From Alkalimarinus coralli (lineage in GTDB: Bacteria > Pseudomonadota > Gammaproteobacteria > Pseudomonadales > Oleiphilaceae), in NCBI RefSeq assembly GCF_023650515.1, contig NZ_CP096016.1:2730001-2794000 (forward strand): DNA of 64,000 nt, read 5' to 3'. Every line of letters begins with the position of its first letter. Position 1 is the first letter of the stretch. This document shows positions 1 to 64,000 of the stretch, in pieces. The notes under the pieces were generated by a model. It did no database searches. It had not been told where the DNA came from and saw nothing but the letters and a program-made list of their open reading frames with translations. Made by a program: the position numbers and the translations under genes.

Positions 1-653
1 TTCTGATTGAGCTTTTCAGCCATTTCTGGAATAACCACAACCGTCCCCCTTCCTTCGCGTAGCAGCTTTCTAATATTAATTTCATCACTGGCCGCATTAT
101 CATCAACAGGAATCCCAAGCTTATTGAGGTCTGCAACGACTGAGTACCCCCTGGGAGCTCTTACTGGACGAGGGATATCTTCAATATTATTATCAAATTC
201 GAAACTGTCATTGCTCATCGTGACAATTACATACTCTACCTGCATCACCCTGTGCGGAGACTTTCCAGCCAGCGAAGCATCATCAGGATATTTGAGAAAA
301 GCAGCTCGATCATCGTTATAAGATGCGGTAGCAACAGCATCAACCCGGCCCTGGCTGGCTTCTCTGAGACAACGCTTCCAGGGCATAGCAACAAATACCA
401 AAGGCATACCTATTCGACCTGATGCATGCTTAATGATATCTATATGTATACCGCTGGCGGCGCCATACTTAACAAATGTAAATGGGTACCACTCGCTTTC
501 ATCAAGACACACCCTGATCACACCACCCGCCATTGACGGTACGGAAAAACTAAAGAGCAGTAGTACGACGCTTAACACATTCGCAACTAAGCGCTGAGAC
601 AACAAGCAAATCATATCGTTATACAGCCCATAAAATTTGGAGACCCTATTCAT
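1..653 (-). CDS. Periplasmic solute-binding protein (SBP_bac_3-like), 3' part cut by window edge
   Basis: An open frame on the minus strand runs from an ATG at 653 to the window edge without a stop, giving 217 codons and no C-terminus. The N-terminus has a basic start and a hydrophobic segment at about residues 20-42 (LVANVLSVVLLLFSFSVPSM), followed by AGGVIRVCLDESEWYPF. That is the usual start of the mature lobe of polar amino-acid-binding or PBPb-type proteins. A further segment, VFVAMPWKRCLREASQGRVDA, resembles the family's ALPWARALRLAEEGKVDA-like region. This suggests a secreted periplasmic protein of the group often annotated as a transporter substrate-binding domain protein. The ligand cannot be told, and no transporter genes adjoin it. 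It is divergent from the aot operon. Family call fairly sure, role not. Confidence 0.75.
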   Translation of the reverse strand, partial: MNRVSKFYGLYNDMICLLSQRLVANVLSVVLLLFSFSVPSMAGGVIRVCLDESEWYPFTFVKYGAASGIHIDIIKHASGRIGMPLVFVAMPWKRCLREASQGRVDAVATASYNDDRAAFLKYPDDASLAGKSPHRVMQVEYVIVTMSNDSFEFDNNIEDIPRPVRAPRGYSVVADLNKLGIPVDDNAASDEINIRKLLREGRGTVVVIPEMAEKLNQ

Positions 654-1246
654 AATACTAGTTCAGAGGCAATAAATTAACAGGCCACTTCCAAGCCTGA
701 GAGCGCTCGCTAGCATTAACTAATATCATTTATATATCGTTTTATTCTTTCCAGACTGTTGATTTTCTAATTTATCTCATGAAAGAATAGGCGCACTAAA
801 ATAATGATAAGTGCTGAGTGCCAGGATTGCCCGTACTAACTAATACAAAAGAACATGGACAGTCGGAACTATAAGTCCCACTTTTATGATAAGTATACTG
901 ACGAAAGCATTTGCCAATTACCATTCCTGTTTTTTGCATGCCGTTACACTATTCTTAACTAAGCAGTCTGGCGCTATTTCTCCGCGCTCACATAAATCAA
1001 TTACCGCCAAGTTAGTGCTCGCGGAAGTACACGACGAGTAGATACTCTTCCCCTGTTAATTGTTAGCAATACCTCTAAATACAATAAATAAGTACAAACC
1101 AGATTTATTGTCTATCCTTATTTAGAAGATATAAAGCAATTAATACGCTGTATACAGGCAATTTGAACATTGCCATCAAATAAAATAATCGCTACAAATA
1201 ACATACTTTTTGCAGATAAATAAACCTGATAGTTCAGGAGAAATTT
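654..1246. other. Intergenic region between divergent genes
   Basis: This 593-bp AT-rich gap holds no convincing gene. It must carry the promoters of the solute-binding protein gene on the left and of the aot operon on the right. A purine-rich ribosome site (CAGGAG) lies just before the aotP start. No clear ArgR tandem site of the type seen upstream of astC was found here. The best partial match, TGTCTA at about 1109, lacks the AA and the second half-site. Confidence 0.5.
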
Positions 1247-2017
1247 ATGGGAGAAATCGCTCCCCTTATAGTTAATGATGTTCACAAAACCTTTGGCACA
1301 CTTGAGGTGTTAAAAGGCATATCGCTTGAAACTCAAAAAGGCGATGTAATATCGCTTATAGGCTCATCAGGATCTGGAAAAAGCACTTTCTTGAGATGCA
1401 TTAACTTACTTGAAACACCTACATCGGGAGAAATAATTGTCCACGGCGAACAGTTAAAGTTCAAAACAGACAAAAAGGGTATTCGAGTGCCTGCTGACCC
1501 GAGGCAGGTCGAGAAAATGAGAGCGCGTCTATCAATGGTGTTCCAAGGTTTCAACCTATGGTCTCACATGACGGTACTGGAAAATATCATCGAAGCCCCC
1601 GTCAATGTACTGGGAATACCCAAGAAAGAAGCGATAGAGAAAGCCGCATCCTTACTTAATAAAGTTGGCATCTACGAAAGACGGGACTACTACCCTGCCC
1701 AAATGTCAGGGGGCCAGCAGCAAAGAGCCGCAATAGCCAGAGCGCTAGCTATGGAACCTGAGGTATTACTGTTTGATGAGCCAACCTCAGCCCTTGACCC
1801 CGAGCTGGTCGGAGAAGTCTTGAAAGTAATGCGAAGCCTGGCGGAAGAAGGCCGCACAATGATCGTAGTGACTCATGAAATGGCTTTTGCAAAAGATGTT
1901 TCATCCCAAGTTTTGTTTCTCCACCAAGGTCTAATCGAGGAACAAGGCACGCCATCAAAGGTGTTTGATAATCCAGATTCTGAACGGATGCAGCAGTTTC
2001 TTGCTCCCAAATATTAA
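1247..2017 (+). CDS. aotP: Arginine/ornithine ABC transporter, ATP-binding protein AotP
   Basis: This 256-residue protein is the ATPase of a polar amino-acid ABC importer, acting at the inner face of the cytoplasmic membrane. Walker A is at 39-47 (GSSGSGKST), the Q-loop glutamine at about 100, the signature MSGGQQQR at 153-160 and Walker B LLFDEP at about 174-179, followed by the D-loop and a switch histidine in VVTHEM. Length and motifs match HisP/AotP/GlnQ. It is the first gene of aotP-aotJ-aotQ-aotM-astE and faces the ast operon, so arginine or ornithine is the probable substrate. A CAGGAG ribosome site lies 7 nt before the ATG. In P. aeruginosa, as I recall, the ATPase gene comes late in the aot operon rather than first. 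Family certain; substrate inferred from context. Confidence 0.92.
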
Positions 2018-2108
2018 CGTTATCCAGATTAAACGCTAACAGACTGATTAATAGGAAAAAGAAGTAATAAAGCAACACTGATAAAACAATCGATAAAAGG
2101 GGTTAATA

Positions 2109-2864
2109 ATGAAAAAACTGATCATCGCTGTCTCTTGTATGCTGGCTTTAGCCGCTGGGTCACTTCACGCAAAGGACTGGAAAGAAGTTCGTATCGCGGT
2201 CGACATACCTTACGAACCATTTGAATTTAAGGCTGCAGACGGTACCCTCACAGGCTTTGAAATAGATTTAGGGAACGCAGTATGTGCTGAAATTGGCGCA
2301 AAATGCGAGTGGATTCCACAAGCATGGGACGGAATTATTCCAGGTCTATTGGCCCGCAAGTATGATGCAATAATGTCATCAATGTCCATCACCGAAGAGC
2401 GCGCTAAAAAAGTTCTCTTTTCAGAGGGTTATTACAATACACCATCTGGCTGGTTCGCTAAAAAAGGCGCTAACCTGAATACCTCAGACAAAAATGCCAT
2501 GAAAGGCAAAAAAGTAGGCGTTCAGCGTGGCACTCTTCAAGATAACTATGTTACCGATAACCTCGGCGATGTGGTCGAAGTAAAAAGATACACTACCGCA
2601 GATGACCTGGTTCTTGACCTCACTGGCGGACGCCTAGACGTGGTATTTCTTGACTACCCAGTGGGAGAGAAAACAATCCTTACCAATAGCGACTATGAAA
2701 CAGTTGGTGACACCATTCCAGTTGGGGACGGTATCGGCGTAGCGTTTCGCAAGCGCGATAAAGAACTGGCAAACAAGTTCAACAAAGCGCTGAAGAAGCT
2801 TAAAGAAGATGGCACATATGACAAGATTATGAAGAAGTACTTTACCTACAATATCAAGATCTAA
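2109..2864 (+). CDS. aotJ: Arginine/ornithine-binding periplasmic protein AotJ
   Basis: A 251-residue secreted receptor of the lysine/arginine/ornithine-binding (SBP_bac_3) family. A signal peptide covers residues 1-21, with cleavage after SLHA. The mature protein opens with the typical VRIAVDIPYEPFEF motif and contains GFEIDLGNAVCAE, a cysteine pair at about 56/63, and the family's MSSMSITEER. A GKKVGVQRGT segment forms the second lobe. It would bind a cationic amino acid in the periplasm and deliver it to AotQ/AotM. The gene lies 91 bp after aotP with its own ribosome site (AAAAGGGG). The ligand is inferred from the neighbouring astE and ast operon. Confidence 0.9.
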   Translation: MKKLIIAVSCMLALAAGSLHAKDWKEVRIAVDIPYEPFEFKAADGTLTGFEIDLGNAVCAEIGAKCEWIPQAWDGIIPGLLARKYDAIMSSMSITEERAKKVLFSEGYYNTPSGWFAKKGANLNTSDKNAMKGKKVGVQRGTLQDNYVTDNLGDVVEVKRYTTADDLVLDLTGGRLDVVFLDYPVGEKTILTNSDYETVGDTIPVGDGIGVAFRKRDKELANKFNKALKKLKEDGTYDKIMKKYFTYNIKI

Positions 2865-2967
2865 ATTTACACAATCAAAGCCAGAGCTAATACACCACTC
2901 TAGCTCTGGCTGGATTATTGAGGGGGCATTATTTTGTTGCCCCAAAAATCTTTAACCTTAGCGGTGT

Positions 2968-3675
2968 ATGACTATGCTTGATCTTCATGGATACGGCCCA
3001 TCCATATTAAAAGGAGCCGTTCTAACCGTTGAGGTAGCAATACTTTCCTTGCTATTGGCTATCATTCTTGGCCTTTTGGGGGCGATGGCCAAGCTATCTC
3101 CAAACCCTGTATTCAAAGGTATCGCGACCGTATATACAACGCTTATTCGTGGAGTTCCCGACCTTGTGTTAATGATGCTGATATTTTTCGGCGGGCAAAT
3201 GTTGATGAACAACGTTTCCGACTGGATAAACGACACATTTGACTCGGACATATGGATAAACGTAAACGAATTCACCGCAGGCGTCATTACTATTGGGTTT
3301 ATATTTGGCGCTTATATGGCGGAAACCTTCCGAGGCGCATTTCAGTCCGTCGAACTTGGGCAAATTGAAGCGGGAAAAGCCTATGGGATGACTCCCTGGC
3401 AGATATTCAGCCGTATTATGTTTCCGCAGATGATGAGACATGCTCTTCCGGGTATTGGTAATAACTGGTTGGTTTTGCTGAAAACAACAGCCCTGGTTTC
3501 AGTTATAGGCCTCTCTGACATGGTACGCCTTGCCTCAGAGGCGGCGAAAGCGACACACGAACCATTTCGCTTTCTGCTCCCGGTTATACTTGGCTTCTTA
3601 CTGATGACCGCCTTTTCTGAGTGGGGGCTGAAAAAGCTCGAACAAAAATACAGCGCTGGCGTAGTGAAAGGATAG
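2968..3675 (+). CDS. aotQ: Arginine/ornithine ABC transporter permease AotQ
   Basis: A 235-residue inner-membrane permease of the HisQ/ArtQ type. It has several hydrophobic spans (for example residues 13-38 and 200-220) and the EAA loop in AGKAYGMTPWQIFSRIMFPQ, which docks with the ATPase. LIRGVPDLVLMML is the usual family segment after the first spans. It pairs with the next gene, whose start lies 3 nt after this stop, so the two are almost surely co-translated. Family sure; substrate from context. Confidence 0.91.
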   Translation: MTMLDLHGYGPSILKGAVLTVEVAILSLLLAIILGLLGAMAKLSPNPVFKGIATVYTTLIRGVPDLVLMMLIFFGGQMLMNNVSDWINDTFDSDIWINVNEFTAGVITIGFIFGAYMAETFRGAFQSVELGQIEAGKAYGMTPWQIFSRIMFPQMMRHALPGIGNNWLVLLKTTALVSVIGLSDMVRLASEAAKATHEPFRFLLPVILGFLLMTAFSEWGLKKLEQKYSAGVVKG

Positions 3676-3678
3676 ACC

Positions 3679-4401
3679 ATGCTTGAACAACTAAATCACT
3701 TACTGGCTCAGAACGAAATATTTAATCCGACCACGCTGGCTCATTACTGGGGTGGTTTCGTTATCACTGTTCAATTGGTATTCTTTGCCCTGGTACTGGG
3801 GGCAATTCTTGCACTACCGTTAGGCATACTGCGAACATCCAGCAACCCTTGGATCAGCAAACCTATCTGGCTTTATGTTTACATCTTTCGTGGCACACCA
3901 CTTATCGTCCAACTCTTTCTTATTTACTACGGCACCTCTCAAATTGACAGCATCAAGGGCACCTGGCTTTGGGATAATGTGCTAAGTGAAGCATTTTACC
4001 CTTGCCTAATCGCCTTTGTGCTAAACACCGCAGCCTATACAACCGAGATTATCCGGGGCGCAATCGAGAATACTCCCAAGGGAGAGATTGAAGCAGCTAA
4101 AGCCTATGGTATGTCCTGGACAGTAAGTATGCGGCGAGTAATACTGCCCAGTGCATTTCGCCGCGCTTTACCTGCGTACGCCAATGAAGTGATATTTATG
4201 CTACACGCCAGTGCAATTGCCAGCGTTGTCACAATTGTCGATCTCACGGGTGCCGCACGAGATATTTATTCTCGTTATTATGCGCCTTTTGATGCGTTTT
4301 TATTTGTTGCGGCCATCTACTTATGCATCACATTTGCATTAATATTCGGTTTTCGCCATCTTGAAAGTAAACTGTTAGCACACTTAAAGCCACTGTCATG
4401 A
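3679..4401 (+). CDS. aotM: Arginine/ornithine ABC transporter permease AotM
   Basis: A 240-residue inner-membrane permease of the HisM/ArtM type. It has the FRGTPLIVQLFLIYYG segment near 73-88 and the EAA loop AAKAYGMSWTVSMRRVILP. It follows aotQ by 3 nt. Its TGA overlaps an ATG (ATGA, 4398-4401) that belongs to the first unit of a 25-bp triplication leading into astE. The ancestral layout was therefore probably a coupled aotM/astE junction. Family sure; substrate from context. Confidence 0.91.
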   Translation: MLEQLNHLLAQNEIFNPTTLAHYWGGFVITVQLVFFALVLGAILALPLGILRTSSNPWISKPIWLYVYIFRGTPLIVQLFLIYYGTSQIDSIKGTWLWDNVLSEAFYPCLIAFVLNTAAYTTEIIRGAIENTPKGEIEAAKAYGMSWTVSMRRVILPSAFRRALPAYANEVIFMLHASAIASVVTIVDLTGAARDIYSRYYAPFDAFLFVAAIYLCITFALIFGFRHLESKLLAHLKPLS

Positions 4402-4470
4402 CAGACATAGAAAAGAGCGGTCATGGCAGACATAGAAAAGAGCGATCATGACAGACATAGAAAAGAGCGC
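4396..4470 (+). repeat. Three tandem 25-bp units spanning the aotM stop and astE start
   Basis: Three near-identical 25-bp units begin at 4396, 4421 and 4446. Each contains TCATGACAGACATAGAAAAG followed by AGCG and one variable base. The only other difference is one A/G change in unit 2. Every unit carries an ATG followed by codons for T-D-I-E-K-S (G for T/D context in unit 2). Only the third ATG, at 4448, is in frame with AstE. The first overlaps the aotM stop. The AAAAGAG in each unit acts as a Shine-Dalgarno-like stretch for the next ATG. Confidence 0.95.
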
Positions 4471-5554
4471 AAAAAAAGCACTTTTTGGCCATAGCACTGA
4501 CTTTCTCAGCCATACACTGGAAAACGCCAGGCAGGAAGTCGAGCCACGTACAACCCTGTTGAAGGATGGTTCTAAAGCCATTTTACACGCGCTCGGCATT
4601 CTGGAGTTCATTCCTGCGACAAATAACAACAGTATTAAACCAACAAAACTAATTTTATCTGCTGGTATCCACGGCAACGAAACAGCACCAATCGAATTTT
4701 GTAATACCCTGATTAACGAAGTGCTTGAGGATCAGTACCCAATTAAAGTTCCGACACTGTTTATATTGGGTAACCCTCAGGCAATGGTCGAAGGTAAACG
4801 GTTTATCGAACACAATCTCAACCGGCTGTTCTGTGGGCTCCATAAATCTGAATCATATTGCAATTCAATTGAAGGAAAAAGAGCCGCACTCATTGAGCAA
4901 TATGTAGACTTGTTTGTTAACCAAGGTGGTAAACACTCACAAGACGAATACCCTGTTAATCACTACGACCTTCATACCGCTATCCGTGATTCGGTCTTTG
5001 AAAGATTTGCGATTTATCCTTATGTCGCAGGCCGCGAAACGAACCCGGTACAACTTCAGTTTCTAGCTTTTAGTGATATAGAAGCATTTTTGTTTCAAAC
5101 AACGCCAGCAACCACTTTTTCTTCCCATACTGCTGAAAACTACGATGCTGAAAGCTTTACCGTAGAACTCGGCAAGGTGAGACCTTTTGGCCACAATATA
5201 GATTATAAATATCGAGCTATCACTGAGAACCTGCGACTTCGGTTGCAAGGAAGCTGGCCTCAGCCAAGAAGACCTGAGCACCGGGTTCAGTGTTTTATCG
5301 CAACTCATGAGATCATAAACACAGGTAAAGATTTTCAGTTGTTTATCCCTGAAGATGTCAGCAATTTCAGAGAGTATCCAAAAGGCAGTTTAATTTGGCA
5401 GGATAAAGAACAGAGCTATCGAGTGAAGGATCAGGTTGAGTATATCGTGTTTCCCAATAGCAAAGTCGGCGTCGGCCAACGTGCAGGAATAATGCTTAGG
5501 CTGGTTGATATGGGGCAGACGCCAGGCCAACCCTCTACCCCGGTGCTTCATTAG
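4448..5554 (+). CDS. astE: Succinylglutamate desuccinylase AstE
   Basis: A 368-residue zinc enzyme of the AstE/AspA (carboxypeptidase-like) family. It hydrolyses N-succinylglutamate to glutamate and succinate, the last step of the arginine succinyltransferase pathway, in the cytoplasm. The zinc ligands are visible as H75 and E78 in GIHGNETAP and H176 in YDLHTAIR. NLNRLF near 123-128 is also typical. The remaining ast genes lie in the convergent operon to the right, so astE is split from them and transcribed with the transporter. The start used is the last of three tandemly repeated ATGs (units 4396-4470); earlier ATGs run into stops. Confidence 0.93.
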   Translation: MTDIEKSAKKALFGHSTDFLSHTLENARQEVEPRTTLLKDGSKAILHALGILEFIPATNNNSIKPTKLILSAGIHGNETAPIEFCNTLINEVLEDQYPIKVPTLFILGNPQAMVEGKRFIEHNLNRLFCGLHKSESYCNSIEGKRAALIEQYVDLFVNQGGKHSQDEYPVNHYDLHTAIRDSVFERFAIYPYVAGRETNPVQLQFLAFSDIEAFLFQTTPATTFSSHTAENYDAESFTVELGKVRPFGHNIDYKYRAITENLRLRLQGSWPQPRRPEHRVQCFIATHEIINTGKDFQLFIPEDVSNFREYPKGSLIWQDKEQSYRVKDQVEYIVFPNSKVGVGQRAGIMLRLVDMGQTPGQPSTPVLH

Positions 5555-5601
5555 ACGCGGCACACCAGTACCAGACTAGCGCCATTCTGTGCTATTAAGC
5601 A

Positions 5602-5666
5602 ACGATGATGACTTGGCAAGTCTTCGTGATGCTTTGACAGAGGGGTGCAGCCAACCTGCCCCCTCT
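5602..5666. terminator. Hairpins between convergent astE and astB
   Basis: The 126-bp gap between the convergent ends holds two hairpins. One (about 5602-5627) centres on GACTTG-G-CAAGTC. The other (5639-5666) pairs AGAGGGGTGCAG with CTGCCCCCTCT, with one bulge. Neither has a clear T-run, so a terminator role is likely from position but not proven. Confidence 0.45.
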
Positions 5667-5680
5667 ATCAACATCTGCTG

Positions 5681-7018
5681 CTATTTCTGAAATGGATAGA
5701 TGGAACCTAACTGGAGAATTTGAGTTAACTCGTCCAGGGCCGCTTCTGACTCTCTCAACAACGCGATATCTGCAAGATCATCTGCTGTTAATCGATCCCG
5801 GTAGTGCTTATCTACCCATTGATTCAGTGTTTCAAACAACTGGTCAGACATCATCACATGAGGGTTCACCGCAGCCTGTTCTTCTTCAGTTAATACAACA
5901 CGTAAGCGCAGGCAGGCAGGCCCTCCACCATTCTGCATACTCTGCTTAAGATCAAACATTTCTACCTGGTTAATTGGCCCACCGGATGCAACTAACTGAT
6001 CCAGGAAAGATGAAACAGAGGCCACCTCTTTACACTCGGTAGGCACAATCAACATCATTGAACCATCAGGCTTGGACAATAGCTGGCTATTAAACAGGTA
6101 AGAGCGAACAACCTCGTCAACGGTAACATCCCCACTGGAGACTTTAACAGGGGTTAGTGACGCACCTTTTAGCTTTCTGTCTAATTCCGAAAGTACGTGT
6201 TCAGTATCTGAAAACGCTTCTTCATGGTAGAACAACACATTGCCATTCCCAACAGCAATCACATCGTTGTGAAACACCCCGGCATCAATGGTGGATGGTT
6301 TTTGCTGCGCGAAAACAACTCTGTCTTCAGGTAGCTGATGAAGCCTTGCAATGGCCTCAGAAGCTTCTAAGGTTTGGCGCGCTGGATACTTGTCCGGCTT
6401 GGGTGCCGCCTCGTCAAATGCTCTTCGTCCATATACAAAAAACTCAACGCCTTCATTGCCGTAATCAGAGCAAAAACGCGTGTGATTAGCGGCCCCCTCG
6501 TCGCCAAATTGAGAGACCGAAGGTAATGCCGCATGATGCGCAAAATAGCGCTCATCACCAAAAGTGGCTTTCATAATGCTAGACGTCAGTTCGTGCTCAA
6601 TCGAACGATGGAACTTGGCATTCAGGTTGGCGGCAGTAAAGTGAACTTTTCCGTCTAAGGTATCGGCACTCGGTGAAACCGTAACGGCATTAGCTGTCCA
6701 CATACAGGATGCGGAAGACACCGCCGCCAGTAATACAGGTGAAACCCGACTTACCTCGGCCAGTACTTTTTCATCATTACCGGAAAACCCCAACGACCTC
6801 AAGACGTCTGTATTCGGCCGATGGTGAGGAGCCAAGATGCCTTGTTTAAACCCCATATCCTGAAGGGCTTTCATTTTTTTAAGCCCTTGTTTGGCCGCCT
6901 CTTTAGGGTTTGATACAGCCATCACATTTTCTTCAGAGGCGACATTACCGTAGGACAATCCACTATAGTTGTGAGTTGGCCCAACCAAACCATCGAAGTT
7001 GAGTTCATGTGCTGCCAT
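5681..7018 (-). CDS. astB: N-succinylarginine dihydrolase AstB
   Basis: A 445-residue enzyme that converts N2-succinylarginine to N2-succinylornithine, CO2 and two ammonia; second step of the ast pathway, cytoplasmic. The N-terminus ([21 protein letters not shown]) is diagnostic of AstB. The nucleophilic cysteine lies in [12 protein letters not shown] near the C-terminus. Length agrees with the family (about 445). It is the last gene of astC-astA1-astA2-astD-astB, 61 bp after astD. Confidence 0.96.
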
Positions 7019-7079
7019 ATATTACCTACCTTTTTACTGTTCTTGCGTTTTTTGGTCTAAGTTTACAACCAGCGTCCTG

Positions 7080-9631
<2,552 letters not shown>

Positions 9632-9738
9632 TGCACTCACCTCCCATCAATTTGTGCCGCTTTCGCTTGGCTCTCAATTTTATACATACGTCATATATCC
9701 ACTATTGACCGCTGCATCACCTGCCCGAAGCAATCAGC

Positions 9739-10755
9739 TCAAAGCGGCGCAAATGTTATTCGCTCGTTTTCAGATACATTGAGGTTTTTAGCAAGCGCCT
9801 GGTTGATGCGAATAACATCACCAATACCATCCGTTAGCTGTCCAACAACACACCTGAAATCTGAGAAGGCTCCGTTGCAGATAAGATACTTGACACCTCC
9901 TCGAGTCGACTCGCTGATCCTGACGGTTTTGGACTGCAAGCTTTTCACTGTGTTTAAATGCTTCACGGGGGCTTCCAGCGTTGGCCCACCGTCAAAAATA
10001 TCAATATGTTTGCCTACCCGGAACCCTTCGCGATGGAGCAACTGACAGTTTTTCTCTGCTAGAGGGTGAGGCGTTCCAACCGCAGCTTGTGCGGCATCAG
10101 AAAGCAAAGGAACATAAATCGGGTGGGACGGCATTAGCTCTGCAATAAATGTTTTGCTCTTGATACCGGAGTAATAGTCCGCCGTTGCAAAGTCCATATC
10201 AAAAAAGTGACGACCAAGGCTATCCCAAAAAGGATATTCGCCATCTTCATCGCTAACACCCTGTATTTCAATGATAATGTCTTCATTGAAGCGCTCTTTG
10301 AATAACCCGATCAACAGTAACCTTGAGCGCGATAACAGCTCAAAATAGTCTGTGTTCCGGTATTCGCTGGCAATAGTCAGCGAACAAAAGAGTGTTTTTC
10401 CCGTTAGCTCATGGGTCATGTACAGAACGGGAATATGGTTATTCACATGAAGCTGATGAGAAGAGTGAATCAACTCATCTTGTCTGTAGTTATAAAAAGG
10501 TTGCCCGTTGCCAGCACAGCGGTCTATGCCCGCCGTGCCCAGCACTTCCCCGGTCTCGGCATTTTCCATAACCAGCAAGAACTGCTCTTTGCCGTCCATC
10601 GACTCATCGCCCGCAAATGAGCGAGTCGATGCGTCGATTTTTTCACTAAGCTTATCTCGCTGCTGCGGAAGCGTGGATATCTTTGCACTGTTATGGTTAG
10701 CCAGCTTTTCAATACTGGCTAAATCCGAGAAAGTACTGGGTCTGACAATCAACAT
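9739..10755 (-). CDS. astA: Arginine N-succinyltransferase, first subunit/paralogue (AruF-like)
   Basis: A 338-residue AstA-family protein, clearly a paralogue of the next gene. Shared features are the MLIVRPSTFSDL start, VLYMTHELTGKTLFCSL, SKTFIAELMPSHPIYVPL and HIDIFDGGPTLEAPV. It would succinylate arginine or ornithine using succinyl-CoA, probably as a heteromer with the downstream copy. It has a GGAGAGGTG ribosome site just before the ATG. It lies 44 bp after astC. In P. aeruginosa the order aruC-aruF-aruG-aruD-aruB is the same. Confidence 0.9.
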   Translation of the reverse strand: MLIVRPSTFSDLASIEKLANHNSAKISTLPQQRDKLSEKIDASTRSFAGDESMDGKEQFLLVMENAETGEVLGTAGIDRCAGNGQPFYNYRQDELIHSSHQLHVNNHIPVLYMTHELTGKTLFCSLTIASEYRNTDYFELLSRSRLLLIGLFKERFNEDIIIEIQGVSDEDGEYPFWDSLGRHFFDMDFATADYYSGIKSKTFIAELMPSHPIYVPLLSDAAQAAVGTPHPLAEKNCQLLHREGFRVGKHIDIFDGGPTLEAPVKHLNTVKSLQSKTVRISESTRGGVKYLICNGAFSDFRCVVGQLTDGIGDVIRINQALAKNLNVSENERITFAPL

Positions 10756-10799
10756 ATCACCTCTCCAATCAATTCTTGCGGAAAATTACGCAACGCCCA

Positions 10800-12179
<1,380 letters not shown>

Positions 12180-12269
12180 CTAGGAATGAAGTGTGGTGAT
12201 CGCTTCACCATACACAACTAAATGACAGAGCGGCCGCCACTGACGTGTACGCCGCTCAAAAGACAAGGC

Positions 12270-12341
12270 AGGTGCAACTAGGTTTTCAAGGTGCAAATAG
12301 GTTTAAAGGTACAGTTAGGTTTAAAGATACAATTAGGTTTT
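12270..12341. repeat. Four degenerate 18-bp tandem units at the chemoreceptor stop
   Basis: Units of the form AGGTGCAACTAGGTTTT begin at about 12270, 12289, 12307 and 12325 (spacings 19, 18, 18). The last contains the TAA stop of the chemoreceptor remnant. On the minus strand the units read roughly TTTAAACCTAACTGTACC, so the array looks like repeated duplication of the last codons and stop (FKT-stop). Confidence 0.8.
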
Positions 12342-13117
12342 AAATTCAGATGCTAACTGTTGCAGCTGGCTGGCGAGCATTGCCTGCTCATGAGCCGCGG
12401 CAGAAATTTGCTCTCCCCCTGTTGCGGCATGCTGGCTTTTGTCACCAATGGATTGCATTTTCTGTGCAATATCCTCACTGACTGCAACTTGCTGCTCGGT
12501 AGCCGCTGCAATCTGTGTTGTCATATCAGATATTCTGGTGTTGGCGGCAGCAATATTCAGTAGTGTTTTTTCAACTTCGCTCATCAATAAAACACTGCCA
12601 TCAACATTTGCACGGCTCTCATTCATTTGCTCAAATGCCTTGGTACTGTCACTTTGAAACTGCTGAATCATCGCTTCAATTTCTGCGGTAGATTCCTGAG
12701 TTCGCTGCGCCAGCGTTCTTACTTCATCAGCCACCACCGCAAAACCACGTCCCTGCTCACCTGCCCTGGCTACTTCTATTGCCGCATTCAACGCGAGCAG
12801 ATTGGTTTGCTCTGCAATACCTTTGATAACATTGATTACCGCAGAGATATTTTTTCAGTGATAAAAATACGGTGATCACGGTGACCAGTAACGACAGCAC
12901 CAGCCAAAACGTAAAAGTCGAATGACTACTGTTATCAACATCGTCAGCAAACTTAAGCAGGGCTTCAGACAAGCTGTCTTCTCGCTACGTCATCAACATT
13001 ATTTGCCGCATCACTCTTCTTCCAAAGCCCCACCAAAGTAGAAATCGAAAAGAAAAGGGCACAACTGAGCGGTATTAACACCATCGCTGCTAGCTTAAAC
13101 TTAACTGAATATTTCAC
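12333..13117 (-). pseudogene. Degenerate methyl-accepting chemotaxis protein
   Basis: Pieces of a chemoreceptor lie in different frames. Block A, from a GTG at 13117, has the cytoplasmic start and first membrane span (MVLIPLSCALFFSISTLVG) and stops at 12965. Block B, near 12972-12850, holds a second span (FWLVLSLLVTVITVFLSL). Block C, from about 12855 to the stop at 12333, holds the highly conserved signalling tip and C-terminal methylation region ([38 protein letters not shown]). Nearly all of the periplasmic domain, the HAMP domain and the first half of the signalling domain are missing. The whole is about 785 bp, against some 1,600 bp or more for an intact gene. It cannot make a working receptor. 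Block C alone could in theory be translated from an internal ATG at 12791. Confidence 0.85.
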
Positions 13118-13223
13118 GTTAGTTACCCTAAATAGTCAAAATATTAACCAAAATGGCGCGGAGTCTAAGGCTGCCTGCTTGCTTGCGCTATGAGTAAATC
13201 TACTTAAACATTGCTCGTCCATA

Positions 13224-14177
13224 CTAACCACGCGCCCGTTCTTCACTCGGTGTTAGACCATACAAGTTTCTGTATGCCGTACTGAAATGAGCCCCAGATG
13301 AAAAGCCGCAGCGTAGCGCTATATCAGCAATGCTTGCAGATCGGTTGTGCAACAAACTTCGGCCATAATCCAGCCGAATCTGCAAGTAGTACTTTGATGG
13401 AACAGAGCCCAGATATTTTTTATAAAGCCTCTCCAGTTGCCTGCGTGATATTGCAACGTGATGCGCAATATCATCCGCCGTCAATGGCTCTTCAATATTG
13501 GCTTCCATAAGATCAATCGCTTCAGCCAACTTTGGTTGCTCGTCGCGCTCGCTTGCGGACAATAGCTTTCGCTGTGATGACTCATCACCGCCCACGCGTT
13601 CTCTTACAAAATACTGTGCTAAAGCTTCACCCATATCCGCGCCTTGCTGACGACCTATCAGCATCACCATCATATCCAGTGCAGCGGTTCCGCCTTTGCA
13701 GGTAAAGCGGTCACTATCCAGCGAAAAAACGTCGTTCGACACATTAACATCAGCAAACTGTTCAATTAACTGCTGCCCTCCCCACCAGTGAATGGAGGCT
13801 TTTTTCCCTTTCAATAAACCCGCCTCTGCCAGCACATACCCTCCTGATGAAATCCCCCCTAGTGCTGAGAAATTTCGATGGTGCTTCTTCAACCAATCAG
13901 TGAGCGATTGTTCAGATGTGTGATCCGCTGGTGAGCACCCGCATATCATCAGAATACTTTCTGGCGCATAGTCGGCCAGCGGCTTATTAACGGTGCAAGA
14001 TAACCCGCCAGTAGTGGCAACCGGCTGGCCATCAAGGCTTAGATATTCGACCCGGTAGCGCTCTTCACCTTCGAGTCGGTTGCATACCAGAAGCGGCTCA
14101 ACCGCAGACGACATCGGTAACGATGAAAAACCGGGCAGCAATAGAAATGAGACCGTAATAGGGCTATTGCTCCTCAT
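13224..14177 (-). CDS. argR: AraC/GlxA-family transcriptional regulator, likely ArgR of arginine catabolism
   Basis: A 317-residue protein with an N-terminal DJ-1/PfpI-like domain (about 8-190, with the LGGISSGGYVLAEAGLL segment) and a C-terminal AraC helix-turn-helix (about 215-315, with ADDIAHHVAISRRQLERLYKKY and IADIALRCGFSSGAHFSTAY). This is the architecture of P. aeruginosa ArgR, an arginine-responsive activator of aru and aot and repressor of biosynthetic genes. It lies upstream of the ast operon in the same direction, separated by a chemoreceptor remnant. In P. aeruginosa, argR ends the aot operon. A fitting operator precedes astC. Function inferred from architecture, locus and operator. 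Confidence 0.82.
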   Translation of the reverse strand: MRSNSPITVSFLLLPGFSSLPMSSAVEPLLVCNRLEGEERYRVEYLSLDGQPVATTGGLSCTVNKPLADYAPESILMICGCSPADHTSEQSLTDWLKKHHRNFSALGGISSGGYVLAEAGLLKGKKASIHWWGGQQLIEQFADVNVSNDVFSLDSDRFTCKGGTAALDMMVMLIGRQQGADMGEALAQYFVRERVGGDESSQRKLLSASERDEQPKLAEAIDLMEANIEEPLTADDIAHHVAISRRQLERLYKKYLGSVPSKYYLQIRLDYGRSLLHNRSASIADIALRCGFSSGAHFSTAYRNLYGLTPSEERARG

Positions 14178-14375
14178 TTAGAAATACCTTTGCAGATAAC
14201 ACACCTCTCTTTTTCTGCTCGCTAAAAAACGGGCACCTACGCATTGATAACAATAGTAGTCTATATATTAGTGATATCGATTGTTTTTTAGTGGCTCATA
14301 GACTTGTTTTGATGACACGTAAAAGGAAATCATAATGGTTGATGAAATCCACAGTCTGGTGGTGCAGTTTAAGCA

Positions 14376-15488
14376 TTAAATTCGGTTGGATACATACTCT
14401 GCAATTGACAGACAGGAAGTCAGACCCGGCGACTCAATCCCCATCAGGTTCACTAACCCAGGCACTCCATGCTGTGAGACGTCCTGTATCATAAAGTCTT
14501 CTGCCTTTTCGCCCGGACCACTCAGCTTAGGCCTGATACCGGCATAAGCGGGTTGCAGTTTTGCCAGTGGAAGTTTGGGCCAATAACGCTTAATCGCCTC
14601 TTCGAAATGTTTTTTTCGAGACTCATCAACAGGGTAGTATTTCTCTGATATCCACTCTACATCCGGCCCAAAACGTGCCTGCCCTGCCAGATCCAACGTT
14701 AGGTGAACACCCAGCCCTCCAGGTTCAGGAACTGGGTAAATAAGATGCTTAAAAGGGACTCGGCCAGGCAAAGAAAAATAGTTTCCTTTTGCCATAAAAA
14801 ACGCAGGAATATACTCACTCGGAAAGTGTTTTAACGTTGACAAAACGGCAACGGCATCAAGCCCCGCACTATTCACCACTCGTTTGGCGGTCAGCTTAAA
14901 CGGGTCTTTATAACCTACTAAGAGTTCAATACCAGACTCTGCTATTTCACCCGAAATAACCGGGCTATTAAATACGCACTGCGCCCCAGCCTGCTCGGCA
15001 TCATTTTTCAAATTAAGCATTAACTGGTGGCTATCAATAATGCCAGTCACCCTAGAATGAACCGCTGCCAACGCAGATAAATCAGGTTCTAGCGATTTCA
15101 ATTGAGCGCCGTCAACGATATCGAGCTCTTCAACATCGTTAGCTCTGCCTTTTCTCAGAATGGCATCCAACTCACTCACCTGAGCATCGGTCGTGGCGAC
15201 AATGAGCTTGCCACATTGGTTGTGGGGCACCTCTCGCTGTCGACAATACTCGTACAGCTTTCGCCTTCCATCAACACAAAGCTTCGCCTTCAAGCTCCCC
15301 TTGGGATAGTAAATACCTGCATGTATCACTTCACTGTTGCGAGAAGAGGTTACACTCCCGATCTCGCCCGTGGCCTCCAACAGCCACACCTCATGCCCCA
15401 ATAGTGCCAGTTGGCGTGCAGTGGCAATACCCACAATGCCTCCGCCAATAACCACACACTCTACATGGTAGTGTTCGAGCATCAACAA
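14376..15488 (-). CDS. FAD-dependent oxidoreductase, L-2-hydroxyglutarate oxidase/dehydrogenase type
   Basis: A protein of about 368-370 residues (starts M1 or M3) of the DAO/L2HGDH (LhgO-like) family. The FAD Rossmann motif is near the start (CVVIGGGIVGIATARQLALLG). SRNSEVIHAGIYYPKGSLKAKLC is the conserved segment after it and is characteristic of LhgO relatives. The C-terminus (GIRPKLSGPGE, GIESPGLTSCLSIAEYV) completes the FAD fold. It probably oxidises L-2-hydroxyglutarate or a similar 2-hydroxy acid and passes electrons to the membrane. It is 2 nt from the upstream SDR gene, so the two form an operon. The exact substrate is not shown by the sequence. A link to arginine/glutamate catabolism is only suggested by position. 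Confidence 0.82.
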   Translation of the reverse strand: MLMLEHYHVECVVIGGGIVGIATARQLALLGHEVWLLEATGEIGSVTSSRNSEVIHAGIYYPKGSLKAKLCVDGRRKLYEYCRQREVPHNQCGKLIVATTDAQVSELDAILRKGRANDVEELDIVDGAQLKSLEPDLSALAAVHSRVTGIIDSHQLMLNLKNDAEQAGAQCVFNSPVISGEIAESGIELLVGYKDPFKLTAKRVVNSAGLDAVAVLSTLKHFPSEYIPAFFMAKGNYFSLPGRVPFKHLIYPVPEPGGLGVHLTLDLAGQARFGPDVEWISEKYYPVDESRKKHFEEAIKRYWPKLPLAKLQPAYAGIRPKLSGPGEKAEDFMIQDVSQHGVPGLVNLMGIESPGLTSCLSIAEYVSNRI

Positions 15489-15490
15489 AC

Positions 15491-16312
15491 CTACAGGGAC
15501 TTGTTTAAGAATACACCCAGAATTCGATCATATGCATCGGGAAGGAGTCTCTGGAACCAGTCAACAATCCTGGCATCAGGGCCAATCAATACACGTTTGT
15601 TCTTTTTAACGATGCCATTGATGATCGTCTCAGCGGCCTTATCGGGGGTTGTCCAGGTGAACTTATCAAACAAATTCATCGCCTCATCGCGATCCAGTGA
15701 ACCATCAATGCTTTTATAGAAGCGCGCACTTTTCGCAATATTCGTTTTAATGCCCCCCGGATGCACACAAATGGGGTTCACCGTCGTTCCTTTTAGCTCT
15801 AACCTAAGAGCCTCCGTAAACCCTTTTACAGCAAACTTACTGGCGTTATACGCAGACTGTGCTGGCACTGAAATTAAACCAAATATACTCGAAATATTAA
15901 CAATATAAGCTTCGCTAGAGCGCTTTAGATAAGGTAAAAATGCCTTGGTACCATAAACAACGCCCCAGAAGTTAATATCCATAACCCACTCAAAATCGTC
16001 ATAGCTCATATCTTCTACGGTTTCACTGAGCGCAACTCCTGCATTATTGATAACAACATCTACTCGACCAAAGTCTTTATATACTTGATCTGCAAGCTCA
16101 TAAACCGCTTTTTTATCGCTTACATCCAATGGGTAACAGCGGATGCTCAGTGCGTTATCCGATAACATGTTGGCCGTTTCGTTTAAGCTATCCTCACTTA
16201 AATCAACTAACGCAAGGGCGGCACCTTTCAGTGCCATAGACTTGGCCAACCCTCTTCCAATACCTGATCCTGCGCCAGTAATAACAATCGTTTTACCTGA
16301 AAAATTTTTCAT
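15491..16312 (-). CDS. Short-chain dehydrogenase/reductase (SDR)
   Basis: A classical SDR of 273 residues. The cofactor motif is TGAGSGIGRG (about residues 11-20), with NNAGV near 85-90. The catalytic serine and tyrosine are in NISSIFG and SAYNASKFAVKG. The C-terminal extension carries TWTTPDKAAETIINGIVKKNKRVLIG, typical of a subgroup annotated as SDR-family oxidoreductases of lipid or alcohol metabolism. I use the ATG at 16312 because it gives the standard N-terminus (KNFSGKTIVITGAG). A longer frame to 16447 reads through the AraC remnant. Substrate unknown; co-transcribed with the FAD oxidoreductase. Confidence 0.88.
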   Translation of the reverse strand: MKNFSGKTIVITGAGSGIGRGLAKSMALKGAALALVDLSEDSLNETANMLSDNALSIRCYPLDVSDKKAVYELADQVYKDFGRVDVVINNAGVALSETVEDMSYDDFEWVMDINFWGVVYGTKAFLPYLKRSSEAYIVNISSIFGLISVPAQSAYNASKFAVKGFTEALRLELKGTTVNPICVHPGGIKTNIAKSARFYKSIDGSLDRDEAMNLFDKFTWTTPDKAAETIINGIVKKNKRVLIGPDARIVDWFQRLLPDAYDRILGVFLNKSL

Positions 16313-16322
16313 TATTTTATTC

Positions 16323-16735
16323 TCACGGTTGTTTTTTATAGTTTTTTGGAGACTCCCCCGTCCACCGTTTAAAGGCTCGGGTAAAACATCGTCTATTTGC
16401 AAACCCCAAAGACTCGCTGACTTCTTCAACGCTTTTTCCTGCGGCAAAGAAGCACTTTGTTAAATCAAGCCTAGCACTATCTTGCAAGCTTATGTAGCAA
16501 GTGTTTTCTTCCTTCAGTTTGCGCTGTAAAGTACGCCGACTCATATTAAGCTCTGCCGCCATCTGTTCGATAGTGCAGCAAATTTGTTCAGGCTTTTCAC
16601 GCCAAACCAGCTTTATTCTTGTAGCAATAAGGCAGAGATCAAGTGCCATACAAAAACTCCAGATCACGGAATTTACGCGTTCAGTCAGGAAGATTTGAAC
16701 ACTGCGGAGAGTATTACCAATCCAACGCCTGCACT
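16323..16735 (-). pseudogene. Truncated AraC-family regulator (C-terminal DNA-binding domain only)
   Basis: The frame ends at 16323, 10 nt before the SDR start, and encodes an AraC helix-turn-helix (MAAELNMSRRTLQRKLKEE and VEEVSESLGFANRRCFTRAFKRWTG). It resembles the C-terminus of OruR-type regulators, normally about 330 residues. Homologous-looking sequence continues upstream without an ATG to a stop near 16735, with only about 135 codons open. The sensing domain is missing. It may be expressed as a short protein from a GTG at 16667 or an ATG at 16649, but it more likely is a remnant of the regulator of the SDR/oxidoreductase pair. Confidence 0.7.
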
Positions 16736-16918
16736 ACTATTCTATGTGGCTGATGAGTGGATTAATCAACCCTTTTATATCAATAATCATTATTTTTTGC
16801 GAAGGTCATAAAAACCTGAGCTCTGCCTGATACAGAATAGACAACTAAAGTTGATGAGGGATAGAATACCAGCCATACTCTGCACATATAATAAACTCAG
16901 ACAAACACCGGAGCTGTG

Positions 16919-17338
16919 ATGTCGGATAAGAAGCAATTCACTATCGTAATGCTAATTGCGTCATTCTTTGTTGCGTGGATTGTCTATAGCAACATGTCTA
17001 TTATTTTTATTAATAATATTGTGCTTGAAGATAAAGAACTTGGCGAATATCCCTACCCTTTTCGTATTCTAAGAAAAGACGCAAATACGGCAGTAATGGG
17101 TACCCTTAGGTCAGCTGATGTACCCGCATCAATCGCACTACGGCTTCTATTTCCCGAGCTTGAAAACTCTGCTGATAACAGTAAGCAGATGCAATACGCC
17201 CAAAAAGAAATGGCCAGACTGCAGGCAAAAGCAAAGAGTATCGTCTTGTCCAACTCCGGGTTTGAAAACGTTAGATGGGAAATAGATGAAAACTGGTTCA
17301 GGGTTCAAGGCATCAAGCCTAAGAAACGCGCCTCCTGA
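16919..17338 (+). CDS. Small membrane-anchored protein of unknown function
   Basis: A 139-residue protein not recognised as a known family. One hydrophobic segment near the N-terminus (about 7-31, FTIVMLIASFFVAWIVYSN) would act as a membrane anchor. The rest is charged and probably periplasmic, with a helical stretch (KQMQYAQKEMARLQAKAKS) and a basic end (KPKKRAS). A GGAG lies 5 nt before the ATG at 16919; the GTG at 16916 is too close to it. The stop codon lies in a hairpin (GCCTCCT/AGGAGGC). It stands alone between two genes on the other strand. Confidence 0.65.
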   Translation: MSDKKQFTIVMLIASFFVAWIVYSNMSIIFINNIVLEDKELGEYPYPFRILRKDANTAVMGTLRSADVPASIALRLLFPELENSADNSKQMQYAQKEMARLQAKAKSIVLSNSGFENVRWEIDENWFRVQGIKPKKRAS

Positions 17339-17347
17339 GCAGGAGGC
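17330..17347. terminator. Hairpin overlapping the stop codon of the 139-residue gene
   Basis: GCCTCCT, a 4-nt loop and AGGAGGC form a perfect 7-bp stem that contains the TGA. There is no T-run after it. A second, weaker hairpin (TCTGCC/GGCAGA, about 17389-17410) lies before the convergent lipoprotein gene. Terminator function possible, not certain. Confidence 0.4.
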
Positions 17348-17433
17348 AGAGTTCTAAGCCGCCCCCTCTAGTGCAGGGTATCTGCCATAGCACGAAGCAT
17401 TACGGCAGATTAAAGCCCCTGTTTTTAAGTACA

Positions 17434-17949
17434 TCAGAACATTGATGAGGGATAACCTTCAAATAATTCGTCCACCGCTTCATCTACGCCGATCTGGGTA
17501 ACATCTTCAATTGTTATCCCCGTTATGTCACTGATAGACGATGCCTTCCAGATGACCCTGTCTGCTTTAGTGTCTATTATGTTAACCAACAAAGAACCTT
17601 CGTTAACCGGCTCCATTTGGCTGCGGGTATATACCCCCTTCCCAGTACTGATTTGTTCCAGTTTCATCTCCTGACCACGCTCTATATGAGTAGCATACCG
17701 AATCAACAAATCTGCCTTACCATTCATCCTATGGCTCAGGCCTTTATCAGCCATGGCTCCAATTATCCCATTTTCAATCATGGTATTAAGCCCTGCAGCT
17801 TGATGATCTTGCTGGATCGCTTCAATAGTATAAGTTTTATAACTATCAAATGGCGCAGTTTCATCATACGTCATCTGTACATTTCGGCGTGACGAAGAAG
17901 CGCATGCCGCTAAAACAATACACAAAAGAACACAAATAATTTGCTTCAT
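17434..17949 (-). CDS. DUF4136-like lipoprotein
   Basis: A 171-residue lipoprotein. The signal peptide ends in a lipobox (VLAAC, cysteine at about 16). The mature part matches the DUF4136 pattern: DYDETAPFDSYKTYT-like start (MTYDETAPFDSYKTY), ADLLIRY in the middle, and a GSLLVNIIDTKADRVIWKASS strand typical of the family's end. It is likely attached to the outer or inner membrane, facing the periplasm. No function is established for the family, and it is a single-gene unit here. Confidence 0.78.
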   Translation of the reverse strand: MKQIICVLLCIVLAACASSSRRNVQMTYDETAPFDSYKTYTIEAIQQDHQAAGLNTMIENGIIGAMADKGLSHRMNGKADLLIRYATHIERGQEMKLEQISTGKGVYTRSQMEPVNEGSLLVNIIDTKADRVIWKASSISDITGITIEDVTQIGVDEAVDELFEGYPSSMF

Positions 17950-18194
17950 TTTTTAACTCCCTGTTTTCTCGTTAAACTTGTTATTATTTCACTCACCAAA
18001 AGGCTACTGCGAGCTGACTATACTACAAACAAACACTAATAAAAGTGTTAGATTTTGAATGAGCCATAATAAATTGAATTTCACTCATGTAGGAAGCGTA
18101 AATCCCCCCTGCAGACAAAAAATAATCACACCGTAAATCAAAACCAGTATAGTATTATGCCCCGCTCAATCAGAATGTTCCGTAGAGGCTATAA

Positions 18195-19193
18195 ATGGTA
18201 GATACTTTAGATCAGTCACACCCATATAATGATCTAAAACCCGAAACAGTTATCGATGCTGTCGAGAGCCTCGGCATCTTGAGTGACGCCCGTATATTTC
18301 CTCTGAATAGCTATGAGAACAGGGTTTATCAAGTGGGTGTAGAAGAAGATATCCCTGTTATCGCGAAGTTTTATCGCCCCGGCCGCTGGAGCGACTCAGC
18401 TATACTCGAAGAACATCAGTTCTCTTGGGAGCTTTTCGATCACGAGCTTCCTGTGGTGCCACCGATAAAAAGCGAAGACGGCAAAACACTGCACCAATAC
18501 CAGGGATTTAATTTCGCAATATTCAAACGGCAAGGCGGACATGCGCCTGAACTGGATAACCTTGACAGCCTGTTCCTGATTGGTCGTTATCTTGGAAGAA
18601 TGCACGCCGTGGGAGCACAAACTCAGTTCAAGCATCGTCCTACAATTACAGTAGACGAATGGGGAGTCGCCAGCAGAGAGTACTTACTCTGCCATAATTT
18701 CATACCTCAAGAGTTGAAGCTTGCCTATGAAACATTAACACGGGATTTACTGAATAAAGTGAGCACGACCTGGGGCCACTTGCCTGATTTAAATACGTTC
18801 CGAATCCATGGTGACTGCCATGGCGGGAACATGCTTTGGCGAAATGAGCGCCCTCATTTCGTTGACTTCGACGACTGTCGGAACGGCCCCGCAATCCAGG
18901 ATATCTGGCTACTCCTTTCTGGAGACAGGCATCAGAAAACCGCTCAATTGTCAGAAATTGCCGAAGGCTATAACGAGTTTTTTGACTTTGAGCCCGCACA
19001 ACTACTCTTGGTTGAGGCGCTTAGAACGCTAAGAATTATGAACTATAGTGCCTGGCTGGCCAAGCGCTGGGACGACCCGGCATTCCCTCACCATTTTCCA
19101 TGGTTTAATACAGAACGTTTCTGGGCCGAGCACATATTAGAGCTACGCGAGCAACTTGCAGCGCTCGACGAAGAACCATTAAAACTATTTTAG
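18195..19193 (+). CDS. srkA: Stress response serine/threonine kinase SrkA (YihE/RdoA)
   Basis: A 332-residue kinase of the APH/choline-kinase fold. The nucleotide-binding region is NRVYQVGVEEDIPVIAKFYRPGRW, the catalytic loop is IHGDCHGGNMLW (near 203-214) and the metal aspartate is in HFVDFDDCRNGPAIQD. This matches E. coli SrkA (328 residues), which phosphorylates proteins and protects against stress-induced death, in the cytoplasm. In E. coli it is paired with dsbA; here it is alone. Its stop codon is overlapped by copy 1 of a dispersed palindromic repeat. Confidence 0.93.
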   Translation: MVDTLDQSHPYNDLKPETVIDAVESLGILSDARIFPLNSYENRVYQVGVEEDIPVIAKFYRPGRWSDSAILEEHQFSWELFDHELPVVPPIKSEDGKTLHQYQGFNFAIFKRQGGHAPELDNLDSLFLIGRYLGRMHAVGAQTQFKHRPTITVDEWGVASREYLLCHNFIPQELKLAYETLTRDLLNKVSTTWGHLPDLNTFRIHGDCHGGNMLWRNERPHFVDFDDCRNGPAIQDIWLLLSGDRHQKTAQLSEIAEGYNEFFDFEPAQLLLVEALRTLRIMNYSAWLAKRWDDPAFPHHFPWFNTERFWAEHILELREQLAALDEEPLKLF

Positions 19194-19332
19194 AGACCTT
19201 TTCACGACGTTATGAGCGAAGCAAAGACAAGGCAAAAAATGACGAAAAAGCGCAGTTTATAAGTAATAAATGAGCATTTTGAGCCATTTTTTAACGCTGT
19301 ATTTGCGAGCGCAGTAGTCATGCGAAGGTCTC
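19193..19332. repeat. Dispersed imperfect-palindrome repeat, copy 1 (after srkA)
   Basis: A 140-bp element bounded by perfect inverted ends GAGACCTT/AAGGTCTC. Its core has GCGAAGCAAAGACAAGGCAA, AAAATGACGAAAAAGCGCAG and CCATTTTTTAACGCTGTATT. It shares long identical runs with 32810-32972 and 56766-56927. The left end overlaps the srkA stop codon. Confidence 0.92.
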
Positions 19333-19396
19333 TTTTAATTAATCCAAATACTAAGTTTTTTAACTTAGCTTTACCAGCAGAGCTTTGGAGCGTTTT

Positions 19397-19717
19397 ATGT
19401 CAGACACTCAAACAACCTCGAATGATGACAAGGTTAGCAAAAACACACTGATTATATCCGTTATCTGCGCGGTGCTGGTTACCATCACCGCACTAGAGTT
19501 CACAGGGAAAATTAAACACAACGAAGCAAAAGACGAGCAGCCTATAAGCAGCTACCAAGCCATCCTGATTAAAAAAGGAGAAGAGCACCTGATCTCTCGA
19601 AAACCATCCAACCAGACGGCCCAGTGCATTGATGGGTATTTGTTTATTCAGTCAGACGATGACGCAGCATTGCAAGGTCTTATTGTCGATTATAAAAACC
19701 GTGGCGTTCGCTGCTAA
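19397..19717 (+). CDS. Small single-span membrane protein of unknown function
   Basis: A 106-residue protein with a hydrophilic N-terminus, one membrane span (about 18-38, NTLIISVICAVLVTITALEF) and a soluble C-terminus. It ends in CIDGYLFIQSDDDAALQGLIVDYKNRGVRC, which holds its two cysteines. These could form a disulphide if periplasmic. The ATG at 19397 has GGAG 6 nt upstream; a TTG at 19385 would include that ribosome site and is less likely. It lies 14 nt before the EamA transporter gene, so probably co-transcribed. Family not recognised. Confidence 0.7.
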   Translation: MSDTQTTSNDDKVSKNTLIISVICAVLVTITALEFTGKIKHNEAKDEQPISSYQAILIKKGEEHLISRKPSNQTAQCIDGYLFIQSDDDAALQGLIVDYKNRGVRC

Positions 19718-19731
19718 GCAGTTATTAACAT

Positions 19732-20634
19732 ATGAAAAAATCAAACCTGCAATCTAATACACTACTTTTGATAACCGCCGCTATCTGGGGGTTTGCATTT
19801 GTATTTCAACGCACAGGAATGGAGCATATTGGCCCATTCACGTTCAATGCAGCTCGCTTTACGTTGGGTACAATTTCATTAATCCCCGTATGGTGGTGGC
19901 TTTCCTCTCGTTCGGACGAGAAATCATCCGGCATGGTATTTTTTTATGGTGCTATTGCCGGTCTTTTCCTCTTTGCAGGGTCAACATTTCAACAGGTCGG
20001 CATTCAATATACCACCGCAGGAAAAGCAGGGTTTATCACCGGCCTTTATATCGTGATTGTTCCGGTCATAGCTCTGTTCTTTGGTCAGTACACGCGAAAA
20101 GAAACCTGGGTGGGCTGTATACTTGCTCTGGTCGGCCTATACCTTTTAAGCGTAACGGATGACTTAACACTGGAGTATGGTGATACCCTAGTCTTGATAG
20201 GTGCCCTCTTCTGGGCCGGGCATGTATTGGTTATTGCCAAGTATTCACCTAAAGTTTCAGCGATTGCACTGTCTGTAGTCCAGTTCGCAGTTTGTGCCAT
20301 GCTAAGCTTTATTACCGCATTATTCACTGAAACAATTGAGGTTTCCAGTGTCATGCTCGCAGGGGAATCCATTCTCTTTACCGGGCTTTTATCAGTAGGC
20401 GTTGCCTACACACTGCAAGTTATTGCGCAGCAAAATGCACACCCCGCTCACGCCGCCATCATATTAAGCCTTGAGTCTCTCTTTGCGGCTATTGGTGGCT
20501 GGATGCTGCTCGATGAATTGCTTTCCACTAAGGCGCTCATAGGTTGCGCTCTCATGTTACTTGGGATGGTCATCTCGCAAATAAAGCTATTCAAGATCCC
20601 TTCGACAATTGGGGAAAAACCGTCAGTAGGCTAA
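19732..20634 (+). CDS. EamA/DMT-family transporter
   Basis: A 300-residue inner-membrane protein with about ten hydrophobic spans and two EamA repeats (about 8-140 and 150-285). The N-terminus, LLITAAIWGFAFVFQRTGMEHIGP, is typical. The second repeat ends with LESLFAAIGGWMLLDELLS, the EamA signature glutamate region. Drug/metabolite exporters of this group carry diverse small molecules, and the substrate cannot be predicted. Possible operon with the small membrane protein upstream. Confidence 0.88.
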   Translation: MKKSNLQSNTLLLITAAIWGFAFVFQRTGMEHIGPFTFNAARFTLGTISLIPVWWWLSSRSDEKSSGMVFFYGAIAGLFLFAGSTFQQVGIQYTTAGKAGFITGLYIVIVPVIALFFGQYTRKETWVGCILALVGLYLLSVTDDLTLEYGDTLVLIGALFWAGHVLVIAKYSPKVSAIALSVVQFAVCAMLSFITALFTETIEVSSVMLAGESILFTGLLSVGVAYTLQVIAQQNAHPAHAAIILSLESLFAAIGGWMLLDELLSTKALIGCALMLLGMVISQIKLFKIPSTIGEKPSVG

Positions 20635-20709
20635 AATGACACTTGAGCGTTTTAGAGTCACGATAAATCATGCGCAATAGCGTCTTAACATTATATCTTT
20701 GGTAACAAA

Positions 20710-21444
20710 ATGGTAGATCAACAACCCGACAACATTTACGCCTCTCCCTTAGACCGCGTCACAGACTTTGCATTTGATGATGCTGTTGCCAGAGTATTCC
20801 CTGATATGATTCAAAGATCGGTTCCAGGCTATACCACAATCATTCCTATGATTGGGCTTATTACCGAACGCTACGCAAAACCTGACACCAACTGTTACGA
20901 TCTTGGCTGTTCTTTGGGAGCCTCTACCCTTGCAATGCGCCACGGGCTCAAAAACACCCAGTGCAAGCTTGTAGCAATCGACAACTCAGAGGCCATGATT
21001 AAGCGATGTGAGCACTATATAGAACTCGATAATGGAGCCACGCCAGTAGACCTTCGCTGTGATGATATTCGAAACATTACGATTGAAAATGCATCCGTTG
21101 TGACGCTAAATTTTACGCTTCAGTTTATTAGGCAGGCAGACCGCCCCAAAATGCTAAAAAGCATAGCAAACGGCCTGCGCAAGGGTGGCGCACTTATCCT
21201 GTCTGAAAAAGTTCACTTCAGTCCTACAGCAGAGCAAGAGGCACTCGAAGCATTGCACTACGATTTTAAAAGAGCGAACGGGTATAGTGACCTTGAAATC
21301 AGCCAGAAGCGGTCTGCGCTAGAGCAAGTGCTTATTCCTGAAACAATAGAAGAGCATAAACAGCGCCTTTTGGATTCTGGTTTTTCAGAAGCACTAGTTT
21401 GGTATCAGTGCTTCAACTTTGTATCATTTCTGGCAATCAAATAA
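20710..21444 (+). CDS. cmoA: Carboxy-S-adenosyl-L-methionine synthase CmoA
   Basis: A 244-residue SAM-dependent enzyme that uses prephenate to make carboxy-SAM. Family features are the N-terminal DRVTDFAFDDAVARVFPDMIQRSVPGY, the SAM motif YDLGCSLGASTLAMR (near 62-77) and LIGLITERYA-like (MIGLITERYA). The product feeds the next gene, cmoB, for wobble uridine modification (cmo5U34) in tRNA. It ends 26 nt before the CmoB start. Confidence 0.96.
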   Translation: MVDQQPDNIYASPLDRVTDFAFDDAVARVFPDMIQRSVPGYTTIIPMIGLITERYAKPDTNCYDLGCSLGASTLAMRHGLKNTQCKLVAIDNSEAMIKRCEHYIELDNGATPVDLRCDDIRNITIENASVVTLNFTLQFIRQADRPKMLKSIANGLRKGGALILSEKVHFSPTAEQEALEALHYDFKRANGYSDLEISQKRSALEQVLIPETIEEHKQRLLDSGFSEALVWYQCFNFVSFLAIK

Positions 21445-21470
21445 TTTCCTGTAATATTATCAACTGGCTT

Positions 21471-22460
21471 ATGACTGTGGATTTCTACAAACTATACCAA
21501 GACCTGTTCCAATACATGAAATCAGGCCCCCTTAATCGATGGCTGGATGACCTGATACCTCAACTTGAAGAACGATTACTTGAAAACCCTCACGGAGACC
21601 TCAAACGCTGGCAAGACGCACTAAGTAGGCTTCCAGATGTTACGCCAGACCATGTCACCTTAAATACATCAGCGATTACTGCCAATACGACGAATCCCTT
21701 AACGGAACCAGAGCAGCAACAATTAGATCAGTCCCTGATGGCTTTAAGCCCATGGAGAAAAGGGCCATTTGAACTATTTGGCACCCACATCGACACAGAG
21801 TGGCACTCAGACTGGAAGTGGGATCGCATTATTCCCCATATATCCCCGCTAAAAAACAGATTGGTACTGGATGTTGGCTGCGGCTCCGGTTACCACTGCT
21901 GGCGCATGATGGGCGAAGGCGCGGCTCGCGTTATCGGCATCGACCCCAGTTATCTATTTCTCACCCAGTTTGAAGCAATAAAGAAGTACTGTGGCCCAGC
22001 GCTTCCTGTTCATTTATTACCCGTACGGATGGAAGAAGTATCAGCGAACCTTGAAGCCTTTGATACAACCTTTTCCATGGGGGTTTTATATCATCGACGC
22101 TCTCCGATTGACCACCTTATAGAGCTAAAAAACACGCTGAGAAAGGGCGGTGAATTGGTACTGGAAACACTGGTCATTGAAGGAAAAAAAGGGGAATGCC
22201 TGATGCCTGAAGACCGCTACGCAATGATGCGGAACGTTTGGTTTATTCCTAGCTGTGATACGCTGAGTTTATGGCTCAGCCGTGCAGGTTTTAAAGACAT
22301 TAAGCTTGTTGACTTAAACAAAACAACATCAGAAGAGCAAAGAGGAACCGACTGGATGCAGTACCAGTCGCTTGATAGTTTTCTCGATCCAACTGATACA
22401 ACTAAAACAGTCGAAGGCTACCCTGCGCCGTTAAGAGCGACCTTTGTTGCAACCAAATAG
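21471..22460 (+). CDS. cmoB: tRNA U34 carboxymethyltransferase CmoB
   Basis: A 329-residue enzyme that transfers the carboxymethyl group from carboxy-SAM to 5-hydroxyuridine at tRNA position 34. The SAM-binding motif is LVLDVGCGSGYHCWRMMGEGA (near 125-145). SMGVLYHRRSPIDHL is diagnostic of CmoB. The start chosen is ATG 21471 (VDFYKLYQDLF), which matches the family; a longer frame from 21399 overlaps cmoA. Forms an operon with cmoA and ends at a strong terminator. Confidence 0.96.
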   Translation: MTVDFYKLYQDLFQYMKSGPLNRWLDDLIPQLEERLLENPHGDLKRWQDALSRLPDVTPDHVTLNTSAITANTTNPLTEPEQQQLDQSLMALSPWRKGPFELFGTHIDTEWHSDWKWDRIIPHISPLKNRLVLDVGCGSGYHCWRMMGEGAARVIGIDPSYLFLTQFEAIKKYCGPALPVHLLPVRMEEVSANLEAFDTTFSMGVLYHRRSPIDHLIELKNTLRKGGELVLETLVIEGKKGECLMPEDRYAMMRNVWFIPSCDTLSLWLSRAGFKDIKLVDLNKTTSEEQRGTDWMQYQSLDSFLDPTDTTKTVEGYPAPLRATFVATK

Positions 22461-22524
22461 AATAAGCTTGTTTTTCTATCTGGCGAATCCAGGCCAAGCA
22501 ACGCGCGATTAAACGGTAGGCTAT

Positions 22525-22555
22525 AAAAAAGGCAGGGTAAAAACCCTGCCTTTTT
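22525..22555. terminator. Bidirectional terminator between cmoB and purA
   Basis: GGCAGGGT, a 4-nt loop and ACCCTGCC form a perfect 8-bp stem. A-run on the left and T-run on the right (AAAAAA ... TTTTT) serve both convergent genes. Confidence 0.93.
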
Positions 22556-22582
22556 AGTCTGGACTAATTCAATTAACGAGCT

Positions 22583-23893
<1,311 letters not shown>

Positions 23894-24012
23894 TTAAAAC
23901 AAATACTGTATTAAAGCGAGATTGTCACATGATCATAGTTCACTCAAAAGTACACTATCGATCAGCTCAATCCCCATTCATTTCATTGAAAACAAGAAAG
24001 GTGGTTAGGCCA

Positions 24013-25200
24013 TTAAATGGGCCGAACCACCCAGTCATCATTTTCTTTAACTAACTTTCTATCACAACCCAATTCAGCCGCAGTATCTTGTTCAATAGCT
24101 GACGAAAAAGACTGTACAACCCTTTGAGTTTTTCTAAGACGTTCAATTTCAGCCCAGAGGCTAATATCATTCCCTAAAGGCGCTAAAATTCCTGGCTCTC
24201 CTTTAACTCCATCCGGTGAAACCAAAGACGCAAGAATCTTTAAGTCGGCACTAAACCCTGTCGCCGACCGGTCACTGCCAAACTCTTTTCCAATGGCATT
24301 GTATCGCCCACCCTGCGCCACTGCGTGGCCATAATCAACGTGATAGGCAGCAAACACAAGACCGGTATGATAGTTATATCCACGCAATTCGCAGAAGTCG
24401 AAGCCTAGCTCAACATCTGGATAGCGCTGCTGCAACTGCTCACAAATAGAGTCTAGCTGCTCAATAGCACCTAAAACCTCTGCTGACGCACCTGCCAGAA
24501 TTGATTTAATGTTGTGAATGGCGTCAATGCCACCTGCCGAGTTCGCCATTTGTAACAACATATTCGCAACATCAGCATTTCCTAACTCACCAGATAATAG
24601 CTGATCCAGCTCTGGTATGGACTTTCTACGGATCGCATCAAAAATTGCAAGTTCTGTATCGTGGTCAAAACCAGCGTCTGCGATTAACCCTCGGTAGATT
24701 CCTACGTGCGCCAGATCAACATGAACCTTCTCCAACCCTGCCAGTTTCAATGTATCCAGCATTAAAGAGATAACTTCAATATCAGCAGCTTGAGAGGGTT
24801 CACCAAATAGCTCACACCCGATTTGAAGTGGGCAACGATTTGTTAACAAGTGAGCAGGACGCGCATGGATCACTGCATCGGCATAGCAAAGCCTTGTAAC
24901 CCCCTGACGTCTCAAGCAGTGGGCATCTATTCTTGCAGCCTGAGGGGTAATGTCTGCACGAACCCCCATAAGGCGCCCGGACAATTGGTCTGTTACTTTC
25001 AGGGTTTGCAGGTCAAGGTCGTTTCCCGTGCCGGTTAGCAACGACTCCAGGTACTCTATCATTGGCGGGGTAATGAGTTCATAGCCCCAGTTAGATATGT
25101 TATCCAACAGCCGCCGTCTTAGCTGCTCCACACCCCGAGCGTTGGGAGGAAGTAACTCGTCTACGCCATCGGGAAGTAACCAGCGATCTGATACTGTCAT
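24013..25200 (-). CDS. hisZ: ATP phosphoribosyltransferase regulatory subunit HisZ
   Basis: A 395-residue paralogue of histidyl-tRNA synthetase that pairs with short-form HisG to run and regulate the first step of histidine synthesis. It opens with WLLPDGVDELLPPNARGVEQLRR and has LMGVRADITPQAARI as in HisZ rather than HisS. GFDFCELRGYNYHTGLVFAAY is the modified histidine A region. The anticodon-binding domain of HisS is absent, as expected. HisG is not in the window. Gene order hisZ-purA is conserved in pseudomonads. Confidence 0.95.
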   Translation of the reverse strand: MTVSDRWLLPDGVDELLPPNARGVEQLRRRLLDNISNWGYELITPPMIEYLESLLTGTGNDLDLQTLKVTDQLSGRLMGVRADITPQAARIDAHCLRRQGVTRLCYADAVIHARPAHLLTNRCPLQIGCELFGEPSQAADIEVISLMLDTLKLAGLEKVHVDLAHVGIYRGLIADAGFDHDTELAIFDAIRRKSIPELDQLLSGELGNADVANMLLQMANSAGGIDAIHNIKSILAGASAEVLGAIEQLDSICEQLQQRYPDVELGFDFCELRGYNYHTGLVFAAYHVDYGHAVAQGGRYNAIGKEFGSDRSATGFSADLKILASLVSPDGVKGEPGILAPLGNDISLWAEIERLRKTQRVVQSFSSAIEQDTAAELGCDRKLVKENDDWVVRPI

Positions 25201-25287
25201 TTTTATGCCTGTCAGAATCTATTCAAAGTACATTTCATAATGTACGCCACTAGCGAGCGTTCATGAAACTAATATTTTACGCTTTAA

Positions 25288-25476
25288 TTAACGAACCAAA
25301 TAAAGCAGCAGCGTACCCAATAACATGCTTGCAAGCCCGATAATTCTCATTGAACGATTATCGATTTGTGCCAGAGCCTGAACCATATTTTTCCATCGCT
25401 GAGGGTATAAGAACGGAATAATTCCCTCAATCACCAGAAGCATGCTGAAGGCGATACCTATTTCCTGCCACATCAA
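25288..25476 (-). CDS. DUF2065 small membrane protein
   Basis: A 62-residue protein with two hydrophobic segments (about 5-24 and 42-61) linked by a basic loop (YPQRWKNMVQALAQIDNRSMR). The loop PQRWK and IDNRSMRIIG are typical of DUF2065, which is found next to hflC in many gammaproteobacteria. Inner membrane; function unknown. It follows hflC on the same strand, beyond a terminator. Confidence 0.85.
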   Translation of the reverse strand: MMWQEIGIAFSMLLVIEGIIPFLYPQRWKNMVQALAQIDNRSMRIIGLASMLLGTLLLYLVR

Positions 25477-25574
25477 ATGATCGCTATAGTTAAATTAATC
25501 AAATAAGTGAGGTTATACAGTAGAAAACCGATCACTTAATCATCAAGAGGGCGATTTTACCCTTTTCTTGCACA

Positions 25575-25618
25575 CAAAAAAACCGGGGAATTAGTCCGCT
25601 AATGCCCCGGTCTTATTT
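25575..25618 (-). terminator. Rho-independent terminator after hflC
   Basis: Read on the minus strand: ACCGGGG-C-ATTAG, loop, CTAAT-T-CCCCGGT followed by a run of T (TTTTTTT). It separates hflKC from the DUF2065 gene. Confidence 0.88.
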
Positions 25619-25639
25619 TTGCCATATTTTATCAGACTT

Positions 25640-26518
25640 TTACTTCTTTTGCCCTTGAGATTGTTTCAAGTATTTAAGGAAATCACTCTCTGGGTCAACA
25701 ACAAGAACGTCTCCTTTATTAGAGAACGCATCCTCATAGGCTAACAAACTTCTATAAAAGGAGTAGAACTCTGCATTTTTGTTATATGCATCAGCATAGA
25801 TCTGTGCAGCGATCTCGTCGCCCTCACCACGGGTCACCTCTGACTCGCGATAAGCTTCCGCTTCAACAATCGTTTTCTGACGATCAGCATCCGCCTTGAT
25901 ACCCTCTGCTAACTCACGGCCTTTGGAGCGGTGCTCCTGAGCTTCTTTCTCTCTCTCAGTTCTCATTCGGCGATATACATCACTGCTAACCTTTTGAGGT
26001 AAATCGATACCTTTTATACGGATGTCAACAATGCTGATGCCAAACTCCTTGGTCATAACCGCATTCATTGCCTTGGTCAACTCATGCATCAGCTCGTCTC
26101 GCTGACCAGAAATAACCTCATGCATGGTGCGAATACCGAATTGGTCACGTAGTCCATTGTCTATCCGTGAAGATAACAGCATGACTGCGCGAGTTTCATC
26201 ACCAGATGTACTCTTGTAGTACTTGGCAACATCACCTACCTGCCAGGTAACAAAAGAGTCAACGACCAGTGGTTTCTGCTCAATGGTCAAATACTGTCGT
26301 TCTGGAACGTCCAGCGTAAGGATTCGCACGTCGAACTTTCTTACTTCGTCTATTAAGGGTGCCTTGAAGTGCAGCCCTGGTTGAATCTCGTTTTCAACCA
26401 GTTCTCCAAAACGTAACCTCACGGCGCTTTGCGTTTCAGGAACAACATAGATAGCAGAAGAGCCGATTACAAGTACGATTAAGGCTACAAATAGAATGCC
26501 AATAGCTTTAGGACTCAT
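25640..26518 (-). CDS. hflC: HflC, SPFH-domain regulator of FtsH
   Basis: A 292-residue membrane protein of the prohibitin/stomatin group. One N-terminal span (about 6-27) is followed by the SPFH domain (VVPETQSAVRLRFGELV onward) and a helical stretch rich in E, A, R. With HflK it forms a large periplasm-facing cage that modulates the FtsH protease. Its ATG overlaps the hflK stop (TAATG), so the pair is translationally coupled. Slightly shorter than E. coli HflC (334), as in pseudomonads. Confidence 0.96.
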   Translation of the reverse strand: MSPKAIGILFVALIVLVIGSSAIYVVPETQSAVRLRFGELVENEIQPGLHFKAPLIDEVRKFDVRILTLDVPERQYLTIEQKPLVVDSFVTWQVGDVAKYYKSTSGDETRAVMLLSSRIDNGLRDQFGIRTMHEVISGQRDELMHELTKAMNAVMTKEFGISIVDIRIKGIDLPQKVSSDVYRRMRTEREKEAQEHRSKGRELAEGIKADADRQKTIVEAEAYRESEVTRGEGDEIAAQIYADAYNKNAEFYSFYRSLLAYEDAFSNKGDVLVVDPESDFLKYLKQSQGQKK

Positions 26519-27717
26519 TACTGTCTCCCTCTTCTGGTCGTATTATCAGACTGTCTGGTACGCAACTCCTGCAATACACGATCAGTCAAGCTCCCTATCT
26601 CATCACTGCTAAGCCTTCCTGTTGTAACCGATCTTGAAGGAGAGCTGCTAGAGACAGAGGGAGTGCTTGATATCATCTTATCCAAAGGCAGATACATCAT
26701 ATTGTTTCCACCCTCAACATCTACCAAAACTTTACTACTCTTACTCATCACACGCTGCATCGTATCAATGTACAGTCGCTCTCTGGTAACCTCAGGCGCT
26801 TTTTCATAAACAGATAGCAGTTTAAGAAAACGCGAAGTTTCACCTTCTGCACGAGCAATAACTTCTTCTTTATACGCGCTTGCTTCTTCCAGAATACGCT
26901 GAGCCATACCTCTTGCTTCAGGTACAACCTTGTTACGATAAGCTTCGGCTTCCGCTTTAACTCGCTGCTCGTCTTCCTTCGCTCGCTGAACATCCTGAAA
27001 CGCGTCCTGTACTTCGGCCGGTGCCTGGGTGCTCTCAATGTTCACTTTACTTACCTGCAACCCGGAATGGTAAAAGTCCATAGATCGCTGTAAACGTTCC
27101 TGTGTACGAACAGCCAGGACTGATCGACCTTCCGTAAGTACTTGATGAAGCTCAGAGCTACCAACTTCATGCCGCAGGGCTGCGTCCGTTGCATAGTCCA
27201 GTGTGCGTTCCGCATTTCGGATATCCAGCACAAATGCCTTAGGATCTTTTACAACATATTGAACAGCCAGATTAATCTCTACGATATTTTCGTCTTCAGT
27301 TAGCATGTGACCTCGAGTTGCGGCAGAGCGCACACGGGTTACATCAACTTTTTCTACACGATCAATTAGCGGGAGCTTAAACTGTAAGCCTGGGCCTAAT
27401 GTTTCAGCATATTTTCCGAAACGAAGCACAACCGCTCTTTCTCGCTCGTTTACGGTATATACAGACTCTACCGCCAGCAAAATAAGCAGGCCAATTATTA
27501 CAATAACGAATATCCCGCCTGTCGCAGCACTGGAACCATTACCTTGCCCGCCTGAGCCTCCATTGCTATTTGATTTACCACCAAATAACTTGTTCAACTT
27601 TTCCATCCCTTTTTTCAGGGCTTCGTCCAAATCTGGCGGTCCTTGTTCATTACCGCGATTGCCACCACCCCAAGGGTCTTTATCATTTCTATTACCACCC
27701 GGCTCATTCCAGGCCAT
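26518..27717 (-). CDS. hflK: HflK, SPFH-domain regulator of FtsH
   Basis: A 399-residue partner of HflC. The N-terminus is glycine- and asparagine-rich (MAWNEPGGNRNDKDPWGGGN), typical of HflK. It is followed by a low-complexity GGSGGQGNGSS stretch, a single span (about 67-87), and an SPFH domain starting with YTVNERERAVVLRFGKY. A Ser/Arg-rich tail ends the protein. Function: FtsH quality-control complex at the inner membrane. Start supported by the conserved N-terminus. Confidence 0.96.
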   Translation of the reverse strand: MAWNEPGGNRNDKDPWGGGNRGNEQGPPDLDEALKKGMEKLNKLFGGKSNSNGGSGGQGNGSSAATGGIFVIVIIGLLILLAVESVYTVNERERAVVLRFGKYAETLGPGLQFKLPLIDRVEKVDVTRVRSAATRGHMLTEDENIVEINLAVQYVVKDPKAFVLDIRNAERTLDYATDAALRHEVGSSELHQVLTEGRSVLAVRTQERLQRSMDFYHSGLQVSKVNIESTQAPAEVQDAFQDVQRAKEDEQRVKAEAEAYRNKVVPEARGMAQRILEEASAYKEEVIARAEGETSRFLKLLSVYEKAPEVTRERLYIDTMQRVMSKSSKVLVDVEGGNNMMYLPLDKMISSTPSVSSSSPSRSVTTGRLSSDEIGSLTDRVLQELRTRQSDNTTRRGRQ

Positions 27718-27951
27718 AGGATTCTCCGTTATTTTACATTCTAAAGTTAAACATCAGATGGCTTTCATAGTTCTGGGAGAAGAGTAGCCTAAAGCTTCTC
27801 CCCACAACCTATATATATTCTCACCCAGCGCATTAGCACAAATACTATTGATCTAAATCCAATTCAGCAAGTGACATTAGTGAAATTTAATTATTCTTCA
27901 GACAGCCATTTCACAGAGGCCCAGGCAGGTATGCTATTCCCGCCTTAACGG

Positions 27952-29241
27952 CTATTCCTTAAAAACCAGCTCGCTCTCGTTTATATCTGCCCGGCGCAAT
28001 AACTGATTATAGTCCTGCCGTTGAATGCGTATCTCCAAACATCCCTGACCATGATCATCGAACGTTTCATCAACCACCGCTCCCGCTTCATAAAACAGCG
28101 CACGTAGTCGACCTTGTGCCCCTTCGAGTAAAAGTCTTGCATGAACAAGGTCTTCCGCCAACAGTTCAGAGATAGAATCAAGCAGTAGCTCCATACCCTC
28201 TCCAGTATTGGCAGAAACCCATACTCTGATAGGTTTCCCCTCTTCGTCCCGATCCACTCTGGGCTGGCGATCTTCCAAAAGATCCAGTTTGTTATAAACC
28301 TGCAGTGCCTGAATATCATGCGCCTCGATTTCCTCAAGTACCAGCTTGACCTGCTCAATGTTATCAAGCCTGTTTTCATCATCACAATCAATAACATGAA
28401 GCAGCAAGTTAGCGTTGCATGTTTCTTCAAGTGTTGCCCTGAAAGACTCCACCAGCTTGTGCGGCAGATGTCTTATAAACCCAACCGTATCGACCAAAAT
28501 AACAGGCCCGACATCGGGAAGTTCGATACGCCTAAGTGTTGGGTCTAGCGTTGCGAAAAGCAAATTGGCAGCATAAACGCTCGATTCAGTGATACGATTA
28601 AACAGTGTCGATTTGCCTGCATTGGTATAACCAACCAGAGAAATAGTTGGAATATCTGCGCGCACTCTGGCACGCCTTCCCTGCTCCCTCTGCTTTCGCA
28701 CCTTGTCCAGGCGTTTATTGATTGATTTGATGCGAGCTCTAAGCAAACGCCGATCAGTTTCCAACTGCGTTTCACCAGGGCCTCGCATGCCAATCCCCCC
28801 TTTCTGCCTTTCAAGGTGGGTCCAACCACGAATTAATCGCGTCGACATATGTTCCAGCTGAGCTAATTCTACCTGCAACTTCCCCTCGTGAGTTCGTGCC
28901 CGCTGGGCAAAAATATCGAGGATAACGCCAGTGCGATCAATAACACGGCACTGCAAAGCATGCTCAAGGTTGCGTTCTTGACTTGGGGAGAGCGAATGAT
29001 TGAATAGCACAACATCAGCATCATAAAGCTGCACTGCCTGTCGCACTTCATCCAGTTTTCCTTCGCCCACGAAATAACGTGGACTAGGATGCCCTCTAGA
29101 ACCCTCAACCAGAACCATAGGCTCAACGCCAGCAGATCTGACTAGTTCTTTAAATTCTTGAGGGTCTTCGCGTTCACGATCGGACGTAAAATCCAGGTGA
29201 ACCAATACCGCTCGCTCACCCGTATCCGGACGTTCAAACAA
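27952..29241 (-). CDS. hflX: GTPase HflX, ribosome-splitting factor
   Basis: A 429-residue GTPase that splits stalled ribosomes under stress. G1 is GYTNAGKST (about 205-213), with DTVGFIRHLPHKLVESFRAT at G3 and YNKLD at G4. The N-terminal domain has the glycine-rich motif GMRGPGETQLETDRRL. The start is a TTG (29241-29239) with AGGAAG about 8 nt upstream, giving FERPDTGERAVLVH, which matches the family start. It follows hfq by 17 nt in the miaA-hfq-hflX order common to gammaproteobacteria. Confidence 0.96.
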   Translation of the reverse strand: MFERPDTGERAVLVHLDFTSDREREDPQEFKELVRSAGVEPMVLVEGSRGHPSPRYFVGEGKLDEVRQAVQLYDADVVLFNHSLSPSQERNLEHALQCRVIDRTGVILDIFAQRARTHEGKLQVELAQLEHMSTRLIRGWTHLERQKGGIGMRGPGETQLETDRRLLRARIKSINKRLDKVRKQREQGRRARVRADIPTISLVGYTNAGKSTLFNRITESSVYAANLLFATLDPTLRRIELPDVGPVILVDTVGFIRHLPHKLVESFRATLEETCNANLLLHVIDCDDENRLDNIEQVKLVLEEIEAHDIQALQVYNKLDLLEDRQPRVDRDEEGKPIRVWVSANTGEGMELLLDSISELLAEDLVHARLLLEGAQGRLRALFYEAGAVVDETFDDHGQGCLEIRIQRQDYNQLLRRADINESELVFKE

Positions 29242-29258
29242 ACTGATTACTTCCTATC

Positions 29259-29510
29259 TTAAGTATTTCCTTCGCCTTCTTCAGCAGGGTTTGCTGGAGC
29301 CAAGCGAACATTTCTAGCTGGAACAACCGTAGAAATGGCATGTTTATATACCATCTGGCTGACCGTGTTCTTAAGTAAAATAACGAACTGGTCAAACGAC
29401 TCTATTTGTCCTTGTAATTTAATGCCGTTCACCAGGAAAATGGATACTGGAATACGCTCCTTGCGCAATGCATTTAAATAAGGGTCTTGTAGTGAGTGCC
29501 CTTTCGACAT
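29259..29510 (-). CDS. hfq: RNA chaperone Hfq
   Basis: An 83-residue Sm-like protein that pairs small RNAs with mRNAs. Sm1 covers [21 protein letters not shown] and Sm2 holds YKHAIST. The N-terminal [18 protein letters not shown] is nearly invariant in the family. The C-terminal tail after the core is short and acidic ([10 protein letters not shown]), as in pseudomonads. The flanking genes miaA and hflX confirm it. Confidence 0.98.
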
Positions 29511-29597
29511 CTCTAATCTCCTGTTTTTATGTTTAATTCTTTCCTTCAGTCTGCTGACGACAAACTAAAAATGTTTAACGCGTTCCAAATTACAATA

Positions 29598-30635
29598 CTA
29601 ATTGGTGGCAGAGTGTACTATTTTCAATACCTTGGCAAGTAATTCTGGATCTTCTGACTCAAACCAGTTCAAATTAGGCCACCGCCTTAACCAGGTTAGC
29701 TGCCTTTTTGCTAACTGCCGAGTAGCAATAATGCCTCTTTCTACCATTTCATCATAGCTGAGTTTACCATCAAGATACTCCCAAACCTGCCGGTATCCAA
29801 CGCACTTCATGGAGGGCATAGACAGGTCTAACTGGTCAGATTTGTACAGCGCCTCAACTTCCTCAACAAATCCATTATCCAGCATCTGCTTATACCTAAG
29901 CGCAATTCTGTCATGGAGCGTCGAGCGTTTCTTAGGCGATACAGCTAAATTTACCGCATTATACGACAAAGCACTAAAAGAATCCCTTCCCCAATTAGTG
30001 TAATGCTCATCAATATTCTGTCCAGTTTCTTGTTTTTCTTTTATTTCTGCCTGCTCGGCCCAAAACTCTGTCAATGTTTTGCCTGACACCTCATAAACCT
30101 CCAGTGCTCGCTGGAGGCGCTGGGGGTCATTAGGGTGTATTCTTTTCGCTGATACAGGGTCAATCTCAGACAGTCTCTGATGTAAGTGCTCCCATCCTTT
30201 TTCATGGGCTTCATCAAGCAGCTTTTGCCTGACAACAGGATCTGCAGAGGGTAACGTAGCAAGCCCCTGGTCAAGCGCTTTAAAGTACATCATAGTGCCA
30301 CCGACCAGCAGCGGGATACGCCCTTTTGCGATAATGGATGACATCAGCTCTAGCGCATCACTTCTAAACTGCGCCGCCGAGTACGCTCCAGTAGGTTCGC
30401 AGATATTAATCAAGCGATGAGGGGCTTCTTTAAGCACCTGTTCATCAGGTTTGGCTGTACCAATATCCATTCCCTTGTAAACCAGAGCGGAATCGACACT
30501 AATAATATCGCACGGCAGCGCCTTGGTTAGCGCAACCGCCAAATCTGTCTTACCTGAAGCCGTGGGCCCCATAAGGTATATCGCTATCGGTGGTTTATCG
30601 CTAGCAGCCCCAGCTTGCTCGATTGTCTGAGTCAT
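29598..30635 (-). CDS. miaA: tRNA dimethylallyltransferase MiaA
   Basis: A 345-residue enzyme adding dimethylallyl to A37 of tRNAs reading codons that start with U. The P-loop is [14 protein letters not shown] (about 22-35), with [18 protein letters not shown] and [16 protein letters not shown] following. [15 protein letters not shown] is the late motif. Longer than E. coli MiaA (316), with a short N-terminal extension. Its ATG overlaps the mutL stop (TAATG), so mutL and miaA are coupled. Confidence 0.97.
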
Positions 30636-32575
30636 TAGCGCCCCCGCAGAAAGAGTTTATCCAACTCAGACATGGTCACCAATGTCCATGTCGGCCGACC
30701 GTGGTTGCACTGGCCACTTCGCTCAGTCGCTTCCATATCGCGCAGCAAAGCATTCATTTCAGGAATAGTCAGCTGTCGATTGGCTCTAACAGAACCATGA
30801 CACGCCATGGTTCCCATCATTTCATTGGCCAGCGCTTCAACGCGGTCACTGGTGCCATGCTCGGTCACATCTGAAATCACATCCCGCACCAGCTGCTCGC
30901 TATCGGCATCTCGAAGGAACGCAGGTACTTGCCTGACAATCAAGGATTCGGGCCCAATTCGCTCAATCTGCAAACCTAACTTTACAAAGGCGTCATTAAA
31001 TTCTTCTGCCACTGATGCTTCGCGCTGACTGACCGCGATGGTAACGGGAACCAATAGCGGTTGTGCTTTAACACCCTCAGCATAATACGCCTGTTTCATG
31101 CGTTCATAGGTAATACGCTCATGAGCGGCATGCATATCCACGACGATCAGGCCCTGTGAGCTTTGCGACAGTACGTATACACCATGTAACTGCGCAATAG
31201 CATACCCGAGCGGCGGATCGACCTGTTCAGAATCATTTTCCCTTACGGGGCTTAGGACTGACTGTGCACTTTCGCCACCACTGATATTTCCATTCGGATG
31301 CAAAGCACCATACCCAGACATCTGCTCTTGTATCTGGTTTGCAGAAACCGGTTCTCTAAGCGGCATGGCGGCTTGCGCGCCATAAGAGGGAGCAACGGCC
31401 TGCCCATTGCCAAATTGGGCAGCGACTGGTGGAGACCCAGGTACTAATGCCCCCGGTGTTACTCCTCCCCCACTTTCCACACTCCCTGAAGCAGCCGGGT
31501 TGAGACGATCATCAGGCCGAACATCAGCCAGCGCTTTGTGCAGGCTTCTAAAAATAAAGTCATGAACTAAGCGCCCGTCCCTGAAACGGACTTCATGCTT
31601 GGTTGGGTGCACATTTACATCAACATTGGCAGGATCCAGCTCCAAATAAAGTACAAAAGCAGAGTGCCGGCCATGATATAAAACATCACGATAAGCCTGC
31701 TTAACAGCGTGAGCAACCAGGCGATCACGAATAACTCGCCCATTGACAAAAAAGTACTGCAGGTCTGCCTGGCTTCTTGAGAAGGTAGGCAGTGCAACCC
31801 ACCCCCACAATTTAAGCCCGGACGCCTCAACATCAATGACGACAGCGTTTTCCATAAACTGAGAACCGCACAAGGCCGCAACTCGCCGCTCCTTATCTTG
31901 CAATGAAACAGCAGGCCTGAGTGAGTGAATCGTGCGTTGATTATGGCGAAGGGAGAAACCAACCTCAAAACGACTGAGAGCCTGCCGTTTTACCACTTCT
32001 TCCAAGTGACCAAACTCGGTTTTCTCTGTTCTTAAAAATTTTCGTCTTGCTGGCGTGTTAAAGAAAAGATCTCTAACTTCAACCGTTGCGCCTTCCGGGT
32101 GTGCTGCCGGGCTAACTTTGGCATCCATATCCCGCCCCTCAGCTTCTACCTTCCAGGCCCCGTCCGCACTTGATTCATGCTGAATGAGGGGGGCCGCATC
32201 CTCAGCAGCAACCGCGCTGCCGTTTGCTCGCGGGCGCGAGGTAAGTGACAAGCGAGAGACAGAGCTAATACTGGCTAAGGCTTCTCCTCGAAAACCTAAC
32301 GTAGCCACGGCTTCTAGGTCATCCAGCGTATCTATTTTACTGGTGGCATGTCGGCTCAATGCTAACGGGAGATCATCCTGCGCGATCCCCATGCCATTAT
32401 CTCTAATTCTGATAAGCTTTATTCCGCCGTTCTCAACATCGATATCAACCCTTCGGGCACCAGCATCAAGTGAGTTTTCCAGTAACTCTTTCACTACGGA
32501 AGCAGGCCGTTCGACAACTTCACCCGCTGCTATCTGGTTAGCAAGACGAGGAGATAACTTATGTATTCGACTCAT
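30635..32575 (-). CDS. mutL: DNA mismatch repair protein MutL (endonuclease-type motifs)
   Basis: A 646-residue protein. The N-terminal GHKL ATPase shows [33 protein letters not shown] and LGFRGEAL. The middle is a proline/glycine-rich linker (about 370-430). The C-terminal dimerisation domain contains [12 protein letters not shown] from residue 480, which fits the DQHAx2Ex4E endonuclease motif, plus ACHGSVR near 591 and CNHGRPT near 623. This is the P. aeruginosa type, which nicks DNA itself and does not need MutH, unlike E. coli MutL. Start 32575 gives the standard [19 protein letters not shown]; a longer frame to 32641 is unlikely. Confidence 0.96.
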
Positions 32576-32809
32576 TATTAATAGTGTACCCACGCTGCTT
32601 ATCACAGCGTATTGAGAATGGAGTAATTTTAAGTGCAGCAAAGCCTGATTTATTACGCAACAAGCCAGGAGCGGTTAGGCGTAAAATACTGCACAGGAAG
32701 CGATAGAAAATAATACCAGAAACAAGCAAAAAGTCAGATACGATTAAGATTAAAAATATCTCATCTTTTTGAAAGAAACATATACCATTCTGGCCCTTTA
32801 GTTATGCTT
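32576..32809. other. Gap upstream of mutL, before repeat copy 2
   Basis: No gene is visible between the mutL start and repeat copy 2. The gap is AT-rich and should carry the mutL promoter, unless mutL is read through from amiB. I see no convincing promoter hexamers or terminator. Confidence 0.4.
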
Positions 32810-32972
32810 CGAGACCTTTGCACGACGTTACGAGCGAAGCAAAGACAAGGCAAAAAATGAAGAAAAAGCGCAGTTTATGAGTAATAAGTCCCGGTCGACC
32901 CAGGAGAGCGCACCATTTTGAGTCATTTTTTAACGCTGTATTTGTAAGCGCAGTAGTCGTGTAAAGATCTCG
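32810..32972. repeat. Dispersed imperfect-palindrome repeat, copy 2 (after amiB)
   Basis: A 163-bp copy of the element at 19193-19332, with ends CGAGACCTTTG and AAAGATCTCG. It carries the shared GCGAAGCAAAGACAAGGCAA core and CATTTTTTAACGCTGTATTT. It has a 22-25 bp insertion after GTAATAAG (CCCGGTCGACCCAGGAGAGC...), absent from copy 1. It ends 14 bp from the amiB stop codon. Confidence 0.92.
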
Positions 32973-32985
32973 CTTCATCTAAAGA

Positions 32986-34341
32986 TCAGGACGCAGGTAT
33001 CCGAATAACCTGACCAACTTTCACCTGATCAGAGCGTAAGCTATTTTCTTTTCTTAACTGACTAACCGTCACCTGATTTCGTTTAGCAATGCCAGAGAGA
33101 GTATCACCTCTTCGTATCTTGTATTTTCTGGGCATGGAAGCAGTTCGATTATACTGTTCATAGGAGAGCAATGTTCCTGGCGGAGGTGACGTTCTAAAGT
33201 GAGTATCCATCCCCCGATAGATAGCGTTGGCTAACTTTTTCTGATATTTCCTGGTTTTAAGACGACTCGCTTCAGCAGGGTTTGAGATAAACCCGGTCTC
33301 AACCAATATAGAAGGTATATCAGGCGACTTGAGCACGACAAAGCCGGCCTGCTCCACCCGTTTCTTGTGCAGCCTTGTCATACCCCCCATTGCTTTCAAA
33401 ACATGGCTGCCAACCCCCAAACTGGCATTAAGGCTGGCCGTCATGGAAAGGTCCAGCAGTACCCCTGCTAACACATCATCCTTATCATCAAGGCTTACAC
33501 CACCAACACCACCAATCAAATCAGCGCTGTTCTCTTTCTTCGCCAACCATCTGGCCGCCTCACTAGTCGCGCCCCGCTTTGACAGCGCGTACACAGACGC
33601 ACCACTGGCTTGAGGCTTATTGAACGCATCCGCATGAATAGATACAAATAAGTCAGCATTGTGCTTTCTGGCCAACCCTGTTCGCTGTCTCAATCCTACA
33701 TAATAATCGCCATTACGGGTCATCTGCGCTTTCATGCCCCTTTTTGCGTTTACCAGGGCTTTTAGCTCTTTAGATATGGCCAGCACCACATCCTTTTCTC
33801 TCACGCGCCCAGGCCCTAGTGCTCCTGGATCCTCCCCACCATGTCCGGCATCAATAACAACCACGATATCCCTCTTCTGGCGCTGATTATCCACAGACTT
33901 TACCGTTCTGGGCGCACTGCTTTTTGATTGTCGTTCATACAGATCTATAACGAGACGGTTTCCATACTGCTGGTTTGGTTTTAGCAGAAAACTTTTAGGT
34001 GAAACTTTTCTTGATACATCCAGCACAACACGCAGGTCATCGCCATTCCTGGCTGCCGACCTAATCCTTTTAATAGGGCTTCCAGCTAGAGATAGTTCAG
34101 ATAAATCTGTCACTAATTTAACATTACTCATATCCACAACAATTCTGTCGGGGCTGCTCATACTAAAGAGCTTATGCTCGATACTGGAGGTAATTTCAAA
34201 AACCAGCCGGGTATGATCCGGGGCAGGCCAGACTCTTGCGTTGGTAACACTGGCAGCATAAGTGATAGACGACGCGCATAGCAGCAGAGCGCTTAACATC
34301 ACGACAAAATACGAGCCTGTTTTATTTTCACGTGTACTCAT
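32986..34341 (-). CDS. amiB: N-acetylmuramoyl-L-alanine amidase AmiB/AmiC type with AMIN and LysM domains
   Basis: A protein of about 451 residues that cleaves septal peptidoglycan in the periplasm. A signal peptide precedes an AMIN domain (from SVTNARVWPAPDHTRLVFE), an Amidase_3 zinc domain (VVIDAGHGGEDPGALG with zinc histidine and glutamate, later VSIHADAFN and VLVETGFISN), and one C-terminal LysM repeat (YKIRRGDTLSGIAKRNQV). The ATG at 34341 is used; it puts the basic start next to the signal peptide and leaves 35 nt after tsaE. A start at 34413 would overlap tsaE and has no better ribosome site. Neighbours tsaE and mutL match the usual order. Confidence 0.95.
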   Translation of the reverse strand: MSTRENKTGSYFVVMLSALLLCASSITYAASVTNARVWPAPDHTRLVFEITSSIEHKLFSMSSPDRIVVDMSNVKLVTDLSELSLAGSPIKRIRSAARNGDDLRVVLDVSRKVSPKSFLLKPNQQYGNRLVIDLYERQSKSSAPRTVKSVDNQRQKRDIVVVIDAGHGGEDPGALGPGRVREKDVVLAISKELKALVNAKRGMKAQMTRNGDYYVGLRQRTGLARKHNADLFVSIHADAFNKPQASGASVYALSKRGATSEAARWLAKKENSADLIGGVGGVSLDDKDDVLAGVLLDLSMTASLNASLGVGSHVLKAMGGMTRLHKKRVEQAGFVVLKSPDIPSILVETGFISNPAEASRLKTRKYQKKLANAIYRGMDTHFRTSPPPGTLLSYEQYNRTASMPRKYKIRRGDTLSGIAKRNQVTVSQLRKENSLRSDQVKVGQVIRIPAS

Positions 34342-34376
34342 TGACTTCACACCACCTAACAACAAAACAAACAACC

Positions 34377-34895
34377 TTAAGAGAGTTTTTTCATCAGCCG
34401 ATTGACACAACATTCGCCATGCGCTGTTTTACTTTCCCAATAAACGACTCGACCGGTTCCACTGATATCAAGGGTCAGTTCAATATCTGCTTGAGGAAGA
34501 ATGCCCCGACCTTTTTCCGGCCACTCTATAAGCACCAGTGCCTTTTCACTCAAATAATCTCTAATACCCATAAATTCGAGCTCTTCCGGCTCACCGAGTC
34601 GATAAAGGTCAAAGTGATAGACGGTTCCGGAATCCAGTTCATAAGGTTCAACAAGCGTATAGGTTGGGCTTTTCACTCGCCCATGATGGCCTAGCGCATT
34701 CAACACCCCTCGACATAGGGTTGTTTTACCCATGCCTAGATTTCCGTGTAAAAAAATGACTGCTGAGCCTTCACATGCGCTTGCCACTATCGCCCCAAAC
34801 GCGACGGTATCAGCTTCGCTCTCTAATATTACACCTTGCTGATCATGACCAAGCTTAACTACTTCTAACAACCGTTGTGCCCTACCTATTATCAA
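34377..34895 (-). CDS. tsaE: tRNA threonylcarbamoyladenosine biosynthesis protein TsaE
   Basis: An ATPase of up to 172 residues required, with TsaB and TsaD, for t6A37 of tRNAs reading ANN codons. The P-loop is FLHGNLGMGKTTLCRGVL (about 48-65). KSPTYTLVEPYE and YHFDLYRL are conserved family segments, as is LIEWPEKG. The start is uncertain: the frame opens with TTG at 34895, and another TTG at 34871 has a better-placed AGGTAGGG. TsaB and TsaD are not in the window. Confidence 0.94.
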   Translation of the reverse strand: MIIGRAQRLLEVVKLGHDQQGVILESEADTVAFGAIVASACEGSAVIFLHGNLGMGKTTLCRGVLNALGHHGRVKSPTYTLVEPYELDSGTVYHFDLYRLGEPEELEFMGIRDYLSEKALVLIEWPEKGRGILPQADIELTLDISGTGRVVYWESKTAHGECCVNRLMKKLS

Positions 34896-34987
34896 CTACT
34901 AAAAACTTCATTTTGATGATCGCTATTCTAACAGTTCAGCGTCTGGAATTTGAACGTCATTCATTACACGATCAACACGTCACTTGC

Positions 34988-36550
34988 TCAGATATCCTTA
35001 AGCAAAAGCGGAATAGCATTCAAGACATCAGACGCCAAGAGGCTGTACTCTCCCATTGAAACACTCGCCAAATTCGCAGCTTCACCATGCAGAGTCACGG
35101 CTGCAGGAGCGACAATCGATAAATCGATACCTTTTTGAGCCAGTAAACCGCCTATAATACCGCTCAATACATCCCCCATTCCACCACTTGCCATGCCTGG
35201 ATTTCCGGTATTAGCAAGCCAGACTGTCGTATCGCTTAACTCGGTTTTGTATTGATTGATGGCAAGTAGCGTCCCTGTGCCTTTAAGAATGCAGCTCCCG
35301 CCGTATTTCTTTTGCAGGTCAACAACAGACCGGAACCGATCTTTTTCAATACAGTTGACCGAACACGCCAATAACCTCGCAGCCTCACCCGGGTGCGGTG
35401 TGAGTATCCAGTTATCCCGTGGGGTAATGTTCAGCGCCGCCAATATGTTCAAGCCGTCTGCGTCAATAACCATAGACTTATTCTTTTTCATCGCCAACTG
35501 AAACAGTTGCTGCCCCCAAGCCCCCTGCCCCAGCCCTGGCCCAATAACGATCACGTCAATATTTTCGAGCAGGCTTTCGAGCACCTGTGGCTCCTCAATA
35601 CCTCGAACCATCAATTCAGGGCAGCGTGCCACAAACGGTGCAACATGCTCCGGTCGTGTCGCCACGTAGACCAGCCCCGCTCCTGCACGAGCAACGGCTT
35701 CCGCAGCCATTAAAGCGGCTCCGGCCATGCCGTAGTCACCACCCACTACCAGCACCCGGCCATACACACCTTTATGGGCGTTCCTGTTTCTGCGCGGAAG
35801 CTGTGTTTTAAAATTTTTCCAATCAGCCCTGAGACAGCCGGGTTCTATTTCATTAAAGACCGCCTCAGGTACATCGAGCGCGTCAAACTCCAGACCACCC
35901 ACATAATCAGGCGCGTCAGCGGTTAGTAGCCCCTGCTTAAGGCCAATAAAAGTAATGGTACGTTGAGCCTTCACCGCACTTCCGAGCACTCGCCCGGTAT
36001 CACTGCATAACCCCGAGGGTATATCTACGGCAAAAACAGGTTTTCCTGAGGCATTAATAGCATCAATAGCCTCTGCATACTTATTTCTGACCTTTCCAGT
36101 CAATCCGGTGCCCAGCAAACAGTCCACAATCACATCACACTCAAGTTCAGCACTCAGCGGCCAAGTTTCGATGTCAATCGATTGAAACTCATTACGTTGT
36201 TGCAACCACTGCCATGCAGACGCGGCTTCTCCTTTTAGTGAAGATGCCTCAGCAAGTAAAACAAGCTTGACCGTTATTCCCTTTTGAGCGGCTAACCCCG
36301 CAATAACCAGCCCATCGCCACCATTATTTCCTCCACCGCAAAATACCGACAAAGACCCAGCTTCTGGCCAGTGCCGCAACAGTCGCCTAAAAGCGGCTCT
36401 CCCCGCCTTTTTCATTAACGCGAAGCCTTCGATGGGTACCCTGTCAATCGCAAGCTTATCGAGTTCTCTAACTTGCTTGGCGGTGTATAACCCCGTTGGC
36501 AAAAAAGGCTCTTTAAACGCCGATAATTGTAGCCCTGACTCTCTATTCAT
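34988..36550 (-). CDS. nnrE: Bifunctional NAD(P)HX epimerase / ADP-dependent dehydratase NnrE-NnrD
   Basis: A 520-residue fusion that repairs hydrated NAD(P)H. The N-terminal YjeF_N epimerase (about 1-235) shows FCGGGNNGGDGLVIAG and DIPSGLCSDTGRVLG. The C-terminal carbohydrate-kinase-like dehydratase (about 255-515) shows VVGGDYGMAGAALMAAEA, GPGLGQGAW, LTPHPGEAARLL, and NTGNPGMASGGMGDVLSG. Length and order match E. coli NnrE. Start 36550 gives an N-terminus a few residues longer than some homologues. It lies next to queG on the opposite strand. Confidence 0.95.
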   Translation of the reverse strand: MNRESGLQLSAFKEPFLPTGLYTAKQVRELDKLAIDRVPIEGFALMKKAGRAAFRRLLRHWPEAGSLSVFCGGGNNGGDGLVIAGLAAQKGITVKLVLLAEASSLKGEAASAWQWLQQRNEFQSIDIETWPLSAELECDVIVDCLLGTGLTGKVRNKYAEAIDAINASGKPVFAVDIPSGLCSDTGRVLGSAVKAQRTITFIGLKQGLLTADAPDYVGGLEFDALDVPEAVFNEIEPGCLRADWKNFKTQLPRRNRNAHKGVYGRVLVVGGDYGMAGAALMAAEAVARAGAGLVYVATRPEHVAPFVARCPELMVRGIEEPQVLESLLENIDVIVIGPGLGQGAWGQQLFQLAMKKNKSMVIDADGLNILAALNITPRDNWILTPHPGEAARLLACSVNCIEKDRFRSVVDLQKKYGGSCILKGTGTLLAINQYKTELSDTTVWLANTGNPGMASGGMGDVLSGIIGGLLAQKGIDLSIVAPAAVTLHGEAANLASVSMGEYSLLASDVLNAIPLLLKDI

Positions 36551-36777
36551 ATCGCAGTTTGTCGTATAATGTCGATTTAAATAACGTGCTGTTTGCTTGA
36601 CTGTGCATTCAACACCCGTTTCAGGTTAGCTGACGCTTGGCTGATAAGGTGATAAAGCGCTTAAAGATTCAACTTTAGATTACTGTAAATAGTAGCAAAC
36701 TGTCACAGAAAGATCATTTTATAAACAATTTTTAATGTAGACGCCAAACGCTGTACATACTTTCCGAAGGGAATATT

Positions 36778-37899
36778 TTGAACATACCGCTATCAACAAG
36801 CCCCTCCCAAACAACGCCCTCGGAGGAAGATCTGCAATCCTTAGCGTCAAACATTCATCAGTGGGCGCGAGAGTTCGGTTTCCAGCAAGTAGGTATCACC
36901 GATGTAGACCCTGGAAAGCATGAAGAGCGCTTTATTCAGTGGCTGGAGAACAAGTATCAAGGCGATATGGACTACATGGGTAAGCATGGAAGCAAGCGCT
37001 ATCACCCTGATCAACTGGTAGAAGAAACATCACGCGTCATTTCTCTCAGAATGGATTATCTGCCTGAAGACAGCAGGATGATTGAGGTTCTAAAGGATAA
37101 ACATAAAGGCTATATTTCTCGCTACACACTGGGAAGAGACTATCACAAACTGATTCGAAAGCGACTAAATCTGCTGTCGCAAAAGATCAACGAGGCAATG
37201 TCAGGCTTTCAGTTCAGGGCATTTGTTGATAGCGCTCCGGTATTGGAGCGGGCTTTTGCGCAAAAAAGTGGTTTGGGTTGGTTCGGCAAAAGTTCAATGA
37301 TCATCAACCGTCAAGCAGGCACCTATTTCTTTCTGGGTGAAATATTCACCAATATCCCCCTGCCGATTGACCCACCATACGAAAAAGATCATTGCGGACA
37401 ATGTACGGCCTGCCTCGACAAATGCCCGACCAATGCGTTTGTTTCGCCCTATGTTCTAGACGCCCGGCGCTGCATATCTTACTTGACCATTGAACTGAAA
37501 GGCGCAATTCCGGAAGAGCTACGGCCTCTGATGGGAAATCGTATTTTCGGCTGTGACGATTGCCAGTTAGTATGCCCATGGAATCGTTTTTCAAAGTCAT
37601 CACAGGAGAGCGATTTTTCTCCCAGACACCAGTTCACCACACCAGACCTGGTGGATTTATTTGACTGGGAAGAAGAGACTTTTCTTAAATTAACCGAAGG
37701 CTCTGCCATTCGTCGGGCGGGCTACGAGAGTTGGCTGCGAAATATAGCAATAGCGCTCGGCAATGCACCAAGCTCAAAAAAGGTTGTAGCGGCGTTGAAC
37801 GAAAAACAGAACCACCCATCCGACATCGTAAAAGAGCATGTCAAATGGGCATTAAAGCAGCACGAGAACAAGCTAAGGATAGAAGATATCACGCCTTAG
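36778..37899 (+). CDS. queG: Epoxyqueuosine reductase QueG
   Basis: A 373-residue cobalamin-dependent iron-sulphur enzyme that makes queuosine from epoxyqueuosine in tRNA. Two [4Fe-4S] motifs are visible, CGQCTACLDKCPTNAF and CDDCQLVCPWNRF (about 205-270). RVISLRMDYLP and YTLGRDYHKLIRKRL belong to the N-terminal domain, and FVDSAPVLERAFAQKSGLGWFGK contains the catalytic aspartate. A HEAT-like C-terminus follows. The start is a TTG preceded by GAAGGGA at 7 nt; no suitable ATG is near. Confidence 0.95.
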   Translation: MNIPLSTSPSQTTPSEEDLQSLASNIHQWAREFGFQQVGITDVDPGKHEERFIQWLENKYQGDMDYMGKHGSKRYHPDQLVEETSRVISLRMDYLPEDSRMIEVLKDKHKGYISRYTLGRDYHKLIRKRLNLLSQKINEAMSGFQFRAFVDSAPVLERAFAQKSGLGWFGKSSMIINRQAGTYFFLGEIFTNIPLPIDPPYEKDHCGQCTACLDKCPTNAFVSPYVLDARRCISYLTIELKGAIPEELRPLMGNRIFGCDDCQLVCPWNRFSKSSQESDFSPRHQFTTPDLVDLFDWEEETFLKLTEGSAIRRAGYESWLRNIAIALGNAPSSKKVVAALNEKQNHPSDIVKEHVKWALKQHENKLRIEDITP

Positions 37900-37918
37900 A
37901 ACGTACGCTATAAGCAAA

Positions 37919-38461
37919 TCAGACCTTAAAAAAGTGCTCCCGATAATGTTGCAGCTCCCCAATGGACTCGCGTATGTCATCAAGCGCCAAGTGAACACCT
38001 TTCTTTTTGAAACTGCTCGCCACCTCAGGTTTCCAGCGTTTAGCCAACTCCTTTACGGTGCTCACATCTAGATTCCGGTAATGGAAAAAGCCCTCAAGTT
38101 CTTTCATGTACTTAACTAAAAAGCGTCGATCCTGACCAATGCTATTACCACAGAGCGGGGAAACACCCTTATCAACATATTTCGCAATAAATTCGATTGT
38201 TTGTCGCTCAGCCTCAGCTTCCGAAATCTGGCTATCCTTGACTCGTTGGGTCAGACCTGAAGCACCATGAGTGTTGGTGCACCACTCATCCATCTGCGCC
38301 AATACACTATCAGGCTGATGAACAGCGATAACAGGCCCTTCTGCCAAAATATTCAAATCAGCGTCCGTTACGATAGTCGCAATCTCTATAATACGGTCAA
38401 CATCTGGCTCCAGCCCCGTCATTTCCAGGTCTATCCACACCAGATTTTCATTTCTAGCCAT
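37919..38461 (-). CDS. orn: Oligoribonuclease Orn
   Basis: A 180-residue DEDDh 3'-5' exonuclease that degrades short RNAs and pGpG from c-di-GMP breakdown. DEDD residues are seen in [32 protein letters not shown] and [11 protein letters not shown]. The start at 38461 has AAGGAC about 7 nt upstream; a start at 38482 would add seven residues that look non-native. The presence of Orn fits the c-di-GMP signalling genes later in the window. Adjoins rsgA, divergently. Confidence 0.96.
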
Positions 38462-38576
38462 AAAATGTCCTTTATCAGCCATCGAGGGCTGCTAATCATC
38501 TACAAATCCAATATCATTGAGCCATGTTACCAGTTATTTACTCAGCTCAAAATAAATTAAAGGTCTCCTAATAAAT

Positions 38577-39647
38577 ATGGCCAAACGAAAGCTCAATCGA
38601 AGACAGCAGTGGCGCATTGAGAAAGTTCAGGAAGAGCGCACACTGCGGGCTAAAAAACGCGAGCGCGATATTAGCAGACAGATGCAAGCGGGAGACTTAA
38701 GCGAAGAGCAAGAAGGTATTGTTATTGCGCACTTTGGCCAACTGCTGGATATTGAAGCCATTGAAGGAGAAGATAAAGGCGAGATTCACCGCTGTCACGT
38801 CAGGGCCAACATTGATTCGCTCGTAACAGGCGACCGAGTCATTTGGCGAGCAGGCAAAGATTTAACCGGCGTTATAGAAGCCCGCCTCGACCGACAAACC
38901 ATCCTGAAACGCCCTGACAACTTTGGCAACCTGAAGCCCGTGGCGGCCAACATTGACTATATCGTGATTGTTATCGCCCCTGAACCTGAACCTTTCCAGG
39001 GGCTGGTTGACCGCTATATTGTCGCCGCTGAAACCGTAGGTATTCCCCCTGTTATTCTACTGAATAAGACTGACTTGTTATCGGAACAGAACCGCAAGCC
39101 AATCGACGACATGATGAACCTGTATGAGTCACTGGGTTACCACACCATCAGGGCCTCTGTTAAAGCGCCCAGAGAAGGCGATGGCAGTGAGGGAATGTCA
39201 GAACTGTTAAGCTGGCTGGATCAACACACCAGCGTATTTGTTGGCCAATCAGGCGTTGGCAAATCGTCACTTATTCAGTCTCTGCTCCCTGAACTCGATA
39301 TTCGAGTCGGGGCGCTGTCTGAAAACACTCGTAAAGGCACCCATACCACTACAACGGCCAAGCTATTTCACTTACCCAGTGGCGGAAACCTGGTTGATTC
39401 CCCCGGGATCAGGGAGTTTGGGCTGTGGCATATTGGTGAACAGGAACTACTGGAGGGTTTTATTGAGTTTCGCCCTCATTTAGGTCTTTGCCGCTTTAGG
39501 GATTGTCGCCATGAAAACGAGCCCAAATGTGCGATTAATGCGGCCGTTAAAAGTGGCGAAATCACAGAAAGAAGAATGGTAAGTTATCGACGAATCAAAA
39601 ATGCGATAGAAGACCAGAATGCTAGAGGGTTAACGCTTAGAGATTAG
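38577..39647 (+). CDS. rsgA: Small ribosomal subunit biogenesis GTPase RsgA
   Basis: A 356-residue circularly permuted GTPase acting in 30S maturation. The start MAKRKLNRRQQWRIEKVQ is typical of gammaproteobacterial RsgA. An OB fold covers about 45-120. The GTPase motifs come in permuted order: LLNKTDLL (G4), FVGQSGVGKSSLIQ (G1), HTTTTAKL and LVDSPGIREFGL (G3). The zinc knuckle uses CRFRDCRHENEPKC. Divergent from orn by 115 bp, as in pseudomonads. Confidence 0.97.
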   Translation: MAKRKLNRRQQWRIEKVQEERTLRAKKRERDISRQMQAGDLSEEQEGIVIAHFGQLLDIEAIEGEDKGEIHRCHVRANIDSLVTGDRVIWRAGKDLTGVIEARLDRQTILKRPDNFGNLKPVAANIDYIVIVIAPEPEPFQGLVDRYIVAAETVGIPPVILLNKTDLLSEQNRKPIDDMMNLYESLGYHTIRASVKAPREGDGSEGMSELLSWLDQHTSVFVGQSGVGKSSLIQSLLPELDIRVGALSENTRKGTHTTTTAKLFHLPSGGNLVDSPGIREFGLWHIGEQELLEGFIEFRPHLGLCRFRDCRHENEPKCAINAAVKSGEITERRMVSYRRIKNAIEDQNARGLTLRD

Positions 39648-39682
39648 GGACAAATCTAGCATAAACCGCATTATGTCCAGCT

Positions 39683-39720
39683 ATGTCAGTAGCACTTCGC
39701 CATGTCAGTAGCACTTCGCC
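39683..39720. repeat. Perfect 19-bp tandem duplication abutting the motB stop
   Basis: ATGTCAGTAGCACTTCGCC occurs twice head-to-tail at 39683-39701 and 39702-39720. The second copy ends at the base before the motB stop codon (CTA on the + strand). It lies in the 73-bp gap between convergent rsgA and motB. Confidence 0.95.
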
Positions 39721-40671
39721 CTACCATGACACATCGTCCGGGTTTACCTCTTCGGCATCGTCAAACCAGGTTCCGCTTTCCAACTTATCGGCGCTTTCTT
39801 TTTGGTTGCTGTTCTCTTTCTGATTGGTGCCTGCATCCCTGACGCCGGCATTCCGAGTAATTTCGTCCTCTGCCTTTCTGTTTAAGACAATAATCGCAAT
39901 TCTACGGTTAACTGCTGCAAATGGATCTTTTTGATCAAACAATACCGAAGAGGCTAACCCTACAACCCTTGAGACCTGATCCTCATCAACACCTCCTGCA
40001 ACGACGGCACGCCTGGCTGCATTTGCTCTATCAGCAGACAATTCCCAGTTGGTATAACCTTCTCGCCCTGAAAATGGCAATGCATCCGTGTGACCGGTCA
40101 AGCTTATTTTATTAGGAACCTGCGAGATCGTCTTACCCAGCTCAACCAATAAGTCTTCAGAGTAAAACTTAAGCTCTGATTTGCCACTGTCAAACATTGG
40201 CCTTTTCGACTGGTCAACAATTTGAATTCTCAACCCTTCAGGCGTGATGTCGAGCAATAGCTGATCTTTGAACTCTTGCAGCGTCTGATTCTCATCAATC
40301 TTCTCTTGCAGCGTCATCATCAAGTCTTGTAGTCGCTCTTCCTCTATACTGTCAGCAAGTTGTTCAATTTCATCATCTTCAAATTGTATTTCGGTATCCT
40401 GCTGATCGGCCGAAGAGGCGCGAACCACCGCCGCACTGCCATCCAGATCAACGGGATTTGGACTCCCACCCTCAACGAACCCGATAGGGTCTTTAAAATA
40501 GCCTTCAATAGCTTCTTTTTGCTCTGGGCTTGCAGTAGCACTCAACCATAACACCAGGAAAAATGCCATCATCGCCGTTGCAAAGTCGGCAAATGCAACC
40601 TTCCAGGCGCCGCCATGGTGGCCACCTTTTTTCACAACTTTGCGAACAATAATAGGAGGTAGATCTTCCAC
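39721..40671 (-). CDS. motB: Flagellar motor stator protein MotB
   Basis: A 316-residue protein that anchors the stator to peptidoglycan. The N-terminal span (about 27-47) carries the essential aspartate (D29 in KVAFADFATAMMAFFLVLWL). The C-terminal OmpA/MotB domain has LSLTGHTDALPFSGREG and NWELSADRANAARR, the peptidoglycan-binding core. The tail is rich in K, E, N and S. It follows motA by 35 bp. Placement next to rsgA and orn matches P. aeruginosa motAB. Confidence 0.95.
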   Translation of the reverse strand: MEDLPPIIVRKVVKKGGHHGGAWKVAFADFATAMMAFFLVLWLSATASPEQKEAIEGYFKDPIGFVEGGSPNPVDLDGSAAVVRASSADQQDTEIQFEDDEIEQLADSIEEERLQDLMMTLQEKIDENQTLQEFKDQLLLDITPEGLRIQIVDQSKRPMFDSGKSELKFYSEDLLVELGKTISQVPNKISLTGHTDALPFSGREGYTNWELSADRANAARRAVVAGGVDEDQVSRVVGLASSVLFDQKDPFAAVNRRIAIIVLNRKAEDEITRNAGVRDAGTNQKENSNQKESADKLESGTWFDDAEEVNPDDVSW

Positions 40672-40706
40672 TCTCTACACCTTATCCAACTGCAGAATAA
40701 AAACCA

Positions 40707-41558
40707 TTAGCGCGACTTAACATGGTCGTTAAGCTCCTGGAACTTGGGTCGTACATCAAAAAACAACACCTTGCGACCAAACTCTACCGCCATTTGAGGA
40801 GCCATTCCGCCCATCGTGGCAAGAATACTGACTTTGATACACTCCAGCGCCTTAACTTCAGCATGAACCATATGTTCCATCAGCGTCGACATCGGCCCAA
40901 CAAAACCATAAGCCAGCAATATACCCAGGAACGTCCCGACCAATGCCGCCGCTACGTGTGTACCGATCATTTCTGGTGGGCCACCAAGAGAGCCCATCGT
41001 TATCACAATTCCCAGTACTGCGGCAACAATACCAAACCCCGGTAGCGCGTCTGCAACCTTTTGCAATGCGTGCGCTGGCTCTTCGAGCTCGCTCTGCCTT
41101 GTTTCAATTTCAAGATCCATCAACCCTTCAAGCTCATGAGAAGCCATGTTCCCAGTACTGATAATCCGCAAGTAATCAGTAATATACTCAATAACCGCAG
41201 GCATTTTTAAAATCGCCGGATAACGGGTAAATATTTCACTGGAGTTTGGGTCATCAACATCCGCCTCTATCGACATCACGCCCTGTTTACGGGATTTATC
41301 AAAAATGTCGTACAGCAGACTCAGCAAATCCATATACATCGCTTTATTGAACTTGGAGCCTGTTAACAGAGAGGGCAAACTGGCAAAAACCGTTTTTACA
41401 GTATGAAACGGGTTCGATACGATAAAGGCACCAAATGCAGCGCCACCAATAATCAGTATTTCGAAGGGCTGCCAAAGTGCGGCTATCTCTCCATGAGAGA
41501 GCACATAGCCCCCCAAAACACTGGCCAAAACAATAATAGATCCAAAAATTAACGCCAT
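40707..41558 (-). CDS. motA: Flagellar motor stator protein MotA
   Basis: A 283-residue inner-membrane protein with four spans that forms the proton channel with MotB. Conserved segments are GSIIVLASVLGGYVLSHG at the start, ADALPGFGIVAAVLGIVITM and HVAAALVGTFLGILLAYGFVGP. The cytoplasmic loop lies between about 60 and 160. Same length as the MotA of pseudomonads. No other flagellar genes are nearby, as is usual for this unit. Confidence 0.96.
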   Translation of the reverse strand: MALIFGSIIVLASVLGGYVLSHGEIAALWQPFEILIIGGAAFGAFIVSNPFHTVKTVFASLPSLLTGSKFNKAMYMDLLSLLYDIFDKSRKQGVMSIEADVDDPNSSEIFTRYPAILKMPAVIEYITDYLRIISTGNMASHELEGLMDLEIETRQSELEEPAHALQKVADALPGFGIVAAVLGIVITMGSLGGPPEMIGTHVAAALVGTFLGILLAYGFVGPMSTLMEHMVHAEVKALECIKVSILATMGGMAPQMAVEFGRKVLFFDVRPKFQELNDHVKSR

Positions 41559-41748
41559 AAACTATAAACCAAAAAAGTGGACACTTAATACCATATGTTA
41601 TTCCATAGAAGTGAAATAGCCCATGCCGAAACAGTTGTCTTTTTGTAGATCAGCCAGTTATTTCACACGGCCTTTACTAATTTGTACCGTTTTTGCTATT
41701 TCATACTATAGTTAGTTAAGAACATTTTTAATCATTTAACAAATACTT

Positions 41749-43512
41749 ATGAATAATCAAGATACACCGGCCAGCGCCAAAGAGTGGTCAGAATTTCTTT
41801 CTACACAAACCCTTCCCACTGGCCCTTTTGTTGGAAAACAAATTTTAAAAAGAATCACAGAAGACAAACTCCCTTACAAAAAAATTGCAGAACAAGCCAA
41901 CAAAGACCCGGTTTACTCATATCACATCATGAGTAAAGCCAATCAGGGTAAAGGTAAAGACGCCCCCTTCAGCAAAACACTGGATCATGCAATCAGCATG
42001 ATAGGCACAGAAAACCTTAAAAAACTCACCCTGTCGCTGCCCAGTCACAAACCAAAGGTCGATAATGTTCAGCAATATTATTATGCCCGGGCGATCAGCT
42101 CTAGCTTGCTAGCATCATATTTGGCTCGCACGTTTTCCGAGTTTAAAAAGCTTGGCCAAAAAGAAGACATATACTGGGGTGCCCTCTTCTGCGGGATTCC
42201 TATGTGGTACTTGTGGCGCTTTGCAACGCCGGAAATGAAGCTGGTTCGCCACGCAGTTCAGGAAAGCGCCAAGCTCCCCCATCAGGCAGAGAGAGAAGTG
42301 CTGGGGTGCACTATTCCAGAGCTAGCAGCTAAGCTGGTTGAACATCTCAACCTGCCACCGTTAACCAAGCGCTGTTATTTGCCAGACAATCAGCTAACCC
42401 CCAAACAGTGGATTAGAATGAGTCAGCATGTGGCTCCCAATGGAAAGCCAATCAAAGTTGATGATCAGCATATTAACCTCATAAGTTCCAAATCCGCATT
42501 TGCCATTACACTGGCCAATTTACTGGCATATTACGCGTCGCAGGATTGGTATTCGCATTCAACCCTGAGGGTGCAAAAAGTGATATCTGTTTATTTAGGG
42601 ATACCGCTCGACCAGGCGATAACGTTAACCCATCGCTGCGCCGTTGAAATGTCAAGGGAGCACCCGATACCCGGAATACTACTCCCCGCAGCCAGGCTTC
42701 TTTTGCCTCCAAGGGAGAAACTGCATGTCAGTACAAAAGCGGCTCAGGCCGCCAAACCGGCCACTGAGGGCGTGGTTGCCCCCCCTGCAACCGAACCGAC
42801 AGACCAGGCAGCACCAGCGATACCACCCGTCGAGGCCGCAATAGCCAAAGCAAGCCATGACGTAGAACAAGCAGGCGTAAGCCCCTCCGAACAGGGCGTC
42901 ATAAAACCTGAAGAAATAAAGGCTAAGCCGATAGCTAAAAAAGAGCAGCCCACAAAAACTGTTGCGCCAACGGGTGCTCGCCGAGGGGATAAAAATATCT
43001 TTACCGAATTCACCGAGCTCATGCTGAAAAACCCTGATAACTTTGTTGATTTACATGAGTTAATGAATGCGGCAACACAATGCACGGCCTATGGCCTGGG
43101 TTTGCAGAAAGCTATTGTGGCGCTGGTGAATACAAACGAAACACGCTTAAAGGCATACTATAACGTGGGTACCAGCAACCACCCTCAGTTAAGCAATTTT
43201 CAGACAGATTTGACAAAACCAACGCTTTTTTCACGGCTCATCGAAAAGCCATCCAGCATTTGGGTTAAACCCACAAGCAATAAAAATATCTGGGCAATGA
43301 TTCCTCCTGAATTTAAGGTTGCTAGCGGCGCGAAGGAGTTTTTCCTGATGTCCATATTTGTTAATCAAAAACCTGTCGCTGTATTCTATGCTGATTCGGG
43401 CGACGACAACCAACCGCTAACTGACTACGACTATAAGCAGTTTAAGTATATGTGCAGCGCAGCAACACACTGCTTGCAATATCTGGCCGCTAAAAGGGCC
43501 AAAAAAACATAG
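41749..43512 (+). CDS. HDOD-domain protein with GAF-like C-terminal region
   Basis: A 587-residue cytoplasmic protein. The first 270 residues look like an HDOD domain: GKQILKRITEDKLPYKKIAEQ, DPVYSYHIMSKAN, DHAISMIGTENLKKL and ARAISSSLLASYLARTF. HDOD domains are degenerate HD folds used in signalling. Residues 325-415 form an A/P/E/K-rich linker (TEGVVAPPATEPTDQAAPA). The last 160 residues (from NIFTEFTELMLK, with PVAVFYADSG near the end) look like a GAF-type domain. It sits where P. aeruginosa has PA4955, between motA and rhdA. Role unknown, perhaps regulatory. Confidence 0.8.
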   Translation: MNNQDTPASAKEWSEFLSTQTLPTGPFVGKQILKRITEDKLPYKKIAEQANKDPVYSYHIMSKANQGKGKDAPFSKTLDHAISMIGTENLKKLTLSLPSHKPKVDNVQQYYYARAISSSLLASYLARTFSEFKKLGQKEDIYWGALFCGIPMWYLWRFATPEMKLVRHAVQESAKLPHQAEREVLGCTIPELAAKLVEHLNLPPLTKRCYLPDNQLTPKQWIRMSQHVAPNGKPIKVDDQHINLISSKSAFAITLANLLAYYASQDWYSHSTLRVQKVISVYLGIPLDQAITLTHRCAVEMSREHPIPGILLPAARLLLPPREKLHVSTKAAQAAKPATEGVVAPPATEPTDQAAPAIPPVEAAIAKASHDVEQAGVSPSEQGVIKPEEIKAKPIAKKEQPTKTVAPTGARRGDKNIFTEFTELMLKNPDNFVDLHELMNAATQCTAYGLGLQKAIVALVNTNETRLKAYYNVGTSNHPQLSNFQTDLTKPTLFSRLIEKPSSIWVKPTSNKNIWAMIPPEFKVASGAKEFFLMSIFVNQKPVAVFYADSGDDNQPLTDYDYKQFKYMCSAATHCLQYLAAKRAKKT

Positions 43513-43634
43513 GCAAACACTTTCAGGCTTTCACTAAACGGGTGAAATAACAGATTCAAGAGAGGTCATAAAATCTGGTAATATCGGCATATTAAAAACT
43601 CATCCATTAGTTTTGACTACAAAGGGCTTACCCC

Positions 43635-44459
43635 ATGGAAGATACCCAACAGAATATCCCGCTACTGCTTGAGTCTGAGCAACTTGAATCGCTTATTGGA
43701 CACCCGTCGCTGCTCATTATTGATATTTGCAACCCTGCCCGTTACGAAGAGGGGCATATTGAGGGTGCTGTCCATATTTCACCGGCAGAGACTCAGCTGG
43801 GAACCCCGCCAGCGCCTGGAAAAATACCCACAGAGGCATCTCTGGAGCAGTTGTTTCAGAAAATAGGCTTAACGGAAGACAAACATGTCGTTGTTTATGA
43901 TGATGAGGGTGGAGGCTGGGCTGGCCGTTTCATCTGGCTACTCGACTGCATTGGGCATGCGCGATACTCCTATCTAAACGGCGGCTACCTTGCCTGGAAT
44001 GATGAGCAAAGACCTCTAACCCAAATAGTTAAGGCCACTCAGGCATCAAACTACAGCGTGCGCATCAACCACAACCACACGGCATCACTTGAAGAAGTTC
44101 TTGAAGCACTTAATGAAACATCTACCGTCATCTGGGACGCACGATCCCCCCAAGAGTACCGCGGTGAGAAAGTGCTGGCAGCTAAAAAAGGACATATCCC
44201 GGGCGCAGTAAATTTTGAGTGGACTCAGGCAATGGACCCTAAACGCGCACTCAGAATGAAAGACCCCAAACAGTTGCTGGAGTCACTGACAGAGCTGGGC
44301 ATTACAGCGGATAAGAAAGTAATTACTCACTGTCAGACCCACCACCGTTCAGGGTTTACGTATCTGGTCGCGAAGGTACTAGGATTCAGCGAGATCAAAG
44401 CCTATGATGGCTCTTGGGCCGAGTGGGGAAACCGTCCCGAAACACCGGTCGAGCTTTAG
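43635..44459 (+). CDS. rhdA: Thiosulfate:cyanide sulfurtransferase RhdA (rhodanese)
   Basis: A 274-residue tandem rhodanese. The first domain (about 10-125) is inactive, lacking a catalytic cysteine at the loop. The second (about 145-272) has the persulphide cysteine C233 in HCQTHHRSG, the loop known from Azotobacter and Pseudomonas RhdA. It moves sulphur from thiosulfate to thiophilic acceptors such as cyanide. The gene precedes psd, as in P. aeruginosa (PA4956-PA4957). Confidence 0.93.
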   Translation: MEDTQQNIPLLLESEQLESLIGHPSLLIIDICNPARYEEGHIEGAVHISPAETQLGTPPAPGKIPTEASLEQLFQKIGLTEDKHVVVYDDEGGGWAGRFIWLLDCIGHARYSYLNGGYLAWNDEQRPLTQIVKATQASNYSVRINHNHTASLEEVLEALNETSTVIWDARSPQEYRGEKVLAAKKGHIPGAVNFEWTQAMDPKRALRMKDPKQLLESLTELGITADKKVITHCQTHHRSGFTYLVAKVLGFSEIKAYDGSWAEWGNRPETPVEL

Positions 44460-44647
44460 GCCTTGTCGTTCAGCATAGAGGTTAAAACTCACGGTAGAAC
44501 GCCGTATTGATTCTCACATCTGCACGCCAACCTTGAGTTATAAAGTCAAAGCAGTAAAATTGTGGGTACAAGACACAGTGATAGATAGTCGCTTAACATG
44601 TACATCATATGATACATCTAAGAGATACCACTCCAAACATACATACC

Positions 44648-44671
44648 TTTCGAATTTATCTGTATTCGAAA
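44648..44671. promoter_or_regulatory. 8-bp inverted repeat upstream of psd
   Basis: TTTCGAAT and ATTCGAAA form a perfect inverted repeat with an 8-bp spacer, 26 bp before the psd start. It may be an operator for a dimeric regulator or an mRNA hairpin near the ribosome site. No regulator can be named. Confidence 0.45.
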
Positions 44672-44697
44672 AGATCAACAATAGGCAAAAATGATTA

Positions 44698-45567
44698 ATG
44701 CTCGATAACTTATTTGTTCTTAGCCAGTATTTAACACCTCAGCACACGCTTTCAAGAACGGTCGGCATGCTAGCAGACTGCAAGCAGCCACAAATCAAAG
44801 ATGCCTTTATAAAGTGGTTTATAAAACGATATAACGTCAATATGACTGAGGCTGCCAAAGAAAACCCCAGTGACTATCCATGCTTTAACGACTTTTTTAC
44901 CCGTGAATTGAAGCCAGGCTTACGCCCGATTGTTGAAGATAACACCCAGGTGTGCTGCCCGGTGGATGGTGCAATCAGCCAGCTGGGAGATATTGTCCAC
45001 GGCCAGATATTCCAGGCTAAAGGTCAACAATTTAGCCTAATCGATCTGCTTGGGGGAGACATAGCCCGGGCAAAGCCTTTTATGGGCGGAAAATTTGCAA
45101 CCATCTACCTCTCACCTAAAGATTATCACCGTATACATATGCCATTGTCGGGTACCTTGAGAGAGATGATCTACGTTCCAGGGAAGTTATTCTCTGTGAA
45201 TCCGGTTACCGCAGAAAACGTACCAGGGCTGTTTGCCCGAAATGAGCGTCTGGTGGCCATTTTTGATACTGAGCACGGCCCTATGGCCATGGTGTTAGTC
45301 GGAGCGATGATTGTTGCAGCGATTGAAACAGTCTGGTCAGGCCAGGTTGCGCCTCCGGTTAGAGCGCTCAAAGTCACCGAGTACCCTGCAGAGCCCTCTA
45401 ACCCGATACATCTCAACAAAGGTGATGAAATGGGTCGCTTTAAGTTAGGGTCAACTGTCGTGTTAGCATTCCCGGAAAATATGGCAGAATTTACAGACGA
45501 GTTAGTCGCAGGTTCCGGGGTTCGAATGGGTCAACCATTTGCCAGCCTGCAGACTCAAAAGCCTTAA
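44698..45567 (+). CDS. psd: Phosphatidylserine decarboxylase Psd (proenzyme)
   Basis: A 289-residue proenzyme that makes phosphatidylethanolamine from phosphatidylserine at the inner membrane. Self-cleavage occurs at LGST (250-253, between G251 and S252), where the serine becomes the pyruvoyl group. FNDFFTRELKPGLRP, SPKDYHRIHMPLSG and PGKLFSVNP are family motifs. An 8-bp inverted repeat lies just upstream. Convergent with epmA, with a structured gap between them. Confidence 0.97.
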   Translation: MLDNLFVLSQYLTPQHTLSRTVGMLADCKQPQIKDAFIKWFIKRYNVNMTEAAKENPSDYPCFNDFFTRELKPGLRPIVEDNTQVCCPVDGAISQLGDIVHGQIFQAKGQQFSLIDLLGGDIARAKPFMGGKFATIYLSPKDYHRIHMPLSGTLREMIYVPGKLFSVNPVTAENVPGLFARNERLVAIFDTEHGPMAMVLVGAMIVAAIETVWSGQVAPPVRALKVTEYPAEPSNPIHLNKGDEMGRFKLGSTVVLAFPENMAEFTDELVAGSGVRMGQPFASLQTQKP

Positions 45568-45614
45568 TTAGATAATCAGCGCGTTGAGCTGCTAATTTTT
45601 TAGCTATCTGGGCC

Positions 45615-45643
45615 GGCCTGAGGCGTTTAATACGCTTTAGGCC
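45615..45643. terminator. Hairpin between convergent psd and epmA
   Basis: GGCCTGAGGCG and CGCTTTAGGCC pair over 11 bp, allowing G-T wobbles, with a 7-nt loop. It overlaps the epmA stop codon and lacks a T-run. Possible shared termination structure. Confidence 0.4.
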
Positions 45644-46611
45644 CGCTCAACCGGAAACGCGATCACTTCACCAATAGAGGACGCTCCCTGCATAACCATT
45701 TGCAGGCGATCAAGCCCAAGTGCGACCCCAGAGCATTCGGGCAACCCAGCCTTCAGGGCATCAACAAGACGGTAATCAATGGCGACCTCTGGCAACCCAT
45801 TTATCTGCCGCTCATTATTGTCAGACTCAAAACGACGCAACTGCTCTTCCCCATCAACCAGTTCATCATAACCATTCGCCAACTCCAAGCCATTTACATA
45901 CAACTCAAACCTCTGGGCAAGCAATACGCCGTTTATCTCTTTCACTTTGGCCAGCGAAGCCTGGCTTGCAGGGTACTCAGTCATAAAAACAGGTCTGTCA
46001 TGGCCCAAATGTGCTTCAATACAATGAGATAATAGCAGGTCAAGGTAATCGTCCCGAGATAAACTGTCACCGGTTATCCCGGTCTTTTCCTTTGCCAGTT
46101 GGTGGAGCACGTCATCATCAACACGATGAGGGTTAATACCTAAATGCGCTTCAAACGCCTGTTGATAGGTCATAACATCAGGCGTCTGCAAACCAGCGAC
46201 GCTCGATATAAACTCTGCAACCTCGTCCATCAGCGCCGCCAGATCAAAGCCCGGCCGATACCATTCCAGCATGGTAAATTCCGGGTTGTGCCGCTTTCCG
46301 GACTCACCGTTCCTGAATGATTTTGAGGTTTGATAAATCGGCCCTGAGCCGGAGGCCAAAAGCCTTTTCATGGCAAACTCAGGAGAGGTCTGCAAGTACA
46401 TTTGCAGTGGAGATTTATGATTGGGGAGGTCAACCGTTGCAGCAATACTGGCAAGGTGCAAATCAGTCACCGTAGCAGACGATAAAAGTGGTGTATCGAC
46501 TTCCAACACCCCTCTTTCAGAGAAAAACTGCCTGGTTTCAGACAGTATCCTGGCTCGCAGTTTCAAAGCTGCGAGCTGACAACTAGGCTGCCAGCTCACT
46601 GAACCAGCCAC
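45637..46611 (-). CDS. epmA: Elongation factor P-(R)-beta-lysine ligase EpmA
   Basis: A 324-residue class II aminoacyl-tRNA-synthetase-like enzyme (PoxA/GenX) that attaches beta-lysine to EF-P. Core motifs are RARILSETRQFFSERGVLEVDTPLL (motif 1), FRNGESGKRHNPEFTMLEWYRP (motif 2) and SGVALGLDRLQMV (motif 3). It lacks the OB-fold anticodon domain of lysyl-tRNA synthetase. It lies 3 nt from efp on the same strand, with epmB opposite. Confidence 0.96.
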   Translation of the reverse strand: MAGSVSWQPSCQLAALKLRARILSETRQFFSERGVLEVDTPLLSSATVTDLHLASIAATVDLPNHKSPLQMYLQTSPEFAMKRLLASGSGPIYQTSKSFRNGESGKRHNPEFTMLEWYRPGFDLAALMDEVAEFISSVAGLQTPDVMTYQQAFEAHLGINPHRVDDDVLHQLAKEKTGITGDSLSRDDYLDLLLSHCIEAHLGHDRPVFMTEYPASQASLAKVKEINGVLLAQRFELYVNGLELANGYDELVDGEEQLRRFESDNNERQINGLPEVAIDYRLVDALKAGLPECSGVALGLDRLQMVMQGASSIGEVIAFPVERA

Positions 46612-46614
46612 GTA

Positions 46615-47187
46615 TTAGCCTTTTGCCCGACTAACGTATTCAGCCGTTCGTGTATCAATTTTAAGAACTTCGCCGATATTAACAAAGAGAGGTACATTGA
46701 CAACCGCGCCAGTCGACAATGTAGCGGGTTTAGTTCCACCTTGAGCGGTATCCCCTTTAAGGCCTGGGTCTGTTTCTACCACTTCAAGGTCAACAAAATT
46801 AGGTGCGGTAACCGTCAATGGTGCCCCGTTATACAACGTGACGGTATAAACAACCTGTTCTTTGAGCCATTTTTTAGCATCACCAACAGCCGTTTCATCA
46901 GCGCCGTGCTGCTCAAATGAACCATCTGTTAACATGAAGTGCCAAAACTCTCCATCGCTATACAGATATTCCATATCCAGCTCAATAACATCAGCCCCTT
47001 CCAGCGTCTCACCTGATTTAAAGGTACGCTCCCAAACTCGCCCAGTTCTAAGGTTTCTCAACTTAACTCGGCTAAAGGCCTGCCCTTTACCGGGCTTTAC
47101 GAACTCAACTTCAAGCATGGCGCACGGGTCGCCTTCGAGCATAACTTTAACACCTGATTTGAATTCATTGGTAGAATAGTTGGCCAT
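46615..47187 (-). CDS. efp: Elongation factor P
   Basis: A 190-residue translation factor that relieves stalling at polyproline. Three domains, KOW-like first. The modified lysine is K34 in [12 protein letters not shown], the type that receives beta-lysine rather than rhamnose on arginine, matching the flanking epmA and epmB. In contrast, pseudomonad EF-P has arginine at this position. A short 97-bp divergent promoter region separates it from epmB. Confidence 0.97.
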
Positions 47188-47284
47188 TGTTCCTCACCGA
47201 TCTGTAAAATTAACGATAAAATTTTTGAGCACTATTCACTACTGCTCAGAAACACTACATAAATGTTGTAATGGAAAGTAGCTA

Positions 47285-48298
47285 ATGATACCGCGAACCC
47301 TTGATGCTGTCGAAGTTCCTAGCTGGAAAGAGGTGCTTTCTAACGCAATTTCATCACCAAAGACGTTATCGGAGCGGTTAGGCATTCCCCTTTCCAGCAT
47401 TTCAGGGAAAGCAAATGAGGACTTTAAACTGTTTGTTCCCGAGCCCTATCTGCATAGGATCGAGAAAGGCAACGCAAACGACCCTTTATTAAAACAAGTC
47501 TTACCCGCCCATCAAGAAACCGTCTCGCCAACTCACTATTCGGCAGACCCACTGGCAGAAGACACTTATAACTCGGTTCCAGGCCTGATTCATAAATACA
47601 AAAGCCGAGTACTGCTGGTTTCGGGGTCAACTTGCGCTATCAACTGCCGTTATTGCTTCCGCAGACATTTTCCGTATTCGGACAACCGCCTCTCAAAGGA
47701 GCAATGGTCTGTCGCGCTCGAATATATTCGCCACCACACAGAACTGAATGAAGTCATCATGAGCGGAGGCGACCCGCTGGTTAACAATGATAAGCAACTG
47801 CACTGGCTATCAACAGAGATCAGTAAAATTCCGCATATCAAGCGACTGAGAATTCACACTCGCCTGCCCGTTGTCATTCCTCAAAGAGTTGATGAGCCGT
47901 TCATTACCTGGCTTTCAAATATTTCGCTGCAAAAAGTGATGGTGCTACATATCAACCACCCCAATGAAATTGATGAACAGGTTAAACACGCAATAAAAGC
48001 AATCAAAGACACGGGCACTCTGGTTCTAAATCAATCTGTTATATTGGCAGGCATCAATGACTGTAGCCAAACACTGATTAAACTCAGTGAAGACCTCTTT
48101 GAAGCTGGCGCCCTTCCCTACTATTTGCACCGCCTCGATAAAATTAAAGGTGCAGCCCACTTCGACCTTAAACAGAGCCGGATAAATGAGATTTATACCA
48201 ATATGCTAGCATCACTGCCGGGCTATCTGGTGCCAAAGCTGGTAGCCGAAATCCCCCACAAACCTTCTAAAACTCCATTGGATCTATTTTTGGAATAA
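47285..48298 (+). CDS. epmB: EF-P beta-lysylation protein EpmB (lysine 2,3-aminomutase family)
   Basis: A 337-residue radical-SAM, PLP-dependent enzyme that makes (R)-beta-lysine for EF-P. The radical SAM cluster is CAINCRYCFRR (CxxxCxxC), with SGGDPLVNN as the PLP-site segment and HTRLPVVIPQRV after it. It is divergent from efp-epmA, forming a complete modification module except for the hydroxylase EpmC, which is not seen here. Confidence 0.95.
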   Translation: MIPRTLDAVEVPSWKEVLSNAISSPKTLSERLGIPLSSISGKANEDFKLFVPEPYLHRIEKGNANDPLLKQVLPAHQETVSPTHYSADPLAEDTYNSVPGLIHKYKSRVLLVSGSTCAINCRYCFRRHFPYSDNRLSKEQWSVALEYIRHHTELNEVIMSGGDPLVNNDKQLHWLSTEISKIPHIKRLRIHTRLPVVIPQRVDEPFITWLSNISLQKVMVLHINHPNEIDEQVKHAIKAIKDTGTLVLNQSVILAGINDCSQTLIKLSEDLFEAGALPYYLHRLDKIKGAAHFDLKQSRINEIYTNMLASLPGYLVPKLVAEIPHKPSKTPLDLFLE

Positions 48299-48677
48299 AG
48301 GTAATGAGAAGCCCTAAGTCTACAGAAAGAGCGATATCACCAAACCGGTTAACAGTTTTTTACATAATTTTAGCGCTGAAAAGTTAAAGTAATGCAATAA
48401 TATTAAAAGCTTAAAAAGTAAAACAATGAAAAATATTACCTATTTGGGATAAATATCAGACCATCAACCAGTTTTTACTGACACTTGTTAAATCTCTGCT
48501 ATTCTTTCCGGTAGGTGCTTGTATTCTATAGGCTTGCGTTCTATGAGTACTTGCGTTCTATAGATAGTTGCAAAGCAGCTTAATTTTAGCGTCAACGACT
48601 TCTTCCCCTGCCTAGAGTGTTATGACTCTCTGAGGGGTTGTGCTGTGTATTTTGTATGATAAATATGGTGTTCCTTA
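48299..48677. other. Intergenic region with short degenerate repeats
   Basis: A 379-bp AT-rich gap upstream of the PilZ-like gene. It holds three repeats of CTTGCGTTCTATAG type at 48518, 48533 and 48550, spaced 15 and 17 bp. No gene or terminator is clear. The repeats could be regulatory sites or the result of local duplication. Confidence 0.55.
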
Positions 48678-50489
48678 ATGACTAGCCAGGTAAAAAAACC
48701 CAACATTTCGATTCCAGAACAAAGCCTGGCCACGCTCTCTTTTTGCGATGCAACACCTCACTCGTTTGAAGAATGGGTTAGCTCGCTCCCCATGGCCAAT
48801 ATCGGTGAAAGTGCCCGACAGCTTTATCATGCCATTATTGAGCTAAACCAGTTAATTATCTCACCGCAGATACGTAGCCAACTGCTTGAGCTGGTGAGAC
48901 CTGCAATTCAATATGTATGTAACGAGTTGTCAAAGCACTACCTTAACCAACCCATAGTGTTGCCCGAAAAACAGCGAAAAATAGCAAACCTGTCACAAGC
49001 ATTGCAGATGCACCTTGCAACCGGGTATAAGGTCGTTATTTTAGAAAACGCTGAACAAATTAAAAATGAAAAGGCCAAGAAAAGCCTGGCGGTCGCTTGC
49101 CACAGAGTTATCAGCGAATATGCGCGCACAGTCTTAAGGTCATCACAGTTATATTGCCCCAGCCCCAAAAATGTCTGGCTGGAGTCACACTCCATTTTTA
49201 AGTTCGCAGAAGCGTCCGACTTGCTAAAGTACGCCATTAAAGACGATCAAAATATCAGCAAATCGGAAACCCTCATTGAAGACGCATACAAAAGGTTATT
49301 GTTACTTGGCTGCTGTAAGACTAACCAGCTAAGACAGAGCGACCTCGCACAAATATACAACGCATTCGAAATTTGGGCATCGTACACAGAGGTTGGTCAA
49401 TACTACTCCTCGAGCTCAACCTTTGTGCTCAATATGGATAATGATTCACCACCCATATACCGAAGCTTGCTGCATGATTCATTGACAGACCATTTTTATG
49501 GCTTCGATACAACAACGCTGGTTCAGCATTTGACGGATTACCTGGCATCAAGCGGCCGTAAAGATCATGACGCCAGCAGTTTCATCGAAGTTCCCGGTAA
49601 TATTCAGGATCAGTTGATAGCTCACCTCGCTCAAGCGCTGGGTATCTTAACCAAACGCAATTTCAAGCGTATGTCCAGCAAGGGGCATCTGCAGTTGTGC
49701 ACAGGTCTGAGCGCCGCTCACTACTTCTGCTCTGGAGAGGTAGAGTTCAATACTCAACTTCTTCAAGACATGATAAAACGCCACCTTGAGCCAGATAACG
49801 ATAATGTTTTCTTGCAACGCAGCAAAAATCAGAATGACGCATGGTCTGATGCCTTTGATGCAGGGCCTGCTGGTTCCGTTACCGAAGAACACGCCAGTAT
49901 CCCGGTCAATTTTACCCGTTCAATCTACGACGAAGAAAAACAGAAGAAAAGCACCTTTAAACACTATAATGCGCCACTTATAAACACCAGCCCTGGTGGC
50001 TACTGTTTGCAGTGGCTGGGAGAAATCCCCGGCAACATTCAGGCAGGAGAAGTTCTAGGCATTCGAGAAAGTGAGTCGCATCCGTGGAGCATTGCGGTAA
50101 TACGCTGGATTAGACAAATTAAGCAGCACGGAACCCAAATAGGGATAGAGCTGTTGGCGCCTTCTGCTCAACCTTGCGGCGTGCAGCTGATCCAGAAAAC
50201 CGGCGATCACAGTGAGTACCTGAGAGGCTTGTTGCTTCCTGAGCTTTCATCGATAGGTCAGGCGGCGACCCTCATCACTCCCAGATTGCCATTTCAAACT
50301 GGCCAAAAGATTCTGCTCAACCAGCAAGGGCAAGAGACAAAGTGCCAGTTAAACAGACGAGTGGCTGCAACAGGCAGCTTCAGCCAATTTGAACTAAAAG
50401 TGTTCTCAACGGCGAATATCACCGAGGCCCCCAAAGTAACCAAGAGTAGTGAGGAAGATGATTTCGATTCGCTATGGCCTTCACTGTAG
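48678..50489 (+). CDS. PilZ-like protein of the PA4958 family, upstream of fimX
   Basis: A 603-residue cytoplasmic protein of unclear function. Most of it is helical (for example VRPAIQYVCNELSKHYL, SQALQMHLATGYKVV). The C-terminal 130 residues resemble a PilZ-type beta barrel, with GEVLGIRESESHPWSIAVIRWIRQ and GTQIGIELLAPSAQPCGVQL. The conserved c-di-GMP arginine pair (RxxxR) is not evident, so ligand binding is uncertain. The position immediately before fimX matches P. aeruginosa PA4958 as I recall it. I call the PilZ-like fold from the C-terminal pattern only. Confidence 0.6.
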   Translation: MTSQVKKPNISIPEQSLATLSFCDATPHSFEEWVSSLPMANIGESARQLYHAIIELNQLIISPQIRSQLLELVRPAIQYVCNELSKHYLNQPIVLPEKQRKIANLSQALQMHLATGYKVVILENAEQIKNEKAKKSLAVACHRVISEYARTVLRSSQLYCPSPKNVWLESHSIFKFAEASDLLKYAIKDDQNISKSETLIEDAYKRLLLLGCCKTNQLRQSDLAQIYNAFEIWASYTEVGQYYSSSSTFVLNMDNDSPPIYRSLLHDSLTDHFYGFDTTTLVQHLTDYLASSGRKDHDASSFIEVPGNIQDQLIAHLAQALGILTKRNFKRMSSKGHLQLCTGLSAAHYFCSGEVEFNTQLLQDMIKRHLEPDNDNVFLQRSKNQNDAWSDAFDAGPAGSVTEEHASIPVNFTRSIYDEEKQKKSTFKHYNAPLINTSPGGYCLQWLGEIPGNIQAGEVLGIRESESHPWSIAVIRWIRQIKQHGTQIGIELLAPSAQPCGVQLIQKTGDHSEYLRGLLLPELSSIGQAATLITPRLPFQTGQKILLNQQGQETKCQLNRRVAATGSFSQFELKVFSTANITEAPKVTKSSEEDDFDSLWPSL

Positions 50490-50773
50490 AAATAAACCGT
50501 CGCAACGAATTACAGTAGTAAGCCGATTGGAGAGGCTCCCGCCTCTCTGAAAGTGTGACGCCATTCAAGAAATGGTACCTCTGGCTTCATAGCTGAGTCA
50601 CCATGCTTGAGCCGCTGTTAACCACAACATAGAATGGCGTTGCAAACCGAATAAGCCCAATAAAAACAAGCGTTCCCTGAATGCAATAGCGCCAGCAACA
50701 GAGAGCACAGACTCAGTTAATCGCACGTTTTAAAGCCCACATAACATAACCTAACCTGATAGAAGTAGAGTTA

Positions 50774-52858
50774 ATGCGAAAGAAAAATGAAACAGTCCAC
50801 CTTCTGGTTCTGGATCAATCACAAAATGATGCAGAAGAGATGGTCAGCTTACTGAGAAACTCGGGCAAAGCAACCAGAGCTCATAGAGTCACGTCAGAAG
50901 AAGACTTGCTGGAATCACTCAAAGAGCATTCATGGGATCTATTTCTTGCCCGGGAAGAGGAAACTGAGTTTAATGCGCTGGCCTCTCTTTCCCATATCAA
51001 GCGTCTGGACAAAGACATTCCGTTCATTGTTTTGAACGACTCGCTAAACGACGAAGCCATCGTCAGTTACATGAAAGCCGGTGCACAGGATGTTATCCCG
51101 TTTACAGATAGAAAACACCTTATCCTGGCCATCAATCGCGAACTCAATAATCTGTATGAGCGACGAAACCGCCGCTCGATTGAAGTGCACCTCAGAGAGG
51201 CAGAAAAGCGCTGTCAACTGCTGCTGGACAGCTCAAAAGACGCTATTGCATATATCAATGATGGTATGCACATCTATGCCAACAGCTCATATATGGACTT
51301 CCTCGGGTACGACGACATCGATGAGCTGATATGTATTCCGGTGCTAGATACGTTAACACCTGATAGCCAGGACGAGTTTAAAGAAGTCACCAAACTCTAC
51401 AGCGAAGGTGAGCAAGAACAAAAGCAGATTACTTGTGTAAGCCGAAGAAGCGACGACTCTGAAGTCAAGGTCAATATGTCGTTCTCTGTCGCTACCTATG
51501 ACAGTGAGCCATGCACGCAGATAGTTATCAGACCAGAGCAAGACAGTGCCGAACTGGAAGAAAAACTGAAAGAGATCAGCAGTCAGGACTTGCTGACAGG
51601 GCTTTATAACCGCCAATACCTGATGGAAAAGCTAAACGATGCCATTGAGCTAGCGGTATCCAAGGGGCAATCAGGCGCGCTCTACTACATTGCCCTCGAT
51701 AGTTTTATCCAGATCAAATCCAATGTCGGTATCGCTGGTGCCGATTTAGTATTAAGCGATATCGCTAACGTACTGCGAGAGCAAACGGAGGAATCATGGA
51801 CGCTGGCACGAATCAGTGACGACGCCTATGGCCTGCTGGCAATGTCTCAGGATGATGCAGAAGCACAGGCGACCGCGGAAAAAATACGCCATGCAGTCGA
51901 ACAGCATATGTCTGACGTCTCAGGGCGAACAGTTCAGGTTACCACAAGCGTTGGTGTTGCACTGATTAACGAAAATGCCCCTAAAGCACAAGATCTTCTG
52001 GGTCGTTCTCATAGTGCATCCGACGATGTGAGACAGGAAGAAGGCAAAGAGAGCGGTAACGGCGTGTTAGTATATACCCCGAAAATTGCCGTTGATGACG
52101 AAGGTGGAACCACTGTATCCAGCCTGCAAAAGGCCTTGGATGACAACCGCTTTAAGCTTTTATTTCAGCCAATTATTAGTCTGCGGGGTGAAAGTGAGGA
52201 GCATTACGAAGCATTCTTGCGGATGCTCGACAATGAAGGCAACGAAGTCTCTCCTTATGATTTTCTACCGCCATCCGGGCCATCTGAAATGGCCAGTAAA
52301 ATTGACCGTTGGGTAATTCTGCAAACCATCAAACACCTAAGCAGCCACCGCTCAAAAGGGCACCAGACCAAGCTGGTTTTGAACCTCACTGCCGAGACCA
52401 TTCAGGATCAGACATTTATGCCCTGGCTCAGTGTCGCCTTAAAAGCCGCCAGATTACCCGGCGACTCATTGATATTCCAGTTTAACGAGTCAGATGCCAT
52501 CACCTATTTAAAACAGGCCAAAGATTTCGCCAAAGGTCTGAGAGAACTTCATTGTAAAATATCTATCAGTCGCTTTGGCTGTGCGTTAAACCCATTCAAT
52601 ATGCTTAAGCATGTTGAGACTGATTACGTTAAGCTTGATGGCTCGTTCACCGATGAAATTCAAAAAGATGAAGAGACTCGGGAGCAAGTAAAAGAGATGA
52701 TCAAAGCGCTGCAGGCGCAGGGCAAGCTAACTATCGTGCCCCTGGTTGAGAATGCCTCGATCTTATCAACCCTCTGGCAGGCCGGCGTTAACTACATTCA
52801 GGGTTATTACTTGCAGCCACCAGCTGCAGAAATGAACTACGATTTTAGTGAAGAGTAG
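50774..52858 (+). CDS. fimX: FimX-like protein: REC-PAS-degenerate GGDEF-degenerate EAL
   Basis: A 694-residue protein, close to P. aeruginosa FimX (691), a c-di-GMP receptor for type IV pilus assembly and twitching. Domains in order: REC-like (about 8-125), PAS (about 140-260), GGDEF (from QDLLTGLYNRQYLMEKL, about 275-440) and EAL (about 455-690). The GGDEF active site is SDDAY, so it should not make c-di-GMP. The EAL site reads EAF, and DDFG.G is replaced by SRFGCA, so hydrolysis is unlikely. VNYIQGYYLQPP is kept. The REC pocket also lacks a clear phosphoacceptor aspartate. Locus order PilZ-like, fimX, serB agrees with P. aeruginosa. Assigned by architecture and locus. Confidence 0.85.
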   Translation: MRKKNETVHLLVLDQSQNDAEEMVSLLRNSGKATRAHRVTSEEDLLESLKEHSWDLFLAREEETEFNALASLSHIKRLDKDIPFIVLNDSLNDEAIVSYMKAGAQDVIPFTDRKHLILAINRELNNLYERRNRRSIEVHLREAEKRCQLLLDSSKDAIAYINDGMHIYANSSYMDFLGYDDIDELICIPVLDTLTPDSQDEFKEVTKLYSEGEQEQKQITCVSRRSDDSEVKVNMSFSVATYDSEPCTQIVIRPEQDSAELEEKLKEISSQDLLTGLYNRQYLMEKLNDAIELAVSKGQSGALYYIALDSFIQIKSNVGIAGADLVLSDIANVLREQTEESWTLARISDDAYGLLAMSQDDAEAQATAEKIRHAVEQHMSDVSGRTVQVTTSVGVALINENAPKAQDLLGRSHSASDDVRQEEGKESGNGVLVYTPKIAVDDEGGTTVSSLQKALDDNRFKLLFQPIISLRGESEEHYEAFLRMLDNEGNEVSPYDFLPPSGPSEMASKIDRWVILQTIKHLSSHRSKGHQTKLVLNLTAETIQDQTFMPWLSVALKAARLPGDSLIFQFNESDAITYLKQAKDFAKGLRELHCKISISRFGCALNPFNMLKHVETDYVKLDGSFTDEIQKDEETREQVKEMIKALQAQGKLTIVPLVENASILSTLWQAGVNYIQGYYLQPPAAEMNYDFSEE

Positions 52859-52893
52859 TGAGTAATCGGCTCAAAATAGTACTGTTGGCAGAT

Positions 52894-52928
52894 TAAAAAG
52901 CTGCGGGTCGACTAAAAGCCGACCCGCA
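52894..52928 (-). terminator. Rho-independent terminator after serB
   Basis: TGCGGGTCG and CGACCCGCA form a perfect 9-bp stem. On the minus strand it is followed by GCTTTTTAATC, a T-run. It terminates serB and lies 36 nt beyond the convergent fimX stop. Confidence 0.85.
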
Positions 52929-52948
52929 AACCGTTCTTAATATCCAGT

Positions 52949-54190
52949 TTACTCAGTCTCTCTATCTCTGAAGCCAATCAGATATAGGATCCCGTCAAGC
53001 CCTAAGGTTGAAATGGAGTGCTTGGCACTTTCTTTCACCAACGGCTTAGCTCTGAAAGCAACACCCAAACCTGCTTTACTCAGCATAGGTAGATCATTTG
53101 CTCCGTCACCGACTGCAATTACCTGCTGTTGTTGAATATTTTCTTTTTCAGCAATTTCGAGCAACAACTGAGCTTTACGGGCACCATCAACAACCTGCCC
53201 TGTCACTCGCCCTGTGACTTTCCCGTTTTCAATTTCCAGCTCATTGGCATACACGTAGTCGATACCGAGTTTTTGTTTCAGGTTGTTCGCAAAGTAAGTA
53301 AAGCCGCCTGATAAAATGGCCGTTTTGTAACCGAGCCCCTTGAGCGTACCAATGAGCCTTTCAGCCCCTTCTGTCAGCTGTAGTCGTGCTGCAACGTTAG
53401 CAAGTACCGACTCATCCAACCCCTTAAGCAGCGCTACTCGACGCGCAAAACTTTCGGTAAAATCAATTTCACCTCTCATCGCCTGCTCGGTTATTGCAAC
53501 GACCTGATCACCGACGCCCGCTTCCTTGGCCAGCTCATCGATAACCTCCGCATCGATGAGTGTGGAGTCCATATCAAACACCACTAATCGGCGATTACGG
53601 CGAAAAACAGAGTCTTCCTGAAACGCAATATCAACATTCATATCAGACGCTATTTGGAGAAACTGGGCGCGTAGCTGATCGAGATCCGGCGGCGTCCCGC
53701 GAACAGAGAACTCTATGCACGCCTGGCTTTCGTTTTCATCTATTTCGACGGGAGGGCGGCTCGATAAACGAGAGATATTATCAATATTCAAACCGTTCTG
53801 AGCGGTTACCTTTGATACCTGAGCAATCTGATCCGCTGTAATTGAGCGCGAAAGCAGCGTAACAATGTAACGTGCTTTACCTTTACCTTTCACCCAGTTC
53901 TCATACTCTTCTTTAGATACTGGCTCAAAACGAACAGGAAGCCCCAACTCATGCATTTTGAACAACAAGTCTTTCAACAAAGGCGAGGACGACTGCTCTT
54001 TAGGCAGCTCTATCAGGATTCCCCATGTCAGGTGATCATGAATAACCGCCTGCCCAATATCCAAAATCCTGATCTGATACTGAGCCATTATTTCAGTAAT
54101 TTCAGAGGTTAGCCCTGGCTTATCCTGGCCCGATACATTTATTAATACTATTTCGCTCACACTATGGCCCTTCTCAATCGGTTCAGTCAT
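52949..54190 (-). CDS. serB: Phosphoserine phosphatase SerB with N-terminal ACT-like domains
   Basis: A 413-residue enzyme for the last step of serine synthesis. Two ACT-like modules (about 12-90 and 108-185; VLINVSGQDKPGLTSEITEIM is the first) precede a HAD phosphatase (about 205-400). HAD motifs are VVFDMDSTLIDAEVIDELA, AILSGGFTYF and AVGDGANDLPML. This longer form with ACT domains matches P. aeruginosa SerB and mycobacterial SerB2 rather than E. coli SerB (322). Order fimX-serB-parC is as in P. aeruginosa. Confidence 0.96.
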   Translation of the reverse strand: MTEPIEKGHSVSEIVLINVSGQDKPGLTSEITEIMAQYQIRILDIGQAVIHDHLTWGILIELPKEQSSSPLLKDLLFKMHELGLPVRFEPVSKEEYENWVKGKGKARYIVTLLSRSITADQIAQVSKVTAQNGLNIDNISRLSSRPPVEIDENESQACIEFSVRGTPPDLDQLRAQFLQIASDMNVDIAFQEDSVFRRNRRLVVFDMDSTLIDAEVIDELAKEAGVGDQVVAITEQAMRGEIDFTESFARRVALLKGLDESVLANVAARLQLTEGAERLIGTLKGLGYKTAILSGGFTYFANNLKQKLGIDYVYANELEIENGKVTGRVTGQVVDGARKAQLLLEIAEKENIQQQQVIAVGDGANDLPMLSKAGLGVAFRAKPLVKESAKHSISTLGLDGILYLIGFRDRETE

Positions 54191-54281
54191 TCAATTAAAA
54201 CGTGTCGGGTGCTTATCTTGGCTTCTAGCGGGAAGCTACCTTTCATAAAGCGGCCTCCCTGCATCAACTTAATATGCGCGA

Positions 54282-56573
54282 TTACTCGCCATCACCGCTG
54301 TCATCCGAGCTTTCTTGTTGGCTTGAAACGACCTCTATGCGGTCAACTTTCTGCAAGCCTCTCGGCAGCTTGTGCCCCCTTCGCCCTCTTTCTCCCAGAT
54401 AGTGTTCCAAATCACTAAAGCGCAGTTTCAAGTGGCGCTTGCCTGAATGGATAATCAAACGGTCTTCCTCACCAAACACCGTAACCAGCGCCATTAGCTC
54501 CTCTCGACTCTGCACTCTGGCAGAAGGGATGCTAATAATTTTATTTCCCTTACCCTTGGATAACTCTGGCAGATCCCTTACAGGGAAAACCAACATCCTG
54601 CCTTCATTACTCACAGCCACCAGATACTGCGTGGCACTGTCATCAACGGGCACCGGCATCATCACTTCTGCACCTTTTGGCAGACTTATAGCGGCCTTAC
54701 CCGCCTTATTTTTGCTTTGCAGGTCGGCAACACTGGTGACGAAGCCATAACCCGCATCCGTCATCATCAACAATTTATTATCTGGCTTGCCCATCACAAC
54801 CCCTTTAAAGGTTGCACCAGACGGGGGGTTAATACGCCCGGTCAGGGGTTCTCCCTGACCTCTTGCAGAAGGCAAGCTATGTGCGGGGAGTGTATAAGCT
54901 CGGCCCGTTGAGTCTAAAAACACAACCCCTTCGTTGCTACGCCCCTTGGCAGACAGGGCATAGCTATCCCCTGCTTTATAGCTCAGTCCGGCCGGGTCAA
55001 TATCATGCCCTTTTGCAGACCTTACCCAGCCTTTGTCAGACAGCACGACAGTCACGGGTTCAGACGAGATCAAATCCGTTTCAGAAAATGCCTTCGCTTC
55101 AGCTCTGGCGACAATCGGGGAACGGCGGTCATCACCAAACGTTTCTGCATCGGCAATCAACTCTTTTTTAACCAGCGTTTTTAACCGTTGTGCAGACCCT
55201 AATATTTTCTCTAAATAAATTCGCTCTTTTTCAAGCTCGTCCTGCTCGCCTCGAATTTTCATCTCTTCAAGTCGCGCTAACTGCCGCAACTTGGTATCGA
55301 GAATGTAGTCTGCTTGAATATCAGTCAGATCAAAGCGCTGCATCAGAACTGCTTTGGGCTCATCTTCCGTGCGAATGATATGTATAACTTCATCGATATT
55401 GAGAAACGCAGTCAGCAAACCTTCCAAAAGGTGCAACCGCTTCAGAACCTTGTCAAGACGATATTCAAGTCGCCTTCTCACCGTATCAGTACGATAACGA
55501 AGCCATTCCGAAAGTACTGTGACAAGGCCTTTAACGGCCGGGCGGCCATCAATACCAATAACGTTAATGTTAACACGATAGGTTCTTTCAAGGTCTGTGC
55601 TTGAAAACAGATGGGCCATCAGCGCATCAACATCGGTTCGATTCGATTTCGGCACAATAACGAGTCGTGTAGGGTTCTCATGGTCAGACTCATCCCTTAA
55701 ATCAGCCACCATCGGGAGCTTTTTGGCCTGCATTTGAGACGCAATCTGTTCAAGCACCTTAGCGCCAGAAACCTGATGAGGCAGCTCAGTAACAATAATA
55801 TCGCCACCGTCTTGTGTATATACCGCCCTCATCCGCAACGAGCCACGGCCTGTTTCATATATTTTTCGCAACTCTTCCTGCGGGGTTATCACTTCTGCCC
55901 CAGTAGGAAAGTCCGGCCCCTTAACGTGCTCTAACAATTGCTCCGTGGTTGCAGCAGGCTCCTCCAGCAAACGCACGCAGGCAGCGGCCACTTCTCTCAG
56001 ATTGTGTGGGGGAATATCCGTCGCCATCCCCACTGCAATTCCCGTCGTGCCATTTAATAGCAGGTTAGGCAGACGAGCCGGTAGTGTTGCCGGTTCCTCC
56101 ATCGTACCATCAAAGTTAGGCACCCAATCAACGGTGCCCTGGCCGAGCTCACTCAACAACGACTCTGAGTAGTGAGCCAGTCTGGATTCGGTATAACGCA
56201 TGGCTGCAAATGATTTAGGGTCATCCGGTGCCCCCCAGTTACCCTGACCATCAACTAACGGGTAGCGGTAGGAGAATGGCTGTGCCATTAGCACCATTGC
56301 CTCATAGCAGGCACTATCACCATGAGGGTGAAATTTACCCAGCACATCACCCACCGTTCTTGCAGATTTCTTATACTTGGCAGTAGACTTCAGACCCAGC
56401 TCTGACATCGCATAAACAATGCGACGTTGCACGGGCTTTAGCCCGTCTCCGATATGAGGCAATGCCCGATCAAGAATGACATACATCGAATAGTCGAGAT
56501 ATGCTTTTTCGGTATACTCTTTGAGTGATACCCGTTCAACACCTTCATCCAATTGATCAATAATCGTTGTCAT
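54282..56573 (-). CDS. parC: DNA topoisomerase IV subunit A ParC
   Basis: A 763-residue type II topoisomerase subunit that decatenates chromosomes. The quinolone-determining region reads [12 protein letters not shown], with serine 87 and glutamate 91 at the positions equivalent to E. coli S80 and E84, so no classical resistance change. The catalytic tyrosine lies in [10 protein letters not shown]. The C-terminal beta-pinwheel has [13 protein letters not shown]. Ends in a short acidic tail (SSDDSGDGE). ParE is not in the window. Confidence 0.98.
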
Positions 56574-56693
56574 GAATTACCTTTAGAAACCTGCTTTCAT
56601 TATTATGATTGGTCACTACTCATATGTAAGGAGGATCAAAACATTAACCAAGTAATATATTTAAGTAACATTTGCATGTTAAGAATGCCGCTT

Positions 56694-56699
56694 ATTATA
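56694..56699 (-). promoter_or_regulatory. Predicted -10 element for parC
   Basis: A perfect TATAAT on the minus strand, preceded by GCC, lies about 120 bp before the parC ATG. The -35 position at 17-bp spacing (TTTTAT) is weak. It sits in an otherwise AT-rich gap beside repeat copy 3. Confidence 0.35.
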
Positions 56700-56765
56700 G
56701 GCATCAGAGGCCATCAATAAAACAGCAACGAAGAGAGAATATTACAAATGGGCATTTCTTTACAG

Positions 56766-56927
56766 TGAGCGCGTTGCACGACGTCATGAGCAAAGCAAAG
56801 CCAAGGCAAAAAATGACGAAAAAGCGCAGTTTATAGATATAAATGAGCAGTTTGAGCCATTTTTTAACGCTGTCTTGTTCGCGCATTAACGCTGCCTTGC
56901 ACGCGCAGTAGTCGTGAAAAGCGCTCA
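56766..56927. repeat. Dispersed imperfect-palindrome repeat, copy 3 (after dinB)
   Basis: A 162-bp copy bounded by TGAGCGC and GCGCTCA inverted ends. It carries AAGCAAAGCCAAGGCAAAAA, AATGACGAAAAAGCGCAG and CCATTTTTTAACGCTGTC, then a short internal repeat of ACGCTG. The right end overlaps the dinB stop codon. Compared with copies 1 and 2, the ends have changed together, so the arms still pair. Confidence 0.92.
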
Positions 56928-58001
56928 CAGCAGCGGTAACTGCCCGGTACTAATTGAGTCACCATCATTGAGCCGCACCCCCACACCCAAAAGCCGAACT
57001 GGTTTCCCCTCTCGCCCCCAAGCGGCTTCAAGCAGCACCCGGTATGCATCAACAGAGTCCCACTCTTCAGCAATGGCACCGGTCTTTTGCTCCAGCGTTG
57101 TTTGTTTAAAGTCGAAAAATTTCACTTTTACAAACCGTTTGGTAACAAACCGTTGCCCATCAAGTTTGCGCCTGCATCGCCCTCTTAACTCATCCATTAG
57201 CACAGGAAGCCGTTCGACAATCGAGTCGATACCCACAAGGTCATCTGAAAACGTATGCTCTACGGAAATAGATTTTCTCTCTCGCGAAGTCTGAACCGGG
57301 CGGTTGTCTACCCCTCTTGAGACCGCAAACAAACGAGTGCCGTATCGACCAAACGTTTTCACCAACTCTGCCTCGCTATATGCTTGCAAGTCACCGCAAG
57401 TCTCAATCCCCATACGATTAAGTTTGGCTTCTGTTACTTTACCCACCCCATTGATCTTTGAAACATTTAATTGAGTAACAAACGCCGCAACATCAGCGGG
57501 TCGAATAACAAAAATACCATCAGGTTTATTCCAGTCACTAGCCACTTTAGCGAGAAATTTATTGGGGGCCACTCCGGCTGATATGGTAATACCGAGTTGC
57601 TCACGCACTTTTGCCCTGATCTCTTTGGCTATAAGCGTGGCACTGCCTGAGCAGTATGGGCTATCAGTCACATCAAGATATGCCTCGTCGAGCGATAAAG
57701 GCTCTATCAAAGCGGTGTATTGTCTGAAAATTTCATGAATCTGCCTGGAAACAGCCTGATATTTTGGAATGTCGGGCTTCAAAAAGATCAAGTCCGGACA
57801 GAGTTGCGCGGCCTTGGCTGATGACATTGCAGATCGAACACCATACTGCCTGGCTTCATAGCTACAGGTTGCAATCACCCCTCGGGAGGTTGGAGAACCT
57901 CCGACAGCAAGCGCCTTGCCTCTGAGCTGAGGATTGTCTCGCATCTCAACGGCAGCATAAAAACAATCACAGTCGCAGTGAACTATCTTTCGTATGCCCA
58001 T
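56925..58001 (-). CDS. dinB: DNA polymerase IV DinB
   Basis: A 358-residue Y-family translesion polymerase. The N-terminal IVHCDCDCFYAAVEMRDNP holds the first metal aspartate. PLSLDEAYLDVTDS holds the catalytic DE pair. A C-terminal little-finger domain follows (SVEHTFSDDLVG). Length matches E. coli DinB (351). Its stop codon overlaps repeat copy 3. Divergent from minC. No clear LexA box (CTGT-N8-ACAG) was seen upstream. Confidence 0.97.
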   Translation of the reverse strand: MGIRKIVHCDCDCFYAAVEMRDNPQLRGKALAVGGSPTSRGVIATCSYEARQYGVRSAMSSAKAAQLCPDLIFLKPDIPKYQAVSRQIHEIFRQYTALIEPLSLDEAYLDVTDSPYCSGSATLIAKEIRAKVREQLGITISAGVAPNKFLAKVASDWNKPDGIFVIRPADVAAFVTQLNVSKINGVGKVTEAKLNRMGIETCGDLQAYSEAELVKTFGRYGTRLFAVSRGVDNRPVQTSRERKSISVEHTFSDDLVGIDSIVERLPVLMDELRGRCRRKLDGQRFVTKRFVKVKFFDFKQTTLEQKTGAIAEEWDSVDAYRVLLEAAWGREGKPVRLLGVGVRLNDGDSISTGQLPLL

Positions 58002-58301
58002 TTTGCGCGCATCTCCTGACTACAACTCCACTCACGTTACCGAAAACACCACAGTATTAGCTGCACACAACAGCAGAACTGTTCATATATACAGCTAATT
58101 ATGACATCTATCGACAAATGTGAGCAAGGCGCGCTTTGTTATTACTTTTTGATTGGGTTATCCACGGGTAAAAAAAGAGTCATAACTAGAGGATCGTGTT
58201 AAGATAGCCAGCAAATTACAATTAATCACCTAAAGCTAAGCACTCTCGGGAATCACCTGTAAAGGTGTTGGCATCTCAGGGACGAATGCTAGGACGTATC
58301 C

Positions 58302-59198
58302 ATGAACTCAACTGCATCTTCAATACAGCAGAGCAGCTGCTTGCAACTAAAAGGCTCTCTTCTGCCCTTTACCGTATTAGAGCTAAGTTATTTCGAGCCA
58401 TCGCAATTTTCCGCAGAACTTTCAGCAAAAGCGGAGCAGGCCCCCGACTTTTTTAACAACTTGCCAGTCGTCATCGGCCTATCTAAATTTGATAGCTCAA
58501 AAGGCCCGGCAGATTTTGAGAAAATCATTCGCATCTGCAGTACCTTTTCAATCAAGCCGATCGCAGTCAGGGGGGGAAGCGAAACACAGCAAATCGCGGC
58601 GAAACTGGCAGGTCTGGCGACAATGTCAGCCCAGAAAGAGCGTGGCTCAACGTCGAATAACGAACCCACTGAAATACATGCTGTTGAAAACGAACAGCAG
58701 GCAGGCTCAACTCAATCGTCGGAAAGTACACCGTCAGCAGGCGATTCAGACAAAACAAACAACCCTGAACCGCAAAGCACAGAGAGCAATAAGGCAGATA
58801 ACAACGCTGCTGCCAGTGTTGCTGATGACAACATTAAAAGCTCAGCCGCAGCAGACATCAAAGCTCAGGAAACTCGCATTATTTATCAGCCTGTACGCTC
58901 CGGGCAGCAAATCTATGCTCAAAATGGCGATTTAATAGTGCTTGCCCAGGTTAGTGCCGGCGCAGAGATTCTTGCTGATGGAAACATTCACGTCTATGGC
59001 CCGCTAAGAGGCAGAGCCCTGGCGGGGGTGCGCGGCAATACTAAAGCACGTATTTTTTGCCATAGCCTGGAAGCAGAACTTGTTTCCATTGCTGGACAGT
59101 ATAAAATCAGCGAAGATTTGCAAAATGGTCACTGGAAACAACCCGCTCAAATTCATCTTTCAGATGAAACTTTGACGGTAAAAGCACTCATAAATTAG
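58302..59198 (+). CDS. minC: Septum-site determining protein MinC
   Basis: A 298-residue inhibitor of FtsZ ring assembly. The N-terminal domain (about 10-105) is followed by an unusually long N/S/T/Q/E-rich linker (about 120-195; NKADNNAAASV). The C-terminal beta-helix (about 200-298) shows QQIYAQNGDLIVLAQVSAGAEILADGNIHVYGPLRGRALAG, which binds MinD. E. coli MinC is 231 residues, the difference being in the linker. ATG at 58302 has AGGA about 7 nt upstream. First gene of minCDE. Confidence 0.96.
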   Translation: MNSTASSIQQSSCLQLKGSLLPFTVLELSYFEPSQFSAELSAKAEQAPDFFNNLPVVIGLSKFDSSKGPADFEKIIRICSTFSIKPIAVRGGSETQQIAAKLAGLATMSAQKERGSTSNNEPTEIHAVENEQQAGSTQSSESTPSAGDSDKTNNPEPQSTESNKADNNAAASVADDNIKSSAAADIKAQETRIIYQPVRSGQQIYAQNGDLIVLAQVSAGAEILADGNIHVYGPLRGRALAGVRGNTKARIFCHSLEAELVSIAGQYKISEDLQNGHWKQPAQIHLSDETLTVKALIN

Positions 59199-59341
59199 TC
59201 TCATGAGGGCTTTGCAGGATTATATAACAACAGCATGCCGGGTTCGCCCGCACAGGCCCAATACATTGATTTGGCCGCAAATGCTGACAGGATGATAGGG
59301 ACAATCAGCAACGATTAACCATGACAAACGGGAAACAGACA

Positions 59342-60151
59342 TTGGCTAAGATAATAGTTATTACATCAGGCAAAGGTGGTGTTGGAAAAACAACCACCAG
59401 CGCATCCATCTCTACGGGGCTGGCAAAACGCGGACACAAGACTGTCGTAATTGACTTCGATGTGGGTCTTAGAAACCTTGACCTCATCATGAATTGCGAA
59501 CGCCGAGTTGTATATGATTTCGTGAATGTCATTAATGAAGAGGCGACACTTAATCAGGCCTTAATCAAGGATAAACACGTTGATGACTTGTTTATCTTGC
59601 CGGCGTCTCAAACTCGCGACAAAGATGCCCTAACACAGCAAGGTGTCGAGCGCGTTCTTAACGAGTTATCAGAGCGTTTCGAGTATATTATTTGCGACTC
59701 ACCTGCGGGTATTGAGCATGGTGCTCAAATGGCCCTTTACTATGCAGATGAGGCCATCATTGTTACCAATCCAGAAGTATCCTCGGTTAGAGACTCTGAT
59801 CGAATATTGGGCATATTGCAGAGTAAATCAAGGCGGGCAGAACTTGGGCTGGACCCAGTCCAAGAGCACCTGCTGCTGACTCGGTACAATCCTGCACGGG
59901 CCGAAACCGGCGAAATGCTTGGCGTCGAAGACGTGAAAGATATATTGGCAATCAAATTATTGGGGGTTATCCCTGAGTCCCAGACCGTTCTGAGCGCTTC
60001 GAATCAGGGTGTTCCGGTTATACTTGATGAAGCCAGCGATGCAGGCCAGGCTTACCAGGATGCTGTTGATCGATTACTGGGCGAAGAACGTGAACATCGC
60101 TTTCTTGAAGTCGAGAAAAAAGGATTCTTCAAAAGGATGTTTAGGGGGTAA
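59342..60151 (+). CDS. minD: Septum-site determining ATPase MinD
   Basis: A 269-residue membrane-associated ATPase that recruits MinC and oscillates with MinE. The deviant Walker A is [13 protein letters not shown] near the start. Further motifs are [13 protein letters not shown] and the C-terminal amphipathic helix ([10 protein letters not shown]) for membrane binding. I set the start at TTG 59342 because [11 protein letters not shown] matches the normal MinD N-terminus and GGGAAA precedes it. An ATG at 59321 would add seven residues. Confidence 0.96.
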
Positions 60152-60153
60152 GC

Positions 60154-60402
60154 ATGAGTTTTTTGGACTACTTTAAAACAAAGAAAACAAACACCGCATC
60201 AATTGCCAAAGAACGGCTGCAGATTATTGTGGCCCATGAACGCACGAAGCGCGACCAACCCGACTACCTGCCACAACTACAGCAGGAGATTCTGGATGTA
60301 ATCCGCAAATATGCGCCCATCGATCAGGATCAGGTTCAGGTTCAACTCGATAACAACGGCAACTGCTCTGTGCTTGAGCTTAACGTCACGCTGCCGGATT
60401 AA
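60154..60402 (+). CDS. minE: Cell division topological specificity factor MinE
   Basis: An 82-residue protein that drives MinD release and oscillation. The N-terminal membrane-targeting and MinD-binding region is [22 protein letters not shown]. The C-terminal dimer domain ends with [12 protein letters not shown]. It starts 2 nt after minD with an AGGGGG ribosome site inside the minD end. A large hairpin follows. Confidence 0.97.
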
Positions 60403-60419
60403 CCACGCAGCTAGCTGCT

Positions 60420-60457
60420 CCGTAGCTTTGATATGCTTCGCATCGTCAAAGCTACGG
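60420..60457. terminator. Large hairpin after minE
   Basis: CCGTAGCTTTGA pairs with TCAAAGCTACGG in a perfect 12-bp stem, and an inner ATGC/GCAT stem caps the loop. A perfect 12-bp palindrome (GCAGCTAGCTGC, 60408-60419) lies next to it. There is no T-run, so it may terminate by another route or protect the minCDE mRNA 3' end. Confidence 0.6.
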
Positions 60458-60506
60458 TTATAGCACTGCCATATTGACAGCGCTTAAGCTGTTAATACCA
60501 AACACG

Positions 60507-61538
60507 CTACCACTTAGCGTAGTGATCCTCCATAAAGCCTGGGATATTATCCAGCTCTACTTTCTCGCCCTTGGCATCAATCATCCAACCACTAAAGTGG
60601 CCAAACATCTGTTTAAAGTTAGACGCGAGAATAATCGCATCAATCTTTTCCTCACGCTTTCCAAGAGGCTGAAAAGTCAGTTCCAGTAGTCCATCCGTTG
60701 TTTTAACTCGCCACTGTTTTTCCGGCTGATAACGATCAAACTCAAAAACAGCCATATTAAGCTTGGTCAAAACCCCATCAATCCATAAGCAGTTTTCAGT
60801 AACGCCTGTTTCATTAACGCCGGCAGCAAGGTTAAGCCCTACCCGCCGACCATCTTTCAATAAACCTGAAAAACACGCCCAGTTCCAGGCGGTTTCTCTG
60901 CGCATGAAACCGCAACTCCAGTCTGTACTTGCTGATGAACGCTGAGATGTCAGCACGTAGCTACGTCCATTCAATTCAATACTTCCTTCAGCTGCGAGTC
61001 CCGCTGTTTTTTGAGTGAAAACCCAGCCGTTATAGCCTGCTTTTGAACAAATTCTCAATGGTGAGAAATCTGCGGGCTGAAAAACCGTTACATCCATTGA
61101 AACATCGCACCCCAGGCTAACGTTCAAATACCGCTCACTTCCGTCTGCATTGGTGGTTATTTCAACACTATCTCCGAACTGCTTAAAACGACTGTGGCCA
61201 GTATCAGGCTTTTCTTCAATGTTAGTAGCCACTGCCAGAGGCTGCAGCAAGCTCTTTTCAAATAACTCGCCTGTTTTTAGGTCATAAACATAAACAAATA
61301 CATTGCTAATCAGCTTTAGATCAACAATCGCGATGCCAGCGATAATCTCTTCGTTCATTAACCCAACAAACTGAAACTGATTAAACGCCATTCGCTTACG
61401 GATACCTTTCACAGGTTTATCCATCGGTGTGCGAAAATCAAAGTCTTGATAGTTCACCTCAGATACAGGCTGTGATATTTCGCCAAATACCGGGCTCGCG
61501 TTATCCTGCACCAATTTCATACTTTCAAGCTCTTTCAT
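60507..61538 (-). CDS. DUF2804 family protein
   Basis: A protein of about 343 residues with the DUF2804 pattern: FNQFQFVGLMNEEIIAGIAIVDLKL, FVYVYDLKTGELFEKSLL, SCGFMRRETAWNWACFSG and VGLNLAAGVNETGVTEN. It seems cytosolic, with no signal peptide or membrane span. Function of the family is unknown; some members are predicted to act on lipids or sugars. The frame opens with GTG at 61553, and ATG at 61538 has AGAAGG upstream and is preferred. Divergent from a START-domain gene across a 21-bp repeat array. Confidence 0.8.
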   Translation of the reverse strand: MKELESMKLVQDNASPVFGEISQPVSEVNYQDFDFRTPMDKPVKGIRKRMAFNQFQFVGLMNEEIIAGIAIVDLKLISNVFVYVYDLKTGELFEKSLLQPLAVATNIEEKPDTGHSRFKQFGDSVEITTNADGSERYLNVSLGCDVSMDVTVFQPADFSPLRICSKAGYNGWVFTQKTAGLAAEGSIELNGRSYVLTSQRSSASTDWSCGFMRRETAWNWACFSGLLKDGRRVGLNLAAGVNETGVTENCLWIDGVLTKLNMAVFEFDRYQPEKQWRVKTTDGLLELTFQPLGKREEKIDAIILASNFKQMFGHFSGWMIDAKGEKVELDNIPGFMEDHYAKW

Positions 61539-61716
61539 ACGCCTTCTCTTCACTAAATCATGCTCATTTCAATTTAACTGCTCATCACGCGCCCGGAACA
61601 CCCTGTTTATTCGCACATTTTTACCAAAATGTATATGAATTATCATTTATAAACACAGACCAATGTTAGAATTCACCGGCTATCTATCTGTTAAATGGCT
61701 AAAAAGTGTCACATTT

Positions 61717-61842
61717 AACTGATATCGTGCTTTTATTAACGGATATAGTACTTTTACTAACTGATATAGTACTTTTATTAAAAAGGTATAGTACTTTCTT
61801 AAATCGATGTCGCGTTTTCTTTAATCGTCATCGTATTTTCAG
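61717..61842. repeat. Six-unit 21-bp tandem array between divergent genes
   Basis: Six adjoining units begin at 61717, 61738, 61759, 61780, 61801 and 61822, all exactly 21 bp. The best-conserved units read AACTGATATAGTACTTTTATT; units 1-4 differ at few positions and units 5-6 more. Each unit holds a TATAGTAC or related core. A 21-bp period equals two DNA turns, so the sites face one side of the helix. The array lies about 100-225 bp upstream of the START-domain gene. Confidence 0.9.
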
Positions 61843-61941
61843 AAAAAAACATACAGGCGCATTTTATATTCTAATTAGAGCTTTTATACTAAAAGCAGCT
61901 GTAAATGCCAAACCTAATTTCTTTACTAAAAAAGTTTAACT

Positions 61942-62655
61942 ATGACTCGCTCTTTTTTATCACTTGTTTCAGCTCTATTAATAACAACACTATTTTCTGC
62001 ACACGCAATCTCCGAAGAAATTCCAATGGATGCGCCTGACTGGGAAAAACAAACCGAAGAGGGGGATATTGTTATTTTCACCCGCCCTCACCCAGGCTCA
62101 AGCTTTAAGGCGTTTAAAGCAGTCACCGTGATTGATGCACCTCTTAGTAATGTCATGGCCGTAATGGCCAACCCCCTCTCATGTATGGAGTGGGTATTAG
62201 GCTGCACCGTCGCCAACTCATTTGATGAAACAAGTTTTAATGATCGTTACGCATACTCGGTCAACGATATGCCCTGGCCATTCAAAGACCGGGACTATGT
62301 GCTGCACATCAAAACAACCAGCGATCCGGCAAGCGGCAAAATTTTGATGCACATGAACGCAGCCAAAAACAAAAAAGAAATAAACGACGAGCTGGAGAGG
62401 GTCGACGTTGCACAAACGGTTTATACATTTGAAGCACTCAAAGAAAACAAAACAAAAATGGTCTGGCTGCAGCACACAGAACCTGGTGGAGTCTTGCCCG
62501 GCTGGCTGGTCAACTCCCTGATCGTTGATATCCCCGTCAAGTCACTTCAGCAGCTGGAAAAAGTTGCACAACAACCCAAGTATCAAGACGCGAATATTCT
62601 GTTTGACCAGCAAGGCATAATTAACGGTGTTGACTCCAAATTAACACGCCAGTAG
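61942..62655 (+). CDS. Secreted START/polyketide-cyclase-like lipid-binding protein
   Basis: A 237-residue protein with a signal peptide (about 1-24, SFLSLVSALLITTLFSAHAIS) and a START domain (about 30-225). Conserved START features are DWEKQTEEGDIVIFTRP, DAPLSNVMAVMANPLSCMEW and DRYAYSVNDMPWPFKDRDYV. Probably periplasmic, perhaps carrying lipids or sterol-like compounds. Such secreted START proteins occur in several marine and soil gammaproteobacteria. Neighbouring array may regulate it. Exact ligand unknown. Confidence 0.85.
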   Translation: MTRSFLSLVSALLITTLFSAHAISEEIPMDAPDWEKQTEEGDIVIFTRPHPGSSFKAFKAVTVIDAPLSNVMAVMANPLSCMEWVLGCTVANSFDETSFNDRYAYSVNDMPWPFKDRDYVLHIKTTSDPASGKILMHMNAAKNKKEINDELERVDVAQTVYTFEALKENKTKMVWLQHTEPGGVLPGWLVNSLIVDIPVKSLQQLEKVAQQPKYQDANILFDQQGIINGVDSKLTRQ

Positions 62656-62740
62656 GTCACCTAAGGCTGTGTTGCCACTTCTAAAATACAGGTTGCGGGG
62701 GTAAAATGCGTAAAACTGGAATAGTGAAAAGGAACCCGCA

Positions 62741-63205
62741 ATGACTCTTGTCGCGCGCGACATAATGACCCCCCATGTAAAATCCGTCCCTCAATCATGG
62801 ACCATGCAAAAATTCGCTAAATTCTTGTCAGATAACGAGATTAGCGGAAGCCCCGTGATTGATGATGAGGGTGAAGTAATCGGCATTGCCACGCTTAAGG
62901 ATATCGCAGATTTTCATTTGAATAACGTTTCAAGTGAACACGAAAAGAAGATGACCGACGAAGAGCTGAAAGAAGCTCGTCGCCTAAGGCAGTTTATTTT
63001 TGAAGAGATGATAAAAGTCCCCGTCGAGGTGCGCGACATCATGACGCCGATTGTATTCTCTGTGGAAGAAGATGCACCAATACCTGAAATCGCAGAAATA
63101 ATGATGGACGAACACCTGCACCGAATATTCGTTATTCATGCAGGTGAGGTCACCGGAATTATCACAACCTACGATCTGTTGAAAATAATCGCTGACGCTC
63201 AATAG
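62741..63205 (+). CDS. CBS-pair domain protein
   Basis: A 154-residue cytoplasmic protein of two CBS motifs (about 5-60 and 95-152): RDIMTPHVKSVPQSWTM with SGSPVIDDEGEVIGIATLKD, and RDIMTPIVFSVEEDAPI with GIITTYDLLKII. CBS pairs bind adenine nucleotides. No catalytic domain is fused. It lies 85 bp after the START gene and 66 bp before the TetR gene. Confidence 0.9.
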   Translation: MTLVARDIMTPHVKSVPQSWTMQKFAKFLSDNEISGSPVIDDEGEVIGIATLKDIADFHLNNVSSEHEKKMTDEELKEARRLRQFIFEEMIKVPVEVRDIMTPIVFSVEEDAPIPEIAEIMMDEHLHRIFVIHAGEVTGIITTYDLLKIIADAQ

Positions 63206-63271
63206 CTAAATTCTGTACAATACGGGCCTTCACTTCATTGCAGCTAAATTGATACAGGACGCAACACCGCC

Positions 63272-63940
63272 GTGAGATGCTTGACCCAACGACTCAGAGC
63301 CATTGACGACAACGAAAAAGCGGCTAGGCGGCAATCTATTTTAGACGCAGCAAAAGCACTGTATCTTGCCAATACAAGCGGCTTACCTTCAGTCATCAGT
63401 ATTGCCCGCAAGGCAGGACTTGCCAAAGGAACCGTCTATCTCTACTTCAAAACCAAGGAAGAGATATTCCTGGCGATGCTATCAGAAGATTATGAAACAC
63501 TGATGGTCGAAGTGATTAAACTGCTTGATGCTCCTGCATCCCCTGACGAATTAGTAGAGCAACTACTGAGCACACTGATTAACTTTCTTGATAACAACCC
63601 TCTATTCATGCCATTAGCCAGCATGGCAAGTCCGGTACTTGAGCAGAATGTCGATATCGAAATCGTGGGCGAATTCAAGCTTATGTTGATAGACAAGATC
63701 GACTTGATTGATGAGCTATTTATCAAAGCCTTTCCACAATTTCCAAAAGGCCAATGCGGGAGCCTGCTACTTCATACCAACGCCCTTATTTTAGGGTTAT
63801 GGCAGATGCAAAACTGGCCGGAGAAACTAAAACCATTGCAACAGCAGTACCCGTTCAATACGGTAATACCTGACTTCAAGAAAGACCTGGCGCTATCGTT
63901 AAAAAACCTCTGGAAAGGCGCACTCAGTAACCAAGCGTAA
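63272..63940 (+). CDS. TetR-family transcriptional regulator
   Basis: A 222-residue repressor-type protein. The N-terminal helix-turn-helix (about 15-62) contains SILDAAKALYLAN and IARKAGLAKGTVYLYFKTKEEIF, the TetR signature. The C-terminal domain is helical and ligand-binding, unrelated to a named subgroup by eye. The start is a GTG at 63272; a TTG at 63281 is an alternative. It may regulate genes nearby, such as the CBS or START genes, but there is no direct evidence. Confidence 0.9.
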   Translation: MRCLTQRLRAIDDNEKAARRQSILDAAKALYLANTSGLPSVISIARKAGLAKGTVYLYFKTKEEIFLAMLSEDYETLMVEVIKLLDAPASPDELVEQLLSTLINFLDNNPLFMPLASMASPVLEQNVDIEIVGEFKLMLIDKIDLIDELFIKAFPQFPKGQCGSLLLHTNALILGLWQMQNWPEKLKPLQQQYPFNTVIPDFKKDLALSLKNLWKGALSNQA

Positions 63941-64000
63941 CCTGGGTTCATCACAAAACACTTCCCTACTTATATATTTTTTGTAATTATTGCCACTGCA

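Follow-up and report, generated by a model that had tools for sequence, protein, structure and literature searches.

The locus and its neighbours

In Alkalimarinus coralli, the divergent genes of a DUF2804 protein and a START-domain protein are separated by a region with six short head-to-tail units, which raises the question of whether these units form an operator array or a repeat that spread by duplication. The initial annotation had put forward both readings. The source genome is a single 4.83-Mb contig, and the window, that is the whole stretch of 64,000 nucleotides that was analysed, holds the following genes around the array:

60507..61553, minus strand: DUF2804 protein gene (PF10974)
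61942..62655, plus strand: START-domain protein gene (PF01852)
62741..63205, plus strand: gene of a protein with two CBS domains, syntenic in the genus
63272..63940, plus strand: TetR regulator gene (TetR_N + TetR_C_34), 82-90% identical in three congeners without the array

The neighbours were found as first described, with DUF2804 on the minus strand, START on the plus strand, and then the CBS pair and TetR. The units had been called iterons, a name that in its replication sense does not fit the array, since the adjoining genes are not replication genes; the four neighbours scanned include neither a Rep gene nor an AraC gene. Homologues of the START protein are widespread across the family. 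A second START-domain homologue of the source genome (G000:C1:2300836-2301513, minus strand) is 35% identical, with one in-frame TAA reported in the matched stretch, and the congeners carry one at similar identity that is free of stops.

Structure of the array

The intergenic region contains one tandem array and three other elements to which the argument refers:

61615..61648, no strand assigned: left genus-conserved block ACATTTTTACCAAAATGTATATGAATTATCATTT, made of an 18-bp palindrome ACATTTTnnnnAAAATGT at 61615-61632 followed by TATATGAATTATCATTT
61664..61672, plus strand: extended -10-like motif TGTTAGAAT, after the left block
61717..61843, plus strand: tandem array, six units of 21 bp (one of 22), consensus AACTGATATAGTACTTTTATT
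61863..61890, plus strand: second promoter-like site, TTTATA-16-TATACT, a consensus match only, inside the right conserved block

The array had been presented as six units of exactly 21 bp at 61717-61842. The position and the number of units hold, and the exact length does not: the cores start at 61721, 61742, 61763, 61785, 61806 and 61827, with spacings of 21, 21, 22, 21 and 21, and the extra base is an insertion in unit 4. The gradient of divergence claimed from left to right also holds in part. Mismatches against the consensus do rise rightward (2, 2, 0, 6, 9 and 9 of 21 positions in units 1-6), with unit 3, and not unit 1, closest to the consensus. TRF takes the first four units only (61715-61797, period 21, 3.9 copies, 83% matches); units 5-6 fall under its threshold and nonetheless keep the register. 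Identity is 0.66 at a lag of 21 bp and 0.55 at a lag of 42, compared with about 0.3 elsewhere. In 2000 dinucleotide-shuffled versions of the intergenic region, the periodicity score never rose above 2.31, while the real sequence scores 3.85, so that head-to-tail repetition above chance, in the unit range of about 10-60 bp that defines minisatellites, is an observed property of this DNA.

Read from the sequence, T tracts recur in helical phase every 21 bp. A conserved dyad was sought in the units and none was found, and no RNA family was found either. Eight columns are invariant across the units where 5.3 are expected (p = 0.035, post hoc, the comparison having been chosen after looking), which hints weakly at a kept core and speaks against a minisatellite. 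A further counter-point to that reading is that the spacing stays at 21-22 bp despite drift to 9 mismatches of 21.

Comparison with congeners

The comparison set consisted of four congeners, one genome per species, two of which are listed in GTDB as an uncultured Oleiphilaceae bacterium and a Hahellaceae bacterium; a scan of genome contigs found only two relatives, both among these congeners. The gene order DUF2804/START/CBS is kept in all four. The TetR gene was found in three, and in the fourth the flank covered ends too early to reach its position. The intergenic regions of the congeners align with that of the source genome in two blocks, left and right, and the array lies between these blocks in the source genome only. 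It is absent from 4/4 congeners, all of which have both flanking genes and both blocks wholly or in part; its presence is therefore lineage-specific at an otherwise conserved locus. Such absence from close relatives had been named in the initial annotation as evidence against an operator. In the congener regions, even a low threshold brought up no tandem repeats, and nothing matched the array unit significantly, the best candidate for an ancestral single unit having p = 0.06. Upstream of 28 other START homologues, no array of the unit AACTGATATAGTACTTTTATT was seen (0/28).

In four of the five genus members the left block is nearly identical and has a single copy per genome, always at the DUF2804/START locus; the fifth has it in diverged form. 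Its palindrome has also been given as ACATTTTTACCAAAATGT, again with TATATGAATTATCATTT. The palindrome block at 61615-61648 is likely to serve DUF2804 and START as an operator or promoter element, and regulation in this intergenic region more likely acts through the palindrome, about 100 bp left of the array, than through the array. The motif TGTTAGAAT at 61664, a possible promoter of START, resembles the TGCTAGnnT that precedes START homologues of other genera; if this promoter is used, the array falls within the START mRNA leader. The right block takes up about the last 80 bases ahead of the START codon. The promoter-like site inside it (61863..61890), whose -35 is poor, begins about 20 bp after the end of the array; its TATACT is kept in three of the five genus members, and the site as a whole does not exceed shuffle expectation.

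The unit elsewhere in the genome and other intergenic arrays

A genome search for single units had been proposed in the initial annotation, with a lack of other copies of the core to be held against an operator. No other place in the genome has two cores side by side, and the only match to the core outside the array with at most one mismatch lies in A+T-rich DNA (L052) and looks like chance. With up to 3 mismatches, the 14-mer core has 245 + 264 genome matches, against 400 + 368 for a reversed-pattern control. The core is thus not enriched, which was counted as a lack of other copies, and with neither a further array nor an excess of single cores, a regulon sharing the core as a common signal is not visible. 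At 48524-48563 of the window, 2.5 copies of a 16-17-bp unit TTCTATAGTACTTGCG have a consensus that shares TATAGTACTT with the DUF2804/START array, probably by coincidence.

Arrays of other units are common in this genome. TRF was applied to 400 kb of the source genome taken evenly (G000, L057-L076) plus the window, and to a congener sample (L077-L096). The source genome gave 15 non-coding arrays in 400 kb, or 26 per 100 kb of non-coding DNA, against one array in its shuffled intergenic DNA; this and the following rates are rough, because counts are small and every open frame of 100 codons or more was excluded from non-coding DNA. Per 100 kb of non-coding DNA, the congeners G001 and G002 had 37 and 17 arrays, the larger family members G013 and G032 had 27 and 11, and G050 had 11, while 150 kb of E. 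coli K-12 had no intergenic array. Periods in the source genome are mostly 14-22 bp, each array with its own, unrelated unit, and across the genus they are mostly 13-25 bp with mutually unrelated units. A period of 21 bp falls within this ordinary range and is therefore weak evidence for helical phasing. The array rate per 10 kb of intergenic DNA was 1.4 between divergent, 3.9 between tandem and 5.4 between convergent genes (2 to 13 counts per class, a tendency only), the lowest rate between divergent genes being as expected if growth is tolerated mainly outside promoters.

Three other arrays of the source genome (window 12270, window 4395 and L069:18365-18603) had no TRF array at the orthologous congener loci. 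The first (12270-12340) has 3.9 copies of an 18-bp unit AGGTACAATTAGGTTTAA, in a gap between flanking matches of about 167 bases, against about 59 in G001. The second (4395-4469) has three copies of a 25-bp unit GTCATGACAGACATAGAAAAGAGCG with 94% matches. The third is long, also intergenic, and repeats a 16-bp unit (9.6 copies with 92% matches) after a weaker 4.2-copy array of 16 bp; it is absent from all four congeners, and the gap between its flanking matches is 360 bases in the source genome against about 54-110 in the congeners. The abundance of unrelated intergenic minisatellites in the genus may merit separate study.

Proposed origin of the array

Taken together, these data suggest that the array is most probably a lineage-specific intergenic minisatellite that arose when spacer or leader DNA was duplicated in tandem. 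The slippage origin proposed in the initial annotation is favoured because the array is private to the source genome and belongs to a large class of intergenic arrays whose units are unrelated. A stretch of about 21 bp of poorly conserved spacer between the two conserved promoter-side blocks would have been duplicated head to tail, by replication slippage, as we infer, or by unequal recombination, and the copies would then have diverged, those on the START side most. Since no ancestral single unit could be demonstrated in a congener, a start of the duplication in this spacer is proposed rather than observed. Growth of the array would have left the conserved elements intact and made the spacer longer, or the mRNA leader of START in case transcription begins at the 61664 promoter, and the array is probably tolerated rather than selected.

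Alternative readings

The other reading first offered, a regulator-binding array, gained no support: there is no conserved dyad, no second array and no enrichment of the core, and the gene pair is kept in congeners without the array. One version of it is a cooperative operator of a direct-repeat-binding activator of the AraC/XylS type, recruited in the source species and driving START from 61863-61890. Such an activator is unlikely. It is still considered because XylS half sites recur at 21 bp and the column conservation of the array units, though weak, is slightly above chance; the direct repeats lie about 21 bp apart, two helical turns and the half-site spacing at Pm, and end shortly before a promoter-like site whose -35 is poor. 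Against it, the site is not conserved upstream of START in relatives that have the DUF2804/START pair, none of the four neighbours is an AraC gene, the genome has no second site, and the period lies inside the 13-25 bp range of the unrelated genus arrays. It is very unlikely that a recent tandem expansion turned one direct-repeat activator site into a six-site cooperative operator with new control of START in the source species; were it so, START, a lipid-binding protein, would be newly controlled there. TetR proteins bind dyads. For the TetR protein, the regulator first suggested, the argument in favour is proximity, its gene lying 1.4 kb from the array; that it binds the array is extremely improbable, because the units lack a dyad and the regulator is conserved, together with both target genes, where the array is absent. 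Neither a dyad-symmetric site nor co-conservation with the regulator was found for the array, and the genus-conserved palindrome lies outside it.

The remaining alternatives need no regulator. The array might act through DNA shape, with T tracts every 21 bp bending the DNA, or through a longer leader that alters START translation. The helical phase of the tracts and the candidate promoter at 61664, which would place the array in the leader, agree with this; RNA folding is not clearly better than in shuffles (z -0.85 for the array, z -1.68 for the whole leader), neither array nor leader length is conserved, and such an effect is distinctly unlikely. It is exceedingly doubtful that the array is translated as part of a leader peptide, with TDIVLLL as a seven-codon repeat in a frame that begins at GTG 61706 and stops immediately ahead of START. 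This frame stays open over 77 codons and the unit length of 21 is divisible by 3, but the insertion in unit 4 breaks the register of the peptide repeat, the congeners lack the array, and the GTG start has no clear ribosome-binding site. The minisatellite reading carries a wider lesson: an array may sit in a divergent promoter region with helical spacing and still be a repeat private to one species, and congeners help to tell it apart from the conserved palindrome nearby, which is the better operator candidate.

Comparison with known systems

The literature searched offered general work on tandem repeats, none of it on the DUF2804/START locus. At Pm, the half sites of XylS are 15-bp direct repeats with 6 bp between them and so recur at 21 bp (PMC5481539). 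The array resembles them in having non-palindromic sites that recur at 21 bp upstream of a promoter-like site, and differs in its six units, against two at Pm, and in lacking both an AraC gene among its neighbours and conservation in relatives. Tandem repeats also lie in the promoters of phase-variable genes, such as nadA of Neisseria and hifA/hifB of Haemophilus (PMC3899988). These share with the array a place in the regulatory region, in the case of hifA/hifB also between divergent genes, but their units are short, identical and prone to slippage, whereas the array units, except perhaps units 1-3, are too diverged for frequent slippage. The small variable segments of bacterial genomes include short head-to-tail non-coding repeats (PMC2884548). 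Like the minisatellite proposed here, bacterial intergenic minisatellites or VNTR loci are short head-to-tail units in non-coding DNA that are specific to a species or strain, and the array differs from typical typing VNTRs in the greater divergence of its units.
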